Position numbers and translations under genes: made by a program. From Slackia piriformis YIT 12062 (lineage in GTDB: Bacteria > Actinomycetota > Coriobacteriia > Coriobacteriales > Eggerthellaceae), in contig NZ_JH815198.1 in assembly GCF_000296445.1 (NCBI RefSeq), positions 1,365,114 to 1,429,113 on the forward strand: 64,000 nucleotides of DNA, in the 5' to 3' direction. Of this stretch, positions 1-64,000 are shown in pieces; within the stretch, counting starts at the first letter, position 1, and each line of letters starts with the position of its first letter. The notes under the pieces were generated by a model, which did no database searches, was not told where the DNA came from, and worked only from the letters and a program-made list of their open reading frames with translations.

Positions 1-961
1 AAACATCCAGTGCAAACTGAAGGAAGCGGCTCGGATCCTCGCGCCAAACGTAGCGCATCCACGCAGGCATTACGACGGCAAGTCCTGCACCATGCGTGAT
101 GGACGTATCGAACGCAGAAAGTTCGTGCTCAAGACCGTGGCTTTCCCAACCTCCTGCGCGGCCCGTCGGGTTCAGCGCACGACCGCAGCCGGCGATGTCG
201 TTGTGAGCAAGCATACCCGCCCACATGATGTCGGCACGCGCATCGTAATCTTCGGGGTTATCCAAGACGCACGGCGCCGCCGCCATGAGCGTGCGGATGA
301 GGCCTGCTGCGATGTTGTCCGTCACACGAACGGCCCCAACGCCCGAGAACCAACGCTCGCAGATGTGAGCGATCATGTCGGTCACGCCCGCCGCCGTCTG
401 GTACGCCGGAAGCGAGAACGTGATTTCGGGGTTCATGAACGCGACCATAGGACGGAACGCATCGCCATTCGTGCCGCGTTTCGCGTGAATCTCGTCATTG
501 CTGATCACGCACGAGCTTGACGCCTCAGAACCCGCCGCCGGAATGGTAAGCACGCAGAAAATGGGGAGCGCCTGGGTGACCTGTGCCTTTCCGCAGAAGA
601 AATCCCATACGTCGCCATCGTGCAGAGCACCGAACGCCACGGCTTTCGCGCAGTCGATCACGCTGCCGCCTCCGATGGGAAGAATCAGGTCAATGCCCTT
701 TTCGCGAACGATGCGGATACCTTCGCGCACGCTTTCTACCTCGGGGTTCGGGCGAATGCCGGCAAACTCGACATGCGCAACGCCCGCCGCATCCAGCGAC
801 GCCTTCACGCGGTCGAGCAGGCCCGAACGCACCACGGAGCCTTTTCCGTAAACGATCAGGGCTCTCTGGAACCCCTTTTCGGCGGCGCGTTTGCCAATAC
901 CTTCCTCGACGCCGCGGCCGAACACGAATTCGGTCGGAGAATAATAGGTGAAGTTGTTCAT
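1..961 (-). CDS. Iron-containing alcohol dehydrogenase (butanol dehydrogenase type), 3' end cut by window
   Basis: Reading the minus strand from the ATG at 961 gives about 320 residues open to the window edge; the family is usually about 385, so roughly 65 C-terminal residues are missing. It starts NNFTYYSPTEFVFGRG, which matches the NAD(P)H-dependent butanol/aldehyde reductase branch of Fe-type alcohol dehydrogenases (YugJ/YqhD group). The cofactor-binding GGGSVID stretch is present. Metal-ligand positions are seen in DMIAH, SHGLEHE and ITHGAG. GAGGAACGC precedes the ATG at a good distance. Its likely role is cytosolic reduction of aldehydes to alcohols during fermentation; the substrate cannot be told from sequence. 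It lies downstream of rsmI on the same strand, 208 bp away, so it is probably a separate unit. Confidence 0.9.
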   Translation of the reverse strand, partial: MNNFTYYSPTEFVFGRGVEEGIGKRAAEKGFQRALIVYGKGSVVRSGLLDRVKASLDAAGVAHVEFAGIRPNPEVESVREGIRIVREKGIDLILPIGGGSVIDCAKAVAFGALHDGDVWDFFCGKAQVTQALPIFCVLTIPAAGSEASSSCVISNDEIHAKRGTNGDAFRPMVAFMNPEITFSLPAYQTAAGVTDMIAHICERWFSGVGAVRVTDNIAAGLIRTLMAAAPCVLDNPEDYDARADIMWAGMLAHNDIAGCGRALNPTGRAGGWESHGLEHELSAFDTSITHGAGLAVVMPAWMRYVWREDPSRFLQFALDV

Positions 962-1169
962 GCGTTCCTCGCTTTCAGGCGCGTACGCCGCTTGTCGGGC
1001 ATCGACCGCTTCGTAAAACCGTCCGCAACGCCAGCCCGGTCGCCCATGCGCGCCGTTCGCCAAGTGTCGGTTGCTTGCGCTATCGTACCCTTTTCGTCCA
1101 AGCGAACGCGCCTCACGGCGCAATTAACCCGCTATCGGCCGCAATTCCATGCATCGTTCGTTTCGTCGG

Positions 1170-2021
1170 CTACGCCTGCACGGCAAGATCGTAGGCCTCG
1201 TTGCGCGATATGCCGAATTCGTCACGAAGGACCTTGACGATTTCTTTGCGGCTCAATCGGCCTTCGGCGACAAGCTCCGCAGCTCGATCGGCGGCCGATG
1301 CAGAAGCGCTCTCGCGGCGAACCTCCTCCTCCGCATGCGTGGGCGGCCCGACCACAAGCGCAATTTCCCCCTTGATGCCGCAGCGTTCGTGACGATCGAG
1401 GAATTCATCACGTACGTCGCATGCGCCGGCCCGAAACACCTCTTCGTGAAGCTTGGTGAGCTCACGGCAAACCGCGACTTCGCGGTGGGGAAACACGTCC
1501 GCCACCGCTTGCAACGAAGCTGCGATACGACGGGGGCTTTCATAAAACACCAGCACGGCGTCAAGCAGGGCGAGCGACTCGAGAACCTCGCGACGCTCGG
1601 AATCCTTGCGAGGAAAAAAGCCGCCGAAATAAAAACGCGGATTGCTGAAACCGCTGGCCACATACGCCGTCGTAGCAGCCGATGCCCCGGGAAGCACGGT
1701 GATATCGCAATTTTGCGCCTGAGCCGCCTCTATGAGACGAGCACCCGGATCGGAAACGCCCGGCATGCCCGCATCGCTGCAAAACGCCACGATTTCGCCC
1801 TCGGCGATGCGGCGGGCAATGCGCGCGGCTTCGCGGCTGATGGTAGCCTCGTCCAAGCGTTCAAGCCTCTTCTCTATACCGAAGTGCGCAAGCAGTTTTC
1901 CCGTCACGCGCGTATCCTCGGCGCACACCACATCCGCCTCGCGCAGTTCGTCGAGCGTGCGCAGGGTCATATCCCCCAGATTCCCGATCGGCGTCGGGCA
2001 TATGACAAGCCGTCCCGGCAT
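1170..2021 (-). CDS. rsmI: 16S rRNA (cytidine(1402)-2'-O)-methyltransferase RsmI
   Basis: The protein has 283 residues, the usual length for RsmI. Its N-terminus GRLVICPTPIGNLGDMTLR is the family hallmark, followed by CAEDTRVTGKLL and the SDAGMPGVSDPG motif of the tetrapyrrole-methylase fold that binds S-adenosylmethionine. RsmI 2'-O-methylates C1402 of 16S rRNA in the small-subunit P site. The C-terminus has the typical small helical domain (LSRKEIVKVLRDEFGISRNEAYDLA). AGGA lies ten bases upstream of the ATG. It is transcribed alone or with the downstream dehydrogenase. Confidence 0.95.
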   Translation of the reverse strand: MPGRLVICPTPIGNLGDMTLRTLDELREADVVCAEDTRVTGKLLAHFGIEKRLERLDEATISREAARIARRIAEGEIVAFCSDAGMPGVSDPGARLIEAAQAQNCDITVLPGASAATTAYVASGFSNPRFYFGGFFPRKDSERREVLESLALLDAVLVFYESPRRIAASLQAVADVFPHREVAVCRELTKLHEEVFRAGACDVRDEFLDRHERCGIKGEIALVVGPPTHAEEEVRRESASASAADRAAELVAEGRLSRKEIVKVLRDEFGISRNEAYDLAVQA

Positions 2022-2339
2022 GGCAAATCCTATCTTCGAACCGTCTTAGACCGCGCCTGCGCGCGTGTCACAGAGGCTTATTATACGAAAGAAGAGACGA
2101 GACCGACCGACATGGCTGTTCATCCATTTGTTACCCCAAAGGAATCATAAACCTGCTACGCTTCGGGCGAACAGAGAGAACCGCGCAGCGAAACCACGCA
2201 AGCACGACAATCGGCAAACGAGAGACCGTCCAAGCGGACGAAAACGAAAAGAACGGCGAAAGCACCAACAGCGCAGCGACCCGCTCGTTTTCGCAAGCAT
2301 CGCCAAACGGCTTCGCGGCGACCCGAGAAAGGACATACC

Positions 2340-2648
2340 ATGGGAATCTTCAGCATGTTCGGCGGCGGATTCGACAAAAAGCTCGAAGAAGCACGTGCAA
2401 CGCAAAACGCCCGTATCATCGACGTTCGCACCTCCGGAGAATACCGGTCAGGCCATGTGCCCGGGGCGGAAAACATACCTCTCGACCGTATCGCCGGCTT
2501 CAAAGCGGCGGCAAACACTCCCTTGTTCGTGTACTGTCAAAGCGGTGGCCGCAGCGCACAGGCGGCCCATATCCTCGAGCAGAACGGCTTCACCGACGTG
2601 ACCAACCTCGGCGGCATCATGAGCTATCGCGGTCCCGTGGAAATGTAG
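2340..2648 (+). CDS. Single-domain rhodanese-like sulfurtransferase
   Basis: A 102-residue rhodanese domain. IIDVRTSGEYRSGHVPGAENIPL is the conserved N-terminal half (quoted in outline). The active-site loop is C66-Q-S-G-G-R-S, giving a cysteine able to carry a persulfide. There is no signal peptide; the first ten residues are short and glycine-rich (GIFSMFGGG), which could be a small membrane-touching leader. It lies 47 bp upstream of a CoA-disulfide-reductase-type flavoprotein that itself ends in a rhodanese domain, so the two probably form an operon for sulfane sulfur or CoA-persulfide chemistry. The true sulfur donor and acceptor are not visible. Confidence 0.9.
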   Translation: MGIFSMFGGGFDKKLEEARATQNARIIDVRTSGEYRSGHVPGAENIPLDRIAGFKAAANTPLFVYCQSGGRSAQAAHILEQNGFTDVTNLGGIMSYRGPVEM

Positions 2649-2695
2649 CCCATAAGCCTACAGACGAAAGACAAAACGAACGCAAGGGAGAAGCC

Positions 2696-4405
2696 ATGAA
2701 GGTTGTTATCGTTGGAGGAGTAGCCGGCGGAGCGACGGCCGCCGCACGTTTACGCCGGTTAGACGAACAGGCCGAAATAGTCATGATCGAACGCACGGGC
2801 TACGTGTCGTACGCCAACTGCGGCCTGCCCTATTACGTGGGCGACGTCATTACGGACAAGCGCAAGCTCACGCTACAAAGCCCCAAAAGCTTCCGTGAGC
2901 GCTTCGATATCGACGTACGCGTACGCCAAGAGGTCATTGGAATAAACCGCGCGGCGAAAACCGTGCTTGTCCGCAACCTCGAAGACGGTTCGGAATACGA
3001 AGAATCCTACGACAGCCTCATCCTCTCCCCCGGCGCGAAAGCCGTCAAGCCCGATCTTCCCGGCATAGAAGACCGACGCATCCTCACGCTTCGCACCGTC
3101 GAAGACACCTTCGCCATGAAGCAGCGCGCCGACGAGCTCGCAGAGCAAGGGCGAACACGCGCCGTCGTCATAGGCGGAGGCTTCATCGGCATAGAGGCGG
3201 CCGAAAACCTGCTAGAGCGCGGATTCGACGTCACGCTGCTGCAGCGCGGCAACCACGTCATGCCCACGCTCGATTACGACATGGCATGCGAGGTCCACGC
3301 CTATGCACGCGAACACGGACTTGACCTGCGGCTGAATCAAAGCGTCAATGGATTCGTAGCAGACGAAGACTCAGACGAGCTAGCGGTGACCACCGCAGCG
3401 GGCGACGAATACCACGCGCCTTTGGTGGTTCTCGCCATCGGCGTTACGCCCGACACCCGCCTTGCCGAGGAGGCAGGGCTTGAGCTTGGCATCAAGAAAT
3501 CCATCGTCGTGGATAAGCATATGCGCACATCCGATCCTGCCATTTTCGCCGTCGGCGACGCAGTGCAGGTCAAAAATTTCGTCACGGGCGATGACGCGCT
3601 CATATCGCTCGCAGGCCCGGCGAACAAGCAAGGGCGCATTGCAGCCGATGTCATCTGCGGGCGCGACAGCTCGTTCGACGGTTCGCAGGGATCGTCCGTG
3701 CTGAAGCTCTTCGACATGACCATCGCCGCCACGGGTCTAACCGAAAGCGCCGCCCAGCGCGCCGGCATCGCCTGCGACAAGGCTGTCACCTCTTCGCCGT
3801 CCCACGCAACGTACTACCCCGGCGCTTCGAACATGACCGTCAAAACAGTCTTCGAGCCGGAAAGCGGCCGCATCCTCGGCGCGCAAATCGCGGGCTTCGA
3901 GGGGGTCGATAAACGGATCGATGTCTTGGCAACGACCATTCGCGCTCGCATGACCGCAGCAGACCTCGAGGAACTCGATTTGGCATACGCGCCGCCGTAT
4001 TCTTCGGCGAAAGACCCTGTAAACATGGCTGGATTCGTCATCGAAAACGTTCGAACGGGATTGGTGGCACAGCATCATTGGAACGACGTCGCCCGCCTGC
4101 AGCAAGAAGGCGCCCAATTCCTTGACGTTCGCACGGAAGGAGAATTCGCGCGAGGCCATATCGAAGGCGCGGTCAACATCCCCCTTGACGAGCTGCGCGG
4201 CCGCGTAAAAGAGCTCGACCCTGAACGCACAGTGTACGTGAATTGCCACAGCGGCCTGCGAAGCTACGTGGCGTGCCGCATGCTCGCCGGCCACGGCCTT
4301 GCCTGCTCGAATCTTTCGGGCGGGTACCGTTTCTACGCCCTTGTGCAAAACGACGCCGCGTTCGACGAAACACCAACGCATCCCTGCGGCGTGCCGATTT
4401 CCTAA
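2696..4405 (+). CDS. CoA-disulfide reductase-type FAD oxidoreductase fused to a rhodanese domain
   Basis: The protein has 569 residues. Residues 1-440 form a two-dinucleotide-fold flavoprotein: KVVIVGGVAGGATAAARLRR binds FAD, VVIGGGFIGIEAAE binds NAD(P)H, and SYANCGLPYYVGD contains the single redox cysteine C42 of the CoA-disulfide reductase/NADH oxidase/Npsr family. The C-terminal 100 residues are a rhodanese domain with FLDVRTEGEFARGHIEGA and active-site loop NCHSGLRS. This fusion architecture is known for CoADR-Rhd enzymes that reduce CoA per- and polysulfides. AGGGAG precedes the start. With the upstream lone rhodanese it suggests a cytosolic sulfur-relay or redox-defence unit. The exact substrate is inferred from the family. 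Confidence 0.92.
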   Translation: MKVVIVGGVAGGATAAARLRRLDEQAEIVMIERTGYVSYANCGLPYYVGDVITDKRKLTLQSPKSFRERFDIDVRVRQEVIGINRAAKTVLVRNLEDGSEYEESYDSLILSPGAKAVKPDLPGIEDRRILTLRTVEDTFAMKQRADELAEQGRTRAVVIGGGFIGIEAAENLLERGFDVTLLQRGNHVMPTLDYDMACEVHAYAREHGLDLRLNQSVNGFVADEDSDELAVTTAAGDEYHAPLVVLAIGVTPDTRLAEEAGLELGIKKSIVVDKHMRTSDPAIFAVGDAVQVKNFVTGDDALISLAGPANKQGRIAADVICGRDSSFDGSQGSSVLKLFDMTIAATGLTESAAQRAGIACDKAVTSSPSHATYYPGASNMTVKTVFEPESGRILGAQIAGFEGVDKRIDVLATTIRARMTAADLEELDLAYAPPYSSAKDPVNMAGFVIENVRTGLVAQHHWNDVARLQQEGAQFLDVRTEGEFARGHIEGAVNIPLDELRGRVKELDPERTVYVNCHSGLRSYVACRMLAGHGLACSNLSGGYRFYALVQNDAAFDETPTHPCGVPIS

Positions 4406-4456
4406 CGTGCACGCTACGCGGCAAGCCTCTGTATAAGAGCGCTTCCTTCCTAGAAA

Positions 4457-4492
4457 CTTTCCGATGCGCCGCATGAGCGGCGCATCGGAAAG
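4457..4492. terminator. Perfect 16-bp hairpin between convergent genes
   Basis: CTTTCCGATGCGCCGC and its exact reverse complement flank a 4-base loop (ATGA). It lies between the plus-strand flavoprotein and the minus-strand CPBP protease and can serve both directions. Neither side has a long T tract, so termination may be partly Rho-assisted. Confidence 0.6.
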
Positions 4493-4584
4493 CTCATATA
4501 CCTCGCAGCGTCCGCCGAGAGAGGCGGCCGACCAATCAGCGCCGCAGAGGCCCTCCCTGCAGCCATACGCACCGATCAGCCCGC

Positions 4585-5685
4585 TTACGACTCCTTTTTC
4601 TCGTCCGCTTTGCAGCCAGATTCGCCACACCCTCGCTTGTCGGCAGCCCCTTCGTCTTCTTCCTCGTCAGCCTCGTCTTCAGCGCCGATAACGATCGTTT
4701 CGCCCAGATTGACGAACGCAATCGAATCTATATCGGCATCGCGCGGCTTCAGCACAAGCAGGCACACAATTGCGGCCGCATATACCGCCGCCGCCAAAGC
4801 GCTCGCCTCGAAACCGCCCGCGCCGCCGGAAAGCAACACGTTGCTCGAATCGTACGTCGTCGTCATGATAGTCGTATACGAAGCAGCCTGCGCCCCCGAC
4901 GTTACGCCGAGGATGATGTACTGGACGAAATACCAGAGGCTATGAAAGCCGATCGCAGGCCAGATGCTGCCGAATTTGAGGAACATAAGTCCGAACATCA
5001 CGCCCATCAATACGCCATTGACGACGGAGAACACGCTCAGCCCCACAATCAACACATGGAACAGCGTGAACACGACCGTCTGGACGGCCATGCCAACGGC
5101 AACCGAGTAACGCGCGGAAAACGACGTGAGCACATACCCTCGACAAAAGACCTCCTGCCCCAACGCGAGGATGACGTATCCGGCGAACGCAAGAGCCAGG
5201 GCTATGACAGACACCTGGGTGCTGATGCCGGAATCGCTCACGATTCCGGCACCCTTGAAAAGAGCAAAGACCACCATGAGGCCTACAACGCCTGCTACGG
5301 CGCCGACGACGCACAGCGCCGCGCCATCATTGCGCGCGAACCCCATGGATCTTTCAAGACGACGTTCGCGGACACGCACATACAAAACGCCGCCGCACGC
5401 CGCGATGGCGAACGCAACAATGTGGGCAAAGCCCTGATGCGGCAAGTCCATACCGGAAGGCACGGGCAAGACCATAGGCAGCCCAACGAGCAGCGCGGCT
5501 ACGACGGCAACCATGAGCACAAGCCCGACCCACGATCCCAAAGCGGAGCTGCCGCTCTCTTTCGCGAGTTTGATGACGTTGGGCACCGGCAGGGCCATTC
5601 GATCCTTGATGCCGGATTTATCGCATACGCACGAGGCGGCCTCTTTGCCTTCATCCGCCACTTCGACAGCCTTCTGTTCCTCCAC
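4585..5685 (-). CDS. CPBP-family intramembrane protease (CAAX/Abi type)
   Basis: A 366-residue polytopic membrane protein with about eight hydrophobic segments. The CPBP core is recognisable by GQEVFCRGYVL (motif 1, normally EExxxR), FTLFHVL (motif 2) and GFHSLWYFVQ (motif 3). The first glutamate of motif 1 is a glutamine here, leaving one Glu, the Arg and the two His residues. The cytoplasmic N-terminus is polar and contains two Cys. The C-terminal 35 residues are strongly acidic and Cys-containing. Family members cut within membranes and act in prenyl-protein processing, bacteriocin immunity or signalling; no partner is visible here. It is divergent from the metallo-hydrolase gene at 5824. 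Confidence 0.85.
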   Translation of the reverse strand: MEEQKAVEVADEGKEAASCVCDKSGIKDRMALPVPNVIKLAKESGSSALGSWVGLVLMVAVVAALLVGLPMVLPVPSGMDLPHQGFAHIVAFAIAACGGVLYVRVRERRLERSMGFARNDGAALCVVGAVAGVVGLMVVFALFKGAGIVSDSGISTQVSVIALALAFAGYVILALGQEVFCRGYVLTSFSARYSVAVGMAVQTVVFTLFHVLIVGLSVFSVVNGVLMGVMFGLMFLKFGSIWPAIGFHSLWYFVQYIILGVTSGAQAASYTTIMTTTYDSSNVLLSGGAGGFEASALAAAVYAAAIVCLLVLKPRDADIDSIAFVNLGETIVIGAEDEADEEEDEGAADKRGCGESGCKADEKKES

Positions 5686-5823
5686 GACGTCCCCTTTTCC
5701 CCTTTTGTCACGTCCTGTTCATTTCGGAGCAATGATAGCGGATGGGACGCATTCCGAAAGAAACAACTCGGAAGCAACGTATAATCGAGCGCATACGAAG
5801 CAGAGAAAGCAAGGCGAGGCAGC

Positions 5824-6618
5824 ATGCTCAGACTCCACATACTCGCAAGCGGCAGCCGCGGCAACGCGACCATCGTCGAAAACGACCAGACCGGACACGG
5901 CGTCCTCGTCGACTGCGGCATATGCAAGCGCGATTTTCTCGCCCGCTGCGACGAGGCACGCTTCGACCCCGCGAACATAGACGCCGTGCTCATTACGCAC
6001 GACCACAGCGACCACACCAAGGGCCTCGGCGTGGTCATGCGGGGGCTCGCCAAGATGGGCCGTCAGCCCCTTGTCTATGCCGCAGACGAAACCGTTCGGG
6101 CAAGCAAGGCCGTCCAGGATGCCACCTCGTCATGCGGAACGCGCAATTTCCGCCCCGAGGAATGCCTGACGGCTGCGGGTATAAGCATCTTTCCCTTCGC
6201 CACCTCGCACGATGCGGCGGCGTCATTTGGCTTTCGCTTTGAGGCAAACGGCGATGCGGCAGGTTTCATGACCGACACGGGAATCGTGACGCCGCAGGCG
6301 CATGCCCACCTCGCCGACGTGCGGCTGCTCGCCCTTGAAAGCAATCACGACCCTAAGATGCTGAGCGAAGGACCCTACCCTTACGTAGTCAAGCAGCGTA
6401 TCGCTTCCGACAAAGGACATCTTTCGAACGAACAGGCCGCCGAAGAGCTCGCATCCCTTCTCAGCAACCGCCTTCAAGCCGTGGCGGCCATGCACGTGTC
6501 AGAGAACAACAACGAATACGACCTCGCTCTTCGAGGCTTTCGCGCCGTGATGGAACGCGAGGGGTGCGCCGCCCGTGTGTCATGCGGCTACCAAGGACGC
6601 CTCTCGACGCTTGCCTGA
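5824..6618 (+). CDS. MBL-fold metallo-hydrolase, WalJ/YycJ type
   Basis: The protein has 264 residues. LHILASGSRGNATIVE and VLITHDHSDHTKGL are hallmarks of the YycJ/WalJ branch of the metallo-beta-lactamase fold; HDHSDH supplies the di-metal ligands, with further ligands in TSHDAAASFGFRFE, MTDTG and LESNHD. Members resemble exonucleases and link DNA or cell-wall homeostasis with the WalRK system in Firmicutes, although walRK is not in this window. It is cytosolic, with no signal peptide. A TATAAT at 5780-5785 is a likely -10 box; its -35 box is not clear. It ends two bases before the convergent anti-sigma gene. Confidence 0.88.
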   Translation: MLRLHILASGSRGNATIVENDQTGHGVLVDCGICKRDFLARCDEARFDPANIDAVLITHDHSDHTKGLGVVMRGLAKMGRQPLVYAADETVRASKAVQDATSSCGTRNFRPEECLTAAGISIFPFATSHDAAASFGFRFEANGDAAGFMTDTGIVTPQAHAHLADVRLLALESNHDPKMLSEGPYPYVVKQRIASDKGHLSNEQAAEELASLLSNRLQAVAAMHVSENNNEYDLALRGFRAVMEREGCAARVSCGYQGRLSTLA

Positions 6619-6619
6619 C

Positions 6620-7522
6620 CTACGAGGAGCTTCGTCCGCCGCGGTATCCCGTACCGTCGTGAGGACCCGCTGCGCCGTGCGCCCCTTGTCCGTCATGGGC
6701 ACCATGACCTTCGGCGCCTTCGCACGCGCCCTCGCCCAGAACCGAAGAACCGTCCTCTGCTCCATGCCCGCAACAGGCGGAATCTTGCGTTTCCACGCCG
6801 TTTTCCGCAGCAAGAACCCGCAGCTCGCGCATAGGCATAGCGGCTGCCTCCTGCTCGCTCACTTCGACGCCGGCCTCTTCAAGGAGACAATACAGACGGT
6901 AGCGCCCGATGCTCATTCCCGCATGCTCGGCAGCCTGCCGCTGCGCTTCGTCAACGCGGCCGCAATGGACCTGCGTACCGCCCTGTCCGAAGCAGCGCAG
7001 GCTTTCCTGCTCTATCTCCGCACACCGTTCCTCATCAGAACACGACACGCCGACCTCCACAACGACGCCTTCGCCGAGATAGCTCTCGCACGCATCAGCC
7101 AATGCCGCCGCAGCCTCGGCATACGGTCTTCCTTGCACGTTCGCCGCATCAAGCACCGCCTGAGCGTCTTCGTTCAGAGCGCGGGCGTCGATCACGCAAT
7201 CGAATCGGTTCATGGCAAGCTCGATAGAGGGGTTAATATCGACCCCCACGTAGGCAACAGGCTTCATGGCGTACGCATATCCGCCAACGCCCACGAAAGC
7301 GGCAATCAGGCATGCGGCAACTGCGACGAAAACGCGCATACGACGTCTTCTCGGCACACGGCGAGCAGACGGGATAGAACCCTGCCCGCAAGAAACGCCA
7401 TCGCATCTGCTCGACGCAAGGTCGCGCTCGCGCTCTATGCGAAGCATCGTCGCCTTTTTCAGCTCGTCGGAAGCGTGCATGTTCAAAAAGGCTTCGCGCA
7501 TACGCTCGTCGACATCGTTCAT
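6620..7522 (-). CDS. RsgI-like transmembrane anti-sigma factor
   Basis: Start at 7522 because its ATG overlaps the stop of the sigma gene by four bases (ATGA), indicating translational coupling. The 300-residue product has a cytosolic N-terminus of about 60 residues (NDVDERMREAFLNMHASDEL...) in the position of an anti-sigma domain, one membrane segment at about 63-85, then YVGVDINPSIELAMNRFD, the hallmark of the extracytoplasmic middle domain of RsgI-type anti-sigma factors. The last 50 residues are rich in Gly, His and Asp (GHGAHDGQGAHGAAGPHDG), which could bind metal. By analogy with RsgI it would hold the sigma factor at the membrane and sense an outside cue. No polysaccharide-binding domain is present, unlike clostridial RsgI. 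Confidence 0.85.
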   Translation of the reverse strand: MNDVDERMREAFLNMHASDELKKATMLRIERERDLASSRCDGVSCGQGSIPSARRVPRRRRMRVFVAVAACLIAAFVGVGGYAYAMKPVAYVGVDINPSIELAMNRFDCVIDARALNEDAQAVLDAANVQGRPYAEAAAALADACESYLGEGVVVEVGVSCSDEERCAEIEQESLRCFGQGGTQVHCGRVDEAQRQAAEHAGMSIGRYRLYCLLEEAGVEVSEQEAAAMPMRELRVLAAENGVETQDSACCGHGAEDGSSVLGEGACEGAEGHGAHDGQGAHGAAGPHDGTGYRGGRSSS

Positions 7523-8010
7523 GACAACGCCTCCCTCAGTATCTTCTTGCCTCGAGAAATCCAGGAATACACCGTTCCCTCGGGAGCTTTCACCATGCGG
7601 GATATCTCCGGGACGGAATAGCCTTCGCACACGGCAAGATACAGTGGCGTCTTCGGCGGATCGTCGAGCCTGTCCACGGCGTCGAGAACCTCCCTCACCT
7701 CCGCAGCGCGCTCCGGCCGAACGTCCGCAAGCGTATCTCCCCACCGCTGCATTTCCTCATCCAAAGACGATGTACGATGGTCTCGAGATTTGAGAACGTC
7801 TTTGCAAGCGTTCATCGCAACGCGCAAGAGCCACGCTTTCGCATGGCCCTCGTCGCGAAACCCATGATCGCGAAAAGCGTATTTCACGAACGTCTCTTGG
7901 AAGACATCCTCGGCATCGGACGGGGAAAGATAGAGCATGCAGGCACGCCACACGTCATCGCCGAAGCGATCCATCGCCTGCTGTATGTCGAGCGCCTTGC
8001 GCATACCCAT
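7519..8010 (-). CDS. ECF-type RNA polymerase sigma factor
   Basis: The 163-residue protein has sigma region 2 (WRACMLYLSPSDAEDVFQETFVKYA) and region 4 (LYLAVCEGYSVPEISRMVKAPEGTVYSWISRGKKIL, quoted in outline), joined by a short linker, the pattern of group IV sigma factors. The SPSDAEDVFQETF sequence is the classic region 2.2. It lies between the exported Asp/Cys-rich protein gene (22 bp upstream) and the anti-sigma gene (4-bp overlap). ATG codons at 8010 and 8004 are both possible starts; the second is better spaced from AGG. It probably drives its own operon. Confidence 0.93.
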   Translation of the reverse strand: MGMRKALDIQQAMDRFGDDVWRACMLYLSPSDAEDVFQETFVKYAFRDHGFRDEGHAKAWLLRVAMNACKDVLKSRDHRTSSLDEEMQRWGDTLADVRPERAAEVREVLDAVDRLDDPPKTPLYLAVCEGYSVPEISRMVKAPEGTVYSWISRGKKILREALS

Positions 8011-8032
8011 CCTGAACTATAGACATCTCGCC

Positions 8033-8674
8033 CTAGCGTGCACACATGCCGTGATGCCCGCCGCCGTTACCCGATCCGTGACCGCAGCCGTATCCCGCAC
8101 CTTGGCCACTGCCGGCGCACGACCCCGCGTTGTCGCACGCGCCGTCGCCGTTTTCGTCCACGTAGCCGGAGCAATTTCCGTTGCCGGTTCCGGCGTGGTC
8201 ACATACGCCGTCGCCGTCTTCGTCCACAAAACCGAAACCGCAGGAAGCACACCATGCGCCCTGATCGCCCTTGGCAACCGCAGCAGCCCCGTAGGCATTT
8301 CCGTTGCCAAACCCAAGGCCGGCCTCGCGACGGTCACACAAGCCGTCGCCGTCTTCGTCCACGAAATTCGCGCCGAGCGCACGGCCGCACTCTCCAAACG
8401 CCGCGAACCCGCGCGAGAAAGCGGAACACGCTGCATGAACGCCGCGGTTATCGCATACGCCGTCGCCGTTAGCGTCGGCGAAAGAATTGCACGCGCCGTT
8501 GCCATCTGCGCCAGCGCATGACGTGCCGCACGCACGCGAGCCTGCAACGCCCCAGCCAAGCGCCGGCGCGTCGGCTCCGTACGCAACAAAGGGCACAGTG
8601 AGGGCCGCGGCCAATCCGACGACGGCAATTCCAGTCAATACCTTATGCTTTGTCGTATACGCATGTTTCTTCAT
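8033..8674 (-). CDS. Exported Cys/Asp-rich protein with DxDGDGxCD repeats
   Basis: The 213-residue protein has a clear signal peptide (MKKHAYTTKHKVLTGIAVVG, then Ala/Leu, cleavage near AYGAD). The mature part carries five calcium-loop-like units: ADGNGACNS, DANGDGVCDN, DEDGDGLCDR, DEDGDGVCDH and DENGDGACDN, separated by Gly/Cys-rich linkers, and a Gly/His tail. The loops resemble EF-hand or dockerin calcium loops with an added Cys, but the helices of a true EF-hand or dockerin are not evident. It is the first gene of the sigma/anti-sigma unit, so it is a candidate signal, target or ligand of the system. AAAGGAACGG precedes the start. I do not know a named family for it. Confidence 0.8.
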   Translation of the reverse strand: MKKHAYTTKHKVLTGIAVVGLAAALTVPFVAYGADAPALGWGVAGSRACGTSCAGADGNGACNSFADANGDGVCDNRGVHAACSAFSRGFAAFGECGRALGANFVDEDGDGLCDRREAGLGFGNGNAYGAAAVAKGDQGAWCASCGFGFVDEDGDGVCDHAGTGNGNCSGYVDENGDGACDNAGSCAGSGQGAGYGCGHGSGNGGGHHGMCAR

Positions 8675-8945
8675 CTCAGTGCCGTTCCTTTCGTTTCATG
8701 CATTCAGGATAGCGGTTTGCTCGTCTTTTCTCGAACGCCCCTTCACCATGAACACGATCGAAAAAGGCAAATCCTTGCAAAGAAATTCGAAAATGGATGC
8801 AGTTTTCGTGCGCGGGCTCCGCTCGGGCGAGCTTCGTACAGCAGATTTTACGCATGCCGTGCAATTCCGGATGTGCGCTCGCTTCCAAAACTATGCCGAC
8901 AGGCATGGGGGCAAGCGGGCGATTCCGCATGCTTGACAACCGCCC

Positions 8946-10361
8946 TTACACGCCCTCTTCGTCCGCTAGGCGCTCCCCCATGAGATAGCCCATGACGGAT
9001 GCCATCATAAGACCCCTGGTCCAGCCGCTCGAATCCCCTAGGCAGTGGAGGTTCTCGATGTTGGTGTCGAAGCGCTCGTTCATTTTCACCCTATTGCTGT
9101 AGAACTTCAGCTCAGGCGCGTACAGCAGCGTCTCATCGGCCGCAAATCCAGGTATGGCCTCGTCAACGGCCATCATGAAGTTCATGATGGAAGTCATGGT
9201 TCTGTACGGCAGCGCGCTCGTGATATCGCCCGCCACGGCATCGGGCAACGTCGGACGAACATTCGACCTGTCCAGCTCGTCTTGCCAGGTTCGTTTGCCG
9301 TCGAGGATATCGCCGAAACGCTGCACGAGAATATGACCGTCGCCGAGCATGTTGGCGAGCTCTCCGATTTTCTGCGCATACGTTATGGGCCTGTCGAACG
9401 GCTCCCGAAAGTCGTGAGAGCAAAGAATGGCAAGATTGGTATTCTCGGACTTCTTCTCCTTATAGGAATGCCCGTTAACCACCGCAAGGCCGTCGTCGTA
9501 GTTCTCCTGGCTCACGAAGCCGCCCGGGTTTTGACAGAACGTACGTACCTTGTTGCGGAACGGATTGGGACACCCGATCAGCTTGCTTTCGTACAAAACG
9601 TTGTTCACGGTCTCCATGATCTCGTTTCGCACCTCAACGCGAACCCCCACATCGACGGGAGCCGGACCGTGCTCGACGCCGTGTTCTATGCACAAGCGCT
9701 CGAACCAATCTGCGCCGCGCCGCCCCGTGGCCACTACTGTACGTGCGGCACGAATCCGGTCCGTGGTTCCGTCGGCGTTGCGTATTAGCACGCCGCAACA
9801 CACCCCTTCCTCCACGATAACGTCGAGGCACTCCGTCTGAAACATGATTTCCACGCCAGAATCGCGCAAATGCCGCTCGATAAAGCCGTAAATCTCTTGC
9901 GCCTTTTCCGTTCCCAGATGACGAATGGGGCAGTCCACCAGCTTCAGGCCGGCCTTGATGGCTCGGCGTCGGATGTTTTTCACCTCGTCAGGCGCGCCCA
10001 AGCCTTCGACATGCGTGTCTGCCCCGAAGCGCAAGTACACCTCGTCGACACGCCCGATCGTCTCCTGGGCAAGATCGCTCCCTATGAGCTCGGGAAGATC
10101 GCCTCCCACCTCGCACGAAAGCGAAAGCTTTCCGTCGGAAAACGCTCCCGCCCCCGAAAACCCCGTGGTGATACGGCACGGATCGCAGCCCACGCATCGG
10201 CCCGTTTTGGCCTTAGGGCATGCTCGCTTCGAGATAGGCAGACCCTTCTCAACAATGACGATCCGCGCGCAAGACCCGCGCTCGAGCAACCCGAGTGCGG
10301 CGAATATCCCCGATGGACCGGCGCCCACGATGACCACATCGGCCGTTTGTTCAAAAACCAT
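8946..10361 (-). CDS. NAD(P)/FAD-dependent oxidoreductase, COG2509 type
   Basis: The protein has about 471 residues. DVVIVGAGPSGIFAALGLLE is the FAD-binding Rossmann motif. A Cys-rich stretch (CPKAKTGRCVGCDPCRITTG) follows, and the C-terminal GDSSGWTRGLMMASVMG closes the FAD site; this is the layout of the uncharacterised FAD-dependent dehydrogenases of COG2509. The protein is soluble, and its substrate is unknown. I prefer the ATG at 10361 over 10373 because a 9-bp hairpin (10379-10404) would lie against the upstream codon and GGGGGA sits near the downstream one. The gene appears monocistronic. Confidence 0.85.
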   Translation of the reverse strand: MVFEQTADVVIVGAGPSGIFAALGLLERGSCARIVIVEKGLPISKRACPKAKTGRCVGCDPCRITTGFSGAGAFSDGKLSLSCEVGGDLPELIGSDLAQETIGRVDEVYLRFGADTHVEGLGAPDEVKNIRRRAIKAGLKLVDCPIRHLGTEKAQEIYGFIERHLRDSGVEIMFQTECLDVIVEEGVCCGVLIRNADGTTDRIRAARTVVATGRRGADWFERLCIEHGVEHGPAPVDVGVRVEVRNEIMETVNNVLYESKLIGCPNPFRNKVRTFCQNPGGFVSQENYDDGLAVVNGHSYKEKKSENTNLAILCSHDFREPFDRPITYAQKIGELANMLGDGHILVQRFGDILDGKRTWQDELDRSNVRPTLPDAVAGDITSALPYRTMTSIMNFMMAVDEAIPGFAADETLLYAPELKFYSNRVKMNERFDTNIENLHCLGDSSGWTRGLMMASVMGYLMGERLADEEGV

Positions 10362-10378
10362 GCAATCCCCCATCGCCC

Positions 10379-10404
10379 GCCCGTTTCAAGAACCCGAAAC
10401 GGGC
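10379..10404 (-). promoter_or_regulatory. Small hairpin just upstream of the flavoprotein start
   Basis: GCCCGTTTC and GAAACGGGC can pair around an 8-base loop immediately 5' of the flavoprotein coding region on the minus strand. It could influence translation; it also lies downstream of nothing on the plus strand. Evidence is the dyad only. Confidence 0.4.
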
Positions 10405-10655
10405 AGAAAATCGTCTTGAATTTGAGCATGCGCACAAACTTGAAACGCGAAAGCCACCGCCGAAAGAACATTGGCCGCACGCTCTTTTCGCATCATACAC
10501 GTTCGCTCTGACGACGAGAAAGCCGATCGCGCCTCGAAAGAAAGCGTCTTCAACAAGAGGAGACCAGAAGCCGCCCCGATTCTGCAAGCAGCAGCTTTTC
10601 GAACGATTTTTTGTACGAGTGAACTAAAAAATTCATGCTTTATCAGGGCAGAGCA

Positions 10656-10683
10656 TTGACTGCCGCATTCGTGAAATTATAAT
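10656..10683 (+). promoter_or_regulatory. Strong sigma70-type promoter for the symporter leader
   Basis: TTGACT (10656-10661) and TATAAT (10678-10683) are separated by 16 bases. A ribosome-binding site AGGAG and ATG follow at 10701-10714. This is one of the best consensus promoters in the window and it starts a transcript with a roughly 400-base leader before the symporter gene. Confidence 0.8.
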
Positions 10684-10711
10684 GATAGCCGCAACATAGA
10701 AGGAGTCAGCC

Positions 10712-10876
10712 ATGCGCAACGCACCCGCACATATCTCGGCCGCCCCGGCCGCTCGCGGCGTTCAACGTTGCGTCCCCTTCGTGTTCAATCTCACCCCATG
10801 TGATGCCCGCTTTATCGGCGGGCATCGCCGTTTCGGTGTTGCAATCTATCCTGCATATTCCTATCGATATCTGTAG
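10712..10876 (+). CDS. Possible 54-residue leader peptide or small protein upstream of the symporter
   Basis: An ATG nine bases after AAGGAG opens a 54-codon frame beginning MRNAPAHISAAP and ending AIYPAYSYRYL, with four Tyr in the last nine residues, then TAG. It sits between a consensus promoter and the symporter gene. A 9-bp hairpin (10802-10810 with 10818-10826) lies inside it and a 13-bp hairpin follows. The Tyr-rich end directly before hairpins resembles a ribosome-stalling leader, which would suit a transporter regulated by an aromatic compound, but this is inference. I do not recognise a family. Confidence 0.45.
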   Translation: MRNAPAHISAAPAARGVQRCVPFVFNLTPCDARFIGGHRRFGVAIYPAYSYRYL

Positions 10877-10943
10877 CACACGGCACGGGCGCAGTGTTTC
10901 GCTCCTCTCTCGCGAACCGCGCCATGTCGTGTGCGCCTCCACG

Positions 10944-10987
10944 AGGCTCGTCTTGCGCTCTTCCTTCCAATCGAGCAAGACGAGCCT
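10944..10987 (+). promoter_or_regulatory. 13-bp leader hairpin, possible attenuator, upstream of the symporter
   Basis: AGGCTCGTCTTGC at 10944-10956 is the exact reverse complement of 10975-10987, with an 18-base loop; TTTC follows. It lies about 100 bases before the symporter start and about 70 bases after the small ORF stop. A weaker ATCGAC/GTCGAT dyad lies near 11008-11034. This layout fits transcription or translation attenuation. Confidence 0.5.
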
Positions 10988-11089
10988 TTCGCGCGATTCG
11001 CACGAATGCATCGACCCTTTGCAAAGTCGATAGACCAACGCATTCGCGCCTTGCACATTGCTTGCACACCGACCGATAGGAACATCCTC

Positions 11090-12661
11090 ATGCTTATCAA
11101 AGCCCTTATGGTTGCCCTCTTCGCAATCATTGCCATCGTTATTGGAATAATTTGCAGAAAGCACGCGAACAATGTCTCCGGCTTCATTTTAGGCGGACGC
11201 AACGTTGGCCCCTGGCTTTCGGCATTCGCGTTCGGAACTTCGTACTTCAGCGCCGTTATATTCGTGGGCTACGCAGGCCAGTTCGGATGGAAGTACGGTC
11301 TTGCTGCCACGTGGATCGGCATAGGAAACGCCATCTTGGGCAGCTTGCTCGCCTGGTGGATTCTCGGCCCGCGCACACGAGAAATGACGCAGCACCTGCA
11401 GGCCGCAACCATGCCTGAGTTCTTCGGCAAGCGTTTTTCGAGCACAGGTCTTCGCATCGCCGCGGCGGCCATCATCTTCGTCTTTTTGATTCCCTACACC
11501 GCCAGCGTCTACAACGGCCTTTCGCGCCTGTTCGGCATGGCGTTCGGTCTTCCCTACGAGGTATGCGTTATCGGCATGGCCCTCATCACCTGCATCTATG
11601 TAGTCCTCGGCGGCTACATGGCCACCGTCGTCAACGATTTCGTCCAGGGTATCGTCATGCTTTTCGGCATTGTCGCCGTCGTTGCGGCAGTCCTTGCCGG
11701 CAACGGAGGATTCAGCGAAGCCGTCGTATCGCTTTCTCAGATTCCGGCTGAGAACTCGGCTCTTGAAGGCGCTTTCGTGAGCATGTTCGGACCGGATTTG
11801 CCCAACCTGATCGGCGTTATCATCCTCACCAGCCTTGGCACATGGGGCCTTCCTCAGATGGTGCAGAAGTTCTACGCCATCAAAAGCGGCCCGGCCATCA
11901 AACAAGGCGCCATCATCTCCACGCTGTTCGCCGTCGTCGTAGCTGGCGGAAGCTACTTCCTCGGAGGCTTCGGCCGACTGTATGGCGACCAGATAGCCTT
12001 CTCGGCAAACGGCGCGCCGGTGTATGACTCGATCGTTCCCACTATGCTTTCGGGGTTGCCCGACATCCTTGTCGGCCTGGTTATCGTGCTCGTGCTCTCC
12101 GCGTCTATGAGCACCTTGAGCTCGCTGGTCCTCACCTCTTCGTCCACGCTGACGCTCGACCTGCTCAAAGGCAACGTCATCAAGAACATGAGCGAGAAGA
12201 GCCAGCTTCTTTGGATGCGCGGGCTGCTCGTCGTGTTCGTGGTGATCTCCGCCGCCATCGCGCTCGTGCAATACAACAGCTCCATTACGTTCATCGCCCA
12301 GCTCATGTCCATCAGCTGGGGCGCACTGGCCGGCGCGTTCCTTGGACCCTTCTTCTGGGGTCTGTACAGCAAGCGCATCAGCAAAGCGGCCGTATGGGCA
12401 AGCTTCATCGTTGGCGTCGGCCTGACCACGGGCAACATGATCGCGGGCTTCTTCGGAACGCCGCTCATTGCAAGCCCCATCAACTGCGGCGCCTTGGCCA
12501 TGGTGCTTTCCATGGTTATCGTGCCATTGGTGAGCCTGGCAACCAAGCCGGTTCCCTTCGACATCGACATCGCGCTTCCCAGCCGCAAGAGCGCGACGGA
12601 CCGCGAAATCGAGGCGGAAATGCGCGAAGAGCAGGTTCCTGAAATGGACCCCGTTGCCTAA
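11090..12661 (+). CDS. Sodium:solute symporter (SSS family)
   Basis: I take the ATG at 11090 because AGG lies upstream at a workable distance and the frame before it is not protein-like. The 523-residue product has about 13 membrane helices, with SSS signatures such as GFILGGRNVGPWLSAFAFG near the start and GTWGLPQMVQKFYAIKSG in the middle, the second being typical of PutP/PanF-like transporters. It should import a substrate with Na+. The substrate (proline, pantothenate or another acid) cannot be assigned. The C-terminal 30 residues are cytosolic and charged. The long leader suggests regulation after transcription starts. Confidence 0.92.
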   Translation: MLIKALMVALFAIIAIVIGIICRKHANNVSGFILGGRNVGPWLSAFAFGTSYFSAVIFVGYAGQFGWKYGLAATWIGIGNAILGSLLAWWILGPRTREMTQHLQAATMPEFFGKRFSSTGLRIAAAAIIFVFLIPYTASVYNGLSRLFGMAFGLPYEVCVIGMALITCIYVVLGGYMATVVNDFVQGIVMLFGIVAVVAAVLAGNGGFSEAVVSLSQIPAENSALEGAFVSMFGPDLPNLIGVIILTSLGTWGLPQMVQKFYAIKSGPAIKQGAIISTLFAVVVAGGSYFLGGFGRLYGDQIAFSANGAPVYDSIVPTMLSGLPDILVGLVIVLVLSASMSTLSSLVLTSSSTLTLDLLKGNVIKNMSEKSQLLWMRGLLVVFVVISAAIALVQYNSSITFIAQLMSISWGALAGAFLGPFFWGLYSKRISKAAVWASFIVGVGLTTGNMIAGFFGTPLIASPINCGALAMVLSMVIVPLVSLATKPVPFDIDIALPSRKSATDREIEAEMREEQVPEMDPVA

Positions 12662-12734
12662 CGGGCAGTACCGACGGCGCCGCAAGCGCCCCAGGCAAGG
12701 CGATACCCCGTTTTATCTCAAACGAGAATAATGC

Positions 12735-12764
12735 GGGACAAAGCGCCGCCGCTCCCTCTATAAT
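12735..12764 (+). promoter_or_regulatory. Promoter for the DUF364 gene
   Basis: GGGACA at 12735-12740 and TATAAT at 12759-12764 are 18 bases apart, about 90 bases upstream of the ATG at 12856. The -10 box is perfect and the -35 box is weak. Confidence 0.55.
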
Positions 12765-12855
12765 AGATTGCAGCACAACGCTGCCGGGCATTGCGGCGAA
12801 CGCTGGCCGCATAAAGCCTTGCAACCACCGAGCACGGCTAGAGAACGGAGACCGC

Positions 12856-13716
12856 ATGTCTTGCCCTGAACGCACCTGCACCGCCAATACCGCCGACAAA
12901 CGCAACATTTCGCTGCCTGAAACGCACGGACGCAACACCCCCTGGAAGTTCTATAACCACCTTATAGGCAAAATGCCCGATGACATCTATGTGCGCGATT
13001 ACTGCCTGGGCACGCACTGGACCTACATGGAGGCCGATTGCGGCATGGGCGTCAGCTTCACCTGCAAGGGCGGCGGCAAGCGCACGCACAAGTTCGACCT
13101 GCGCGGGAGACGTCTCAAAGAGGTCGCCGAACTGGCGAAATCATGGAACTTCGAAGAAGCAAGCCTGGGCGTGGCCGCCTTAAACGCCTGGTACGCCCGA
13201 CCCGAGCTGCTCGACCCGCTGGGCGCCGCATACGACGAGCCCATAGAGCTGCCCGACGGAAGCATTCGCAAGATCGACGCGTTCGAAATGTACCGCCCCC
13301 GCATCAGCGCGCACGAAAACGCGTGCGTCACGGTGGTGGGCCACTTCCCCAACGTGAACCGCATCAGCGAATACGCCCAGCTCACGGTACTTGAGCGCAA
13401 CTGCACAAGCGCGTTGGACACCCCCGATCCCGCATGCGAATACGTGGTTCCCGCGTCCGACTACACGTTCATCACCGGCGTGACCATCATCAACAAAACC
13501 GCTCCGCGCCTGCTTGAACTTGCCAAAAACGGCACCACCGTATTCGTGGGGCCGTCCGTGGTCATGTCCCCGTTTTTGTTCGACTGGGATGTTGAAACCC
13601 TGGCGGGAAGCGTGGTGGCCGACCCCGAAAAGGTCCGTTTCGCCGTGAAATCGGGCTCGGGCCAGCTTTTCGGCGAAGCCCTGCAGATGTGCACCGTCAC
13701 ACGCCCGAAAGAATAA
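12856..13716 (+). CDS. DUF4213/DUF364 protein (putative heavy-metal chelation domain)
   Basis: The protein has 286 residues. The N-terminal half (WTYMEADCGMGVSFTCKGGG) corresponds to the DUF4213 region, which has an enolase-N-like fold in known structures. The C-terminal half (VVGHFPNVNRI, TFITGVTIINKTAPRLLELA, VFVGPSVVMSP) is the DUF364 Rossmann-like domain annotated as putative heavy-metal chelation. It is cytosolic. GGAG lies six to nine bases before the ATG. Family members cluster with metal ABC transporters, as here, where a FecBCD-type importer and a MoeA-like gene follow. The chemical role is unknown; metal-cofactor delivery is inference. Confidence 0.88.
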   Translation: MSCPERTCTANTADKRNISLPETHGRNTPWKFYNHLIGKMPDDIYVRDYCLGTHWTYMEADCGMGVSFTCKGGGKRTHKFDLRGRRLKEVAELAKSWNFEEASLGVAALNAWYARPELLDPLGAAYDEPIELPDGSIRKIDAFEMYRPRISAHENACVTVVGHFPNVNRISEYAQLTVLERNCTSALDTPDPACEYVVPASDYTFITGVTIINKTAPRLLELAKNGTTVFVGPSVVMSPFLFDWDVETLAGSVVADPEKVRFAVKSGSGQLFGEALQMCTVTRPKE

Positions 13717-13733
13717 ACAGCCCTGAAAACACG

Positions 13734-13779
13734 CGATTCGCGGCGGCCGCCTGAAAAAGTGCGAAGCCGCCGCGAATCG
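13734..13779. terminator. 14-bp bidirectional hairpin between convergent genes
   Basis: CGATTCGCGGCGGC (13734-13747) pairs exactly with 13766-13779 across an 18-base loop. It closes both the DUF364 gene and the minus-strand importer/methyltransferase unit. Confidence 0.75.
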
Positions 13780-13792
13780 TGAAAACGGAGAA

Positions 13793-14458
13793 TTATTCGG
13801 CAGGCTTTCCAAACACGAACCAACGGCCTTCCTCGTCGTTGGCAACCACGTCGTAATCGGCCCCAAGATGCTCGAGCAAGGCTTCATATGCAGAGGTTTC
13901 GAGCGCCTTTGACGCGCTCATGTCGAACATTCTCGGGCCGCTGCCGCCGTTTTGCCTGCGAATCTCGGCCATCTGCGCGGCAATCTGCTCGCGCAGCGCG
14001 CGAGACCCCATGCCGCCTCCCACATAGGCAACGCCGCCCGGAGCAAGCAGCGCATAGAGGTTTTTAAAGGCCGCCATCTGATCGTCCCAAAAAGGCATGC
14101 TGCCGCGCGAGACGATCAGATCGAACGTAGTGCCAATGCGCTCGGCAAGGTCTGCGGCGCAAATATCGCTGCAGCACGAAGACAGCATGGTCGACGTACG
14201 GTTTTCGCTTGTCAGTTCGCCCCTTATGCGGTCTTCGGCCATCTTGAGCGCATCGGCGTTTTCGTCAAGCAGGGTCACATGGTCGAATGCGCCCTCCCGC
14301 AACACGGCAAGGGCCAAATGACCGCCGCCGCACCCGACATCGAGCATGCGCCCGCAGCGCTTGCCCGTGCGCTCGACAACGGCTGCGGCAATAACGGGAT
14401 AAATGGGAGCGAACAAGCGCTCCGCAATGGCATCGTACTCTTCGGCATTATGCGACAT
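13793..14458 (-). CDS. Class I SAM-dependent methyltransferase
   Basis: Start at 14458 is supported by AAAGGATTT just upstream. The 221-residue product has the SAM-binding motif I MLDVGCGGGHLALAVL, an acidic strand VTLLDENADALKMAE, and motif FDLIVSRGSMPFWDD, all typical of class I methyltransferases acting on small molecules. It is the last gene of the unit permease-ATPase-methyltransferase on the minus strand. Its position in a metal-uptake block suggests a role in making or modifying a metal chelator or cofactor; this is not shown by the protein itself. Confidence 0.85.
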   Translation of the reverse strand: MSHNAEEYDAIAERLFAPIYPVIAAAVVERTGKRCGRMLDVGCGGGHLALAVLREGAFDHVTLLDENADALKMAEDRIRGELTSENRTSTMLSSCCSDICAADLAERIGTTFDLIVSRGSMPFWDDQMAAFKNLYALLAPGGVAYVGGGMGSRALREQIAAQMAEIRRQNGGSGPRMFDMSASKALETSAYEALLEHLGADYDVVANDEEGRWFVFGKPAE

Positions 14459-14540
14459 GAGAAATCCTTTCGACAAAGAAGGCATCGCAACAGGCGATCG
14501 TCCAAGCGCGCAGAAACGGCGCGGCATACGGAGAAAAAGG

Positions 14541-15326
14541 CTACAGCGGAACGCACACGGTGGTGGTAGAGCCGTCCCGCAGCCCCACATCCACCACATC
14601 AAGCGGCGTACGATAGATGTCCTCCAGCCGCTCGCGCGTCATGACATCGCGCGGGGCGCCGGTTGTCACCATGCGACCGTCCTGCATCACAAACACGCGG
14701 TCGGCGCAGAAAAACGCATGATGAGGGTCATGGGTCACCATGAGCACGCTCACTCCGGATTTCGTCAGCTCGCGCATGCGCGAAAGCACGATCTGCTGGT
14801 TGCCGAAATCCAGACTGGCGGTTGGCTCGTCCATGATGATAAGGTCGGGCTGCTGGGCAAGACAGCGCGCGATTAGGATAAGCTGGCGCTGGCCACCGGA
14901 AAGCTTCGTATACGTACGAGGAGCAAGACCCTCGATCCCCAGAAGGCACATGGCCTCCCAGGCTATCTCGCGGTCGCGCCGGTCGATGCGCGAAAAACGG
15001 TCGAGATACGGGCTGCGCCCCATAAGCACCACGTCGGCCACCGTGAACGGAAACGGCGGCGTATGAGCCTGCGGCAGATAGGCGAAAATGCGCGCGCGTT
15101 CCTGCTCGGTCATCTTCACCACCGTGCGGCCGTGCATCCGCACATCGCCGGAAAACGGCTTTTCCAGGCAGAGGATGTTTTTGAGCAACGTGGTCTTACC
15201 GCACCCGTTCGCGCCGATGATGCAGGCGAACTCCCCCGCCTCCATAGACAGCGAAACGCCATGCACGATTTCTTTATGCCCATAGCCGCAACGCAGGTCA
15301 TGAACGGAAATCAGATGTTCGGCCAT
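14541..15326 (-). CDS. ABC importer ATPase, FecE/FepC type
   Basis: The 261-residue protein has Walker A GANGCGKTT (38-46), signature LSGGQRQLILIARCL, Walker B LIIMDEPTASLD and the switch His in MVTHDPHHAFFCADRVFVM. The overall pattern is that of ATPases paired with FecCD permeases (type II importers for siderophores, cobalamin, heme or molybdate). The ATG at 15326 is chosen over an upstream GTG at 15335 because AAGGGG is better spaced. It begins three bases after the permease stop, so the two are co-translated. Confidence 0.93.
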   Translation of the reverse strand: MAEHLISVHDLRCGYGHKEIVHGVSLSMEAGEFACIIGANGCGKTTLLKNILCLEKPFSGDVRMHGRTVVKMTEQERARIFAYLPQAHTPPFPFTVADVVLMGRSPYLDRFSRIDRRDREIAWEAMCLLGIEGLAPRTYTKLSGGQRQLILIARCLAQQPDLIIMDEPTASLDFGNQQIVLSRMRELTKSGVSVLMVTHDPHHAFFCADRVFVMQDGRMVTTGAPRDVMTRERLEDIYRTPLDVVDVGLRDGSTTTVCVPL

Positions 15327-15328
15327 GC

Positions 15329-16501
15329 TCACCACCCCTTGATGTTGCGACGGAAAATGAAGATGAAGAACGGCACGCCTATGATGGCGGTCAGGATGCC
15401 GATGGGAACCTCGGTCGAAGCCATGAGACGACAGAGGTCGTCCACAATCAGAAGATAGCCCGCCCCTATGAACATGGACGTGGGCAGCAGCACCTTGTAG
15501 TTAGGACCCACGATAGAACGCGCCAGGTGCGGGATGACCAAGCCGACCCAGCCCACAATGCCGGCAACGGCGACGGAGCAGGCCACGATGAGCGTCGATG
15601 CGAATATGACGATCAGGCGAACCCGTGCGGTGTTCACACCCAGGCTGCGCGCCTCTTCCTCGCCGAAGGAAAGCACGTTGAGCTTCCAGCGCTCCAGCAA
15701 AAGCAGGCCGAAGCCTATGGCCATGGGCGCCACAATCATGGCCAAATCAACCTGGTCGATGCGAGAGAAGCTTCCCATCAGCCAAAATGTAATGGCAGGA
15801 AGCTTATCATTTGCATCGGCCATGAACTTCACAAGCGATGTGAACGACTGGAACAGCGTGGTGACCAGCATGCCGCCCAGGACAAGGCCCAGAAGCGCAT
15901 CGTATTTGTTCACCATCTTGTTCATCCACACGGCGCCGCCCACGGCAACCATAGCGCCTATGAAGGCGAAAAGCTGCACCATCATGTTCGACATGCCGAA
16001 CAGAAGGGCAAGGCACGCACCGAAACTAGCGCCGGCCGATGCGCCCAGGATATCCGGCGAAACCAACGGGTTTTTAAACATGCCCTGATAGCTTGCGCCC
16101 GCAACGGCCAGGGCGGCGCCGACGAGCATAACTACCAGAATGCGGGGCAGGCGAATATTGGTCAGGGCCGTGGCCATTTGCTGGTTCACTTCCACATAGG
16201 ACATGTTCAACCCGAAATTCGCAAGGAAATCGGCAAGGGCGTTGTTGGCAAGGCCCCCAAGCGTGGTCACCAATTCAACAGGCGTTATGGGATATCGACC
16301 CAATGCAAAAGAAATGACGACAATTGCCGCCAGCGCAAACCCGATGGTAATTTTCACCCACGGCTTCACCTTGCGGTCAAGCGCGTCAGCGCACTGTGCG
16401 CCTTGTTCGCAACAGGTCTGCGCAGACCCTTGGAAAGCCGCATCGTCATTTAAGGCGGCCGCAGATCGAGGCGGCCGCTTCCAGAACTTCAATCCCCCCA
16501 T
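15329..16501 (-). CDS. FecCD-family ABC transporter permease
   Basis: The 390-residue protein has a polar N-terminus of about 45 residues with two Cys, then about ten membrane helices. Family landmarks are LPRILVVMLVGAALAVAGAS, GMFKNPLVSPDILGASAGAS, ARSLGVNTARVRLI and GWVGLVIPHLARSIVGPNYK (quoted in separate pieces). These define type II importers of metal-chelate or oxyanion substrates. It is the first gene of the minus-strand unit and divergent from the binding-protein gene at 16706. The long Cys-containing N-terminal tail is unusual for this family. Confidence 0.93.
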   Translation of the reverse strand: MGGLKFWKRPPRSAAALNDDAAFQGSAQTCCEQGAQCADALDRKVKPWVKITIGFALAAIVVISFALGRYPITPVELVTTLGGLANNALADFLANFGLNMSYVEVNQQMATALTNIRLPRILVVMLVGAALAVAGASYQGMFKNPLVSPDILGASAGASFGACLALLFGMSNMMVQLFAFIGAMVAVGGAVWMNKMVNKYDALLGLVLGGMLVTTLFQSFTSLVKFMADANDKLPAITFWLMGSFSRIDQVDLAMIVAPMAIGFGLLLLERWKLNVLSFGEEEARSLGVNTARVRLIVIFASTLIVACSVAVAGIVGWVGLVIPHLARSIVGPNYKVLLPTSMFIGAGYLLIVDDLCRLMASTEVPIGILTAIIGVPFFIFIFRRNIKGW

Positions 16502-16542
16502 ATTCCCCCTTGCGTTCGCAATCAGCGATGCTATTATTCATT

Positions 16543-16560
16543 TATTCTCGTTTAAGAATA
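16543..16560. promoter_or_regulatory. TATTCT-N6-AGAATA dyad in the divergent importer promoter
   Basis: TATTCTCGTTTAAGAATA is a 6+6 inverted repeat with a 6-base spacer, lying in an AT-rich stretch between the divergent permease and binding-protein genes, in an otherwise GC-rich genome. It is a plausible operator for a metal- or oxyanion-responsive regulator. No known consensus matches it convincingly. Confidence 0.4.
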
Positions 16561-16705
16561 TATCTGAATGAGGATATTATACTTCAACGCACTTCGCACG
16601 CAAACCAATCCCATTCCGGGTCTAGGGCGCAAGCCGCCCGTCTCATGGAAAAGAAGGCGCCCGGCTAAGGAAAAAGCAAGGTTGAAAGCAACAAAGAGGA
16701 AGAGA

Positions 16706-17869
16706 ATGGGGATGTCCACAAAGAAACAAAGGCTGATAAGCGTCATAGCGATCGCATGTCTTGCCATGGCTCTTGCCGTGTTCGCAGGATGCTCGAGCGC
16801 AGAAGAACCCGCTTCCGAACCGTCGGACACTTCCGCGCAGACGCAGACCGAAACCGTAGACCCCATGGCCGATCGCACCATCACCGACGACGCCGGCCGT
16901 CAGGTAACCATCCCGGGAACGGGTGCCTTGGAAAAGATCTACTACACCGGCGCACCCGGCCAGATTTTCTGCTTCACGCTGGCTCCCGAGCTCGCCGCAG
17001 GAAGCACCATGGAGTTTTCCGAGGCAGAGCTGGCATTCCTTCCTGAAGGAACCGGGGATCTGCCCTACCTTGGAACGCTTTCCGGCGGAAAGGAACTCAA
17101 TCCCGAGGCAATCATGGCCGAAGGCGTGCAGGTCATTTTCTCCGTCACCACCGCAACCCCCGGCGATTACGACGTAAGCTCCGCCGACGACCTGCAGAAC
17201 CTGACTGGAATACCCGTCGTCGTCTTGGACGGCTCTTTGGACGCCACCCCTGCCACCTATCGCACGCTGGGCACCCTGCTCGGCAAGGAAGACGAAGCCG
17301 AAAAGCTTGCCAGCTATTGCGAATCCGCGCTGAGCAACGTGAAGAACGCCGTTGCCGAAATTCCCGAGGACCAGCGTGTAAGCCTGTATTACGCCGAAGG
17401 TTCCGAAGGCCTTCAAACCGAGCCCAAGGGTTCGACGCACTCCCTTGCATTCGATATCGCAGGCGCGAACAACGTCGCCCAAGACGTCGAAGCCGTCAAG
17501 GGCAAAGGCATGAGCCCCATATCCCTTGAGCAGGTTCTTGCCTGGAACCCGCAGGTCATCATTGCCTGGGACGACGAAGTGCGCGGTGGTGCCGATGAGA
17601 TCATCCGCACCGACAGCAACTGGTCTACCATAGACGCCGTAAAAGAAGGCCGCGTCTATACCATGCCCAACGTGCCCTTCTCCTGGTGCGACCGCCCGCC
17701 TGCGGTCAACCGCATCCTGGGCATTCAGTGGATCGCCAACACCTTGTATCCCGAAGCCTACGATGTTGACATGGTCGAGGTGACCAAAGAGTTCTACAGC
17801 ATGTTCTATCACGCGGAACTCACCGACGACCAGGCGCGCGAAATCCTGGGCAACAGCTACGCGCAGTAG
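16706..17869 (+). CDS. ABC transporter substrate-binding lipoprotein (FecB/TroA-like cluster)
   Basis: Start at 16706 follows AGAGGAAGAG; ATG 16712 is an alternative. The 387-residue product has a lipoprotein signal (ISVIAIACLAMALAVFAGC, lipid Cys about 29). The mature protein opens with RTITDDAGRQVTIPG, the standard beginning of FecB-type binding proteins, and the C-terminal half has SLEQVLAWNPQVIIAWDD and VKEGRVYTMPNVPF. Such proteins deliver metal chelates, heme, cobalamin, or oxyanions as in Haemophilus MolA. Ligand identity is not visible, although the lack of a siderophore biosynthesis gene and the nearby MoeA-like gene favour molybdate or tungstate. Confidence 0.9.
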   Translation: MGMSTKKQRLISVIAIACLAMALAVFAGCSSAEEPASEPSDTSAQTQTETVDPMADRTITDDAGRQVTIPGTGALEKIYYTGAPGQIFCFTLAPELAAGSTMEFSEAELAFLPEGTGDLPYLGTLSGGKELNPEAIMAEGVQVIFSVTTATPGDYDVSSADDLQNLTGIPVVVLDGSLDATPATYRTLGTLLGKEDEAEKLASYCESALSNVKNAVAEIPEDQRVSLYYAEGSEGLQTEPKGSTHSLAFDIAGANNVAQDVEAVKGKGMSPISLEQVLAWNPQVIIAWDDEVRGGADEIIRTDSNWSTIDAVKEGRVYTMPNVPFSWCDRPPAVNRILGIQWIANTLYPEAYDVDMVEVTKEFYSMFYHAELTDDQAREILGNSYAQ

Positions 17870-17987
17870 CCGTCGCTTTCCTACAACCTACTCTTCGGCA
17901 CCGTCCCCCACACATTCTTCCGGTGCCTCGCTTCCAAAGCCGCAGTAAGCCCCTGCTTGTTGCGGCTCCATCGTTGAAAGGAACGCC

Positions 17988-19253
17988 GTGAGAGACCATT
18001 CCAACCACATTCAAATTTCACGAGAAGAAACCGTGGCAGGGCTGCTTGAGGCCTGCCATTTCACCCCACGAATCGAAATGGTGCGCCTCGACCAGGCGTT
18101 CGGGCGAGTTTTGGCAAAAGACGTCACGGCGCGCTGCACCATGCCTAACGTCTTGACCTGCCGCATGGACTCCATCGCCGTGCGCTGGGCCGATTTCGAA
18201 AACGGCATTCCCGACACCTCCTCGTGGGTGCGCGGCCGAAACTGGCAGTTCGCCAACACCGGCACGGCCATGCCCGAAGGCTTCGATACCGCCATTGTTA
18301 TCGAGCACGTGAGCGTTTCTGCAGACGAGCAGCACGTCAAAGTGCACGCGGCCCCTTCGGCCCAGTTCGCCGGCACATCCGCCGTAGGCTCCAAGATGAA
18401 ACGCGGCGACATTCTGGCACAAGCCGGCGACACCATAACCCCCGATGTTGCCGCGCGCATCGCAAGCGGCAACATAGCCAGCGTTGCCGCGTACGCCAAA
18501 CCCCGCATAGCCTTCATCCCCACGGGAAACGAACTGGTGCCCGCTGGCTCGGCGGAAGTTCCCCTGGGTAAAAACGTCGAATCAAACAGCCTGGTCGTCC
18601 GTGGAAAAGTCGAAGCATGGGGTGGCGAGTTCATGCCGTTTGACATAGTCCCCGACAATCCTCAGCTCATTATAGAGGCGGTCAAAAGCGCCTGCGCATG
18701 CGCCGACATCGTGGTTTTAAACGCAGGGTCGTCGAAAGGCTCTGAAGACTGGTCGGTCGAGCAGCTCGAGGAAATAGGAACCATCATCTGCCACCAGACC
18801 AACCACGGCCCCGGACACCATAGCTCGGCCGCCGTGGTTGACGGCACGCCCGTCGTAGGAATTTCAGGGCCTCCGTTCGGCGCGTCGTTTACGCTTGGGT
18901 TCTATCTGCTTCCCCTTATGAACCTGTTCTTGGGACAAAGCCCCGAACCGCGCAAAATTCCCGTTCGCCTCACCAAGGCCTTCCCCGCCGCAGGCCCCAT
19001 GTCGGGCTACAGCGCAGGAAAAGTCTACGCCGGCGAGGAGCGTCCGCCCGAAGCGGTTGACGGCACGCAGTTCTTCAGCGTCCGCATGCTCGACGTGAAC
19101 CTCACCGACGAAGGCGCACTTGAAGCGACACCCGTTCCCGGACGCCCTGGATCTGCCGCCACGCTTTCCGCAAATGCGCTGTTCATGCTGGAATCGGGCC
19201 TGAATGCGCCGAAGCCTGAAGCGGGAGACATCATCTGGGCTGAGCTAAGGTAG
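17988..19253 (+). CDS. Divergent MoeA-like molybdopterin-binding protein
   Basis: The start is a GTG at 17988 with AAAGGA upstream. The 421 residues follow the MoeA domain order: an N-terminal region (RLDQAFGRVLAKDV), the central MoCF-binding domain (RIAFIPTGNELVP, VVLNAGSSKGSEDW) and the C-terminal beta domain. Several usually strict motifs are altered: the normal MDGYA segment reads RMDSIAV, GTGDEL reads PTGNEL, and SGGVSxGxxD reads NAGSSKGSED. MoeA inserts molybdate into adenylylated molybdopterin. The changes suggest a specialised version, for example for tungstate or a different cofactor. It lies 119 bp after the binding-protein gene and is probably co-transcribed. Confidence 0.85.
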   Translation: MRDHSNHIQISREETVAGLLEACHFTPRIEMVRLDQAFGRVLAKDVTARCTMPNVLTCRMDSIAVRWADFENGIPDTSSWVRGRNWQFANTGTAMPEGFDTAIVIEHVSVSADEQHVKVHAAPSAQFAGTSAVGSKMKRGDILAQAGDTITPDVAARIASGNIASVAAYAKPRIAFIPTGNELVPAGSAEVPLGKNVESNSLVVRGKVEAWGGEFMPFDIVPDNPQLIIEAVKSACACADIVVLNAGSSKGSEDWSVEQLEEIGTIICHQTNHGPGHHSSAAVVDGTPVVGISGPPFGASFTLGFYLLPLMNLFLGQSPEPRKIPVRLTKAFPAAGPMSGYSAGKVYAGEERPPEAVDGTQFFSVRMLDVNLTDEGALEATPVPGRPGSAATLSANALFMLESGLNAPKPEAGDIIWAELR

Positions 19254-19297
19254 GGCCGAAGCGGCAGCGCAGCCCCTTCGCAAGAATACAAAATCAA

Positions 19298-19336
19298 ACG
19301 CCTGCCGCCTTCATCGATGGCGACAGGCGTTGTTTT
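19298..19336 (+). terminator. Intrinsic terminator after the MoeA-like gene
   Basis: ACGCCTGCCGCC pairs with GGCGACAGGCGT with one mismatch across a 9-base loop, followed by TGTTTT. Confidence 0.75.
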
Positions 19337-19381
19337 CACACCCGAAACTCGGCGAAACCGAGGACTTGCAGCGATTGGTCA

Positions 19382-20206
19382 TCAACGAATGCGAGAACCG
19401 CCCGGTTCCTCTTTGGCGGACACATAGACGCCGCTTTCTGGAAAATACGTCAGACGCAGCGCGCCTTCGGCGTTTGCCACGTCGGAAAGTTTCGAGCTAT
19501 CCCTTTCCGCCACGGTGATGACAACGTCGCGTTCGTCGACGGTTCTGAAGGTCATGACGATCGAATCTTGGCTAAAGCCGCTATAGCGCCCGGTTGCGCG
19601 GTCCTCTTCGACGTCAACAAGCCAGCACAAGTCGGTTTGCGGACCGTGCAGCAGATCGATTACGGCATCTCGGGCCTGAAACGCGCCCGCAGCAAAGCCG
19701 AACATCGTAAGGAGCACGAACAGGGCCGCAACGCCGGCTTTGCCAAGCATGTCGAAGGAAACGGGATGCTTTTTACGGTAAATACGATACAGAACCACGA
19801 CGCCGATGCAGGCAGCCAGCACAACAAGCAGTTTAAGCAGCCGCGCAGGAGTCGGATCGCCCTCGCCGAACACCACAATCACGGCAAGCGCCACAAATCC
19901 CGAACCCACATAAGCAATGCAGGCAATGACGAATCGCGCTATTTCCCGTGCAAGCTTGACGGCGGTGGCCCCGAAGTCTGCACGAACACCGCCTTTGCGC
20001 TCCTGCGCGATACTGACCAGCAGAATCGCAAACCCGACGAACGAGAAAGCGAACAGCACGAACCCCGCAGCTATGAGCAGGTACCGAAAAAGGCCCACGT
20101 ATCCGATGGAGGGCGCCCACTCCCCTGCCAGCAAGATGCCGAACGCAGAAAACAGCACGACCACCGCAACAATGCCGATTACTTTCTTCGACGACATAGA
20201 AATCAC
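19382..20206 (-). CDS. Uncharacterised membrane protein with C-terminal soluble domain
   Basis: GGAGG lies ten bases before a GTG at 20206; ATG 20197 is an alternative. The 274-residue protein has about five hydrophobic segments in its first 170 residues (KVIGIVAVVVLFSAFGILLA; LLIAAGFVLFAFSFVGFAIL; and three more), with a basic loop YRIYRKKHP. A soluble C-terminal domain of about 95 residues begins near WLVDVEEDRATGRYSGF and is strand-rich. I do not recognise a family or motif. It stands alone between the MoeA-like gene and a Lys-rich small protein. Confidence 0.75.
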   Translation of the reverse strand: MISMSSKKVIGIVAVVVLFSAFGILLAGEWAPSIGYVGLFRYLLIAAGFVLFAFSFVGFAILLVSIAQERKGGVRADFGATAVKLAREIARFVIACIAYVGSGFVALAVIVVFGEGDPTPARLLKLLVVLAACIGVVVLYRIYRKKHPVSFDMLGKAGVAALFVLLTMFGFAAGAFQARDAVIDLLHGPQTDLCWLVDVEEDRATGRYSGFSQDSIVMTFRTVDERDVVITVAERDSSKLSDVANAEGALRLTYFPESGVYVSAKEEPGGSRIR

Positions 20207-20360
20207 TGCTACGCAACCTCCGCTCCTGCCCTGTAAACGCCACGATGCCCAGCGGCTCGCAGAATCGTATCACAGAAGGTGCGGCGCCATTGACGGCCTC
20301 AGCTAAAAGGGCGGACGCAAGAAACCCCGCACCCGCCCTCTGCGCCCATAAACCCTTACG

Positions 20361-20783
20361 CTATGCCACGGCCTCGCCCATCAATCGTTCCCTCTTCTTA
20401 CGGGCAACGGCGCGATCTTTGCCGCACTTCGGCTTGGAAAGCGGACAGCGTTTGCTGCAGCACGGGCATGTGCCCAAATCGAGCTTGAACGATGCGGCAC
20501 CTGCGGGCCTGCGCCCCTTCTTTGCCGCTTTGTTCTTCTTGGGCGTTTTGCTTCCCTTTGCATCGCTGCAAGACGAAAGGCTCTTCCCGAGTTTTTTCGC
20601 TGCTTTTCGAATAGTCTTCTCGCGCTTTTTCTCAGCCTTGCGCATGGCGGCATCGTCGCACTTCTTGCTAGATTTGCGCATGGCGGCATCGTCGCGCTTT
20701 GACGCCCGCATCTTCTCGAGCTTTTTCATCTGCTTTTTCGAAAGCTTCTTTTTCGATTCGTCGTTCTTTTTCTTGGCTGACAT
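20361..20783 (-). CDS. Small Lys-rich protein with C-terminal cysteine cluster
   Basis: A 140-residue protein with AGGAG upstream. The first 95 residues are mostly Lys, Arg and Ser, with an internal near-repeat (SKRDDAAMRK and SKKCDDAAMRK). The end has the cluster CPCCSKRCPLSKPKCGKD, spaced as a four-cysteine metal site with an extra Cys. The charged part is likely disordered or helical and could bind nucleic acid; the Cys knot could bind zinc or FeS. I do not recognise a named family. The gene is isolated, with ordinary G+C content for the region. Confidence 0.65.
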   Translation of the reverse strand: MSAKKKNDESKKKLSKKQMKKLEKMRASKRDDAAMRKSSKKCDDAAMRKAEKKREKTIRKAAKKLGKSLSSCSDAKGSKTPKKNKAAKKGRRPAGAASFKLDLGTCPCCSKRCPLSKPKCGKDRAVARKKRERLMGEAVA

Positions 20784-20906
20784 GACGGCTCCTATCTTTT
20801 GTTAGCCGCCATAATACTCGATAATTGTTACTAAGTTAGAATCAATTAACTTTTTGAACAGAATTCCAGGTGGGCAGCCTGCAGGATTCCGAGTGCGCAG
20901 CATTCA

Positions 20907-20938
20907 AAAGGGGTCGAGAGCATGCTCCCGACCCCTTT
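20907..20938 (-). terminator. Terminator of the activase gene
   Basis: AAAGGGGTCG and CGACCCCTTT pair around an inner GAGC/GCTC stem. On the minus strand it ends in CCCTTTTG, 41 bases after the activase stop. Confidence 0.75.
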
Positions 20939-20978
20939 CACGCTCTTGAACGGCGCAGGCAAATCGCGATTGATTTTG

Positions 20979-23900
20979 CTACCTCTCGGTGCGGCTCTTC
21001 TCGATTTCCAGGGCGCCAACCTCTTCAGTGGCACCGCATCCGCAGCCGCAGCCCGCAGCGGCCTCTGCCGCAAGCTTCTCAGCATCGCGCGCTACATCGC
21101 GCATTCTGCGCGCCTCGGCCTCCTTGCCTTCCAGGTTCGCTTTCGCCACCGAAATCATCAGCTTGATGCGGTTGAGCTGATTGACTTCGGAAGCGCCCGG
21201 ATCGTAGTCAACCGCCACGATGTTGCTTTCGGGATACCTGCGACGCAGCTCTTTGATCACGGCCTTGCCCACCACATGGTTCGGCAGGCACGCAAACGGC
21301 TGCGTGCACACCACGTTCGGAGCGCCCGTGCGAATGAGCTCCACCATCTCAGCCGTAAGCAGCCAGCCCTCGCCCATGGAATTGCACAGGCTCAAAATCT
21401 CACTCGCGTATCCGGCCAGCTCGTAAATATCGGCAGGGGCCTCGAAACGATGCGATGCACGCAGCGCGTCGTTGATCGGCTTGCGGAACTTGTCAAGCGC
21501 CCACAGGGCAATACGGCTTCCCACCGCGCCCTTGGCGGAACGACCCAGGGGATCTTTCTGGAAGATGGCGCCGGCAATGCCGAACAGAAAGAACTCGGTC
21601 AGACCCGGAACCACGGCTTCGCAGCCTTCGTGCTCAATCACGTCGACAATCTGGTTGTTGGCCGTAGGGTGGAACTTCACCAGAATCTCGCCCACCACGC
21701 CAACGCGGGGCTTGGTTCCCTCACCCACCAGCGGCAGCGTATCGAAGTCCTCCACAATCTTGCGAACGGTGCGCTTCCACTCCGCGCGCTTCAACCCGCG
21801 CGCAAGCTGTCCCTTGCATTCGGCCATCCAGTGATCGAAAAGCGCCTGAGCCGCTCCAGGCTCCGCTTCGTACGGACGTGTGCGATACAGACACATCATC
21901 AGCAGGTCGCCGTACAGCACGCCGTAAATTGCCTGCAAAAGCATCTTCGGCGTGATTTCGAACCCGGGATTGCTTTCCTCGAGCTTCCTGAACGAAAGCG
22001 AAATGACCGGGATATGACCCAGACCCGCCGCCGCCAACGCCTTGCGAATAAGCGCGATGTAGTTGGTAGCGCGGCAGCCGCCGCCGGTCTGTGTGATGAT
22101 GACGGCCAGCTTATCGGTGTCGTAACGTCCACTCATCACGGCTTCCATAATCTGGCCCGTCACCAAAATGGACGGATAGCAGATGTCGTTGTTCACATAT
22201 TTCAAGCCGGCATCCACCGCACCGTGGTCGACGCTGGGCAACAGCTCGAAGTTATACCCGTTCTTGCGGAAAATCTCCACCAGCAGATCGAAATGGATCG
22301 GCGCCATCTGCGGGCACAAAATGGTGTAGCCCGCCTCTTTCATTTCTTTGGTGAACTGCACCTTCTCAAACTCGGTAGAAGACGCCTCGCGCTGCTTGAT
22401 TAAAGCATCCGCTTGGGCAATCACGCGCGCCGCCTCAGCCTCGGTCAGACCCGTCTTGTTATCCATACGCATCTTGGCATGGCGCGAGTGCTCCCTCATC
22501 TCGTCCTCGGGAACAGCCGCCTCGGTGCTGTATTCCTTGTTCATGGCAACCGTAGGACATGCCATGGGCGCACGATTCGCCTCGGCACGTTCATCGGCTT
22601 TGTCTTTCAGCGCGGCAAGCAGGGAACGTACGCGAATGCGCGCAGCGCCCAGATTAGAAACCTCGTCAATCTTGAGCACGGTGTATACCTTGCCCGAAGC
22701 CTCCAAAATCTCTTGCACCTGATCGGTAGTCAACGCATCCAGGCCGCACCCGAAGCTGTTGAGCTGGATGAGGTCGAGGTCGTCACGTTGAGTGGCAACT
22801 TTTGCCGCAGCGTATAAGCGCGTATGATACATCCACTGGTCCACCACGCGAATCGGACGCTCGAGCGTGCCGAGATGGGCGATGGAATCCTCCGTGAGCA
22901 CCGCCAGGCCGAAGCTTGTCAAAAGCTCGGGGATGGCGTGGTTGATTTCCGGGTCGTTATGATACGGACGCCCCGCAAGCACGATGCCGTGCGTACCGGT
23001 CTCTTCCATCCAGCGCAGCGTTTCCTCGCCTTTCGCGCGAATGTCGTCCTTGAACGCCTCGTCTTCGGCCCATGCGGCATCCACCGCCTCGGCCACTTCG
23101 GCACGCGTGGGCGCAGCGCCGTGGCGGCACGTTGCATCCGCGAAGTTCTCGTACAACTCCACGAACAGGCGCTCTTTGAGCTTGTCTTTCTGGTCGTAAG
23201 GCAGCCAGGGGTTCAAAAACGCCGCATTGGACGTACGCAGCTCGTCAATGTTGAGACGCAGCGCCTCCGAATAGCTGGCGACGATCGGGCAGTTGTAATG
23301 GTTGCCAGCCCCGGCGTCTTCAAGACGCTCCCATTTGGCGCACGGCATCCAGATGAAGTCTACGTCTTTGGTCAGAAGGTTCATCACATGCCCATGCGAA
23401 AGCTTCGCGGGATAGCATACGCTCTCAGACGGCATGCTCTCGATGCCCGCCTCGTAGGTTTTCTTCGAGGATGAATCGGACAACACCACGCGATACCCGA
23501 GCTTCGTGAAGAAGGTGAACCAGAACGGATAGTTCTCGTACATGTTGAGCGCGCGAGGAATGCCCACCGTGCCACGCGCAGCAGCTTCGGCAGAAAGCGG
23601 CTCGTAGTCGAACAGGCGATGGCTTTTGTAGTCGAACAAATTCGGCAGCTCGTTTTCGCCGTTCAAAACGCCTGCGCCCTTTTCGCAGCGGTTGCCCGTT
23701 ATGAAGCGGCGGTGTTTGCCGGTCTTCTCGTCCAGGCCGAAGTCGTTCACCGTAAGCAAACAATGATTCGAGCACGCCTTGCAACGCACGGTTTTATGCG
23801 TGGGAGCGAGCGATTCGATCTGGTCGAGAGGCAGCAAGGTTGAAACAGGAGCGACGAACGCCTCGCCCGCCCCTTCGGCCTGCTGTGCTTCATACGCCGC

Positions 23901-25781
23901 CTCGGCGTCGCGAAGCGTCGCTGCATAGCGGTCGCGTGCAAGCAGCGCAGCGCCGTATGCGCCCATGTTGCCGGCGATGTCCGGACGAACGGCATTCACG
24001 CCCGACAGCTGCTCGAACGCACGCAACACGGCGTCGTTGAGAAACGTTCCGCCCTGCACGATAACCTTCTCGCCCACTTCGTGCGGGTCGCGAATCTTGA
24101 TAACCTTGAACAGCGCGTTCTTGATGACCGAGATGGCCAAGCCGGCGGCGATATCGCCTACCGTGGCGCCTTCTTTCTGAGCCTGCTTCACGCGGCTGTT
24201 CATGAACACCGTGCAACGGCTGCCAAGGTCAACCGGATGCTCGGCGGCGTTGGCCGTCTTGGCGAATTCGGTCACATCCAGGTTCAAGCCAGTCGCAAAG
24301 CTCTCGATGAAGCTGCCGCAGCCAGAGCTGCATGCCTCGTTGAGCATGATATGGTCAATGATGCCGTCGCGCACGCGCAAGCATTTCATGTCCTGACCGC
24401 CGATATCCAAGATGAACTCGACGCCGGGAAGCATTTGCTGGGCGCCTCGCAGATGGGCCACAGTCTCGATCTCGCCCGAATCCACCCGGAGCGCTTCGAT
24501 CAGCAGGCCTTCGCCGTAGCCGGTCACGGTTGCATGACCTATGGTCACGAAGGGCTCTCCCGTATTCGCGTCCACGGGAAGCGCGCCGTACATATCGGCG
24601 ATGGCACGCTTGGCGGTTCCCAAAACATCGCCTTTGTTATTGGCGTACGAGCTCCACAGAAGCTCGCCGTCTTCGCCAATCAGGGCGGCCTTGAACGTGG
24701 TAGAGCCCGCGTCTATGCCAAGATAAGCTGTACCGGCGTAGGCCATCAAGTCGCCGCGAGCAACCTTTTCCTTGTCGTGGCGTTCCTTGAACTCAACGAA
24801 CTCCTGCTCGTTTGCGAACAAAGGGTCCAGGCGTACCACTTCGCTACCTTGGATATCGCCTAGGCTGCGCAGGCGCTCGAGCACATCAGAGAGCAGCTCG
24901 GGCTTGCCTTTCGCACCGCAGATTGCCGCACCGCTTGCCACGAACAAATGTGCGTTTTCGGGACGGATGGCGTGTTCGTCATCAAGATTAAGCGTTTCAC
25001 AGAAGCGCTTATCCAGTTCGGAAAGGTATTGCAAAGGGCCGCCCAGCAATGCGACGTTACCGCGAATGGGGCGTCCGCACGCCAGGCCCGAAATGGTCTG
25101 CGTGACCACGGCCTGAAAAATGGAAGCGGCAATGTCCTCCTTGCGCGCGCCTTCGTTGAGCAGCGGTTGCACATCGGTTTTCGCGAACACGCCGCAGCGA
25201 CTTGCGATGGGATAGATGGTGGTATGGCTTTTTGCGAGTTCGTTCAAACCGCCCGCATCGGTGTCGAGCAGAGCCGCCATCTGGTCAATGAACGCACCCG
25301 TGCCACCGGCGCAGGTACCGTTCATGCGCTGCTCTATACCGTTGTCGAAATAGATGATTTTTGCATCTTCGCCACCAAGCTCGATCACCACGTCGGTCTG
25401 CGGAATGAAGGTTTCCACGGCGGTTTTGGACGCAATGACTTCCTGGACGAATTCGATGCCGAGCCACTGGGCCAGAAGCAAACCGCCTGAACCCGTGATG
25501 GCGATGGTCATAGGCGTATCGGGATACTGCTCGGCAGCCTCCCCCACCACCTCGATGATGGTCGCGCGAATGTCTGCATGATGACGCTTGTAGCACGAAT
25601 GCTGGATGGTGTTCTCGTCATCGAGAACCGCCACCTTAACCGTGGTCGATCCCACGTCAATGCCGATATGAAGCGGCGCATGATGCGCGGAAACGCCGCC
25701 CGTTTGGTCGGAAGCCTCTTCGGATGCAAGACGACGGGAAACAGCTTCCTGATTGTTTGCGTTCATGGTCTTATCAGCCAT
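20979..25781 (-). CDS. Giant acyl-CoA dehydratase activase (tandem BadF/HgdC ATPase domains plus DUF2229/HgdB-like part)
   Basis: I take ATG 25781, since AAGGAG lies eight bases upstream. The 1,600-residue protein has two ASKHA-fold activase domains: [17 protein letters not shown] near residue 37 and [18 protein letters not shown] near 350, each with a later Gly-rich and Cys-containing motif ([29 protein letters not shown]) supplying FeS and ATP contacts. A Cys cluster [10 protein letters not shown] follows, then a DUF2229 region ([20 protein letters not shown] in part) and a dehydratase-subunit-like C-terminus ending CGCGCG. Activases use ATP to inject one electron into 2-hydroxyacyl-CoA dehydratases. 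No dehydratase alpha/beta pair is adjacent, so the partner, or a self-contained activity, is open. Confidence 0.88.
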
Positions 25782-25821
25782 GAGATTCTCCTTAGCAATC
25801 ACGTGTCTTCGTCTCAGAGCC

Positions 25822-26505
25822 CTACATGGTGATGGGCTCGCCTGGTTTTATGAAAAGGAGCTTCATGGCAATAAGCGCCATTTCCTCCGAGCTTTCTTTC
25901 ATGCCTGTTTCAACCCAATGGCCTATGAATCCAAGATAGGCCCCGGCGTAATAGGCAATGTAGTAGTTCACGAACGGCGTGGGATTTTCCCGATACTGCT
26001 CGTGCAAGAGCGACATGATGAACTGACTGCACACAGCCTCGCGCAAACGCGGCCCGAAGCGTACGTCGCCGCCCGGCCCAAGCACCGCGTGCAAAAAATC
26101 TCCTTCTTCACGAAGGTAGTCGAACAGCTCCACCAGAACGGGGAAAGGTTTCTTCGTAACGAGGTACCCCATGAGATCTTTGATGGAAAGGGCGCTCATT
26201 TTTTCCTGAAACACAGCAAGGCCCCGAAGGACCTCGTTTTCGAACGTCTGGAGCAGACAGTCTTTATCTTCGAAATGATTATAGAACGTGCCTCGATTGA
26301 GGCCGGCGCGCTGGCACAGGTCGTTTACCGTAAACCCGTCGAAACCGCGCTCCTCCATAAGGGAGATAAGGGCTTCTCGCAATGCCGCCTTCGTACGAAC
26401 AATACGAGGGTCGCACGTGCGCGACGACGCAAGCGGCCGTGCGGCACCCGCCATTCTGAAAACCTCCCCCGCAGGAGACGTGAGCCCCTTTGCGGCCATG
26501 GCCAT
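25822..26505 (-). CDS. TetR/AcrR-family transcriptional regulator
   Basis: ATG 26505 lies five bases after AAAGGAGG. The 227-residue protein has a TetR helix-turn-helix: [20 protein letters not shown] then [20 protein letters not shown]. The C-terminal ligand domain is typical in size. It ends 40 bp upstream of the activase gene and is transcribed in the same direction, so it probably controls the activase together with itself. A dyad with core ACAGTCTGT lies at its transcription start. The inducer is unknown; an acyl-CoA or aromatic substrate would fit. Confidence 0.92.
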
Positions 26506-26542
26506 GCATGCCTCCTTTCGGCACATGAACGACCGCCTACTT

Positions 26543-26559
26543 TTAGACAGTCTGTTCAA
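26543..26559. promoter_or_regulatory. Likely TetR operator
   Basis: The 17-base imperfect palindrome TTAGACAGTCTGTTCAA has a perfect ACAG-T-CTGT core and lies about 7-23 bases downstream of the -10 box of the regulator gene, where a repressor would block transcription. Confidence 0.5.
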
Positions 26560-26565
26560 TTGCGG

Positions 26566-26594
26566 ATTGTACCCTTGCATACGCCCCTAATCAA
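26566..26594 (-). promoter_or_regulatory. Promoter for the TetR-activase operon
   Basis: On the minus strand TTGATT (26594-26589) and TACAAT (26571-26566) are 17 bases apart, directly upstream of the dyad at 26543-26559. Confidence 0.65.
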
Positions 26595-26730
26595 CATAGT
26601 GTCGAAAAATGAAGGCAAAAACGAAACGAAGATAGAAGGCCGCAGCGGGCTTGTTTGTGCGCTTTCGCATTCACGCACGGCCGTATGAAAGAGCGCACCC
26701 GGCGAGCACCTGGCGAAATCGGTGCACAAA

Positions 26731-26763
26731 GAAAAGACCGCAGCCAAGGGCTGCGGTCTTTTC
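26731..26763 (-). terminator. Terminator of the surface-protein gene
   Basis: A perfect 15-bp stem (GAAAAGACCGCAGCC with its complement) and 3-base loop lies 53 bases after the surface-protein stop. The stem ends in TTTTC on either strand, so it may also act on plus-strand transcripts. Confidence 0.8.
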
Positions 26764-26815
26764 AAAAGACGAACGCTGCCGCGCTATGCGGCAGGTTTGT
26801 CAACGACCAGCATGT

Positions 26816-29800
26816 TTAACGCTGCTCGTTGCGACGACGGAGCGCGTACGCGCCTGCACCCAGAGCCGCAACGCCTGCTGCTGCAGCTGCACCGACGAGC
26901 ATCATGCTGCCGTCGGAAGTCTGGGGAAGCGTGGTCGGCTGAGCTTCTTCGTCAGCCTTTGCGGGTTCGGCATTGGAACCCTCAGCGTTGCCGTTTTCGC
27001 CCTGTGCCTGATTCTCATCGGCACCCGGCGCCTCAACTGCGACCTTCTGCCACACGCCGTACAGCGTGATGTCGGCGGTCACGGGAGTGGCGAAATCATA
27101 CAACTCCATGGTCTGCTTATCGAGAGTCCAGCCAAGGAACTTGTAGCCCGCAAGCGTGGGATCGCCCGGACGGGCGACGGCCTTGCCGTCCTCGACCTCG
27201 ACAACCGTGTCATTGGTGGCGTCGATGCCGTCGCTAAAGGTCACCTTGTGGGTGACGACCTGCGGATCGACGGCCTTCCAGTGAGCAACCAGGCTCTGGT
27301 CGGTGTTCGGAGCACGGGTCACAGTGAAGTCGATGATGGCGTCGGAGCCCATGTAGCTCCAGCCTTCGAAGACATAGCCGTCGCGGGGAGCGGGGGTGAC
27401 GACGTTCCAGTTGTACACGCCGGCCTCAATCTGAGACATGGGATAGGTGACGTCGCCCAAAACGGTAGTTTGGTCTTCGTCATAGAACGTGAAGGTCACG
27501 TCCTGCTCGACAGGATCGCCGATTTTCTCCCACTTGGCAACAAAGGTGGCATCGTGCTGGGGGCCTGCGACAGCGGCGGGGTCGACCACGTAGTCGGTAC
27601 CCTCATAGCACCAGCCGACGAACTCGTAGCCTTCCTTGGAGGGCTTGACAACATCCCAGTTGTACACGCCTTCAAGAGCCTGCTCATAGGTGTAGGTCAC
27701 GGATCCGAGAACGGTCCAGTCTTCGTCAACGAAGGTGTAGGTGACGGGCTCCTGGACGGGGGCCTCCGCCTTGTTCCACTTCGCGACGAAGGTCTGGTCG
27801 TGCTGGGGGCCTGCGACAAACGCAGGGTCGATCACGTAGTCGGTGCCCTCGACGCACCAGCCTGCGAACTCGTAGCCTTCCTTGGAGGGCTCGATGACGT
27901 CCCAGTTGTAAAGACCGGCAGCAATCTGTGCGTAGTCGTAAGTCACAGAACCAAGCACCGTGACGCCGTCCTCATCGACGAAGGTGTAGGTGACGGGCTC
28001 CTGGACGGGGGCCTCCGCCTTGTTCCACTTCGCGACGAAGGTGGTGTCGCTCTGAGGACCGGCAACGGTTGCAGGGTCGATCACGTAGTCGGTGCCCTCG
28101 ACGCACCAGCCCGCGAACTCGTAGCCGGGCTTATCCGCAGGAGTGACGACGTCCCAGTTGAAGACGCCCTCGAGAACCTGCTCGTAAGAATAGGTCACGT
28201 CGCCCAGGACCGTGCCGTCCTCATCGACGAAGGTGTAGGTGACGGGCTCCTGGACGGGGGCCTCCGCCTTGTTCCACTTCGCGACGAAGGTCTGGTCGTG
28301 CTGAGGAGCAGCCACGACGGAAGGGTCGATCACGTAGTCGGTGCCCTGGACGCACCAGCCTGCGAACTCGTAGCCTTCCTTGGAGGGCTCGATGACGTCC
28401 CAGTTGTAAAGACCGGCAGCAATCTGTGCGTAGTCGTAAGTCACAGAACCAAGCACCGTGACGCCGTCCTCATCGACGAAGGTGTAGGTGACGGGCTCCT
28501 GGACGGGGGCCTCCGCCTTGTTCCACTTCGCGACGAAGGTGGTGTCGCTCTGAGGACCGGCAACGGTTGCAGGGTCGATCACGTAGTCGGTGCCCTCGAC
28601 GCACCAGCCCGCGAACTCGTAGCCGGGCTTATCCGCAGGAGTGACGACGTCCCAGTTGAAGACGCCCTCGAGAACCTGCTCGTAAGAATAGGTCACGTCG
28701 CCCAGGACCGTGCCGTCCTCATCGACGAAGGTGTAGGTGACGGGCTCCTGGACGGGGGCCTCCGCCTTGTTCCACTTCGCGACGAAGGTCTGGTCGTGCT
28801 GAGGAGCAGCCACGACGGAAGGGTCGATCACGTAGTCGGTGCCCTGGACGCACCAGCCTGCGAACTCGTAGCCTTCCTTGGAGGGCTCGATGACGTCCCA
28901 GTTGTAAAGACCGGCAGCAATCTGTGCGTAGTCGTAAGTCACAGAACCAAGCACCGTGACGCCGTCCTCATCGACGAAGGTGTAGGTGACGGGCTCCTGG
29001 ACGGGGGCCTCCGCCTTGTTCCACTTCGCGACGAAGGTGGTGTCGCTCTGAGGACCGGCAACGGTTGCAGGGTCGATCACGTAGTCGGTGCCCTCGACGC
29101 ACCAGCCCGCGAACTCGTAGCCGGGCTTATCCGCAGGAGTGACGACGTCCCAGTTGAAGACGCCCTCGAGAACCTGCTCGTAAGAATAGGTCACGTCGCC
29201 CAGGACCGTGCCGTCCTCATCGACGAAGGTGTAGGTGACGGGCTCCTGGACGGGGGCCTCCGCCTTGTTCCACTTCGCGACGAAGGTCTGGTCGTGCTGA
29301 GGAGCAGCCACGACGGAAGGGTCGATCACGTAGTCGGTGCCCTGGACGCACCAGCCTGCGAACTCGTAGCCTTCCTTGGAGGGCTCGATGACGTCCCAGT
29401 TGTAAAGACCGGCAGCAATCTGTGCGTAGTCGTAAGTCACAGAACCAAGCACCGTGACGCCGTCCTCATCGACGAAGGTGTAGGTGACGGGCTCCTGCAT
29501 AGGGGTCTCCACCTTGTTCCACTTCGCGACGAAGGTGGTGTCGCTCTGGGGACCAGCGATGGCTGCAGGGTCGATCACGTAGTCGGTGCCCTCGACGCAC
29601 CAGCCCGCGAACTCGTAGCCGGGCTTTTCGGGAGCAACGACAGCCCAGTTGTACACGCCGGCAAGAACCTGCTCGTAGGTGTAGGTGACACTGCCGAGAA
29701 CCGTACCGTCAACGTCCTTGAACGTGTAGGTGACATCTTCCTGGACGGGAACGTCCTGCTTGTTCCACTGGGCGTAGAGGTTCGTGTGCCTGTCGAGCTT

Positions 29801-30403
29801 CGTTCCCTCGACGAACGGCTTGGTGCCGGCGGAGTCGTAGGTCCAGCCAGCGAAATCGTAGCCCTCGCGGGTCGGGTTCTCGGGGAACACGACCGTGCCG
29901 TCGTCCTGCGTGGCGATGTCAAGGAAGGTTGCGCCGGAGCTGAAGGCGCCGCCGTTGGCGTCGAACAGGACCGTGGTGAACGCTGCGGCCTGCTTGTTCC
30001 ACTGGGCGTAGAGGTTCGTGTGCCTGTCGAGCTTCGTTCCCTCGACGAACGGCTTGGTGCCGGCGGAGTCGTAGGTCCAGCCCGCGAAGTAGTAGCCCTC
30101 GCGGGTCGGGTTCTCGGGGAACACGACCGTGCCGTCGGCTTGCGTGGCGATGTCAAGGAAGGTTGCGCCGGAGCTGAAGGCGCCGCCGTAGGCGTCGAAC
30201 AGGACCGTGATGACCTCTGCGGGATCTGCGGGATCTGCGGGCTCCGCGGGATCTGCGGGCTCCGCGGGATCTGCGGGCTCCGCGTAAGGCTGCTGCCCCG
30301 CACTGTCTGCGTCGACCGCAAATGCGGCAGGCGCCACCGGGCCGGCTGCCATAAGCAGGCACAGGCCCGTGGCGATAGCCGCTCTTGGTCTTGTATATTT
30401 CAT
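26816..30403 (-). CDS. Large cell-wall-anchored surface protein built from Flg_new/InlB-type repeats
   Basis: ATG 30403 follows AAAGGAGG by seven bases. The 1,195-residue product has a signal peptide (ending PAAFA), a Pro-Asp-Ala stalk with repeated AEPADP units, two 70-residue Listeria-Bacteroides repeats (ending HTNLYAQWNKQ), about ten 80-residue repeats (opening VTYTFVDEDG, ending TFVAKWNK), one further divergent repeat, an acidic linker and a sorting tail LPQTS, a hydrophobic helix and RRRNEQR. The sorting motif has Ser in place of the usual Gly of LPXTG. It should be exported and linked to peptidoglycan by sortase, as an adhesin-like stalk. Repeats are nearly identical at DNA level. Expression may vary through a G tract in its promoter. 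Confidence 0.9.
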   Translation of the reverse strand: MKYTRPRAAIATGLCLLMAAGPVAPAAFAVDADSAGQQPYAEPADPAEPADPAEPADPADPAEVITVLFDAYGGAFSSGATFLDIATQADGTVVFPENPTREGYYFAGWTYDSAGTKPFVEGTKLDRHTNLYAQWNKQAAAFTTVLFDANGGAFSSGATFLDIATQDDGTVVFPENPTREGYDFAGWTYDSAGTKPFVEGTKLDRHTNLYAQWNKQDVPVQEDVTYTFKDVDGTVLGSVTYTYEQVLAGVYNWAVVAPEKPGYEFAGWCVEGTDYVIDPAAIAGPQSDTTFVAKWNKVETPMQEPVTYTFVDEDGVTVLGSVTYDYAQIAAGLYNWDVIEPSKEGYEFAGWCVQGTDYVIDPSVVAAPQHDQTFVAKWNKAEAPVQEPVTYTFVDEDGTVLGDVTYSYEQVLEGVFNWDVVTPADKPGYEFAGWCVEGTDYVIDPATVAGPQSDTTFVAKWNKAEAPVQEPVTYTFVDEDGVTVLGSVTYDYAQIAAGLYNWDVIEPSKEGYEFAGWCVQGTDYVIDPSVVAAPQHDQTFVAKWNKAEAPVQEPVTYTFVDEDGTVLGDVTYSYEQVLEGVFNWDVVTPADKPGYEFAGWCVEGTDYVIDPATVAGPQSDTTFVAKWNKAEAPVQEPVTYTFVDEDGVTVLGSVTYDYAQIAAGLYNWDVIEPSKEGYEFAGWCVQGTDYVIDPSVVAAPQHDQTFVAKWNKAEAPVQEPVTYTFVDEDGTVLGDVTYSYEQVLEGVFNWDVVTPADKPGYEFAGWCVEGTDYVIDPATVAGPQSDTTFVAKWNKAEAPVQEPVTYTFVDEDGVTVLGSVTYDYAQIAAGLYNWDVIEPSKEGYEFAGWCVEGTDYVIDPAFVAGPQHDQTFVAKWNKAEAPVQEPVTYTFVDEDWTVLGSVTYTYEQALEGVYNWDVVKPSKEGYEFVGWCYEGTDYVVDPAAVAGPQHDATFVAKWEKIGDPVEQDVTFTFYDEDQTTVLGDVTYPMSQIEAGVYNWNVVTPAPRDGYVFEGWSYMGSDAIIDFTVTRAPNTDQSLVAHWKAVDPQVVTHKVTFSDGIDATNDTVVEVEDGKAVARPGDPTLAGYKFLGWTLDKQTMELYDFATPVTADITLYGVWQKVAVEAPGADENQAQGENGNAEGSNAEPAKADEEAQPTTLPQTSDGSMMLVGAAAAAGVAALGAGAYALRRRNEQR
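28023..29516 (-). repeat. Three tandem copies of a 498-bp unit inside the surface-protein gene
   Basis: The same segments recur at intervals of exactly 498 bases (for example the junction at 28023, 28521 and 29019). Each unit encodes two alternating 80-residue repeats (166 residues). The copies look almost identical at DNA level, and diverge only at the outer edge near 29496-29516. This indicates recent duplication and ongoing homogenisation. Confidence 0.9.
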
Positions 30404-30506
30404 AAACATTCCTCCTTTGGTGCGCATGAGCGCGGTCGCTTCTCATTGCGCTATCAACCATATGCAGCAGGCGGTTCTGATCGATTTGCGCAATATATAC
30501 GCTAAA

Positions 30507-30536
30507 AAGATACCCCCCCCCGTATATCGAAGTCAA
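30507..30536 (-). promoter_or_regulatory. Promoter of the surface-protein gene with a G9 tract in the spacer
   Basis: On the minus strand TTGACT (30536-30531) and TATCTT (30512-30507) are 18 bases apart. The spacer ends in nine consecutive G (30513-30521) touching the -10 box. Loss of one G would give the optimal 17-base spacer. A second TTGACA lies directly upstream (30542-30537). The 5' leader is then about 100 bases. A 14-base imperfect palindrome (30560-30573) lies just upstream and could bind an activator. Confidence 0.6.
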
Positions 30537-30698
30537 TGTCAATCTTCCCTTTACCGAACTTATCCATGGGTAAAAACTCCTGATTATCCCGACGTTTTTC
30601 CTATGCATTCCAGCCTATTCCAACCAATGTTGCGCAACATTTCTTGCCCAATTCCAAGCGAAATCGCTCCTCTTCTTTCGCAACATTCCTAAAACTTC

Positions 30699-30750
30699 CC
30701 CATAGACGCAAAAGGGCCGCTTCGAAAAGCGGCCCTTTTGCGTCTATGGG
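30699..30750. terminator. 24-bp perfect hairpin, bidirectional terminator
   Basis: Both 24-base arms are exactly complementary around the loop CGAA. It directly follows the AGCS stop at 30761 on the minus strand. GC-rich inner part and A/T tracts at the flanks suit Rho-independent termination. Confidence 0.8.
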
Positions 30751-30760
30751 TATATAAAAA

Positions 30761-32185
30761 TTATTTCTCCACGATCGGAATCTCATCCTCTGTGCGTTCA
30801 TCCAGATTTTTATCCCATACATAATGCTTGGTTTCGCGAGCAATCATGCCGGAAAGCAGCAGCACCATCAAAATGTTAGGAATCGCCATGAACGCGTTCG
30901 CAATGTCGGACGTCGTCCAGACAATATCCGCCACGCCGACCGCACCCAAAAACGCGGCAAGCACGTACACGATCTGATACGGACGAATGGCACGACGACC
31001 GAACAAGTACGTCACGCAACGGTTTCCGTAATAGCTCCAACCCAAGATGGTGGAATACGAAAACAAAATCATGCCAATCACCAAAACTGGCGTCCCCACG
31101 TAGGGGATGGAGGCGAATGCGGCGCTCGTCAAATCTGCGCCCGCCATGATTCTCCCCTCAGCAATGCCACTCACAAGCTCAGGATGGGCAAGCATCGTGG
31201 AGACGAGCACAATACCTGTCAGCGCGCAGATGACAACCGTATCCCAGAATGTACCCGTCATGGAAACCAGAGCCTGGCGTGCGGGATTGCGCGTTGCCGC
31301 CGCTGAGGCAACAATGGGGGCAGAACCCAAGCCTGATTCGTTGGAGAACAGACCTCGTGCACAACCGAACTGAATAGCCGCCATGATGCCGCTGCCCAGC
31401 AGGCCGCCGAACGCCGCCTGCGGGTTAAACGCAGATTCCACAATGAGACACATGGCTGGCCATACGAATTCGATGTTCATGCCGATGATGACCACGCAGC
31501 CCCATGCGTACGCGATGGCCATGAACGGGACGAGCTTTTCGCATACGCTCGAAATGACGCGCACACCGCCGAAGATGACGATGGCGACCATGATGACGAT
31601 GGCAAGACCGATCGCCCATGTAGGAATACCCGGAAAATTCGACACGATGACGCCCGTCATGGAGCTTGACTGCACCGCCGACCCTATGCCCATGGAGGCG
31701 ACCGTGGTCAGCACGGCGAACGCCGTGGCGCCGAGCACAGCCCACCAGGGCGTCTTGCCGTTCTTTTCAAACGCCCTGCGCCATGCATACATGGCACCGC
31801 CGAGCATATCTCCCTTTTTATCCTTCACACGGTACTTGACCGCCGCATAGACCTCGGAATATTTCGTGGCAATGCCGAACACGCCCGTAAGCCACATCCA
31901 CAATACGGCACCCGGACCGCCCGCCATGATAGCCGTCGCCACGCCGACGATATTGCCTGTTCCGATTGTCGCCGAAAGCGCTGTGGTCAAAGCGCCGAAC
32001 TGGCTGATGTCACCTTCGGCGTCAGGGTCTTTCGTGATGGAGAGCTTGATGGCCGTAGGAAGCTTGCGCTGGATGAAGCCCGTGCGCACCGTCATGTAGA
32101 TGTGCGTGCCCAGAAGCAGCAGAATCATAGGCGGACCCCACACCATTGCGTCAAGCGTGTTGATGGCAGAAACTATCGCATCCAT
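30761..32185 (-). CDS. Alanine/glycine:cation symporter (AGCS family), copy 1
   Basis: The 474-residue protein has about eleven helices and AGCS signatures: TGFIQRKLPTAIKLS, SATIGTGNIVGVATAIMAGG, PGAVLWMWLTGVFG and FGCARGLFSNESGLGSAPIV. The family imports Ala, Gly or related amino acids with Na+ or H+. It is closely similar over its whole length to the copy at 33470. The UPF0114 gene lies between the two, each with its own terminator, so they are separate units. The start ATG 32185 lies in context GAAGGAACGAAC. Confidence 0.94.
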   Translation of the reverse strand: MDAIVSAINTLDAMVWGPPMILLLLGTHIYMTVRTGFIQRKLPTAIKLSITKDPDAEGDISQFGALTTALSATIGTGNIVGVATAIMAGGPGAVLWMWLTGVFGIATKYSEVYAAVKYRVKDKKGDMLGGAMYAWRRAFEKNGKTPWWAVLGATAFAVLTTVASMGIGSAVQSSSMTGVIVSNFPGIPTWAIGLAIVIMVAIVIFGGVRVISSVCEKLVPFMAIAYAWGCVVIIGMNIEFVWPAMCLIVESAFNPQAAFGGLLGSGIMAAIQFGCARGLFSNESGLGSAPIVASAAATRNPARQALVSMTGTFWDTVVICALTGIVLVSTMLAHPELVSGIAEGRIMAGADLTSAAFASIPYVGTPVLVIGMILFSYSTILGWSYYGNRCVTYLFGRRAIRPYQIVYVLAAFLGAVGVADIVWTTSDIANAFMAIPNILMVLLLSGMIARETKHYVWDKNLDERTEDEIPIVEK

Positions 32186-32385
32186 GTTCGTTCCTTCCCC
32201 GAAACGAACGTCGTACGGCGGTTCTGCTACAGCATTCGTCCGCTACGCAGATAAGCGCACTGCCCGCAATCGGATCGCCGCCGTATGACGATCGTCGTTG
32301 GCTGTCAGAATGCTCGGATTATACGGGCGTCGCCCTTTTAGCCCGACGCTTTAGCATGCGAAAGCGTTTTCTGCTCGGCAAAAGG

Positions 32386-32415
32386 CGCGAGGGCGGCAAT
32401 CGAGCCGCCCTCGCG
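32386..32415 (-). terminator. Terminator of the UPF0114 gene
   Basis: A perfect 12-bp stem CGCGAGGGCGGC with a 6-base loop, followed on the minus strand by CCTTTTG. Confidence 0.75.
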
Positions 32416-32431
32416 TGTGAATCGTTATGCC

Positions 32432-33037
32432 CTATTTCTTATGCGCGAACATAACATGCCTGACAAAATAGGCCAATGCGAAAATAACCGCGCAAATACC
32501 GATGCCCTTCAGAAGCAGATCGACCGGCTGCGCACCATGAATCAGCAATCCCAGGAAATACACGCCCATAACAACCACGATAACGCCGACAAGCTTCTCC
32601 TTCAAATCGTCCAGATTGTGAATCTGCAACCACGAAGGCATATCGATCCCGTCGTCGATGAACAGCGAATACAGACCAACCGACATGATATAGAGCACCA
32701 CAGCAAGCAGGTAGAAGTCAGCGTATTCTATATACTCCACCAGCATGTCTTGCATGCTCAAATGGCCCGTTGCCGCCTCCACCGTCACAACGACCGTGGA
32801 AATAAGCGTTGCAATCGTAAGCGCAATGGAGGAAACGAACAGCCCGACACTCGGCACCACGGCCATGAATCGTGAGTATCCCACCAGCTTGCGCTCACGA
32901 CGTCTGCCGCGGCTTTCCTGCTGGCAATCGTCCTCTTCGAGAGACGTCTTCTTTTTGTCAGACAGTTCAGAGCCGCTCTTGAATTCCTCATCATGGCTGT
33001 CTTCAGCGGCACGCAACAAGGGGGCATTCTCCGTCAC
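32432..33037 (-). CDS. UPF0114 (YqhA-like) membrane protein
   Basis: I take a GTG at 33037, placed six bases after TAGGAGGA. The 201-residue protein has a charged N-terminal tail of about 60 residues, then three to four helices: MAVVPSVGLFVSSIALTIAT, LAVVLYIMSVGLYSLFIDDG, and two near the C-terminus. The central pattern matches the YqhA/UPF0114 family of uncharacterised inner-membrane proteins. No function is known. The acidic, Lys-rich N-terminal extension is longer than in the E. coli homolog. Confidence 0.82.
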   Translation of the reverse strand: MTENAPLLRAAEDSHDEEFKSGSELSDKKKTSLEEDDCQQESRGRRRERKLVGYSRFMAVVPSVGLFVSSIALTIATLISTVVVTVEAATGHLSMQDMLVEYIEYADFYLLAVVLYIMSVGLYSLFIDDGIDMPSWLQIHNLDDLKEKLVGVIVVVMGVYFLGLLIHGAQPVDLLLKGIGICAVIFALAYFVRHVMFAHKK

Positions 33038-33407
33038 GGGGCTTCCTCCTACAAACAGATCAAACGAACAAGGCCATACGCGCAAAATATCGGTTTTCAC
33101 GACGACGGTGCACCAATCGCGCCTTGTCAAATTCTTCGTCGGTCGCAAGAAACGCCGAGCCAATCCGATGGCACCGCCTATTCAAGCAATTGTAGCCGCC
33201 GGCACTGCCCCTGCACGCAAACGTCAGCGGGCTGTTGCTTTCCCGGAAAACCACAGCCCGCCATAACCTTCAAGCTTCGTCGAAGGTGCTTCAACTATAC
33301 GCATGCCGTCCAAGAAAAGACCCCGAAAAGACGACTCGAACCGAAATAGAGGAATTGCCTTTCCCCTTGATTATCACTATCTCCCGGCAAAGTCCCACTC
33401 ATATCAA

Positions 33408-33442
33408 AAGCCGCCTGCTGCAAGTGCTGCAACAGGCGGCTT
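33408..33442 (-). terminator. Terminator of the second AGCS gene
   Basis: AAGCCGCCTG and CAGGCGGCTT pair around a 15-base loop. On the minus strand GCGGCTTTTG follows, 27 bases after the stop. Confidence 0.75.
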
Positions 33443-33469
33443 CCTCATGCAAGATTATTCGATTTGGTC

Positions 33470-34888
33470 CTATTTGCCCTCTATGACGGGGATATCCTCC
33501 TCGTAAGCTTCGTCAAGATGACCTTCGTAAACATAATGTTTGGTCTCCCGTGCGATCATGCCAGACAGCAACAAGACCATGATGATGTTCGGGATGGCCA
33601 TAAGCGCATTTCCAATGTCGGAAATAACCCAGACCACATCGCCCACGCCGATAGCCCCCAAGAAGCCAACGATGACATAGAGAATCTGGTACGGAAGAAT
33701 GGCACGGCGACCGAAGAGGTACGTTGCGCAGCGGTTGCCGTAATAGCTCCAGCCGAGAATGGTTGAGTACGCGAAGCTGATCATGCCAATGACCAGGATG
33801 GGCGTACCCAGATACGGAATGGTCGCAAACGCCGCACTTGCAAGCGCAGCGCCTTCTTTGATGGAGCCGCCTTCGACAATGCCCGGATGGGCAAGCATGG
33901 TGGAAACAAGCACGATACCCGTGATGGCGCAAATGACGACCGTGGACCAGAACGTGCCCGTCATGGCAACCAGCGCCTGACGAGCGGGGTTCTTCGTTGC
34001 CGCAGCGGCTGCAACGATAGGAGCGGAGCCCAGGCCGGATTCGTTGGAGAACAAACCGCGGGCGCAGCCAAACTGTAGAGCGACCATGATGCCCGATCCA
34101 ACGGCACCGCCGAATGCCGCCTTCGAGGTGAATGCGCATTCGAAAATCAGCGCGAACGCAGGACCAATGTACTGCCAGTTGATGGCCATGATAACCAGGC
34201 AGCCCACTGCATACGCCACAGCCATGAACGGAACGAGCTTTTCGCATACGACCGAAACGGTTTTCACGCCGCCGAAGATGACGACAGACACCAGAATAGC
34301 GATGACCAGGGCAATGAGCCACTCGGGAATGCCCGGGAAGTTGGATTCGATGATGCCCGTCATAGCGGCAGACTGAACCGCCGAACCCGTGCCGATGGTG
34401 GCAACGATGGCGAACAGCGCGAACGATACCGCACCGAGCTTCGCCCACCAAGGCAAAGAGCCATCCTTGCGTTTGAAGGCGCGCTCCCATGCATACATGG
34501 CGCCGCCGAGCATTTCGCCCTTATGGTCTTTCACGCGATATTTGACGGCGGCGTAGACCTCGGAATACTTCGTGGCAATGCCGAACACGCCCGTAAGCCA
34601 CATCCAGAACACCGCGCCAGGGCCGCCCGCGATAATGGCCGTCGCCACGCCGACGATAGAACCTGTGCCAATGGTGCCCGCAAGCGCCGTCACCAACGCG
34701 CCGAACTGGCTCACGTCGCCCTCGCTGCCTTCGTCGTTGACCACGGACATCTTAATTGCCTTGGGCAGCTTCCTTTGAATGAAACCCGTACGGATGGTCA
34801 AGAAGATATGCGATCCAAGCAGGAGGCAAATCATCAAAGGGCCCCATACAACGGCATCGATCTGATTAAGAATGCCGACAATATCCAT
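33470..34888 (-). CDS. Alanine/glycine:cation symporter (AGCS family), copy 2
   Basis: The 472-residue protein is colinear with the copy at 30761 and shares the same family motifs (AGTIGTGSIVGVATAIIAGG, FGCARGLFSNESGLGSAPIV, YSTILGWSYYGNRC). The two share most residues, so a duplication is likely. It imports Ala, Gly or a relative with a cation; differences between the copies may reflect substrate or regulation. The ATG 34888 is preceded by GGGGAAGGCGG. Confidence 0.94.
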   Translation of the reverse strand: MDIVGILNQIDAVVWGPLMICLLLGSHIFLTIRTGFIQRKLPKAIKMSVVNDEGSEGDVSQFGALVTALAGTIGTGSIVGVATAIIAGGPGAVFWMWLTGVFGIATKYSEVYAAVKYRVKDHKGEMLGGAMYAWERAFKRKDGSLPWWAKLGAVSFALFAIVATIGTGSAVQSAAMTGIIESNFPGIPEWLIALVIAILVSVVIFGGVKTVSVVCEKLVPFMAVAYAVGCLVIMAINWQYIGPAFALIFECAFTSKAAFGGAVGSGIMVALQFGCARGLFSNESGLGSAPIVAAAAATKNPARQALVAMTGTFWSTVVICAITGIVLVSTMLAHPGIVEGGSIKEGAALASAAFATIPYLGTPILVIGMISFAYSTILGWSYYGNRCATYLFGRRAILPYQILYVIVGFLGAIGVGDVVWVISDIGNALMAIPNIIMVLLLSGMIARETKHYVYEGHLDEAYEEDIPVIEGK

Positions 34889-35275
34889 GCGTTTCCGCCT
34901 TCCCCATTTTTACGTTAGCGTATTATTGTACGCCGATGCGGTTTTCCATTCGGGTGAAAAATGAATTAAACCTGAAAAGCGTTACGGAAAACAAGACATG
35001 TGGAAAAGCCCATTTGGGTATAATTTCTTCTATCCGGCGTGTTTTAGCAATGCAATTGGGATTCGCGCACAAGTCGCACTCCACTACGACCAGGCTCTAC
35101 ACACCCAGACAGCTCTTGCAGCGAGAGAGTCCATGACGCAAGTGAGCCCACGCATCCAAGCATAGCCCAACGCGCAAGAGCCAGTGCGGCGCTTTCTTTG
35201 AAAGTACCCGAGGCAACGCCCCGCCTCCAACCCAAGACCGCAAGATCCTCTCAATCGGGGCACGAGAGGATTTCT
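34889..35275. other. Intergenic region between symporter and nuclease-like gene
   Basis: About 390 bases without a convincing gene. TATAAT at 35019-35024 is a candidate -10 box for the plus-strand gene, but its -35 box is poor. A 28-codon frame from 35052 lacks a ribosome-binding site. The last 30 bases hold a hairpin over the ribosome-binding site (see next entry). Confidence 0.5.
35245..35271 (+). promoter_or_regulatory. Hairpin hiding the ribosome-binding site of the nuclease-like gene
   Basis: ATCCTCTC (35245-35252) pairs perfectly with GAGAGGAT (35264-35271), and the second arm is the Shine-Dalgarno of the ATG at 35276. The mRNA fold would block translation until opened. Confidence 0.5.
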
Positions 35276-36316
35276 ATGCCCAAACTCGACCGCGTTACAT
35301 ACAGCCATATCACAGCCCTGCAGATTCACCGCTTCATGCAGCGCAATCTCGCCACCACCCTCGCCAGCCCCAGCCGGACCAGAAGCGCGCCACAAACCTC
35401 GGTTTCGACACACGACGCGGCGACGGTCCTCGCAAACGCCCTACGAGACCACGCCATCGGTTCGCGCGAATTCCGCAACGCGAGCGAGGCGCTAGAGTTC
35501 CTTTCGCTCGAAGGTGTTTGCGCTCCGCTTCACTTCGTCACCTCCTCACAAGGGCAATGTCGACGCAAAGGAGATATCGAGGCGCACCTACTCAGCACGC
35601 AGGTTTCGTCCGATTCCTTTTTCGAGCTGGCAAGAGACTGCCTGGTATGCTCCCCCGAACTCGCTTTCGTACAATGCGCCGACAGGCGAACCGATTTTAC
35701 TTGGCTGCTCGAGCTGGGCTATGAGCTGTGCGGCACGTACCAAACCGCGCGCACGGGACTAACCACCCAATACGAAGTCCAGGCGCTCACGTCGACGCAG
35801 CGTATTCGTGACTTCCTGAAACGCAACCCCTCCCTTCGCGGGTCCCGCCTTGCGCGGCGAGCCCTTCTTTATATGTCCGATGGATCTGCTTCTCCGCGAG
35901 AAACCGCACTTGCACTGCTCCTTGGATTGCCGCGCCACCTTGGCGGATATGGACTTGAAATCCCTCTCATGAACCGCCCCGTCAAGCTGAACGAGCAAGC
36001 GGCGTCCATCGCGCAACGTGCCTCGCTGCGCTGCGATCTATGTTGGCCGAAATCCAAAGTGGACGTCGAGTATCAAAGCGATTTCGCACATCAGGGAGAG
36101 TTCGCGCGAATACGCGATTCGCGGCGAGCGAACGCGCTCGCGACAATGCAGTGGACAACAATCGGCGTTACAAGTGAGGAGATGAACAGCATGGCTGCGT
36201 GTGACGCCATTGCGGAAGCGGTCCGAAAGGCCACGCAAAAGCAACGACGCGCAAATCCTGCGGATTTCGAGAGAAAGCACCGCGAGCTTCGTTGGAAGCT
36301 GGAACTCCCCTGCTAA
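35276..36316 (+). CDS. Hypothetical protein with PD-(D/E)XK/DUF559-like C-terminal domain
   Basis: AGAGGA lies six bases before ATG 35276. The 346-residue protein has an N-terminal part with SPELAFVQCADRRT then LLELGYELCGTY, a middle segment DGSASPRETALALLLGLPRH, and a C-terminal part with RCDLCWPKSKVDVEYQSDF. The last has D254, E265 and Q267 spaced as in DUF559/Vsr-like nuclease folds, with Gln in place of the usual Lys. I recall this layout as an abundant unnamed family in Coriobacteriia, resembling AbiEi-type antitoxins joined to an endonuclease-like domain. No toxin gene is adjacent. Its expression may be held down by the leader hairpin. Confidence 0.7.
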   Translation: MPKLDRVTYSHITALQIHRFMQRNLATTLASPSRTRSAPQTSVSTHDAATVLANALRDHAIGSREFRNASEALEFLSLEGVCAPLHFVTSSQGQCRRKGDIEAHLLSTQVSSDSFFELARDCLVCSPELAFVQCADRRTDFTWLLELGYELCGTYQTARTGLTTQYEVQALTSTQRIRDFLKRNPSLRGSRLARRALLYMSDGSASPRETALALLLGLPRHLGGYGLEIPLMNRPVKLNEQAASIAQRASLRCDLCWPKSKVDVEYQSDFAHQGEFARIRDSRRANALATMQWTTIGVTSEEMNSMAACDAIAEAVRKATQKQRRANPADFERKHRELRWKLELPC

Positions 36317-36485
36317 AGTGCAGTACGACGGCCAGGGTGCGATGCAACGGAACAGGACCTGCGGCGGCGTGGCGCTACGCGCAACCAGCCGGAACACACA
36401 GCAACTGACGTAACGCGAAAATCGCCGACATGCCCCACCCTGAGCCCGAAAATGCACCAAAACACACTTACAGACTCGCATATTG

Positions 36486-36622
36486 CACGAAACGTACCGA
36501 TCGCCGACATAAGCCACTCTGCTTGATTAATGTAATTCCACATTATTTAGTATTATGTTGACTTATTTGAATGATTTCACAATAAAAAGGGGCAGTTTAC
36601 CTCCTCTTTGATACGTTTCGTG
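36486..36622. repeat. Inverted repeat bounding an AT-rich island
   Basis: CACGAAACGTA (36486-36496) and TACGTTTCGTG (36612-36622) are exact complements 115 bases apart. The enclosed DNA is much richer in A+T than the surroundings and includes TTGACT and long A/T runs. It may be a remnant of a small mobile element. Confidence 0.5.
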
Positions 36623-36671
36623 AGTTTTGCGATAGCAAAGTCGGCTTCCTGTGCATTTTCCTAAAAAATAA

Positions 36672-36860
36672 GCGCGCCCAACGAGGCTCCTGTCGAACGG
36701 CGCGTCCGGACAGGATTCTGGGCGAAGGGCATGCCCGACGGGGCTACGGCCGAACGGCGTGCCTGACAGGATCCTGTGCGAAGCGGGGCTCCGGCCGAAC
36801 GGCGCACCCAACGGGAACCTGGCCAAAATACAATACCCAACGGAGCCCTGGGCGAAACGC
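36672..36860. repeat. Degenerate tandem array of 28/29-bp units
   Basis: About six and a half units start at 36672, 36700, 36728, 36757, 36802 and 36831, with a half unit at 36786. The shared pattern is GCGYRCCCRACGGG then CTGGGCGAACG. Unit length is not a multiple of three, so it is not a protein repeat. There are no spacers, so it is not CRISPR. Confidence 0.75.
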
Positions 36861-37123
36861 AATACAAGAGGGAATGTCCCATACTTCAAAACAAACCTCC
36901 CGAGAAGCATCGCGGCCAATCCTTAGTGCTATAAGTTCCACTTGAAAGGTGCGTTTCAGACCGCCCTCCAAAACACCACCAACTCGCCCTACGCATGCGC
37001 GGCGAACCAATAAGACTCACCTATAGCATCACTTGTTTTCAACGCTTTCAGGGAATGCAAGAGCTTTCAGGGCCGAAAACCCCGCAGCGCAGTAAGAACG
37101 GTGCTACAATGCGCACCATGAAT

Positions 37124-37297
37124 TCTGTTTCAGGGCGGGGTGAAATTCCCCACTGGCGGTAATCGAAGTCCGTCGGCAAACGCGTCGCACAACGCAGCTC
37201 GCCGGCATTTCGTCAGTCCGCGACCCTGGCGCTGCGCGCCAGGCTGATTCGGTGAAAACCCGAAACCAACGGTCACAGTCCGGATGGAAGAGGCAGG
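37124..37297 (+). ncRNA. FMN riboswitch (RFN element)
   Basis: The conserved core is plain: CAGGGCGGGGTGAAATTCCC, then CACTGGCGGT, AGTCCGCGAC, GATTCGGTGAAAACCCGA and CCAACGGTCACAGTCCGGAT. These segments appear in the order of the six-stem RFN aptamer. A -10 box TACAAT lies at 37105-37110. It precedes an intrinsic terminator and the riboflavin transporter gene ribU, so FMN should switch transcription off. Confidence 0.95.
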
Positions 37298-37345
37298 GTT
37301 CGCACGACGGTCGACCCTTTTCGGGGCCGTATTCTCATGCGAATG

Positions 37346-37383
37346 ACAAGCCCGTATTGGAATTCATACGGGCTTGTTTCTTT
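37346..37383 (+). terminator. Riboswitch-controlled intrinsic terminator
   Basis: ACAAGCCCGTAT and ATACGGGCTTGT form a perfect 12-bp stem with an 8-base loop, followed by TTCTTTC, 58 bases before the ribU start. Confidence 0.85.
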
Positions 37384-37440
37384 CATGCGGGACAAGAAGC
37401 AACCTCATCTGCAAGCCGTCCCGCACGAAAGGCGATTACC

Positions 37441-38046
37441 ATGGCCGCAAACGCAAAAAAGCCCCAGTTCAACAATTCGAACAGATGGAATACACGCCAG
37501 CTTGTAACCATGGCGCTTATGTGCGCCATAGCATCGCTGTTCTCCTTCGTTCAGATACCCCTTATTCCAGGCGTTTCATTCCTGACCTACGACCCCTCTC
37601 TCATGCCCGCTATGGTCTGCGGGTTCGCCTTCGGGCCTGGAGCAGGCATCGCCGTGGGATCGATTGCAGCCGTCGTCCATGGGCTTATCCTGGGAGAATG
37701 GATCGGTTCGCTCATGAACATCTTCGCCACGGCATTCTTCGTCCTGCCGGCCGCTTTGCTGTATAGGCGCATGCACACGTTGAAGGGCGCCATCGCAGGC
37801 CTCGTCATCAGCGTCATCACGGCAACGGCAGGAGCCATTCTCGTCAACCTGACCATTGGCGTATGGTTCTATTACGGCAGCGCCGACGTTATCATCCCTC
37901 TGATCCTTCCCGCCCTTTTGCCGTTCAACCTTGTAAAAACCATTTTGAACGCCCTGCTTACCCTCGTGGTATACAAGGCCGTCTCTAATCTCATCACCCC
38001 GAAGAAAGACCGCGTGAAGGGCCGCCCCACAAACCAGGCCGCCTAA
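37441..38046 (+). CDS. ribU: Riboflavin ECF transporter S component RibU
   Basis: The 201-residue protein has about six helices. TRQLVTMALMCAIASLFSFV and PLIPGVSFLTYDPSLMPAMV fit the RibU subfamily, and LGEWIGSLMNIFAT is a typical internal motif. The S component binds riboflavin and docks on the shared EcfT/EcfA module, which follows immediately. The FMN riboswitch upstream supports riboflavin specificity. The ATG at 37441 is taken as start because earlier codons in frame belong to the riboswitch and terminator. Confidence 0.93.
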   Translation: MAANAKKPQFNNSNRWNTRQLVTMALMCAIASLFSFVQIPLIPGVSFLTYDPSLMPAMVCGFAFGPGAGIAVGSIAAVVHGLILGEWIGSLMNIFATAFFVLPAALLYRRMHTLKGAIAGLVISVITATAGAILVNLTIGVWFYYGSADVIIPLILPALLPFNLVKTILNALLTLVVYKAVSNLITPKKDRVKGRPTNQAA

Positions 38047-38254
38047 GCAAACGGCACGCATCCTTCGCCGCCACGCCGATTCCAAAGCATCCCTCACAAG
38101 GGGGGCGCGCCTCTTTCACCACTCTGCGCATTCGTCTGCTTGACGGCAATCCAACACTGGAGTATCCAAGAAGCCGCCGTATCGCATGCGCGACGAATGA
38201 CTCACGTAACCGCACGGTCCTCATCGCGCCGAACAAAACGAAAGAACAAAATCC

Positions 38255-40219
38255 ATGATTACCTGCACCAATGTTGAATTCACCTACGATGGAGACCGGC
38301 TTGTCCTCGCCGGAATCAATGCGCATATCGCGCCGGGCGAGTTCGTCTGCATCCTCGGAGGCAACGGAAGCGGCAAGTCGACCCTGGCTAAACACTTCAA
38401 CGCGCTACTCGTCCCCGACGCCGGATCGGTAACCACCGACGGAATGAGCACCGCCGACGAGGAGAATCTGTACGCGATCCGCTCCACGGCGGGCATGGTG
38501 TTTCAAAACCCCGACGATCAGCTCGTCGCCTCTCTCGTCGAAGACGACGTCGCCTTCGGTCCGGAAAACCTCGGCGTTGAAACGGCGGAAATAGCCCTGC
38601 GCGTTCGCTCTGCGCTTGAAGAAGTTGGTCTCGTCGGCTTCGAGAAGCACGAGACCAACGCGCTTTCGGGCGGCCAAAAGCAGCGCGTCGCCATTGCCGG
38701 CGTTTTGGCCATGAATCCGAAAATCCTCATTCTTGACGAAGCATCCTCCATGCTTGATCCGCGCGGGCGCAAGGGTCTCATGCGCGTGTGCAAAGAATTG
38801 CACGAACGGGGCATGACCATCGTCATGATCACCCACTTCATGGAAGAAGCCGCCGAGGCCGATCGTATCATCGTCTTGGAGCAGGGACGCGTCGCCCTTG
38901 AAGGCGCACCCGATAAAGTTCTCGCAAGAACCGACGTCCTTGGTCGGCTCAACCTGGAAGTGCCCTTCGCATGCCGCCTCTCCACGGCGCTGCGCGAACG
39001 AGACGCCTGCATTCCCGTCTGCATTCGCGAAAATGCCTTGGCAGATGCCATTGTCCAAGCGGCAGACTCTGCTCTCCTCGCAAAACGATGCGAAGCAGCG
39101 AAGAAAAACGCGATTCGAGATGCCTCCAAGAGCGCCGCGGCTGACAACACGCCGGCAGCGGGATCGTCCCCGGCAGAGAGCCCGACAGCGGGCTCGGCCT
39201 CAGCCCCGAACGAGGCATTGGCGGCCGCAACCGACAGCGTCTCGATGACGGACGCGCGAAAAAACATCGCTCCCTTCATCGAATTCGACCACGTATCCCA
39301 TACCTATCTCGACGCTTCACGCGCAAAGAAGAATCGCTCTAAAAAGCACGATAAGCAGGCGAAATGGGGCAACGACCCCAACGCCGTCTGGGCGCTGCAC
39401 GACGCAACCTTCTCCATAGCAAAAGGAGAGTTCGTCGGTATTGCAGGTCACACCGGATCGGGGAAATCGACCCTCATCCAGCACATGAACGGCATCTTGA
39501 AACCCACCTGCGGCCGCGTGCTCGTCGAGGGTAAAGACATCGCCGACAGAAAAGAAGCCAATGTCGCGCGGTCTAAAGTGGGCGTCGTTTTCCAATATCC
39601 CGAACGCCAGCTTTTCGCCGCCACGGTTTACGACGACGTCGCCTTCGGCCCACGCAACATGGGACTCGACGAACATGAAATCGACGTTCGCGTACGCGAG
39701 TCGCTTGCACGAGTCGACCTCGATTTCGAAGCTCTCAAAGACACGAGCCCCTTCGAGCTTTCCGGCGGCCAACAACGCCGCGTGGCCTTCGCCGGCGTAT
39801 TGGCCATGAGGCCGAGCGTGCTTGTCCTCGACGAGCCCACGGCTGGGCTCGATCCCGCCGCGCGCCGAGACTTCCTCGCGCTCATCTCATCGCTGCACAA
39901 GAAAATGGGACTGACCGTAATCATGGTATCCCATAGCATGGACGACCTCGCCGCATTCTGCCAGAAGCTCATCGTCCTCAAAGAGGGAGACACCTTCGCC
40001 ATGGGCGCGCCTGAAACCGTTTTCCTGCAAGAGAAGGAGCTTGAAGCAATCGGACTCGGCGTTCCCGCAGCTCAACGCATGGCAAGCAAGCTTCGCGAAC
40101 GTGGCATACCCATGCCTGACTGTACGCTGTATACCATAGAGTCTCTCGTCGAAATGCTCGCCCCGACGCTATCGGACGAAGCAACGCGCTCGAAAGCGAA
40201 CAAGGAGGACGTCCGATGA
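38255..40219 (+). CDS. ecfA: Energy-coupling factor ATPase, two ABC domains fused in one chain
   Basis: The 654-residue chain has two complete ABC domains. The first (about 1-255) has Walker A GGNGSGKST, signature LSGGQKQRVAIAG and Walker B ILILDEASSMLD. The second (about 345-620) has GHTGSGKST, LSGGQQRRVAFAG and VLVLDEPTAGLD. Between them lies an Ala/Ser/Pro-rich linker of about 40 residues. EcfA1 and EcfA2 are usually separate genes, so the fusion is notable though known in Actinobacteria. It powers vitamin import with EcfT and S components. It overlaps ecfT by four bases. Confidence 0.93.
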   Translation: MITCTNVEFTYDGDRLVLAGINAHIAPGEFVCILGGNGSGKSTLAKHFNALLVPDAGSVTTDGMSTADEENLYAIRSTAGMVFQNPDDQLVASLVEDDVAFGPENLGVETAEIALRVRSALEEVGLVGFEKHETNALSGGQKQRVAIAGVLAMNPKILILDEASSMLDPRGRKGLMRVCKELHERGMTIVMITHFMEEAAEADRIIVLEQGRVALEGAPDKVLARTDVLGRLNLEVPFACRLSTALRERDACIPVCIRENALADAIVQAADSALLAKRCEAAKKNAIRDASKSAAADNTPAAGSSPAESPTAGSASAPNEALAAATDSVSMTDARKNIAPFIEFDHVSHTYLDASRAKKNRSKKHDKQAKWGNDPNAVWALHDATFSIAKGEFVGIAGHTGSGKSTLIQHMNGILKPTCGRVLVEGKDIADRKEANVARSKVGVVFQYPERQLFAATVYDDVAFGPRNMGLDEHEIDVRVRESLARVDLDFEALKDTSPFELSGGQQRRVAFAGVLAMRPSVLVLDEPTAGLDPAARRDFLALISSLHKKMGLTVIMVSHSMDDLAAFCQKLIVLKEGDTFAMGAPETVFLQEKELEAIGLGVPAAQRMASKLRERGIPMPDCTLYTIESLVEMLAPTLSDEATRSKANKEDVR

Positions 40220-41016
40220 ATTCCGTCTTCTCCTTCGGTAGCTATTACCCAGGGTCGAGCCCTCTCCACAAGCTGGACCCGCGCACGAAGCTTTTGGCGG
40301 GCGTGGCGCTTATTGCCGCCGCACTGCTTTCGCAGGATTTCTGGGGATTGGGCGTCGTGGCCCTTTTCGTCGCAGCGTTCTACGCGCTCTCCCGCATACC
40401 GCTGGGCAAAGCCGCCCGATCGCTCGCGCCCCTGCTGGCCATCGTGGTCGTAGCATCCATCCTGAATCTCTTCCTCATCCAAGATGGACCGGTCCTGTTC
40501 CAATGGTGGTTCATCCGTATCAGCGAAGGCGGCGTATATTCGTGTTCGTTCATTGCGTGCCGCCTTGTCCTCATGATGCTCGGTATGAGCCTGATCACCA
40601 TGACCACCACGACGATCGACCTGACCGAGGGGTTCGAACGCCTGCTCTCCCCTCTTGCGAAGATAGGCTTTCCCGCCCATGAGCTCGGCATGATCATGGG
40701 CATAGCCTTACGCTTCATGCCGCAGTTCGCCGACGAATTCGTCAGCATCTACCATGCGCAGATAAGCCGCGGAGCAACGTTTTCCAGCAACCCGAAACGA
40801 GGCGTCCGCATGCTCTCTTCGCTCACCATACCGCTTTTCACCAGCGCATTCCGCCGCGCGGAAACGCTTGCGTTCGCCATGGACGCGCGATGCTATCACG
40901 GCTGCGTCGGACGAACACGCCTGCATCCCTTGCACTTCACGGCAACAGATGCGCTAGCGGCACTGGCCATGACTTTCCTTGGCACCTGCGTTCTTGCCGT
41001 GAATTATCTGCTGTAG
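40216..41016 (+). CDS. ecfT: Energy-coupling factor transporter transmembrane protein EcfT
   Basis: The 266-residue protein begins FSFGSYYPGSSPLHKLDPRT, which matches EcfT/CbiQ-family N-termini, and has about six helices. The ATPase-coupling motifs near the C-terminus are recognisable in ADEFVSIYHAQISRGATF and FRRAETLAFAMDARCYHG (each with the Ala-Arg-Gly type signature). GGAGG lies upstream and the start overlaps ecfA by four bases. It links the S component RibU to the fused ATPase and could also serve other vitamin S components elsewhere. Confidence 0.93.
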   Translation: MNSVFSFGSYYPGSSPLHKLDPRTKLLAGVALIAAALLSQDFWGLGVVALFVAAFYALSRIPLGKAARSLAPLLAIVVVASILNLFLIQDGPVLFQWWFIRISEGGVYSCSFIACRLVLMMLGMSLITMTTTTIDLTEGFERLLSPLAKIGFPAHELGMIMGIALRFMPQFADEFVSIYHAQISRGATFSSNPKRGVRMLSSLTIPLFTSAFRRAETLAFAMDARCYHGCVGRTRLHPLHFTATDALAALAMTFLGTCVLAVNYLL

Positions 41017-41073
41017 CCGGATAAAAGCGCCGAAAACACGCCTTTCGGCCCCCTCGAAAAGAAAGGAAGCATC

Positions 41074-41484
41074 ATGAACGGAATTGCGACCATCCTCGAA
41101 TACCTCAACGCCGTTCCCGCATGGTATCTTGCAACCAGCGTAGACGGGCAGCCCCACGTTCGCCCGTTCAGCTTCGCCGCCGAAGAGCACGGCAAAATCT
41201 GGTTCTGCACGGCAACCACCAAAGACGTGTGGGAGGAGCTTCTGGAAAACCAGCGCTTCGAAGCAACCTCGTGGTGGCCCGGCCACGGCTGGCTGATCCT
41301 TCGCGGCAAAGCAGGACTTGAAGACCTCGTGGGCGAAGAGGTGCGCACGGCGGGGTACGAGCATCTCGAAAGCCTGGGAGAACACTACGATGGACCGCAC
41401 GATGAAACACTCGTCTTTTTTAGCGTGGAAGAGCCTCAGGCATGGATCTGCAACCACGACGAATGGGTGCCCGTAGAGCTGTAG
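41074..41484 (+). CDS. Pyridoxamine 5'-phosphate oxidase-fold protein, copy 1
   Basis: The 136-residue protein has the split-barrel pattern of small PPOX-like flavoproteins: IATILEYLNAVPAWYLATSV, then GQPHVRPFSFAAEEHGKIWF and a central strand ATTKDVWEELLENQRFEATS (given in pieces). Such proteins bind FMN or F420 or heme and reduce small molecules. AAAGGAAGC precedes the start. It is followed by a paralog 77 bp downstream. Confidence 0.88.
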   Translation: MNGIATILEYLNAVPAWYLATSVDGQPHVRPFSFAAEEHGKIWFCTATTKDVWEELLENQRFEATSWWPGHGWLILRGKAGLEDLVGEEVRTAGYEHLESLGEHYDGPHDETLVFFSVEEPQAWICNHDEWVPVEL

Positions 41485-41561
41485 GCGTACCGCTGCCCCA
41501 CGCACTTCACGCCGCTGCTCAAGCTCAGATCGTTCACGCATGCATGATTCCAGGAGTTCCC

Positions 41562-42008
41562 ATGACCAATACCGCAGCCTACGAGGCGCTTGAAGAAATC
41601 GTCGATTATCTGACGGGCATCCCCGCGTGGTTCCTCGCCACGATCGACGAGAGCGATGCCACGCAACCGCGCGTGCGGCCTTTCAGCTTCGCCGCAGCCG
41701 AGCAGGGCAAGCTCTGGTTTTCCACCTCGCGCGACAAAGACGTGTATCGCGAGCTCGCGCACAACCCAAAATTCGAACTGTCCGGCTGGAAGCCTGGCGA
41801 ATACTGGATTGTCGTAACCGGCCAGGCAGATCTTGCCGATGACGCTTCCGCCAGCGCTGCGCTGCGCCAGGCAGGTTTCGAGCACATGGCGGGCATCGGC
41901 GAACACCACGATTCGCCAGACGATGACCGCCTGGTGTATTTCAGCGTAAGAAACGGCATAGCCCACATGCGCGACATCGACGGCAGCGAACGTACGCTCA
42001 CGTTCTAG
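41562..42008 (+). CDS. Pyridoxamine 5'-phosphate oxidase-fold protein, copy 2
   Basis: ATG 41562 follows AGGAG. The 148-residue product is colinear with the preceding gene (VDYLTGIPAWFLATID, RVRPFSFAAAEQGKLWFST, KDVYRELAHNPKFELSGW), so the two arose by tandem duplication. It binds a flavin or related cofactor by family. Substrate unknown. A strong hairpin ends the pair. Confidence 0.88.
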   Translation: MTNTAAYEALEEIVDYLTGIPAWFLATIDESDATQPRVRPFSFAAAEQGKLWFSTSRDKDVYRELAHNPKFELSGWKPGEYWIVVTGQADLADDASASAALRQAGFEHMAGIGEHHDSPDDDRLVYFSVRNGIAHMRDIDGSERTLTF

Positions 42009-42027
42009 CCCAGCCCCGAAACGCAAA

Positions 42028-42077
42028 GTTGGCCCCGAAGCCCGCGATTCCAAGAATCGAAAGGCTTCGGGGCCAAC
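42028..42077. terminator. 15-bp bidirectional hairpin between convergent genes
   Basis: GTTGGCCCCGAAGCC pairs exactly with 42063-42077; the loop itself holds a small CGATTC/GAATCG stem. It separates the PPOX pair from the minus-strand channel gene. Confidence 0.75.
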
Positions 42078-42129
42078 ACCGTCACATCGGCCGCAAACGC
42101 GGCTTTGACGCATGCGGGCCGCGCGGAAC

Positions 42130-42969
42130 TTAATTCGCCTTCGTCCTATACACGAACCAGTACGCCAATCCGACAAACACCGCGCCTCCTACGATGTTGC
42201 CGAGCGTAGCGGCAGAGATGTTGTAGAAGATACTTCCCAAATCAAGCGCGCTTGCGTCGATTGCGGCAAGACCGCTCGTCTTAGCCAGAAGACCCATAGG
42301 CAGGAAGAACATATTCGCCACGCAATGCTCGAAGCCGCACGCCACGAACGCAGAGATGGGCAGCAAGATGCCGACGACCTTGTCAACAACCGTACGAGCC
42401 CCAAAACCAATCCATACCGCCAGGCAGACAAAGATATTGCACAGAATGCCCTTGAAGAACAGCGTAATCCAGTCGGGCGTAACCTTCGAAACGGCCACCG
42501 AAACCATGGTTGCACCCACAGCGCCACCGTTCATATCGGCAACATGAGCCATATACACAAGGAATACCGTCACCAAGGCGCCCACAAGATTGCCCACCCA
42601 GACAATCGCCCAGTTCTTCAGCATGGCGGAAACCGATATCTTCTTGCTGGCCAGGGCGGCAACCATGAGGGAGTTGCCGGTGAACAGTTCCGCGCCGCAA
42701 CACAGCACCAAGACCAGGCCCAGGCAGAAGCAAAGGCCGCCCACGACGCGCTGCACCGCGAACGGAATGGACGGATCGCCCAGGAAAACGCAAAAGTACA
42801 AGGCGCCGAACGAGATGAAAGCGCCGGCAAGCATGGCGAGCACAAACACCTTGGCAGGCTTCATCCCCGCTTTTGCAACCGCGATGGACTCGGCCTTCGC
42901 CTCGATTTCCGCAGGAGACAAAGCGTCGGGTTTCAACGTTTTCAGTTCGGACTCGTCAAGACATGCCAT
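42130..42969 (-). CDS. Formate/nitrite transporter (FNT) family channel
   Basis: ATG 42969 has AAAGGAG upstream. The 279-residue protein has six helices. Family signatures are GLVLVLCCGAELFTGNSLM, WAIVWVGNLVGALVTVFLVY and VACGFEHCVANMFFLPMG, the last holding the pore His of FocA/NirC channels. It should move formate, nitrite or a small monocarboxylate. No formate-lyase, hydrogenase or nitrite reductase gene is adjacent, so the substrate is unclear. The N-terminal 25 residues are acidic and cytosolic. Confidence 0.93.
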   Translation of the reverse strand: MACLDESELKTLKPDALSPAEIEAKAESIAVAKAGMKPAKVFVLAMLAGAFISFGALYFCVFLGDPSIPFAVQRVVGGLCFCLGLVLVLCCGAELFTGNSLMVAALASKKISVSAMLKNWAIVWVGNLVGALVTVFLVYMAHVADMNGGAVGATMVSVAVSKVTPDWITLFFKGILCNIFVCLAVWIGFGARTVVDKVVGILLPISAFVACGFEHCVANMFFLPMGLLAKTSGLAAIDASALDLGSIFYNISAATLGNIVGGAVFVGLAYWFVYRTKAN

Positions 42970-43253
42970 AAGGTTCTCTCCTTTCGCTGCACCGTGCGCA
43001 TTTCCCCTGGACGCGACAAGGCCGTCTTCACCGTGCCGCGCATCGAAAGCCTGCTGGGAAAACGCGAGATACGGGCAAGCGTACAGCACCCCCGCCGCGC
43101 CGTCTGCGCAAAATCGGCAAACGCGCGCTGAGGATACGCGCATGCGAGCCTCTGCGGCCGAAACGCCGTTCGCAGGCCCATTCGTCCGTTGCGCTACAAT
43201 GACGAAGCGCCGCCGCACAACAGCTCTGGTGCCAATAGAGAAAGCGAGACACC

Positions 43254-43784
43254 ATGCCCAACGTTCGCATAGCACGCCGTGACGAGTTCGAATCCATAGC
43301 GTCGTTTTACGACGAGATGGTCGACGACATGAAGCATTCCGCCTTCGACCCGCTTTGGGACAGAAAGACGCATCCAAGCGACGAGTTCCTTCGCGGCGCC
43401 CTTGAAAGCGGCCGCCTTATCGTATGCGAGTGCGACGAAGAGCTGGCAGGGGCGCTCGTGATGGATCACCATGGCGCAGTCGGATACGAAACGGCGCCGT
43501 GGGGTGTAAAGGCCCGCGACGACGAGGCGTCGGTCATTCACGTTCTTTGCACCCTCCCCCGATTCCAGGGAAAGGGAATCGCCCGAACGCTGCTTCGCGG
43601 CGCTCTCGACATCGCTCGCGCGAACGGCCAGCGATGCGTCAGGCTCGACATTCTTCCGGACAATGCTCCGGCACGCTCCCTGTATGAATCCGAAGGATTC
43701 GTGCGCGTTTGCAAGACGATGCTGCACTACCCCGACGGCTCCTTCGACGCAATTCTCTACGAATGCCTGCTTGAGCGTTCGTAG
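43254..43784 (+). CDS. GNAT-family N-acetyltransferase
   Basis: The 176-residue protein has a GNAT core: acceptor side VRIARRDEFESIASFYDEMV, then VIHVLCTLPRFQGKGIARTLLRG with the acetyl-CoA-binding RFQGKGIA turn, and SLYESEGFVRV near the end. It transfers an acetyl group to an unknown amine. It stands alone on the plus strand, divergent from the channel gene; AAGCGAGAC lies upstream rather than a strong ribosome-binding site. Confidence 0.9.
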   Translation: MPNVRIARRDEFESIASFYDEMVDDMKHSAFDPLWDRKTHPSDEFLRGALESGRLIVCECDEELAGALVMDHHGAVGYETAPWGVKARDDEASVIHVLCTLPRFQGKGIARTLLRGALDIARANGQRCVRLDILPDNAPARSLYESEGFVRVCKTMLHYPDGSFDAILYECLLERS

Positions 43785-43828
43785 AAGCCCTGCATCCCAC
43801 ATCCGCGTCTCCCAAGCGAAAAAAGAAA

Positions 43829-43863
43829 GCCTCCCATCTCTCGTTGTCCAAGAAATGGGAGGC
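43829..43863 (-). terminator. Terminator downstream of rseP
   Basis: GCCTCCCAT (43829-43837) pairs with ATGGGAGGC (43855-43863). On the minus strand the stem is followed by TTTCTTTTTTCGC, a good U tract. It closes the pyrH-to-rseP series and may also stop the GNAT transcript. Confidence 0.75.
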
Positions 43864-43942
43864 GGCTTGCTCTCGAACGTTGCTTTCGGTTCGGAAAATG
43901 GGAGGAAGCCCGAATCGGCGGATTCTTTCAGCGAAGCGCGCT

Positions 43943-45013
43943 CTACCAGTTTCCGAAAACGAATCGCTGGATGTCCTGATTGAGCATAACGACGAAGAAC
44001 CCGACGAACAGCGCCATGCCCGCGATGCTCATATAGTTCATGGCCTTGTAGCCAACCACCCTGCGAGAGACCTTCTGGAACACCTCGATGACGAAGCGCC
44101 CGCCGTCAAGCGGCGGGATGGGCAGCAGGTTCATAATTCCCAAAGAAACGGAAATCATTGCCATGAACTGCAAGAACATGGCAATGCCCGCATCGGCGTA
44201 CGCCTTCGACATAACGGCCATTCCCATAACGCTCGTCGAGCCTTCAACGCTTTGCATGACCGTTTGAGGATTGAACAGGCCCGCAACCGCCTGCACAACC
44301 ATGCCGATGTACGTCACTCCCGCCGAAATGGAGTCAAGGGGGCTCAAGACGATGTGCTGCATGGTGCCGGCGTCGTCAGTCACGTCGACGCCTATGACGG
44401 AGAAGGCGACAACCAACAGCACAATGGCAACGAGTAAGTTCATGAAAATGCCAGCGAGAAGAATAACCGAGCGCTTCCAGAACGGTAGGGAGCGATACGT
44501 ATGGGAACGCTCCTCAAGATACAGGTCGTGGGAGTTTTCGAATGCACGCGGCTCCCCCTCTTTCAGATCGATGCCGCGCTTCGCATCGCGCAAAGCACGC
44601 GTGCGAAAGATGTTGTGCTCGTCACTTTTCTTCGGGCCGACAAGGCACCCCCAGTCTTCGAGCACATACAAAACCTCGCAGGCATCGTCCGTGGAAATGC
44701 CGATTTCTTCCGCAAGATCGTCCGCGTAAATCGTCCCGTGCGTGTAGGCGTATGCGAGGGCTCTCTCAATATGCGGGTTTTCCTTGCCAGGTTCCATGCC
44801 ACACACTTTCGCATAGCCGCCAAGCGGAATGGCAGTCAAACCGTAGCGCGTCCCTTTCCAAGTAAAGCCGATATTCGGTCCAGGAAGGCCGATCATGAAC
44901 TCGGTCACGCGAACGCCGAACGCGCGTGCCGCGAGATAGTGGCCGCCTTCGTGCACGAAGACCAGAATCGAAAGAACAATGGCCAGATACAAGACCATCA
45001 TGACAATATCCAT
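43943..45013 (-). CDS. rseP: RseP-type site-2 protease without a PDZ domain
   Basis: I take ATG 45013 because AGGA is nearby. The 356-residue protein has the zinc site HEGGH (21-25), the MRE-hairpin segment YGLTAIPLGGYAKVCGMEPG, a membrane segment SVILLAGIFMNLLVAIVLLV and the third-ligand motif LLPIPPLDGGR. It cleaves membrane substrates such as anti-sigma factors. The PDZ domain expected between the second and third helices is absent; only about 20 residues lie there. Instead an insert of about 90 residues follows the GGY motif, helical in look (AYTHGTIYADDLAEEIGIST), perhaps a winged-helix-like module. Order with dxr and cdsA is the conserved one. Confidence 0.9.
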   Translation of the reverse strand: MDIVMMVLYLAIVLSILVFVHEGGHYLAARAFGVRVTEFMIGLPGPNIGFTWKGTRYGLTAIPLGGYAKVCGMEPGKENPHIERALAYAYTHGTIYADDLAEEIGISTDDACEVLYVLEDWGCLVGPKKSDEHNIFRTRALRDAKRGIDLKEGEPRAFENSHDLYLEERSHTYRSLPFWKRSVILLAGIFMNLLVAIVLLVVAFSVIGVDVTDDAGTMQHIVLSPLDSISAGVTYIGMVVQAVAGLFNPQTVMQSVEGSTSVMGMAVMSKAYADAGIAMFLQFMAMISVSLGIMNLLPIPPLDGGRFVIEVFQKVSRRVVGYKAMNYMSIAGMALFVGFFVVMLNQDIQRFVFGNW

Positions 45014-45033
45014 GCTCGTCCTATTCATACGCC

Positions 45034-45063
45034 GCAAAAGACGCGCTGATCAACGTCTTTTGC
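45034..45063 (-). promoter_or_regulatory. 10-bp hairpin between dxr and rseP
   Basis: GCAAAAGACG and CGTCTTTTGC pair around a 10-base loop just upstream of the rseP start, with no U tract on the minus strand. It may be a processing or attenuation site within the operon. Confidence 0.4.
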
Positions 45064-45215
45064 ATGTCCGTGTATATCAAAACGCGCACCGGGGCAACCC
45101 GATGCGCGATGAAGTCTAGCATTTCGATACGCCGCGCCTCCCCATGCGAACAAGATAGGAAACGAACTCCACGGAATTGAAACGGCGCCGTCAACCTAGC
45201 GGCAAAAGCATCGCA

Positions 45216-46490
45216 TTAACGCCGAGCGGCAAGATGCTGTGCGGCCTTGCTGCGGGCCCACGCATCAAGTTCGGCAAGTTGATCGAGGCTTTCCACCTTC
45301 TGCACGCCCTCCGCCTCATGCGCCTCCATGACATGCTCGACGCATCCGTCTATATCGAGATAGCCGCAGGCATCCTTTAGGAAGTGCGCCACGGCCACTT
45401 CGTTGGCGGCGTTCATCACGCACGGAAGCGTTCCGCCGACCGCACCGGCATGACGGGCAAGATCGAGGCAGCGAAACGTCTCGGTGTCGGCAGGATAAAA
45501 CTCCAGCGAACCGAGCTTTGTAAAGTCAAGAGGTTCGACGGGGGCGTTCCAGCGGTCAGGGTAGCTCAAGGCGAACTGGATGGGGATTCGCATGTCTGTG
45601 GTTCCCAGATGGGCCTTTACGCTGCCGTCCGAAAACTCCACCATGGAATGAATGGCGCTTTGCGGCTGCACGACCACTTTGATTTTCTCGTATGGCATGG
45701 CAAAGAGATGATGCGCCTCGATAACCTCTAGGCCTTTGTTCATCAGAGTGGATGAGTCGATGGTGATCTTCGGTCCCATTTTCCAGGTGGGATGAGCGAG
45801 GGCCTGGGCCGCCGTCATACTCTTGAGCTCAGCGCGCGTTTTACCGCGGAAAGGCCCTCCCGAGGCGGTGACCCACAGCGCCGTCACTTCCGCATGGCGC
45901 TCGCCCAGCAGGCATTGATAGATGGCCCCATGCTCGGAATCAATCGGCATGAGGGCACCGGAAAGCCCCGGAGCGTCAACCGTCGACGTCGCAGCCGGCA
46001 CATCACCCGCAACGCAAACTCCTGCCGCACGGCGGGCGGCCATGGAGGCATCGACCTTCGCCGCAAGCGGCATGATCAAATCGCCCGCTACAACAAGGCT
46101 TTCCTTGTTCGCAAGAGCAAGCTGCTTCCCGCATGCGAGCGTCTCATACGAAGCACGCATGCCCGCAGCACCGACAAGCGCGTTGACCACCGTGTCCGCC
46201 TCTTCGAGACGAACCAGGTCGAGCAGCCCCTCTTGCCCAAAGCCGACCGACACGCCGCCGTGCGCATGGGCAAGACGAGCATCGCCAGCAAGCCGCTCGT
46301 CGCCGAACGCGATATGACGCACCTTGAACTCGTGAGCCTGTTTGATGACTTCGTCCACATTGGTGTTGGCCGCAAGCGCAACAACCTCGATGGCCTCCGG
46401 ATGACGGCGTGCGACATCGAGCGTCTGAAGGCCGATCGAACCCGTCGACCCAAGCACGACAATACGTTTTCTACCCTGATTCCGATCCAT
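45216..46490 (-). CDS. dxr: 1-deoxy-D-xylulose 5-phosphate reductoisomerase
   Basis: ATG 46490 gives MDRNQGRKRIVVLGSTGSIG, the standard NADPH-binding N-terminus; the ribosome-binding site GAAGG is weak, and longer frames upstream look unlike protein. The metal-binding and catalytic region is LMPIDSEHGAIYQCL, with later ASGGPFRGKT and HPTWKMGPKITIDSSTLMNK. The enzyme makes MEP, the first committed isoprenoid intermediate. At 424 residues it is longer than usual because of a 30-residue Ala/Gly/Ser insert just before LMPIDSEH. In sequence order it sits between cdsA and rseP. Confidence 0.95.
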   Translation of the reverse strand: MDRNQGRKRIVVLGSTGSIGLQTLDVARRHPEAIEVVALAANTNVDEVIKQAHEFKVRHIAFGDERLAGDARLAHAHGGVSVGFGQEGLLDLVRLEEADTVVNALVGAAGMRASYETLACGKQLALANKESLVVAGDLIMPLAAKVDASMAARRAAGVCVAGDVPAATSTVDAPGLSGALMPIDSEHGAIYQCLLGERHAEVTALWVTASGGPFRGKTRAELKSMTAAQALAHPTWKMGPKITIDSSTLMNKGLEVIEAHHLFAMPYEKIKVVVQPQSAIHSMVEFSDGSVKAHLGTTDMRIPIQFALSYPDRWNAPVEPLDFTKLGSLEFYPADTETFRCLDLARHAGAVGGTLPCVMNAANEVAVAHFLKDACGYLDIDGCVEHVMEAHEAEGVQKVESLDQLAELDAWARSKAAQHLAARR

Positions 46491-46638
46491 ACGAATCAAC
46501 CCTTCGTCTTCATCTTGTGCGCTCCGCAAAAACAGCCTGGGCGCAGCACGACGCCGCAGCACCTAAAGACATTCGTCCCACGCGCGGCGTAAGTCGCATA
46601 TGCCGCACGCGTCAAATCACGCACGACGAACCATATGC

Positions 46639-47583
46639 CTAGATGGCGTACGGAACGCATCCGGCACCGACAAGCATAACCGCAGCGGTGACCGACGCCA
46701 AAAACAGAGAGTCGCAGCGGTCGAGAATTCCGCCGTGGCCGGGCATGATCGTTCCCGAGTCCTTCACGCCGGAGTTGCGTTTGATGCGGCTTTCCGCCAG
46801 ATCGCCCAGCACGCCGAACAGTCCGCACACGATGCCGAAAGGCACGGCCTGCACAAGGTCCATATTCACGCCGGGAATCAATGTCATGAGGCACCAGATG
46901 ACCACAGACCCGATAAGGCCTCCCACAAAACCTTCCCAGCTTTTCTTCGGCGAAATGCGCGGAGCAAGCTTATGCTTGCCGAACTTGCGGCCAACCAGAT
47001 ATGCAAAGGAATCGTTCGCCCATACGCTGCAGAAAATGCCAATGACGAGCACTCCGCCCCACAGGCCCGGAATTGCCTCGCGCACGACGATAAGGCTGGA
47101 AAGCAGCAGGCCCGTATAGGCCGAGCCGAAAAACGACACGCCGACATCTCCCACGCGGGCACGCATCCAGAATACGTACCAGACCAAAAGGGCTACGAGC
47201 AAAGCACCCGTCACTATGAGGGCGCCGGGAAGACCGAGCTGCCACACGCTTAAAGGATACGCAACGGCCGCCACGATACCGAGAAGCTCATTGGGAAGCT
47301 TCGCGTCGCTTCGCAGCATATAGAAGAACTCCCCCGCCGCAATGCCGGAAAGAGCGCAGAGCAGAAGCACCGTGCTCAATTCGCTCGCAAGCACACAGAG
47401 CACCGAAACGGTCACGTAGACGAAACCTGTGCGAAATCGAACCTGCAAATCGCTTGCATTCTTGAGTCTATCGGGCGTTTTAGCGTATACGAACTTTTTG
47501 GCGGCGTCTTTTTTCTCCGTCATTTTCGTCTTGGCGGATTCGTAGGTTTTTTTCGTTCGCTTGGTATCCTGCTGCTCCGACAC
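46639..47583 (-). CDS. cdsA: Phosphatidate cytidylyltransferase
   Basis: I take a GTG at 47583, one base after the uppS stop. The 314-residue protein has a polar, Lys-rich N-terminus of about 50 residues, then about eight helices. The CDP-alcohol signature is near the C-terminus: ESRIKRNSGVKDSG then PGHGGILDRCDS. It makes CDP-diacylglycerol from CTP and phosphatidate at the membrane, the entry to phospholipids. It is translationally coupled to uppS. The charged N-terminal extension is long for the family. Confidence 0.93.
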   Translation of the reverse strand: MSEQQDTKRTKKTYESAKTKMTEKKDAAKKFVYAKTPDRLKNASDLQVRFRTGFVYVTVSVLCVLASELSTVLLLCALSGIAAGEFFYMLRSDAKLPNELLGIVAAVAYPLSVWQLGLPGALIVTGALLVALLVWYVFWMRARVGDVGVSFFGSAYTGLLLSSLIVVREAIPGLWGGVLVIGIFCSVWANDSFAYLVGRKFGKHKLAPRISPKKSWEGFVGGLIGSVVIWCLMTLIPGVNMDLVQAVPFGIVCGLFGVLGDLAESRIKRNSGVKDSGTIMPGHGGILDRCDSLFLASVTAAVMLVGAGCVPYAI

Positions 47584-47584
47584 G

Positions 47585-48367
47585 TTATTGCACCGCCCCG
47601 AAACGGCGATCGCGAGACTGGTAGTCAAGCAGGGCGCGCAAGAAATCGTATCGGTTGAAATCGGGCCAGAGCACGTCGGTGCAGTAGAACTCGGAATACG
47701 CCACCTGCCAGAGCAAGAAGTTGGAGATGCGCATCTCGCCCGATGTGCGAATCACCAAATCGGGATCGGGAACGTCGGCCGTGTAAAGGCCACGCTCGAA
47801 AAGCTCTTCGGTAACAGCGGGCAGCTCGCCCGTCTGTTCGCCCTGCAAAACCGCCTCGCGCACACATGCCTGCACGGCACGCAGGATTTCTTGGCGCGAA
47901 CCGTAATTCACCGCGACGAGCAGCGTCATGCCCGTGTTATCTTTCGTCTTCTCCCACGCCTCGTCGAACGCTTCGCGGGTTTCGCGGGGAAGCTTGGACA
48001 AGTCGCCAATGGTGCGCACGCGTACGTTTTCTTCGTGCAAGCCGTCGACCTCGGCAAGCATGGTTTTGGCGAACAGGTCCATCAGCCCCGTGACTTCCTC
48101 TTCGGGGCGCTTCCAGTTTTCCGTGGAAAACGAGTAAATGGTCAGATAACGCACGCCCGTATCGCTTGCGCAACGAATGGTCTCGCGCACGGCCTCGATG
48201 CCGGCTTTATGACCTTTCAACCTGTTCAGGGCACGTTTTTTTGCCCAACGGCCGTTGCCGTCCATGATAACCGCAACATGCTCGGGAACACGCTCGGGAT
48301 CAAGCGCGTGAAAATCCAATCCAGCAGGCGGATTGGGAAATATAACATCAAGAGGCTTGTGAAACAT
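47585..48367 (-). CDS. uppS: Isoprenyl transferase (undecaprenyl diphosphate synthase)
   Basis: ATG 48367 follows AAGGAGAGG. The 260-residue protein has the catalytic HVAVIMDGNGRWAKKR (Asp36), GHKAGIEAVR, YSFSTENWKRP and the C-terminal DLVIRTSGEMRISNFLLWQ stretch typical of cis-prenyl transferases. It extends farnesyl-PP to the C55 carrier lipid used in cell-wall synthesis. It belongs to the pyrH-frr-uppS-cdsA-dxr-rseP block. Confidence 0.96.
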   Translation of the reverse strand: MFHKPLDVIFPNPPAGLDFHALDPERVPEHVAVIMDGNGRWAKKRALNRLKGHKAGIEAVRETIRCASDTGVRYLTIYSFSTENWKRPEEEVTGLMDLFAKTMLAEVDGLHEENVRVRTIGDLSKLPRETREAFDEAWEKTKDNTGMTLLVAVNYGSRQEILRAVQACVREAVLQGEQTGELPAVTEELFERGLYTADVPDPDLVIRTSGEMRISNFLLWQVAYSEFYCTDVLWPDFNRYDFLRALLDYQSRDRRFGAVQ

Positions 48368-48591
48368 GTGGTACCCCTCTCCTTCGAATCGGAGCCGTGC
48401 ATGAGCACAGGCTGGAAATGGACCGAAAAAAGCGGCGGCCGCCCGCGCGATACGGACGGCAGCATCGGTGCATTTCCAGCCCGGCCGTCGCAAGGACGGC
48501 GCGAGCGAAAGAAGGCAAGGTGTCGGCGAGCGAGGTTGCTCCAGGCCTAAACGAGGACAAGAAGCCCTGAATCGCCGAAAGACCGACGAAC

Positions 48592-49149
48592 TTAGATTTC
48601 CATGACCTCTGCTTCTTTTTTCTTCAGCATCTCGTCGACAGTGCCGATGAATTTGTCCGTGAGCTTCTGAATCTGCTCTTCGGCGCGACGTGCATCGTCT
48701 TCGGAAATCTCAGAGTCTTTCTTCAGGCGTTCGATCTTGGCATTGCCGTCGCGACGGGCGTTGCGCACTGCAACACGACCCTCTTCGGCATAGGCCTTGC
48801 ACTGCTTGACCATTTCCTTACGACGCTCCTCGGTCAAAGCGGGGAACGGAAGGCGAATCATGGAACCGTCGTTGGACGGGGTGATTCCCAGGTCGCTTGC
48901 GAGGATTGCAGCCTCAATGCCGCGCAGGCAGGACTTGTCCCAAGGCTCGATGATAAGCATGTGAGCATCGGGGGTTTTCACGGCAGCCATCTGGTTGATC
49001 GGCGTAGGAACGCCGTAGTAATCAACCTTGATTTTGTCGAGCATCATGGGATTGGCGCGACCCGTGCGTACGCTGACGAAAGCCTCCTTGAGGTTCTCGA
49101 GGGCCTTTTCCATGCTCGCCTCAGTGGCGGCCATAATCTCAGCAGTCAT
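48592..49149 (-). CDS. frr: Ribosome recycling factor
   Basis: The 185-residue protein is exactly the family length. Landmarks are ALENLKEAFVSVRTGRANP, VDYYGVPTPINQMA and SMIRLPFPALTEERRKEMVK. It splits ribosomes after termination with EF-G. GGAAGGGAAC lies upstream of the ATG. It follows pyrH by 125 bp. Confidence 0.97.
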   Translation of the reverse strand: MTAEIMAATEASMEKALENLKEAFVSVRTGRANPMMLDKIKVDYYGVPTPINQMAAVKTPDAHMLIIEPWDKSCLRGIEAAILASDLGITPSNDGSMIRLPFPALTEERRKEMVKQCKAYAEEGRVAVRNARRDGNAKIERLKKDSEISEDDARRAEEQIQKLTDKFIGTVDEMLKKKEAEVMEI

Positions 49150-49274
49150 CGTGTTCCCTTCCTTTCGAAACGATGGTTGCGCTCCGAACTTCTAAACGTT
49201 TCCATATGCACGCTACAGCTCTGCGGGACGCCCGGTCAAATACGGTTTGACATGCGGCAGCGTCAGCGCGGTGA

Positions 49275-49994
49275 TTAGTACACCAGCGTAGCGGACCCTT
49301 CACCCTTCAGGACGCGGGCGATGTTGCCGGGCTCGGTCATGTTGAAGACCAGAAGCGGCATATCGTTGTCTTTGCACAGCGAGATAGCAGCGGCGTCCAT
49401 GACGTTAAGCTCCTTGGTGAGCACGTCAAGGTAGCTGATCTTGTCGAATTTCTTCGCGTCGGGATTGGCCTTGGGGTCGGAATCGTAGATGCCGTCGACC
49501 TTCGTCGCCTTCATCATGCAATCGGCGTTGATTTCGCATGCACGCAGGGCGGCCGTGGTGTCGGTGGTGAAATACGGGTTGCCCGTGCCCGCGGCGAAGA
49601 TGACGACGCGGCCTTTTTCCATGTGGCGAATGGCGCGCAGGCGAATGTAGGTTTCTGCGACCTGGTGCATCTCGATTGCAGACTGAACGCGAGAAGATAC
49701 GCCATGACGCTCAAGACCGTCCTGCAAAGCCAGCGAGTTCATAACCGTGGCGAGCATGCCGATGTAGTCGGCCTGTGCACGATCCATGCCATCAGCGCTG
49801 CCAGCGACGCCGCGGAAGATGTTGCCGCCGCCTACGGTGATGGCAACCTGAACGCCGTCTTCGACGATTTCTTTGATCTGCTCGGCAAGATCGTCGATGA
49901 CTTTCGGGTCGATGCCGTAGCCGGCGTCGCCCATAAGGGCCTCGCCGGAGAGCTTCAGCAACACGCGATGGTACTTATAACCTTCAGCAGGCAT
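49275..49994 (-). CDS. pyrH: UMP kinase
   Basis: ATG 49994 follows AAAGGGGATTCC. The 239-residue protein has [31 protein letters not shown] and [17 protein letters not shown], the UMP-kinase signatures of the amino-acid-kinase fold. It phosphorylates UMP to UDP, first step toward UTP and CTP, and is usually feedback-inhibited by UTP. It is first in the conserved gene series. Confidence 0.97.
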
Positions 49995-50097
49995 GGAATC
50001 CCCTTTCGAAAGAATCAAGATATCCGCGCTATTGTACGATACCGCACGCCCTCCCGTCTCTAATCGTTCGCTTTTTCGCAACTTCACCGAACAAGAA

Positions 50098-50130
50098 AAC
50101 CCGCGTCCTCCACGAAGAAGGACGCGGGTT
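50098..50130 (-). terminator. Terminator of the htrA gene
   Basis: AACCCGCGTCCT pairs with AGGACGCGGGTT across a 9-base loop; on the minus strand TTTTCTTG follows. It separates htrA from pyrH. Confidence 0.8.
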
Positions 50131-50211
50131 TGCAAAGGAACGCATGCGCTCTGCCCGATGGGGAGCCTTCAGAACCAAACGACTTCGTCGTCCGTGCTTT
50201 ATGCAGCGACC

Positions 50212-51774
50212 TTAGTTTCCAAATCCGAACAGATTGCCTCCGTTGCCATACAAATCGCCGTTATTGCTTCCATATCCGTAGCTCTGCGCATCCGAGGAAG
50301 GCGTTAGCGCGTTCTCATCGGAGCCAAGCGTGACCGAAAGGGTCTTCTCTTCCCCATTGCGGTTCACCACCACATCCACGGTATCTCCCGGATTCTTCTC
50401 GCGCACCTTCATCTGCAAGTCGGACGGAGAGGTGATAGCCGTGCCGTCAAACGACGTGATGATGTCTCCCTTTTCTATGCCGCCCTCAGCCGCTGCGCTG
50501 TCGGCGTACACGTTTGCCACATACACGCCCGTATCAGTGGGCAGGTCGTAATACTGCGCCATCTGGGAGTTAATCTGAGCCATAGACACGCCAAGCTGGG
50601 CATGGGTCGGAGTCTTTCCGTCAATGATTTGCTGCGCCAGGTCCATGGCATAGTCCACGGGAATGGCGAAGCCGACGCCCGAGCTCGACCCAGAGGACGA
50701 CTGAATCATGGAGTTGATGCCGATCAGCTTGCCGTCCGCATCGACCAACGCGCCGCCCGAGTTGCCGGGATTGATGGTGGCGTCGGTCTGAATCATGTTG
50801 GGATAGATTACCGTCTCGCCCGTAGCCTCGTCCTGCATGGTGGTAGAACGCTGCAGGGCGCTCACGATGCCTTCGGAGACGGAGTTCTCAAGACCGAAGG
50901 GGCTTCCCAAGCTCATGACCCACTCGCCCACCTTCAAATCGGAAGAAGAGCCGATTTCGATAGGCGTCAGGTCGCTCGCCTCAACCTTGATGACGGCAAT
51001 ATCGCTCGATGCGTCGCTGCCCACCAACGTCGCATCGTATTCCGTCCCGTTGACCGTCGCCTTTATTGCATCGGCGCCTTCGACCACGTGGTTGTTCGTG
51101 ATGATGTAGCCGTCCTTGGAAATGACGACCCCCGAACCAAGCGAGGTCTGCGTCAACGTATCGTCCGATCCAGCGCCGGGAACCTCGAACCCGAAGGCCG
51201 ATTGCGTGGAGCCGGAAGCCTTCTGGTAGATATCGATGCTCGCGATGGAAGGAAGCGCCTTGTTCGCAACCGCTTCGGCAAGCGTCTCATCGGTGTCGGA
51301 CGCCGTGATGTTCGTGCTGGTCGATGAGCCCAGGCTCGCGCCGGAACCCTGAGAGCCGCCCGTGACAGCCTGATATCCGGCGAAGCCTCCCAGACCGAGC
51401 ACAACGGCAAGCGCCGCTCCCGCAAAGCTCACGCCGAACGTCTTGCCGAGGCTCTTCTTCGACGAAGCGCCCGTTTTCACATGCTGCGGAGCGGACTGGG
51501 CGGCGTAAGCCTGGTAAACTCGCTCCTGATACGCCTGCGCCTGCTGCTGGTTGTACGCGTTCGTCGCCTGAGCAGGCATCTGAGGCTGCTGCTGGGTGTA
51601 GCCGGCGCTTGTCTGAGGCGCAGAGGCGAACTGCTGCGTATGACCGGCGGCCTGTTGGGATTCTGCCTGCGGCTGCCCGAAGGAGACGGTCTCTTGGGAT
51701 GCATGCTGCGGGCCTGCTGCTCCCTGCCCAGAATTCTGATTTGCGCCGTATGCGTTCTTGTTCTCTTCAGTCAT
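50212..51774 (-). CDS. htrA: HtrA/DegP-like membrane-anchored serine protease with PDZ domain
   Basis: ATG 51774 gives a 520-residue protein. Residues 1-105 are a cytosolic Gln/Ala/Ser-rich tail with few charges, a single helix follows at about 112-135, then the trypsin-like domain with His229 (TNNHVV), Asp258 (SSDIAVIKV) and Ser339 (GNSGGAL), and a PDZ domain (TGVYVANVYADSAAAEGGIE to VVNRNGEEKTLSVTLG). The end is Gly/Asn/Tyr-rich. It should degrade or refold damaged proteins outside the membrane. Upstream context lacks a clear ribosome-binding site, so the start is slightly uncertain. Confidence 0.93.
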   Translation of the reverse strand: MTEENKNAYGANQNSGQGAAGPQHASQETVSFGQPQAESQQAAGHTQQFASAPQTSAGYTQQQPQMPAQATNAYNQQQAQAYQERVYQAYAAQSAPQHVKTGASSKKSLGKTFGVSFAGAALAVVLGLGGFAGYQAVTGGSQGSGASLGSSTSTNITASDTDETLAEAVANKALPSIASIDIYQKASGSTQSAFGFEVPGAGSDDTLTQTSLGSGVVISKDGYIITNNHVVEGADAIKATVNGTEYDATLVGSDASSDIAVIKVEASDLTPIEIGSSSDLKVGEWVMSLGSPFGLENSVSEGIVSALQRSTTMQDEATGETVIYPNMIQTDATINPGNSGGALVDADGKLIGINSMIQSSSGSSSGVGFAIPVDYAMDLAQQIIDGKTPTHAQLGVSMAQINSQMAQYYDLPTDTGVYVANVYADSAAAEGGIEKGDIITSFDGTAITSPSDLQMKVREKNPGDTVDVVVNRNGEEKTLSVTLGSDENALTPSSDAQSYGYGSNNGDLYGNGGNLFGFGN

Positions 51775-52038
51775 GGTGATCACTCGCTTTCTCTTGCGAA
51801 TCTCGCTCTTTTCACGCTGCACTCTATCACCCAAGCGCTTTGAAATCCCATTATCGAACGCTTCGTGATCGCCACGTTGCCGTAGATACGTCAAGCAGCG
51901 TATAAGCATCACGATCCACACACAAAACTGAACGATTCTTTCAGGTTCGTAAACATAACGCCTGCTCAACAAAGGCTGCCGTGCATATTGCCCGTAGTGC
52001 GCGCATGCTAGCATGAAGAAAAGAGAAAGAGGACGATC

Positions 52039-52701
52039 ATGAAATTGCCAGGACTTGTCACCGTATCCCCTTCCGATTCCGCGCTGATCGAACACGCCGC
52101 AGCCCTTCTCGGAGACAGCTTCATCGAAGAGCAGTGGTTTGCCACGTGGCTTTCCTCCCTCGATGCCCTCGGGGCAGACGACGAACGTAAGAAAACCCTG
52201 CTTCGAGCCATCTTCCTTGACGACATAGACGCGTTCGCTCCATACGAAGGCATTCATCTTCTCGAAGACGGCACGGCCGCCGTGGGAGGGTATCTTTTCA
52301 GCGAGTTGAGAGGCGAAACCCTTACCTCCATCGAGGAAGGACAGGGTGGCAGGCATTTCCTTCAGGTCGCAACCCCCGAAGAGGTGCGCGCCCTCGAAAA
52401 GCGCGAACAGGAGATGGAGGCCATATCTTCTTTCGACTGGGCTCGCGCATACGACGGAGAAGACCACATCAATTTCTTCGCATGGGCGGTCGATTCTGCG
52501 GCACGCGGCAAAGGCTCGCTCAAACGGGCGCTTGCACCGTTTTTCTCCTATGCCGACGAGCACGGCCTGAACTGCTACCTCGAATGCTATTCCGACAGGC
52601 TTCAGAGCATGTACGAGCACCTTGGCTTCGAACTCGTGGACGAACTGCATGCCGAAGGGATCGAGGCGTACGAACGCCGCATGGTTCGTCGCCCGCGCTA
52701 A
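52039..52701 (+). CDS. GNAT-like N-acetyltransferase
   Basis: The 220-residue protein has a GNAT-type core late in the chain: INFFAWAVDSAARGKGSLKR, with the ARGKG pyrophosphate loop, and SMYEHLGFELVDEL near the end. The first half is divergent. AGAGGACG lies before the ATG. The substrate is unknown. It lies alone between htrA and acpP on the opposite strand to htrA. Confidence 0.8.
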   Translation: MKLPGLVTVSPSDSALIEHAAALLGDSFIEEQWFATWLSSLDALGADDERKKTLLRAIFLDDIDAFAPYEGIHLLEDGTAAVGGYLFSELRGETLTSIEEGQGGRHFLQVATPEEVRALEKREQEMEAISSFDWARAYDGEDHINFFAWAVDSAARGKGSLKRALAPFFSYADEHGLNCYLECYSDRLQSMYEHLGFELVDELHAEGIEAYERRMVRRPR

Positions 52702-52828
52702 AAGCCGTCGCCTTCGTGTAAAAGACGATGCAGATGAACTTCATGCTTCTCTTGGATTAAAATAGCTTCATCATTCTGCGGCCCGACGCTCGACGCAATG
52801 CCGAGCGGAGCATGACGAAAGGAACGGC

Positions 52829-53047
52829 ATGGCCACCATCGATACCATCAAGGCGATCCTCCAAGACAAACTCGACATCGACCCTTCGAAGGTCGACGGC
52901 AACTCCACCTTCGAATCCCTCAACGTCGACTCCCTTGACATGGTTGAACTCATTTGCGAACTCGAAGACCAGCTCGACATCGACTTCGGAGAGCCCGAAG
53001 GCCTGAACACCATCGACGAGCTTGTCGCCTATATCGACAGTCTCTAA
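52829..53047 (+). CDS. acpP: Acyl carrier protein
   Basis: The 72-residue acidic protein has the phosphopantetheine attachment motif NVDSLDMVEL with Ser35. AAAGGAACGGC precedes the ATG. It carries acyl chains in fatty-acid synthesis. It is followed by its own terminator, so it is separate from the malic enzyme gene. Confidence 0.96.
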   Translation: MATIDTIKAILQDKLDIDPSKVDGNSTFESLNVDSLDMVELICELEDQLDIDFGEPEGLNTIDELVAYIDSL

Positions 53048-53062
53048 GAGCCCGGTGACCGA

Positions 53063-53087
53063 AAACGCCCGCCATGAGCGGGCGTTT
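53063..53087 (+). terminator. Terminator after acpP
   Basis: AAACGCCCGC pairs with GCGGGCGTTT around CATGA; only TCG follows, so the U tract lies in the stem. Confidence 0.7.
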
Positions 53088-53129
53088 CGTATGAAACGGG
53101 CATGCACGCATCAAACCATAAGGACAAGC

Positions 53130-54302
53130 ATGGACGCAAAACACGTTGCACTCAAAGCGCATGAAGACTGGCGCGGCAAAATAGAAGTCATCAGCCGCGC
53201 CACCATCAACACCCCCGAAGAACTCGCTGTAGCCTACACCCCCGGCGTTGCCGAGCCCTGCCTGAAAATCGCCGAAGACGCAGACCTCTCCTATACCTAC
53301 ACGCGTCGCGGCAACCTTGTCGCCGTCGTCACCGATGGCAGCGCGGTCCTCGGCCTGGGCAATATCGGCCCCGAGGCGGGCATGCCCGTCATGGAGGGCA
53401 AGTGCGCACTGTTCAAAGAATTCGCCGGCGTCGACGCCTTCCCCCTTTGCCTGCGCACACAAGATGTAGACGAAATAGTCCGCACCGTTTCGCTTCTGGC
53501 CGGCAGCTTCGGCGGCATCAACCTTGAAGACATCGCCGCCCCGCGTTGTTTCGAAATCGAAGCGAAGCTCAAAGAGTGCTGCGATATTCCCGTATTCCAC
53601 GACGATCAGCACGGAACGGCCGTGGTCACCTGCGCTGCCCTCATGAACGCCTGCAAGCTCACCGGACGCTCCTTCGCCGAAACCCGCGTGGTGTTTTCCG
53701 GCGCCGGAGCTGCGGGAACATCCATCGCCAAGCTGCTCCTTCGTTTGGGCGTGAAAGACATCGTGATGTGCGACATCAACGGCATTCTCTGCGAGGGCGA
53801 TTCGTCTTTGAGCGCCACTCATGCCGAAATCGCATCGATGACCAACCCGCGCCGCCTCACAGGTACGCTGGCTGATGCCTTGAAGGACGCCGACGCCTTC
53901 ATTGGCGTGTCCGCCCCGCGCGTCATGACGAAGGACATGGTGCACTCCATGGCAGACGATCCGATCGTTTTCGCCATGGCGAACCCCGTGCCGGAAATCA
54001 TGCCCGACGAAGCCATCGCCGCGGGCGCAGCCGTGGCCGCCACGGGGCGGTCGGACTTCCCCAATCAGATCAACAACGTGCTCGCCTTCCCCGGCATCTT
54101 CCGCGGTGCGCTTGACGTGCGCGCACGAGACATCAACGACGACATGATGGTTGCCGCCACCAAGGCCATTGCAAGCCTGGTCGATGACAACTCGCGCAGC
54201 GCCGAATATATCATCCCCGGCGCTTTCGACGAACGCGTCGCCCCCGCCGTTGCCGCCGCCGTCGCGCAGGCCGCTCGCGAAAGCGGCGTCGCTCGCGTGT
54301 AG
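53130..54302 (+). CDS. NAD(P)-dependent malic enzyme
   Basis: ATG 53130 follows AAGGA. The 390-residue protein has AYTPGVAEPCLKIAED with the catalytic Tyr, NLVAVVTDGSAVLGLGNIG, and the Rossmann motif VVFSGAGAAGTSIAKLLL. Metal-binding Asp residues lie in VFHDDQHGTA. The length matches the short bacterial malic enzymes without a phosphotransacetylase tail. It decarboxylates malate to pyruvate and NAD(P)H in the cytosol. Cofactor preference cannot be read. Confidence 0.94.
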   Translation: MDAKHVALKAHEDWRGKIEVISRATINTPEELAVAYTPGVAEPCLKIAEDADLSYTYTRRGNLVAVVTDGSAVLGLGNIGPEAGMPVMEGKCALFKEFAGVDAFPLCLRTQDVDEIVRTVSLLAGSFGGINLEDIAAPRCFEIEAKLKECCDIPVFHDDQHGTAVVTCAALMNACKLTGRSFAETRVVFSGAGAAGTSIAKLLLRLGVKDIVMCDINGILCEGDSSLSATHAEIASMTNPRRLTGTLADALKDADAFIGVSAPRVMTKDMVHSMADDPIVFAMANPVPEIMPDEAIAAGAAVAATGRSDFPNQINNVLAFPGIFRGALDVRARDINDDMMVAATKAIASLVDDNSRSAEYIIPGAFDERVAPAVAAAVAQAARESGVARV

Positions 54303-54338
54303 CAGCAACCCTCGCGCGTACGCCCGCACAGCAAAACG

Positions 54339-54367
54339 GGGACGAAAGGCTCTCTGCCTTTCGTCCC
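54339..54367. terminator. Bidirectional terminator between malic enzyme and MFS genes
   Basis: GGGACGAAAGGC and GCCTTTCGTCCC form a perfect 12-bp stem with loop TCTCT, lying between convergent genes. Confidence 0.75.
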
Positions 54368-54380
54368 GACAGCATAAAAG

Positions 54381-55736
54381 CTATCTGACCGATTTCGCGA
54401 TAAGGGCAAGCGTCAGCACGGCAAAAACGGCCGATGCGGCAAATGCCGCATGAAACGCCGTGATGCCGGCGAACAAAGAGCCTTCGACGCAAAGCACCAT
54501 CAGCGCGGTGCCGACCGAAGCGCATGTCTGACGGGCAGCTATGCCGAAAGAACTGCCATCTCCGACGCTTTTCCCCTTGAGTTCGGAAAGGCTCCACGAG
54601 GTAAGCGGACCGATAAGCCCCGAAACGCCCACGCTGCGCACGCCCTGCATGACGCAGACGACCCACAAAGGCGTCGCCTGGTCGCAAAAGACCATGCTTA
54701 CCGCACCGACGGCAAGAAAACACCCGAAGACCAGTCCGACCGGACGTGCGCCTATTTTGTCGGTCAAATACCCCGCCAGCGGATTGACGATCAATGCGGC
54801 AACGGTCCCCGGCAGAAGAACCATGCCCGCCTCAAGAGGCGTGCCGCCCCTCAAGCCCTCGATATAAAGAGGGACAAGCAGCGTGATGCCCATGAACGAT
54901 GCGCAAAGCAATCCTTGGGCAATGAAGCCGGCCGTGTACGTTTTCGACTTGAAAATGCCCATGTCAATCAACGGCTGCTCCAGAGCGCGCTGGCGCTTAA
55001 CGAACCAAACGAGCGCTGCAGCTCCCACGAGGATAGGACCCCAGACGAGAGGATTCGTCAACGGGAAGGACGAGGCCTCGGAGCATCCGACCAGAATGCC
55101 GCCGAACCCGACGGTAGAAAGCACGAACGAGAAAAGGTCCAGCCCCGACGGATACGAGGCGTCATCGTGACGCTTGATGAAGAAAAGGCAGAACGCGAAG
55201 AGAGCGAGAGAAAGAGCCACAAGAAGCACGAAAAAGCTGCGCCATCCCAGCGTATCAACCATCGCCCCGCCTATCGTGGGGCCGATATTGGGAGCGAAGC
55301 CCATCGCTACACCCGATATTCCCATAGCGGTAGCCTTGCGCCCGTCGGGGAAGCGCGTCATGGCAATAGTTTGCAGCAGAGGCAAAAGCATACCTGCCGC
55401 AATGGCCTGTACGATACGACCGGCAAGCAGCACGATAAATCCCTGAGCACATGCGGCCATAAATGCGCCAATGATAAAAATGCCTATGGAGGCAAGCGTC
55501 AAATCCTTCAGCCTGAAACGGCCCATCAGATACGAAGAGAGCGGAACCACCGCACCAAGCACGAACATATACACCGTGGTGAGCCACTGCCCGACGCCCG
55601 TCGAAATGCCGAATTCTTCGCACACGGTGACCAGCATGGCGTTAAGGCCGGTTTGAGAAAGATTACCCAACGCCGATGAAAGCACAACAACGGCGAAAAT
55701 CGCGTATACCCAGCTCTTGCCTTCTCGAATAATCAT
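54381..55736 (-). CDS. MFS drug-efflux transporter, DHA2/EmrB-QacA type
   Basis: GGAGG lies six bases before ATG 55736. The 451-residue protein has about fourteen helices, motif A-like GRFRLKDLTL, and antiporter motif C in GFAPNIGPTIGGAMVD. The subfamily exports drugs, dyes or bile salts using the proton gradient. A 66-codon TTG frame ending one base before its start is discounted. Upstream are two terminator hairpins that separate it from rho. Confidence 0.9.
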   Translation of the reverse strand: MIIREGKSWVYAIFAVVVLSSALGNLSQTGLNAMLVTVCEEFGISTGVGQWLTTVYMFVLGAVVPLSSYLMGRFRLKDLTLASIGIFIIGAFMAACAQGFIVLLAGRIVQAIAAGMLLPLLQTIAMTRFPDGRKATAMGISGVAMGFAPNIGPTIGGAMVDTLGWRSFFVLLVALSLALFAFCLFFIKRHDDASYPSGLDLFSFVLSTVGFGGILVGCSEASSFPLTNPLVWGPILVGAAALVWFVKRQRALEQPLIDMGIFKSKTYTAGFIAQGLLCASFMGITLLVPLYIEGLRGGTPLEAGMVLLPGTVAALIVNPLAGYLTDKIGARPVGLVFGCFLAVGAVSMVFCDQATPLWVVCVMQGVRSVGVSGLIGPLTSWSLSELKGKSVGDGSSFGIAARQTCASVGTALMVLCVEGSLFAGITAFHAAFAASAVFAVLTLALIAKSVR

Positions 55737-55937
55737 GCTACCTCCGAAATGCTTCCTCTTTAATCCCGATCAATGATAACGCCGAAACATAAAGAGTGCG
55801 CATATTTGGCAAGGCGAATGCCACGATAACTCGAATCTGGGCAATGGTGGCCTGCGCCCGATAAGCATCGCAAGGCTTGGTCGGTCGTGGCACCAACGCG
55901 CCCGAAAGCAACAAATCGCAGGAATCTATTTCTTTCA

Positions 55938-55972
55938 AGCGAAGAGGCCGACATATAGTCGGCCTCTTCGCT
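55938..55972 (-). terminator. Second terminator hairpin downstream of rho
   Basis: A perfect 15-bp stem (AGCGAAGAGGCCGAC and complement) with the loop ATATA. Confidence 0.7.
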
Positions 55973-55984
55973 GCCTTGGACGCA

Positions 55985-56017
55985 AGACGCGCTCCGACTT
56001 GTTGCCGAAGCGCGTCT
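55985..56017 (-). terminator. First terminator hairpin downstream of rho
   Basis: AGACGCGCT and AGCGCGTCT pair around a 15-base loop, 37 bases after the rho stop. Confidence 0.6.
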
Positions 56018-56053
56018 CATTAAGCGAGCGTTCACTCATGCAGGAGCAAAACG

Positions 56054-58423
56054 CTAGAATTCGATGTTTTCGGCATCCCTGTTGCCTTGGGCCTTCTTTG
56101 CCGTCCTCAACAGGAATTCCTGGTTGTTGTCGGTCTGCTTCAAAGATTTGATAAGCATGTCCATGGCGCGCTCAGTGCTGTTCATGTTCGACAGAATGCG
56201 ACGAACGGCCCAGATGAGCGGAGCTTCTTGAGGATTAAGCAGCAAGTCCTCGCGACGCGTACCCGAAGCAACCGGGTCGATAGCCGGGAACACGCGACGA
56301 TCGGCGAGCGAGCGGTCGAGCTTGAGCTCCATATTGCCCGTGCCCTTGAACTCCTCGAAAATGACCTCGTCCATCTTCGAACCGGTCTCGATAAGCGCTG
56401 AAGCAAGAATGGTCAAGCTGCCGCCGCCCTCGATATTGCGCGCTGCACCGAGGAAACGCTTCGGCGGATACAACGCGGTGGAATCCACGCCGCCGGAGAG
56501 AATACGACCGCTGGCAGGCTGTGCCAGGTTGTATGCGCGGGCAAGACGAGTCAGGCTGTCAAGCAGCACGACAACATCTTCGCCGCGTTCCACCAGGCGT
56601 TTCGCACGCTCGATGACCAGCTCGGAAACAGCGATGTGATTCTCGGTAGGCATATCGAACGTCGAGGCAATGACTTCGCCCTTAATGGAGCGCTGCATGT
56701 CGGTAACCTCTTCGGGACGCTCGTCAACCAGCAGGCACATGAGATGCACCTCGGGGTTGTTCGCCGTAATGGCGGCCGCTATGTCTTTCAGAACCGTGGT
56801 CTTGCCCGCCTTCGGAGGAGAAACGATCAAGCCGCGCTGGCCTTTGCCGATAGGCGACACCAGGTCGATTACGCGCGCCGTAATGGTGCTCTTTCCGTGC
56901 TCCATGATGAGGCACTCGTCGGGAAACACCGGGGTCAAATCGCCGAAACGAACGCGTTCACCCTGTTCATCGACGGGCATTCCGTTAACGGCCAGCACCT
57001 GCTGAAGAGCTGCGTACTTCTCGTTTTCGCGGGCAGGACGCGTCTGTCCTTTGACGAGGTCGCCCTTGCGAAGGCCGTTGCGACGAATGGTCGCAAGACC
57101 GACATAGACGTCGTTCTCGCTCGGGAGATACCCTTTCGTACGCAGGAATCCGTAGCCGTCCTGCAGCACATCCAGAATGCCCTCGACCTCGATGAAACCT
57201 TCGGCGCGAACGGCCGCTTCGTAGACCTTCTCTACCAGTTCCGCTTTTTTCAAGCCCGTAGCATCGAGTCCGAGCTCGGCCGCCTTTTCGCGAAGTTCGG
57301 CAACCTTGAGCTTTGCGAGCTCTTCCATGTTGGTTTTAGGAGCTATAGGTTCACGGTTTTGGGAGTGGGTGCGACGCTGGCGACGATGCTGTTCGTTGCC
57401 GCGGTCACGATCGCGGTCGCGACGGTCGTTGCCGCGGTCACGATTCTGCTGGCCGTCCTGTTTGCCGTTCTGCTTATTCTGGCGACGCTCGCGCTGATTC
57501 TGACGCTGCTGGTTGCGCTGCGAACGATAATCGCGCTCGCGACGATCCTGCTTTTCGTGATTCTTGGCATCCTCGGAAAGTTCGGAGCCACTTTTCTCGA
57601 CATCGCCGCGGTGCTCGGAGCCGCCATCTTTCTGGCGCTCTTCGACCGAACCGGCGTCGTCACGCGAAGCGGATTCTTCGGCACCTTGTTCGTGCTGTTC
57701 GGATGCGGTTTTCGCCTTCCTTGAACGAGCCAAACGGCGACGGGCGGGCTTTTCCTCATCCGAAGATTCCTGGAGGGCATCTGCATCCTCGGATGCTTTG
57801 CCAGCCTTTTCATCTGCAGATTCCGCAGCTTCGATAGCCATGCGAAGCTTCGTGGAACGACCGGGGCGCTTGCGCGTCGCGGGCTTGGAAGAAGCCTCTT
57901 GATCGGTCGCAGCAGCATTCTCCGCGCGAGAGGAGCTTTCGTCAGACTTCGCCGACGAAGCGTCGGAGTCAAACTGGATCATCTCCTGACGAGGCTTTTC
58001 TGACGCACGATCAGACGAAGAAACCTCAGCAGAATCCCCTGCTGCACGGCGCGTGCGCTTGCGCGGAGCGGCGTTTTCGGCCTCTTCGTCAGAAGCCGCT
58101 TTTTTACGCGTCGTACGCGTTACACGCTTCGGAGCAGCGGATTCATCCGCGGAGCCAGACATCTCCCCCATCGGGGCGGTTGCTTCTTTCGCGGAAACAC
58201 GTGAGGAAGCGGAAGCCCTTCTCGAAGATGCGGGCGCCTCCTTCTGTCCCTCTTCGGAAGCCGGTTTTTCATCTGCTTCGGTTTTTTTACGCGGGCGGCC
58301 GACTCGTTTCTTCGGCGCCTCAGTCTGCTGCGCCTCGGCAGCCTTCCCCGCATCGGCGGGTGCAATCGAAGCGGAAGCAGGCGCTTCGGCCGCTTCCGCC
58401 TTCGTCATTTCATCAGAGATCAT
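56054..58423 (-). CDS. rho: Transcription termination factor Rho with long disordered N-terminus
   Basis: The 789-residue protein is nearly twice the E. coli length. The first 375 residues are low-complexity: Ala/Glu/Lys-rich, several AT-hook-like KKRVGRPRKK and RKRPGRS pieces, then an Asn/Gln/Arg/Asp-rich tract (QRNQQRQNQRERRQNKQN). A Rho-N domain (LAKLKVAELREKAAELGLDA), the RNA-binding cold-shock-like domain (GILDVLQDGYGFLR) and the ATPase core (SPPKAGKTTVLKDI) follow. Rho ends untranslated or unprotected transcripts. Such N-terminal regions in Actinobacteria and Bacteroides bind RNA and can phase-separate. It overlaps the transaldolase gene by four bases (ATGA). Confidence 0.96.
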   Translation of the reverse strand: MISDEMTKAEAAEAPASASIAPADAGKAAEAQQTEAPKKRVGRPRKKTEADEKPASEEGQKEAPASSRRASASSRVSAKEATAPMGEMSGSADESAAPKRVTRTTRKKAASDEEAENAAPRKRTRRAAGDSAEVSSSDRASEKPRQEMIQFDSDASSAKSDESSSRAENAAATDQEASSKPATRKRPGRSTKLRMAIEAAESADEKAGKASEDADALQESSDEEKPARRRLARSRKAKTASEQHEQGAEESASRDDAGSVEERQKDGGSEHRGDVEKSGSELSEDAKNHEKQDRRERDYRSQRNQQRQNQRERRQNKQNGKQDGQQNRDRGNDRRDRDRDRGNEQHRRQRRTHSQNREPIAPKTNMEELAKLKVAELREKAAELGLDATGLKKAELVEKVYEAAVRAEGFIEVEGILDVLQDGYGFLRTKGYLPSENDVYVGLATIRRNGLRKGDLVKGQTRPARENEKYAALQQVLAVNGMPVDEQGERVRFGDLTPVFPDECLIMEHGKSTITARVIDLVSPIGKGQRGLIVSPPKAGKTTVLKDIAAAITANNPEVHLMCLLVDERPEEVTDMQRSIKGEVIASTFDMPTENHIAVSELVIERAKRLVERGEDVVVLLDSLTRLARAYNLAQPASGRILSGGVDSTALYPPKRFLGAARNIEGGGSLTILASALIETGSKMDEVIFEEFKGTGNMELKLDRSLADRRVFPAIDPVASGTRREDLLLNPQEAPLIWAVRRILSNMNSTERAMDMLIKSLKQTDNNQEFLLRTAKKAQGNRDAENIEF

Positions 58424-59100
58424 GCGTTAGCAACCTTTTCCCAGTCCTTGAGGAACGACTCAAGACCACGGTCGGTAAGCGGATGCTGAACCATTTTCTT
58501 CAGCACGCCGAACGGAACCGTTGCGATATCGGCGCCCATTAAGGCAGACTGCGTGACGTGGTTCGCGCTGCGGATGGAAGCAGCGATGATCTCCACCTGC
58601 TCTCCATTGACGGTGTTAGCAGAGTAGTCGTAGTTGTTGATAGCGGTGACTACGTCGCCGAGCTGAGAAAGACCGTCTTCGGAGATATCGTCAAAACGGC
58701 CGACGAACGGAGAGATGTAACGAGCGCCGGCGCGAGCAGCAAGAATTGCCTGGGGCACCGTGAAGCACAGGGTCATGTTGACGCGAATGCCCTCGTCGGA
58801 AAGGGCGCGGCATGCTGCCAGGCCTTCCACCATCGTCGGGATTTTCACGACGACGTTAGGAGCGATTTTCGCCAGCTCACGGCCATCACGGATGATTTCG
58901 TCGCGCGTCATGGCAACGCTCTCGGCGCTTACCGGGCCGTCGACGATTTCGCAGATGCGAGCAATGTGGTCGTGAAAACCATCGAGCTTGCCGCCGATGC
59001 GGGAATAGAGCGTGGGATTGGTGGTCACGCCCGCCAGAGCGCCCCAGCTTGCCGCTTCCTTGATTTCTTCCAAATCAGCGGTGTCCAGAAAGAACTTCAC
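58420..59100 (-). CDS. tal: Transaldolase / fructose-6-phosphate aldolase-like (TalC subfamily)
   Basis: The start is a GTG at 59100 with AAGGAGG four bases upstream. The 226-residue protein is the short type, with MKFFLDTADLEEIKEAASWG, VTTNPTLYSR, NVVVKIPTMVEGL holding the Schiff-base Lys, and ISPFVGRFDDIS. It links pentose-phosphate and glycolytic sugars in the cytosol. Short TalC proteins can be true transaldolases or fructose-6-phosphate aldolases; sequence alone does not separate these. It forms an operon with rho, an unexpected pair probably explained by housekeeping layout. Confidence 0.93.
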   Translation of the reverse strand: MKFFLDTADLEEIKEAASWGALAGVTTNPTLYSRIGGKLDGFHDHIARICEIVDGPVSAESVAMTRDEIIRDGRELAKIAPNVVVKIPTMVEGLAACRALSDEGIRVNMTLCFTVPQAILAARAGARYISPFVGRFDDISEDGLSQLGDVVTAINNYDYSANTVNGEQVEIIAASIRSANHVTQSALMGADIATVPFGVLKKMVQHPLTDRGLESFLKDWEKVANA

Positions 59101-59321
59101 GTTTCCTCCTTAGATATGGAAATGCCTTCGCCAGGCGGCGAAAGCCTATGACACACATGAAAATGCGATGCTGCGATCGCGAGAAAAAGCTAGGAATGTG
59201 AAATGGGATTCGATCAAACGAACGGGCTGATAATACCACGAAGCGCTGCGTTGCGCACGTGCCGCGCAAAAAAACTCGCGCCAGCGCCTTCGCGCCCCGA
59301 AAAAGGAGCAACCGCGGCTTC

Positions 59322-59380
59322 GCCATACTATTTCGTGCGTTTTTGACACGGCAAACGCACGAAACGACGAGATAGTATGC
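59322..59380. repeat. 59-bp palindromic repeat, copy A
   Basis: The element opens with CCATACTAT and closes with GATAGTATG. Inside, TTTCGTGCGTTT (59331-59342) pairs exactly with 59353-59364, so it forms a bulged hairpin. Its reverse complement aligns over its length with copy B, sharing CATACTATCTCG at one end and CGAAATAG at the other. Confidence 0.7.
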
Positions 59381-59405
59381 CTCACGAAAGCGGACGATAA
59401 GACAC

Positions 59406-60319
59406 TCACGGAAGGCAAGCTTCTGAACTGGTGTTTTGCATTCCCTCGATTCGCGCTGAAGACAAAAGGGCTCCACCATCCATACTATCTCGGCGAAAGT
59501 GCCATTTTCCTGGCACAAACGTCCGAAATAGCATGGATTCCAACAAACCATGGAACATACCCGCCGTCGTTCCGTATAAAGTAACCACGTCGTCTTCAAG
59601 AATACGCTGGTCCCCCACCTTGGCAGTATGCAAACCAAGATTGCGTCTTTGTACCCGTAGGAAGTTGGAGTCACATTGACCCTCAGCGTATACGTATCAC
59701 CCTCCTGCATTACCTGGATAACCTCGCCGGTAAAAGTCGCTTTCTCCCCTTTATACGCATCGGGATCGCGCGCAACCTGCTCATACGTTAAAGCCGAGCA
59801 TCCTTCTTTGAAATACGATTCAATCTCTTCCGCAGATAGCTCAATGGACTCGCTTCCAAGCTCCTTCCCGCACACTGCGCAAGAATACGAACGCAAGCCA
59901 GAAACAGCCTTTCCGTCCTGCCCGACACTAGGCTCCGTAACGACAACCCAATCGCCGGGAGTATGGCCAATTACGGGAATGGCTTTCTCCACCGTGGAGC
60001 CGCATCGGACGCACTCGCCCACTTCCATCCCCTTTTCTGCACACGAAGGCTCGGCGGCAATGCTCCATTCCTTTACATCATGCCCAAGCTCCTTGCCTTT
60101 AGTGGTTCCACAGAGAGAACACGTTTGAGGCGCCGTGCATGTAGCCTCTTGCCATTCGTGCTCAAGTGCATCTCCCTGGGTTTTTCCGCATACGCTGCAA
60201 ACAGACGGATGCGTGCACGTTGGCTCCGACCATTCATGAAAGCAAATCACATGCGTTGCAGACAGGACGGCGAAAAGAGCCACAACAGCAAGAATTGCAG
60301 CGAAAATGGTGTTCCGCTT
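59406..60319 (-). pseudogene. Frameshifted membrane-anchored protein with Cys-rich repeats and an OB-like domain
   Basis: The main frame (60319 down to about 59630) reads a hydrophobic helix (IFAAILAVVALFAVLSA), then three CxxC/His units (HEWSEPTCTHPSVCSVCG; HEWQEATCTAPQTCSLCG; and a third), then a domain with CSALTYEQVARDPDAYKGEK and FTGEVIQVMQEGDTYTLRVN. Homologs continue with a YG...G segment; that is found only in another frame (RILEDDVVTLYGTTAGM, from 59607), so there is a frameshift near 59630. The end runs into palindromic repeat B. The 5' end is also broken: a stop (TAA) precedes the helix and a different frame (SPGVLGRLPK) joins it at an AAAA run. Function unknown. Confidence 0.6.
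59478..59536. repeat. 59-bp palindromic repeat, copy B
   Basis: The element opens TCCATACTATCTCGG and closes CCGAAATAGCATGGA, with an inner GTGCCA/TGGCAC stem. It is the same length as copy A and in inverted orientation to it, about 100 bases away. It lies across the broken 3' end of the following pseudogene. Confidence 0.7.
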
Positions 60320-60521
60320 TTAGGAAGACGCCCCAACACCCCCGGGCTGCTCAGAGGTGATTCCTGAGCCCCTTCGAGGTTTTGCCCTTCCGATGTCGCC
60401 CCGAGCACTTTCGTCAATACCCGTGCAACATAAAACCGCAGCTCACATAGAGTTATTTCACTTTTGTCGAAATCACCGACCACCTTATATCCGCAAACCT
60501 CCAAACGCCTGCACATCGCAA

Positions 60522-60546
60522 AAAAGCCGCCTCGTGGGCGGCTTTT
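60522..60546 (-). terminator. Terminator of the FKBP gene
   Basis: AAAAGCCGCC and GGCGGCTTTT pair around TCGTG; on the minus strand a run of six T follows. Confidence 0.85.
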
Positions 60547-60624
60547 CACATGAAGTATAGCGTTGGAAACTCGCGATTGCAGGAGGCGAGCCCAATGAAG
60601 AACGCAATCGTTCGACGCTTTGCG

Positions 60625-61050
60625 CTAGTCGGCAATCTCCACCAGCTCGATTTCGAACGTGAGATCCTTGCCTGCAAGCTCGTGATTCATGTCGAACACG
60701 GCCTTCTCCTCATCGACCGACACGACCTTGGCCGGGAACGGGCCGGCGGGACCCTGGAAATACACGGTCTCCCCCACGGGAAGCTGTGCGGCATTGGGGA
60801 TCTGAGAAACCGGAACAGACTGAACAGCCTGCGGGTTGTATTCGCCGTATGCCTCGGCCGCAGGAATGGTGACGGTCTTTTTCTCGCCAAGAGCCATGTC
60901 TTTCACAGCGGCATCGAAGCCAGGAATCATCATGCCCGCGCAGCAGGTGAACTCCAGCGGCTCGCCGCGGTCATAGCTGCTATCGAACTGGGTGCCGTCG
61001 GCCAGCGTGCCGCGGTAGTGCGTCTTGACCTTTTTACCTTCGTTGCTCAT
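60625..61050 (-). CDS. FKBP-type peptidyl-prolyl isomerase, SlyD-like
   Basis: ATG 61050 has AAAGGACG upstream. The 141-residue protein has the FKBP start VKTHYRGTLADGTQFDSSYD, the flap inserted IF domain region (SVPVSQIPNAAQLPVGETVY) and the SlyD-type end FDMNHELAGKDLTFEIELVE. It catalyses prolyl isomerisation and chaperones nascent proteins. The His-rich nickel tail of E. coli SlyD is absent, so a metal-delivery role is unlikely. Confidence 0.93.
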   Translation of the reverse strand: MSNEGKKVKTHYRGTLADGTQFDSSYDRGEPLEFTCCAGMMIPGFDAAVKDMALGEKKTVTIPAAEAYGEYNPQAVQSVPVSQIPNAAQLPVGETVYFQGPAGPFPAKVVSVDEEKAVFDMNHELAGKDLTFEIELVEIAD

Positions 61051-61281
61051 TGAGCACGTCCTTTCGGGTTGAAAACAATTCCCATCATAATACCCGAGAG
61101 CGTCTGTTCCCAAAAGTACAGACCTCGGTTCTTGACAGGGCGAACACTCCTCTGCAACACGCCCGTCCACCGAACAGACGCCTCTCATCCTCCGCACGAC
61201 GCCTTCTCCGCGCCTCCCCTTCCCTGGATGATAGAATGCAGCCAATCGCGGGAAAGGCCCGCGCCACAAGGAGGGGAAACC

Positions 61282-61851
61282 ATGAAAAAGACCAGGTTTT
61301 TTGCAGCATTATGCCTTGCTGCCGCACTTGCATGCGGCATGATGCTCGCCGCATGCTCTTCCGGCCCTGATCCGGAAGAGGTTATCTCGCAAGACATTGC
61401 CACCCAGTTCGACCCGATCAAAAACCTCGACCAGGCAGCCGTGGACGAACTTGCCCAGGACGCCGAATCCGGCGCCGACCTTTCGGATTTCGGCATTGAC
61501 GGAGCAGAGTACATCAAGGCCATGCTTGGCGGGTTCGACTATTCCATCGTGTCCGTCAACGTTGCCGAAGACGGCCAGAGCGCCACGGCCATTGTCAACG
61601 TGACCTGCAAATCCTTCAATGCGGCAAACGACCGCGCAAACGAGATTTCCGAAGAATTCGCCGCGAGCGATGAAATCACCGACATGAGCATGGATGACCT
61701 GAACAAGAAAATCGGGGAAATTCTGATGCAGGCCATGAACGAAACCGAACCGTCCACCGTGGAATGCGAGTTCCAGTACAACCTTGTTGACGGCGCGTGG
61801 ACAATGTCGGATTCGGCCGAGAGCGAAATCTACAACGCATTCTTCTCGTAA
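61282..61851 (+). CDS. Secreted lipoprotein of unknown function
   Basis: ATG 61282 follows AAGGAGGGG. The 189-residue product has a lipoprotein signal (FFAALCLAAALACGMMLAAC, lipid Cys25), then an acidic soluble domain with DYSIVSVNVAEDGQSATAIV and CEFQYNLVDGAWTMS, similar in style to DUF5105-type lipoproteins of Coriobacteriia and Firmicutes (recalled, not searched). It should sit on the outer face of the membrane. Function unknown. Confidence 0.8.
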   Translation: MKKTRFFAALCLAAALACGMMLAACSSGPDPEEVISQDIATQFDPIKNLDQAAVDELAQDAESGADLSDFGIDGAEYIKAMLGGFDYSIVSVNVAEDGQSATAIVNVTCKSFNAANDRANEISEEFAASDEITDMSMDDLNKKIGEILMQAMNETEPSTVECEFQYNLVDGAWTMSDSAESEIYNAFFS

Positions 61852-61916
61852 GCCGGCCTTGAATGGGCGAATGCCTTTTCAAGCGCAAGTTTGACGGAGC
61901 AGCATGCCTGCACACC

Positions 61917-61947
61917 AAAAGAGGTCGCCGTCTGGCGACCTCTTTTT
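61917..61947 (+). terminator. Terminator after the lipoprotein gene
   Basis: AAAAGAGGTCGCC and GGCGACCTCTTTT form a perfect 13-bp stem around GTCT, followed by TCG; a long T run is in the stem. Confidence 0.85.
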
Positions 61948-62075
61948 CGTTCCCTAAGCCCCTTTTCTAAGCCCCTTTTTCCGTCTGCGAGCCCCTGCTC
62001 GCTCTTCAACCTCTTTTCTTCGAAACCACGCCGCGTCCTCGAGCGCATTCGCCCCGCAGCCAGTATTCGCGTCAT

Positions 62076-63398
62076 TCAGGACACGAACGGCTGAGCGATC
62101 ACAGCATATGCGACAAAGCTGATCAGCATATACATCGCAACCCATTTCCCCAACCTGGGAAATGAAGGCCATGCCACGCGCGGAAACCGCGCTTTCATCT
62201 TTCGTTTATCGATCAAAAGGACCGCCAAGGCTATGAAATTAGTAGCGCAGTAGCCCAGGTATTGAAACGCCAGAAACCCGAACGGATAGTTCGCATCGTG
62301 CCCGTTTGGATGAAACGTAGCCTGGGAGCAGCCCACCAGCAGCAGAAAAAGGGCCGCTAAGACAACCACGTTCCAAACCGTGCCGAGCCACAGAGGAGTC
62401 TTTTGCAAGACGAAGCCAACGTTCAAAGCGGCAGAACGAAACGCCGACTTGACAGCAACCTCCATCTGCTGAAGCTTTCCCGAATGAGGCATAGAATCAC
62501 GCGTGAAAGAGGAAACGGACACGCATCCGCTCAAATCAGCGGGCGGAACGTCCTCGCGCTCGAACGGAGCCGAAAGGGACCCCGCAAACCCACAAGCACG
62601 CACAGCTGAGCAAAACGCCCGCTTAAGTTCGCGAACGTTCTTGTAGCGAAGAGCAGGGTCGAATTCCGTCGCGCGCATAAGCACCGATCGTACGGGATCA
62701 GGAATGCGGGGGTCGAAGAACCCCCGCTCTCGCACGACGGCATCAGGCGTCTGCTCCACAAGGCAGAAATACAGAATCATTCCCAGCGCGTAGACATCGC
62801 TTCGCACCGTTGTCTGTCCAAACCCGAACTGTTCGGGCGGCGCATAGGCACGGGTACCGAAATGATGCGTATCGGTTGTTGCATCACCTTTATACTCGCG
62901 AGCAATACCCAGGTCTATAAGCGAAAGACCGCCACATGAAACCATGATGTTAGACGGCTTCAAATCCCTATGGATAAGAGGAGCTCCAAACCCTTCGTGC
63001 AGCTCAAGAACGGCATCGCACAGACGCGGAAAAATATCCGCAGCAAGCTGCATGGAGGGATCGCATCGATACACGACGTCTTGAAGGGTTTCGCCCTGCA
63101 CATATTCCATGATTACCACGAGGTCTTCCCCAAGCGTGTAGCAATCGGCTATGCGAGGAATATAGAGGAAACGACGGCCCTGACGCTGCGCTTCGAACAC
63201 GCGCTCGTACGCCGAGCCCAATCCCGAATCGCGGGCAATGTATTTCCTAATGAACGGGCCTTGCTCGGCCCCATTCGCTCCGACGAACATGACGCGCTGC
63301 GTGGTTTCGAACTCGGATTCCTTCAATACCGACTCGACGCGATAGCATTCCTCGCGCTGAAGGGAGTTCAAATGTTCGGTCAATTCGTCAGTCTGCAT
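62076..63398 (-). CDS. Membrane Ser/Thr protein kinase
   Basis: The 440-residue protein has a eukaryotic-type kinase core: FIRKYI (Lys52), LIHRDLKPSNIMV with Asp145, LIDLGIAREY (DLG for DFG, Asp162) and YAPPEQFGFG. The Gly-rich loop is degenerate. Residues about 340-440 are membrane-spanning (LWLGTVWNVVVLAALFLLLVG, FIALAVLLIDKRK, YMLISFVAYAVIA). So the kinase faces the cytosol and is held by three to four helices. It lies downstream of a helix-turn-helix gene on the same strand. The ribosome-binding site is poor; a TACTAT just upstream of the ATG could be a -10 box for a nearly leaderless transcript. Confidence 0.93.
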   Translation of the reverse strand: MQTDELTEHLNSLQREECYRVESVLKESEFETTQRVMFVGANGAEQGPFIRKYIARDSGLGSAYERVFEAQRQGRRFLYIPRIADCYTLGEDLVVIMEYVQGETLQDVVYRCDPSMQLAADIFPRLCDAVLELHEGFGAPLIHRDLKPSNIMVSCGGLSLIDLGIAREYKGDATTDTHHFGTRAYAPPEQFGFGQTTVRSDVYALGMILYFCLVEQTPDAVVRERGFFDPRIPDPVRSVLMRATEFDPALRYKNVRELKRAFCSAVRACGFAGSLSAPFEREDVPPADLSGCVSVSSFTRDSMPHSGKLQQMEVAVKSAFRSAALNVGFVLQKTPLWLGTVWNVVVLAALFLLLVGCSQATFHPNGHDANYPFGFLAFQYLGYCATNFIALAVLLIDKRKMKARFPRVAWPSFPRLGKWVAMYMLISFVAYAVIAQPFVS

Positions 63399-63433
63399 AA
63401 TTTCATAGTACCAGATGGCCGGTCGAAAATGGC

Positions 63434-63461
63434 GCGCCCCTCGGCCAGAAAGGAGGGGCGC
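63434..63461 (-). promoter_or_regulatory. Hairpin between HTH and kinase genes
   Basis: GCGCCCCTC (63434-63442) pairs with GAGGGGCGC (63453-63461), directly after the HTH stop. A short ATTTTC follows on the minus strand. It could reduce transcription into the kinase. Confidence 0.45.
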
Positions 63462-63929
63462 CTAGCAGATAGTTTCTTCGTCGAAGCGATACAGCTCTTC
63501 GTTCGTTTTCTGCAACCGATATCCCTTGTCCAGGCAGAAGATGATGATTGCATCACGGCGGTTCTTGCAGTACAAATCGCTTGCGCCCGCCGCCCGAAGT
63601 ATGCGGTTGGTTTCACGCAAGTTCAAGCGCATGGCGAAGGCAATTTGCAGAACCTTGTTGCGCGAAGGATTGCGCTGCCCCATGAAAATCTGGTATCCGA
63701 ACGTTTCGTTCAAAGCGGCCGCGCGAATGACGTCCGCTCTTGCCAACCCCTTTTCCTCAAGAAATGCATTGAGGAGCTCCGAGAGGGTTTGGTTGGCAAG
63801 ATGATGTTTCTTGACGAACTTCGTCGGACTTGGACTTGCAAGCAGCTCCTCGAGCAATTCTTCTGTCAACGGCTCTTTCACGCGACGTTTTCTTCTCCTT
63901 CGGGTGACGACGCCGGATTGTCCACCCAT
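63462..63929 (-). CDS. Helix-turn-helix regulator paired with the kinase
   Basis: The 155-residue protein has a basic N-terminus (VTRRRRKRRVKEP) and a helix-turn-helix region KGLARADVIRAAALNETFGY then GQRNPSRNKVLQIAFAMRLN, as in XRE-type DNA binders. A C-terminal segment RRDAIIIFCLDKGYRLQKTN follows. It is 63 bp upstream of the kinase gene on the same strand. I recall HTH/kinase gene pairs of this type in Firmicutes and Coriobacteriia; a phosphorylation-controlled regulator is inferred. Confidence 0.85.
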   Translation of the reverse strand: MGGQSGVVTRRRRKRRVKEPLTEELLEELLASPSPTKFVKKHHLANQTLSELLNAFLEEKGLARADVIRAAALNETFGYQIFMGQRNPSRNKVLQIAFAMRLNLRETNRILRAAGASDLYCKNRRDAIIIFCLDKGYRLQKTNEELYRFDEETIC

Positions 63930-64000
63930 TAAAATATGCCTTACTACTCAAGATGAACGAAGTGGCTCGTATTAAAGATTGGCCACGGCGTAATCGGCCT

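What the first reader, a model, noticed from the sequence alone, without database searches (positions are those of the whole stretch)
30507..30573. Poly-G tract between -35 and -10 of the surface-protein gene: possible phase-variable adhesin
The best promoter for the 1,195-residue LPxT surface protein has TTGACT and TATCTT 18 bases apart, with nine consecutive G residues next to the -10 box. Homopolymer tracts in promoter spacers change length by slipped-strand mispairing and switch expression in Neisseria, Haemophilus and others. One fewer G gives a 17-base spacer. Seen: the tract and boxes. Inferred: slippage and switching.
Basis: partly seen in the sequence, partly recalled or inferred. Interest (0 to 1): 0.68.

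Follow-up and report, generated by a model that had tools for sequence, protein, structure and literature searches.

The report
Poly-G slippage promoter of surface protein
A run of nine Gs sits inside the likely promoter of a gene for a large cell-surface protein in a gut-type bacterium, and many related bacteria carry the same arrangement, often in front of similar surface genes, so such genes may be switched up and down at random as the run gains or loses a base.

Summary
Confirmed: on the minus strand TTGACT, nine bases, G9 (30521-30513) and TATCTT give an 18-nt spacer, 103 nt before the ATG of a 1,195-aa secreted LPQTS-type protein with Listeria-Bacteroides repeats. The boxes alone are at chance level: 482 of 2000 shuffles give an equal pair. 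The run is not: the genome has seven runs of 9-10 where about 0.2 would be expected. The strongest evidence is comparative. A -35/G8+/-10 pattern has 57 matches in 35 of 138 family genomes, against 8 for the reversed pattern. Runs at that position are far longer than background (10 of 20 collapsed cases reach 8 or more, p=1e-13). Of 27 canonical promoters, 21 precede proteins with a Sec-type N-terminus, against 17 of 154 sampled genes. Five further PF09479 proteins have such promoters. Some related promoters with conserved flanks differ in run length (G10/G11, G10/G9). Best reading: spacer-length phase variation by slipped-strand mispairing, as in meningococcal porA, spread across this order. 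Slippage, switching and adhesion at this locus were not observed.

The parts
30531..30536 (-). -35 box TTGACT
   Evidence: 5 of 6 to consensus
30537..30542 (-). perfect TTGACA hexamer directly upstream of the -35 box (24 nt from the -10, so probably not used as assembled)
30522..30530 (-). nine-base constant part of the spacer (TCGATATAC); nine bases is also the commonest length in the family set
30513..30521 (-). G9 run, the proposed slippage tract
30507..30512 (-). -10 box TATCTT, abutting the run
   Evidence: 4 of 6 to consensus
30411..30418 (-). ribosome-binding site AAAGGAGG
26816..30403 (-). surface protein, 1,195 aa plus stop
   Evidence: PF09479 / TIGR02543 repeats
30314..30403 (-). 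predicted Sec signal peptide (about the first 30 residues)
   Evidence: heuristic; translation
27579..29769 (-). tandem repeat array of the coding region (period 249/498 nt, 498-nt copies 94% matches)
26819..26929 (-). C-terminal sorting-type signal: LPQTS, hydrophobic stretch, basic tail
   Evidence: two sortases in the genome
30700..30749 (-). hairpin of 23 pairs after the upstream symporter gene, probable terminator, so the surface gene is probably its own unit
   Evidence: -44.2 kcal/mol, z -11

Best explanation
The G9 run is the variable part of a sigma-70-type promoter spacer. Slipped-strand mispairing during replication adds or removes a G, which changes the -35/-10 spacing (18 nt as assembled) by one base per G and so raises or lowers transcription of the sortase-type surface protein; a clonal population would hold cells with high and low expression. 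It is one case of a promoter type (-35, mostly 6-10 bases, G8-G11, TATNNT) that Eggerthellaceae and other families of the order use largely for surface proteins. Shown: the architecture, its recurrence, the excess of long runs at this position, the association with secreted proteins, and run-length differences between some related promoters of other species. Inferred: slippage at this locus, use of these boxes, the effect on transcription, and any role in adhesion or in escape from immunity or phages.
For: Pattern enrichment 57 against 8 reversed in 138 family genomes. Run lengths with runs from 5 allowed: 5:10, 6:3, 7:0, 8:1, 9:3, 10:11, 11:3 (read by eye); 18 of 31 reach 8 against 14 of 1255 background runs of 5 or more (p=7e-24), 10 of 20 after collapsing relatives on both sides (p=1e-13). 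21 of 27 canonical promoters before Sec-type N-termini against 17 of 154 (p=3e-12); 11 of 18 independent, surface-like only (p=5e-6). PF09479 proteins, the family of the window protein, behind five further such promoters in three genomes of three genera. Same order outside the family: 10 of 23 genomes with a match, against 22 of 358 outside the class (p=2e-6). Run length differs with nearly identical flanks: G10/G11 with 199 of 200 flank bases identical; G10/G9 with 181 of 200 and no indel; C18/C13/C12/C11 in four genomes of one genus. Other long runs of the same genome sit where a length change shifts a reading frame.
Against: The boxes alone are at chance level. The promoter region has no match in the other 11 genus genomes and the protein only repeat- or end-level matches, so no direct orthologue was compared. 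Length differences are between species and from assemblies, in which homopolymers are error-prone. Three pairs of related promoters show no change of length in the run region (L213/L214, L297/L298, and L222/L224, where one base differs instead). The commonest spacer in the set is 19, not the usual optimum of 17. Six of the 27 canonical sites did not score as Sec-type, one of them because of a wrong start chosen by the script. The pattern set was limited to runs of 8 or more, which favours long runs by construction; removes that bias.
Confidence: 0.72

Rival explanations
1. The boxes and run form a working promoter, but the G run is a fixed structural or regulator-binding element; its length is held constant and expression does not switch.
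For: The -35-to-run distance is often nine bases and the modal run is 10; several related promoters have equal runs.
Against: Runs vary from 8 to 11 among canonical sites and between promoters with nearly identical flanks; long G runs elsewhere in this genome lie in coding frames, where a regulator site would not be expected.
Confidence: 0.15
2. The boxes are a chance match, the true promoter lies elsewhere in the 357-nt intergenic stretch, and the run affects nothing or acts otherwise.
For: 482 of 2000 shuffles give an equal pair; 1 pair found against 1.1 expected.
Against: The same box-run-box order is strongly enriched in the family and order, and no better pair exists in this stretch.
Confidence: 0.1
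3. The run length, or the run itself, is a sequencing or assembly artefact.
For: Homopolymers are error-prone in assemblies (general knowledge); one assembly only was seen for this species.
Against: Long runs recur at the same promoter position in many separate genomes, while run counts elsewhere fall about tenfold per base.
Confidence: 0.03

Closest known systems
Neisseria meningitidis porA poly-G promoter spacer (passage in PMC3899988, citing van der Ende 1995, which I did not read)
   Same: Poly-G run between -35 and -10; a change of one G changes transcription of a surface protein.
   Different: Gram-negative porin; length variation and its effect were measured there, not here. Here the run abuts the -10 and the design recurs across a family of Actinomycetota.
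Bifidobacterium breve UCC2003 sortase-dependent pilus G-tracts (abstract and outline of PMC9187656)
   Same: G-run replication slippage in a gut actinobacterium controlling a sortase-dependent surface structure.
   Different: The run is inside the gene and works by frame; here it is in a promoter spacer.
Haemophilus influenzae hifA/hifB TA repeat (passage in PMC3899988)
   Same: Repeat number changes the -35/-10 spacing of genes for adhesive appendages.
   Different: Dinucleotide repeat in a divergent promoter.
Eggerthella lenta phase variation by DNA inversion or retroelements (passages in PMC13174815 and PMC8778435)
   Same: Same bacterial family; surface or phage-related variation.
   Different: Recombination- or retroelement-based, no homopolymer run described in the passages seen.

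Membership tests
Homopolymer promoter-spacer contingency locus (porA type) | homopolymeric run between -35 and -10 boxes | tested here: met
   boxes themselves at chance level
Homopolymer promoter-spacer contingency locus (porA type) | run much longer than expected for the genome and recurrent at this position | tested here: met
Homopolymer promoter-spacer contingency locus (porA type) | run length varies among cells or strains | tested here: inconclusive
   varies between species at some related promoters; no second strain or reads for this locus
Homopolymer promoter-spacer contingency locus (porA type) | transcription depends on run length | not testable with these tools
   needs transcript mapping and reporters
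Homopolymer promoter-spacer contingency locus (porA type) | downstream gene encodes a surface component | tested here: met
   predicted only: signal peptide, PF09479 repeats, LPQTS end
Sortase-anchored (LPXTG-type) surface protein | signal peptide, LPxT motif, hydrophobic stretch, basic tail; sortase in the genome | tested here: met
   LPQTS rather than LPxTG; two PF04203 matches over the cut-off
Sortase-anchored (LPXTG-type) surface protein | match to a curated anchor-domain model | tested here: not met
   no anchor family listed by Pfam or NCBIfam
Adhesin | binds a host or bacterial ligand | not testable with these tools
   only List_Bact/InlB-type repeats recognised

The most novel reading that the evidence does not exclude
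Coriobacteriia of this order carry a lineage-wide transcriptional phasome: poly-G (and poly-C) promoter-spacer switches before sortase-, cell-wall-binding- or S-layer-type surface proteins, including an array of six surface genes in one genome (G041) each with its own G10 or G11 promoter, so that clonal gut populations would show random combinations of surface proteins.
Probability: 0.58. Interest if true: 0.72.

Novelty: new member of a known kind. Interest (0 to 1): 0.6.

Why it matters
Promoter-spacer phase variation is textbook in mucosal pathogens. My paper searches listed none for Eggerthellaceae (listings, with passages of some papers); the variation described in the passages I saw was by DNA inversion, tyrosine recombinase or retroelement (PMC8778435, PMC13174815). 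If right, surface heterogeneity of Slackia, Gordonibacter, Raoultibacter and relatives can be read from run lengths in sequencing data. It would bear on colonisation, immune recognition, phage sensitivity and strain comparison, and it can be tested with public reads.

Tried and rejected
Following the promoter across species: the 361-nt region matched only the own genome among 12 genus genomes, and the surface protein gave only partial matches of 20-50 bits outside the own copy. The genome-contig scan with the neighbouring symporter gave relatives of at most 81% identity; the tool says that records of the own genome may be left out.

Replication-strand bias: all ten long runs read C on the + strand, but GC skew changes sign at about 0.75 Mb of contig 1, so the run at 198 kb and those on contig 2 do not fit a leading-strand rule; dropped.

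RNA element: no Rfam match in 30380-30780 at gathering thresholds. DNA inversion as the switch: not searched. Paired TTGCGCAA dyads as a regulator site: unresolved (3 in the window, 2.9 expected).

A second control for signal peptides, from the symporter loci, gave 0 genes because of wrong locus names in my script; it was not used and not repeated, so the only control is 154 genes of the own genome. A first collapsed count (11 of 24, p=3e-14) was miscounted; the corrected one is 10 of 20 (p=1e-13).

The C8 run in L129 lies in a DUF6020 gene whose reading frame seems broken in other ways too; not counted as a switch. Outside the order the pattern is only weakly enriched (24 matches in 22 of 358 genomes against 13 reversed), so I do not extend the claim to all Actinomycetota.

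Full report
THE OBSERVATION. On the minus strand the window reads TTGACT (30536-30531), TCGATATAC, G9 (30521-30513), TATCTT (30512-30507): an 18-nt spacer whose second half is the run. A perfect TTGACA abuts the -35 box upstream. The ATG at 30403, behind AAAGGAGG, opens a 1,195-aa protein with a Sec-type N-terminus, Listeria-Bacteroides repeats (PF09479, TIGR02543) and a C-terminal LPQTS, hydrophobic stretch and basic tail. No curated anchor-domain model is listed for it. The genome has two sortase matches over the cut-off. Upstream, a 23-pair hairpin (30749-30700, -44.2 kcal/mol, z -11) follows the sodium:alanine symporter gene, so the surface gene is probably its own transcription unit.

CHANCE. 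The two boxes are not remarkable: 1 pair found and 1.1 expected in 1.7 kb; 482 of 2000 base shuffles of the 357-nt intergenic stretch hold an equal pair. The run is remarkable. It is the only run of 7 or more in the window, where shuffles average 7.5 matches to G7. The genome has ten runs of 8 or more, seven of them 9 or 10 long. Counts of runs of 5, 6 and 7 in the window plus 240 kb of stretches are 286, 26 and 3 (a few kb of the stretches read N), which extrapolates to about 0.2 runs of 9 or more per genome. The stretches were picked after the long runs were known and hold none of the other nine, so their zero count of longer runs is not evidence.

THE SAME GENOME. Of the ten runs, one is the promoter studied here. 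Four lie in genes where a length change would shift the frame: six codons into a TetR-family gene (in frame as assembled); early in a DUF6020 membrane protein (in frame); early in an AMP-binding enzyme, where the ATG with a ribosome-binding site is out of frame with the body, although a TTG-started frame without such a site stays open; and in a regulator, between a long open N-terminal frame without a Pfam match and a LuxR helix-turn-helix that is out of frame with it. One lies 24 nt into a 60-codon ORF directly before a helicase gene. The other four are an ORF that I take, untested, for a transposase; the DUF6020 gene with other apparent breaks; and two that appear intergenic. This looks like a set of simple-repeat contingency loci; it is inferred from sequence.

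THE FAMILY. The pattern TTGA-N1..13-G8-N0..9-TANNNT has 57 matches (54 distinct places) in 35 of 138 family genomes, against 8 for the pattern read backwards. A stricter pattern that allows runs from 5 upward has 31 matches in 21 genomes, against 8 backwards. Its run lengths, read by eye from the list, are 5:10, 6:3, 7:0, 8:1, 9:3, 10:11, 11:3. The window itself is not in that set because its -35 ends in T. In the 75 family loci brought in by the symporter, 14 of 1255 runs of 5 or more reach 8, and none of the 6 that are followed by TANNNT does; at promoter positions 18 of 31 do (p=7e-24). Collapsing paralogues and orthologues on both sides leaves 10 of 20 (p=1e-13). The C-run version of the first pattern has 23 matches (22 places) in 19 genomes against 9 backwards. 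In a phylum-wide draw of 396 genomes, 10 of 23 genomes of other families of the same order have a match (13 matches, none backwards), against 22 of 358 outside the class (24 matches, 13 backwards); 1 of 11 further family genomes and 0 of 3 other same-class genomes had one. So the enrichment belongs to this order.

WHAT LIES DOWNSTREAM. I examined 47 of the 54 places by script. In 27 the run lies 0-1 base from the -10 and the spacer is 15-20. Of these 27, 21 lead to a protein with a Sec-type N-terminus by a simple rule of mine, against 17 of 154 sampled genes of the own genome (p=3e-12). The six misses are L211, L216 (no gene found), L232, L243, L248 and L215; in L215 the script took an inner start, and the longer ORF begins with what looks like a signal peptide. 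Three of the 21 are a transporter (two genomes) and a small membrane protein rather than surface proteins. Counting by hand independent cases, and only surface-like proteins, gives 11 of 18, L215 included (p=5e-6). Of the other seven places, G008, G009 and G010 were read; G129, G130, G133 and G137 were not. The 20 examined non-canonical matches include several secreted proteins as well; they were not counted. PF09479 proteins, the family of the window protein, stand behind such promoters in L218 (G041), L226 and L227 (G074), and twice in L233 (G098, contig length equal to that of Raoultibacter timonensis NZ_LT964679.1). Five of the six G041 proteins have no such repeat. In other families of the order, canonical promoters precede an SLH protein (L303) and an LRR_5/Cna_B protein (L304), while others there (L305, L307, L309, L310) precede proteins that are not clearly surface proteins. 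In the window's own genus, G005 has a G9 run in a 17-nt spacer 229 nt before a 1,440+ aa FctA/SpaA protein. G008 and G009 share TTGAC-G9 before similar genes, of which the G008 copy matches Peptidase_S26. In G002 (contig length equal to that of Slackia exigua ATCC 700122 NZ_GG700630.1) C-runs lie about 60 nt upstream of a Cna_B protein (C9) and a VWA protein (C10, T, C8). G041 contig 70 has six such promoters, four G10 and two G11, each before a 545-1183 aa secreted protein with a sorting-type C-terminus.

LENGTH VARIATION. Two genomes of one genus (G078, contig length equal to that of Gordonibacter pamelaeae 7-10-1-b, and G079) have 199 of 200 flanking bases identical and G10 against G11. A transporter promoter in two genomes of genus g38 has 181 of 200 flanking bases identical, no indel in the flanks, and G10 against G9. 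A C-run promoter before an SdpI-family gene in genus g22 (G064 has the length that I recall for Eggerthella lenta DSM 2243) reads C18, C13, C12 and C11; the C18 and C11 copies keep both boxes and 180 of 203 aligned flank columns, six of the columns being gaps. Against this, L213/L214 (G10) and L297/L298 (C10) are equal, and L222/L224 differ by a base change, not by length. All these are differences between species, from assemblies.

MECHANISM. The best reading is slipped-strand mispairing in the run, which changes the spacing of the -35 and -10 boxes and so the strength of the promoter; cells of one population would differ in the level of the surface protein. The closest precedent is porA of Neisseria meningitidis, where a poly-G run in the spacer sets transcription (passage in PMC3899988). 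In a gut actinobacterium, Bifidobacterium breve, G-run slippage controls sortase-dependent pili, but inside genes (abstract and outline of PMC9187656). Not shown here: slippage at this locus, the transcript start, any expression difference, and adhesion.

NOVELTY. The kind is known. Its occurrence in this order and its breadth I did not find in print (listings; passages of PMC8778435 and PMC13174815, which describe recombination and retroelement systems in Eggerthella; passages of PMC2831843, whose main text has no mention of Eggerthella or Slackia). The library is open-access only. I file it as a new member of a known kind with an unusually broad distribution.

Noticed in passing
L217 and L218 (G041 contig 70): Six large secreted proteins in about 31 kb, each with its own TTGAAAA-N8-G10/G11-TAT promoter and a similar sorting-type C-terminus.
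   Followed up: partly
L292-L295 (genus g22; G064 probably Eggerthella lenta DSM 2243 by recalled length): C-run of 18, 13, 12 and 11 directly after TTGACG, before an SdpI/YfhL-family gene.
   Followed up: partly
L128 3157, L129 13159, L130 4461, L133 3396 (own genome): Long G/C runs inside a TetR-family gene, an AMP-binding enzyme, a DUF6020 membrane protein and a LuxR-type regulator; the second and fourth are out of frame as assembled. Further candidate phase-variable genes.
   Followed up: partly
window 30486-30493 and 30630-30637: Two of the three TTGCGCAA dyads of the 64-kb window lie in this one intergenic region, one just below the -10 box, the other within GTTGCGCAAC; a possible operator pair.
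   Followed up: partly
window 27579-29769: The surface gene holds a 249/498-nt tandem array (498-nt copies 94% matches), so its repeat number could also vary by recombination.
   Followed up: no
L137 3392 (G002): C11 run just behind the GGDEF domain of a diguanylate cyclase-type protein; a length change would alter its C-terminus.
   Followed up: no
own genome, ten runs of 8 or more: All ten read C on the + strand of the contigs; GC skew does not explain it fully and it may be coincidence.
   Followed up: partly
window 26651-30505 (+): A 1,284-codon open frame lies antisense to the surface gene; probably a by-product of its codon usage and repeats.
   Followed up: no
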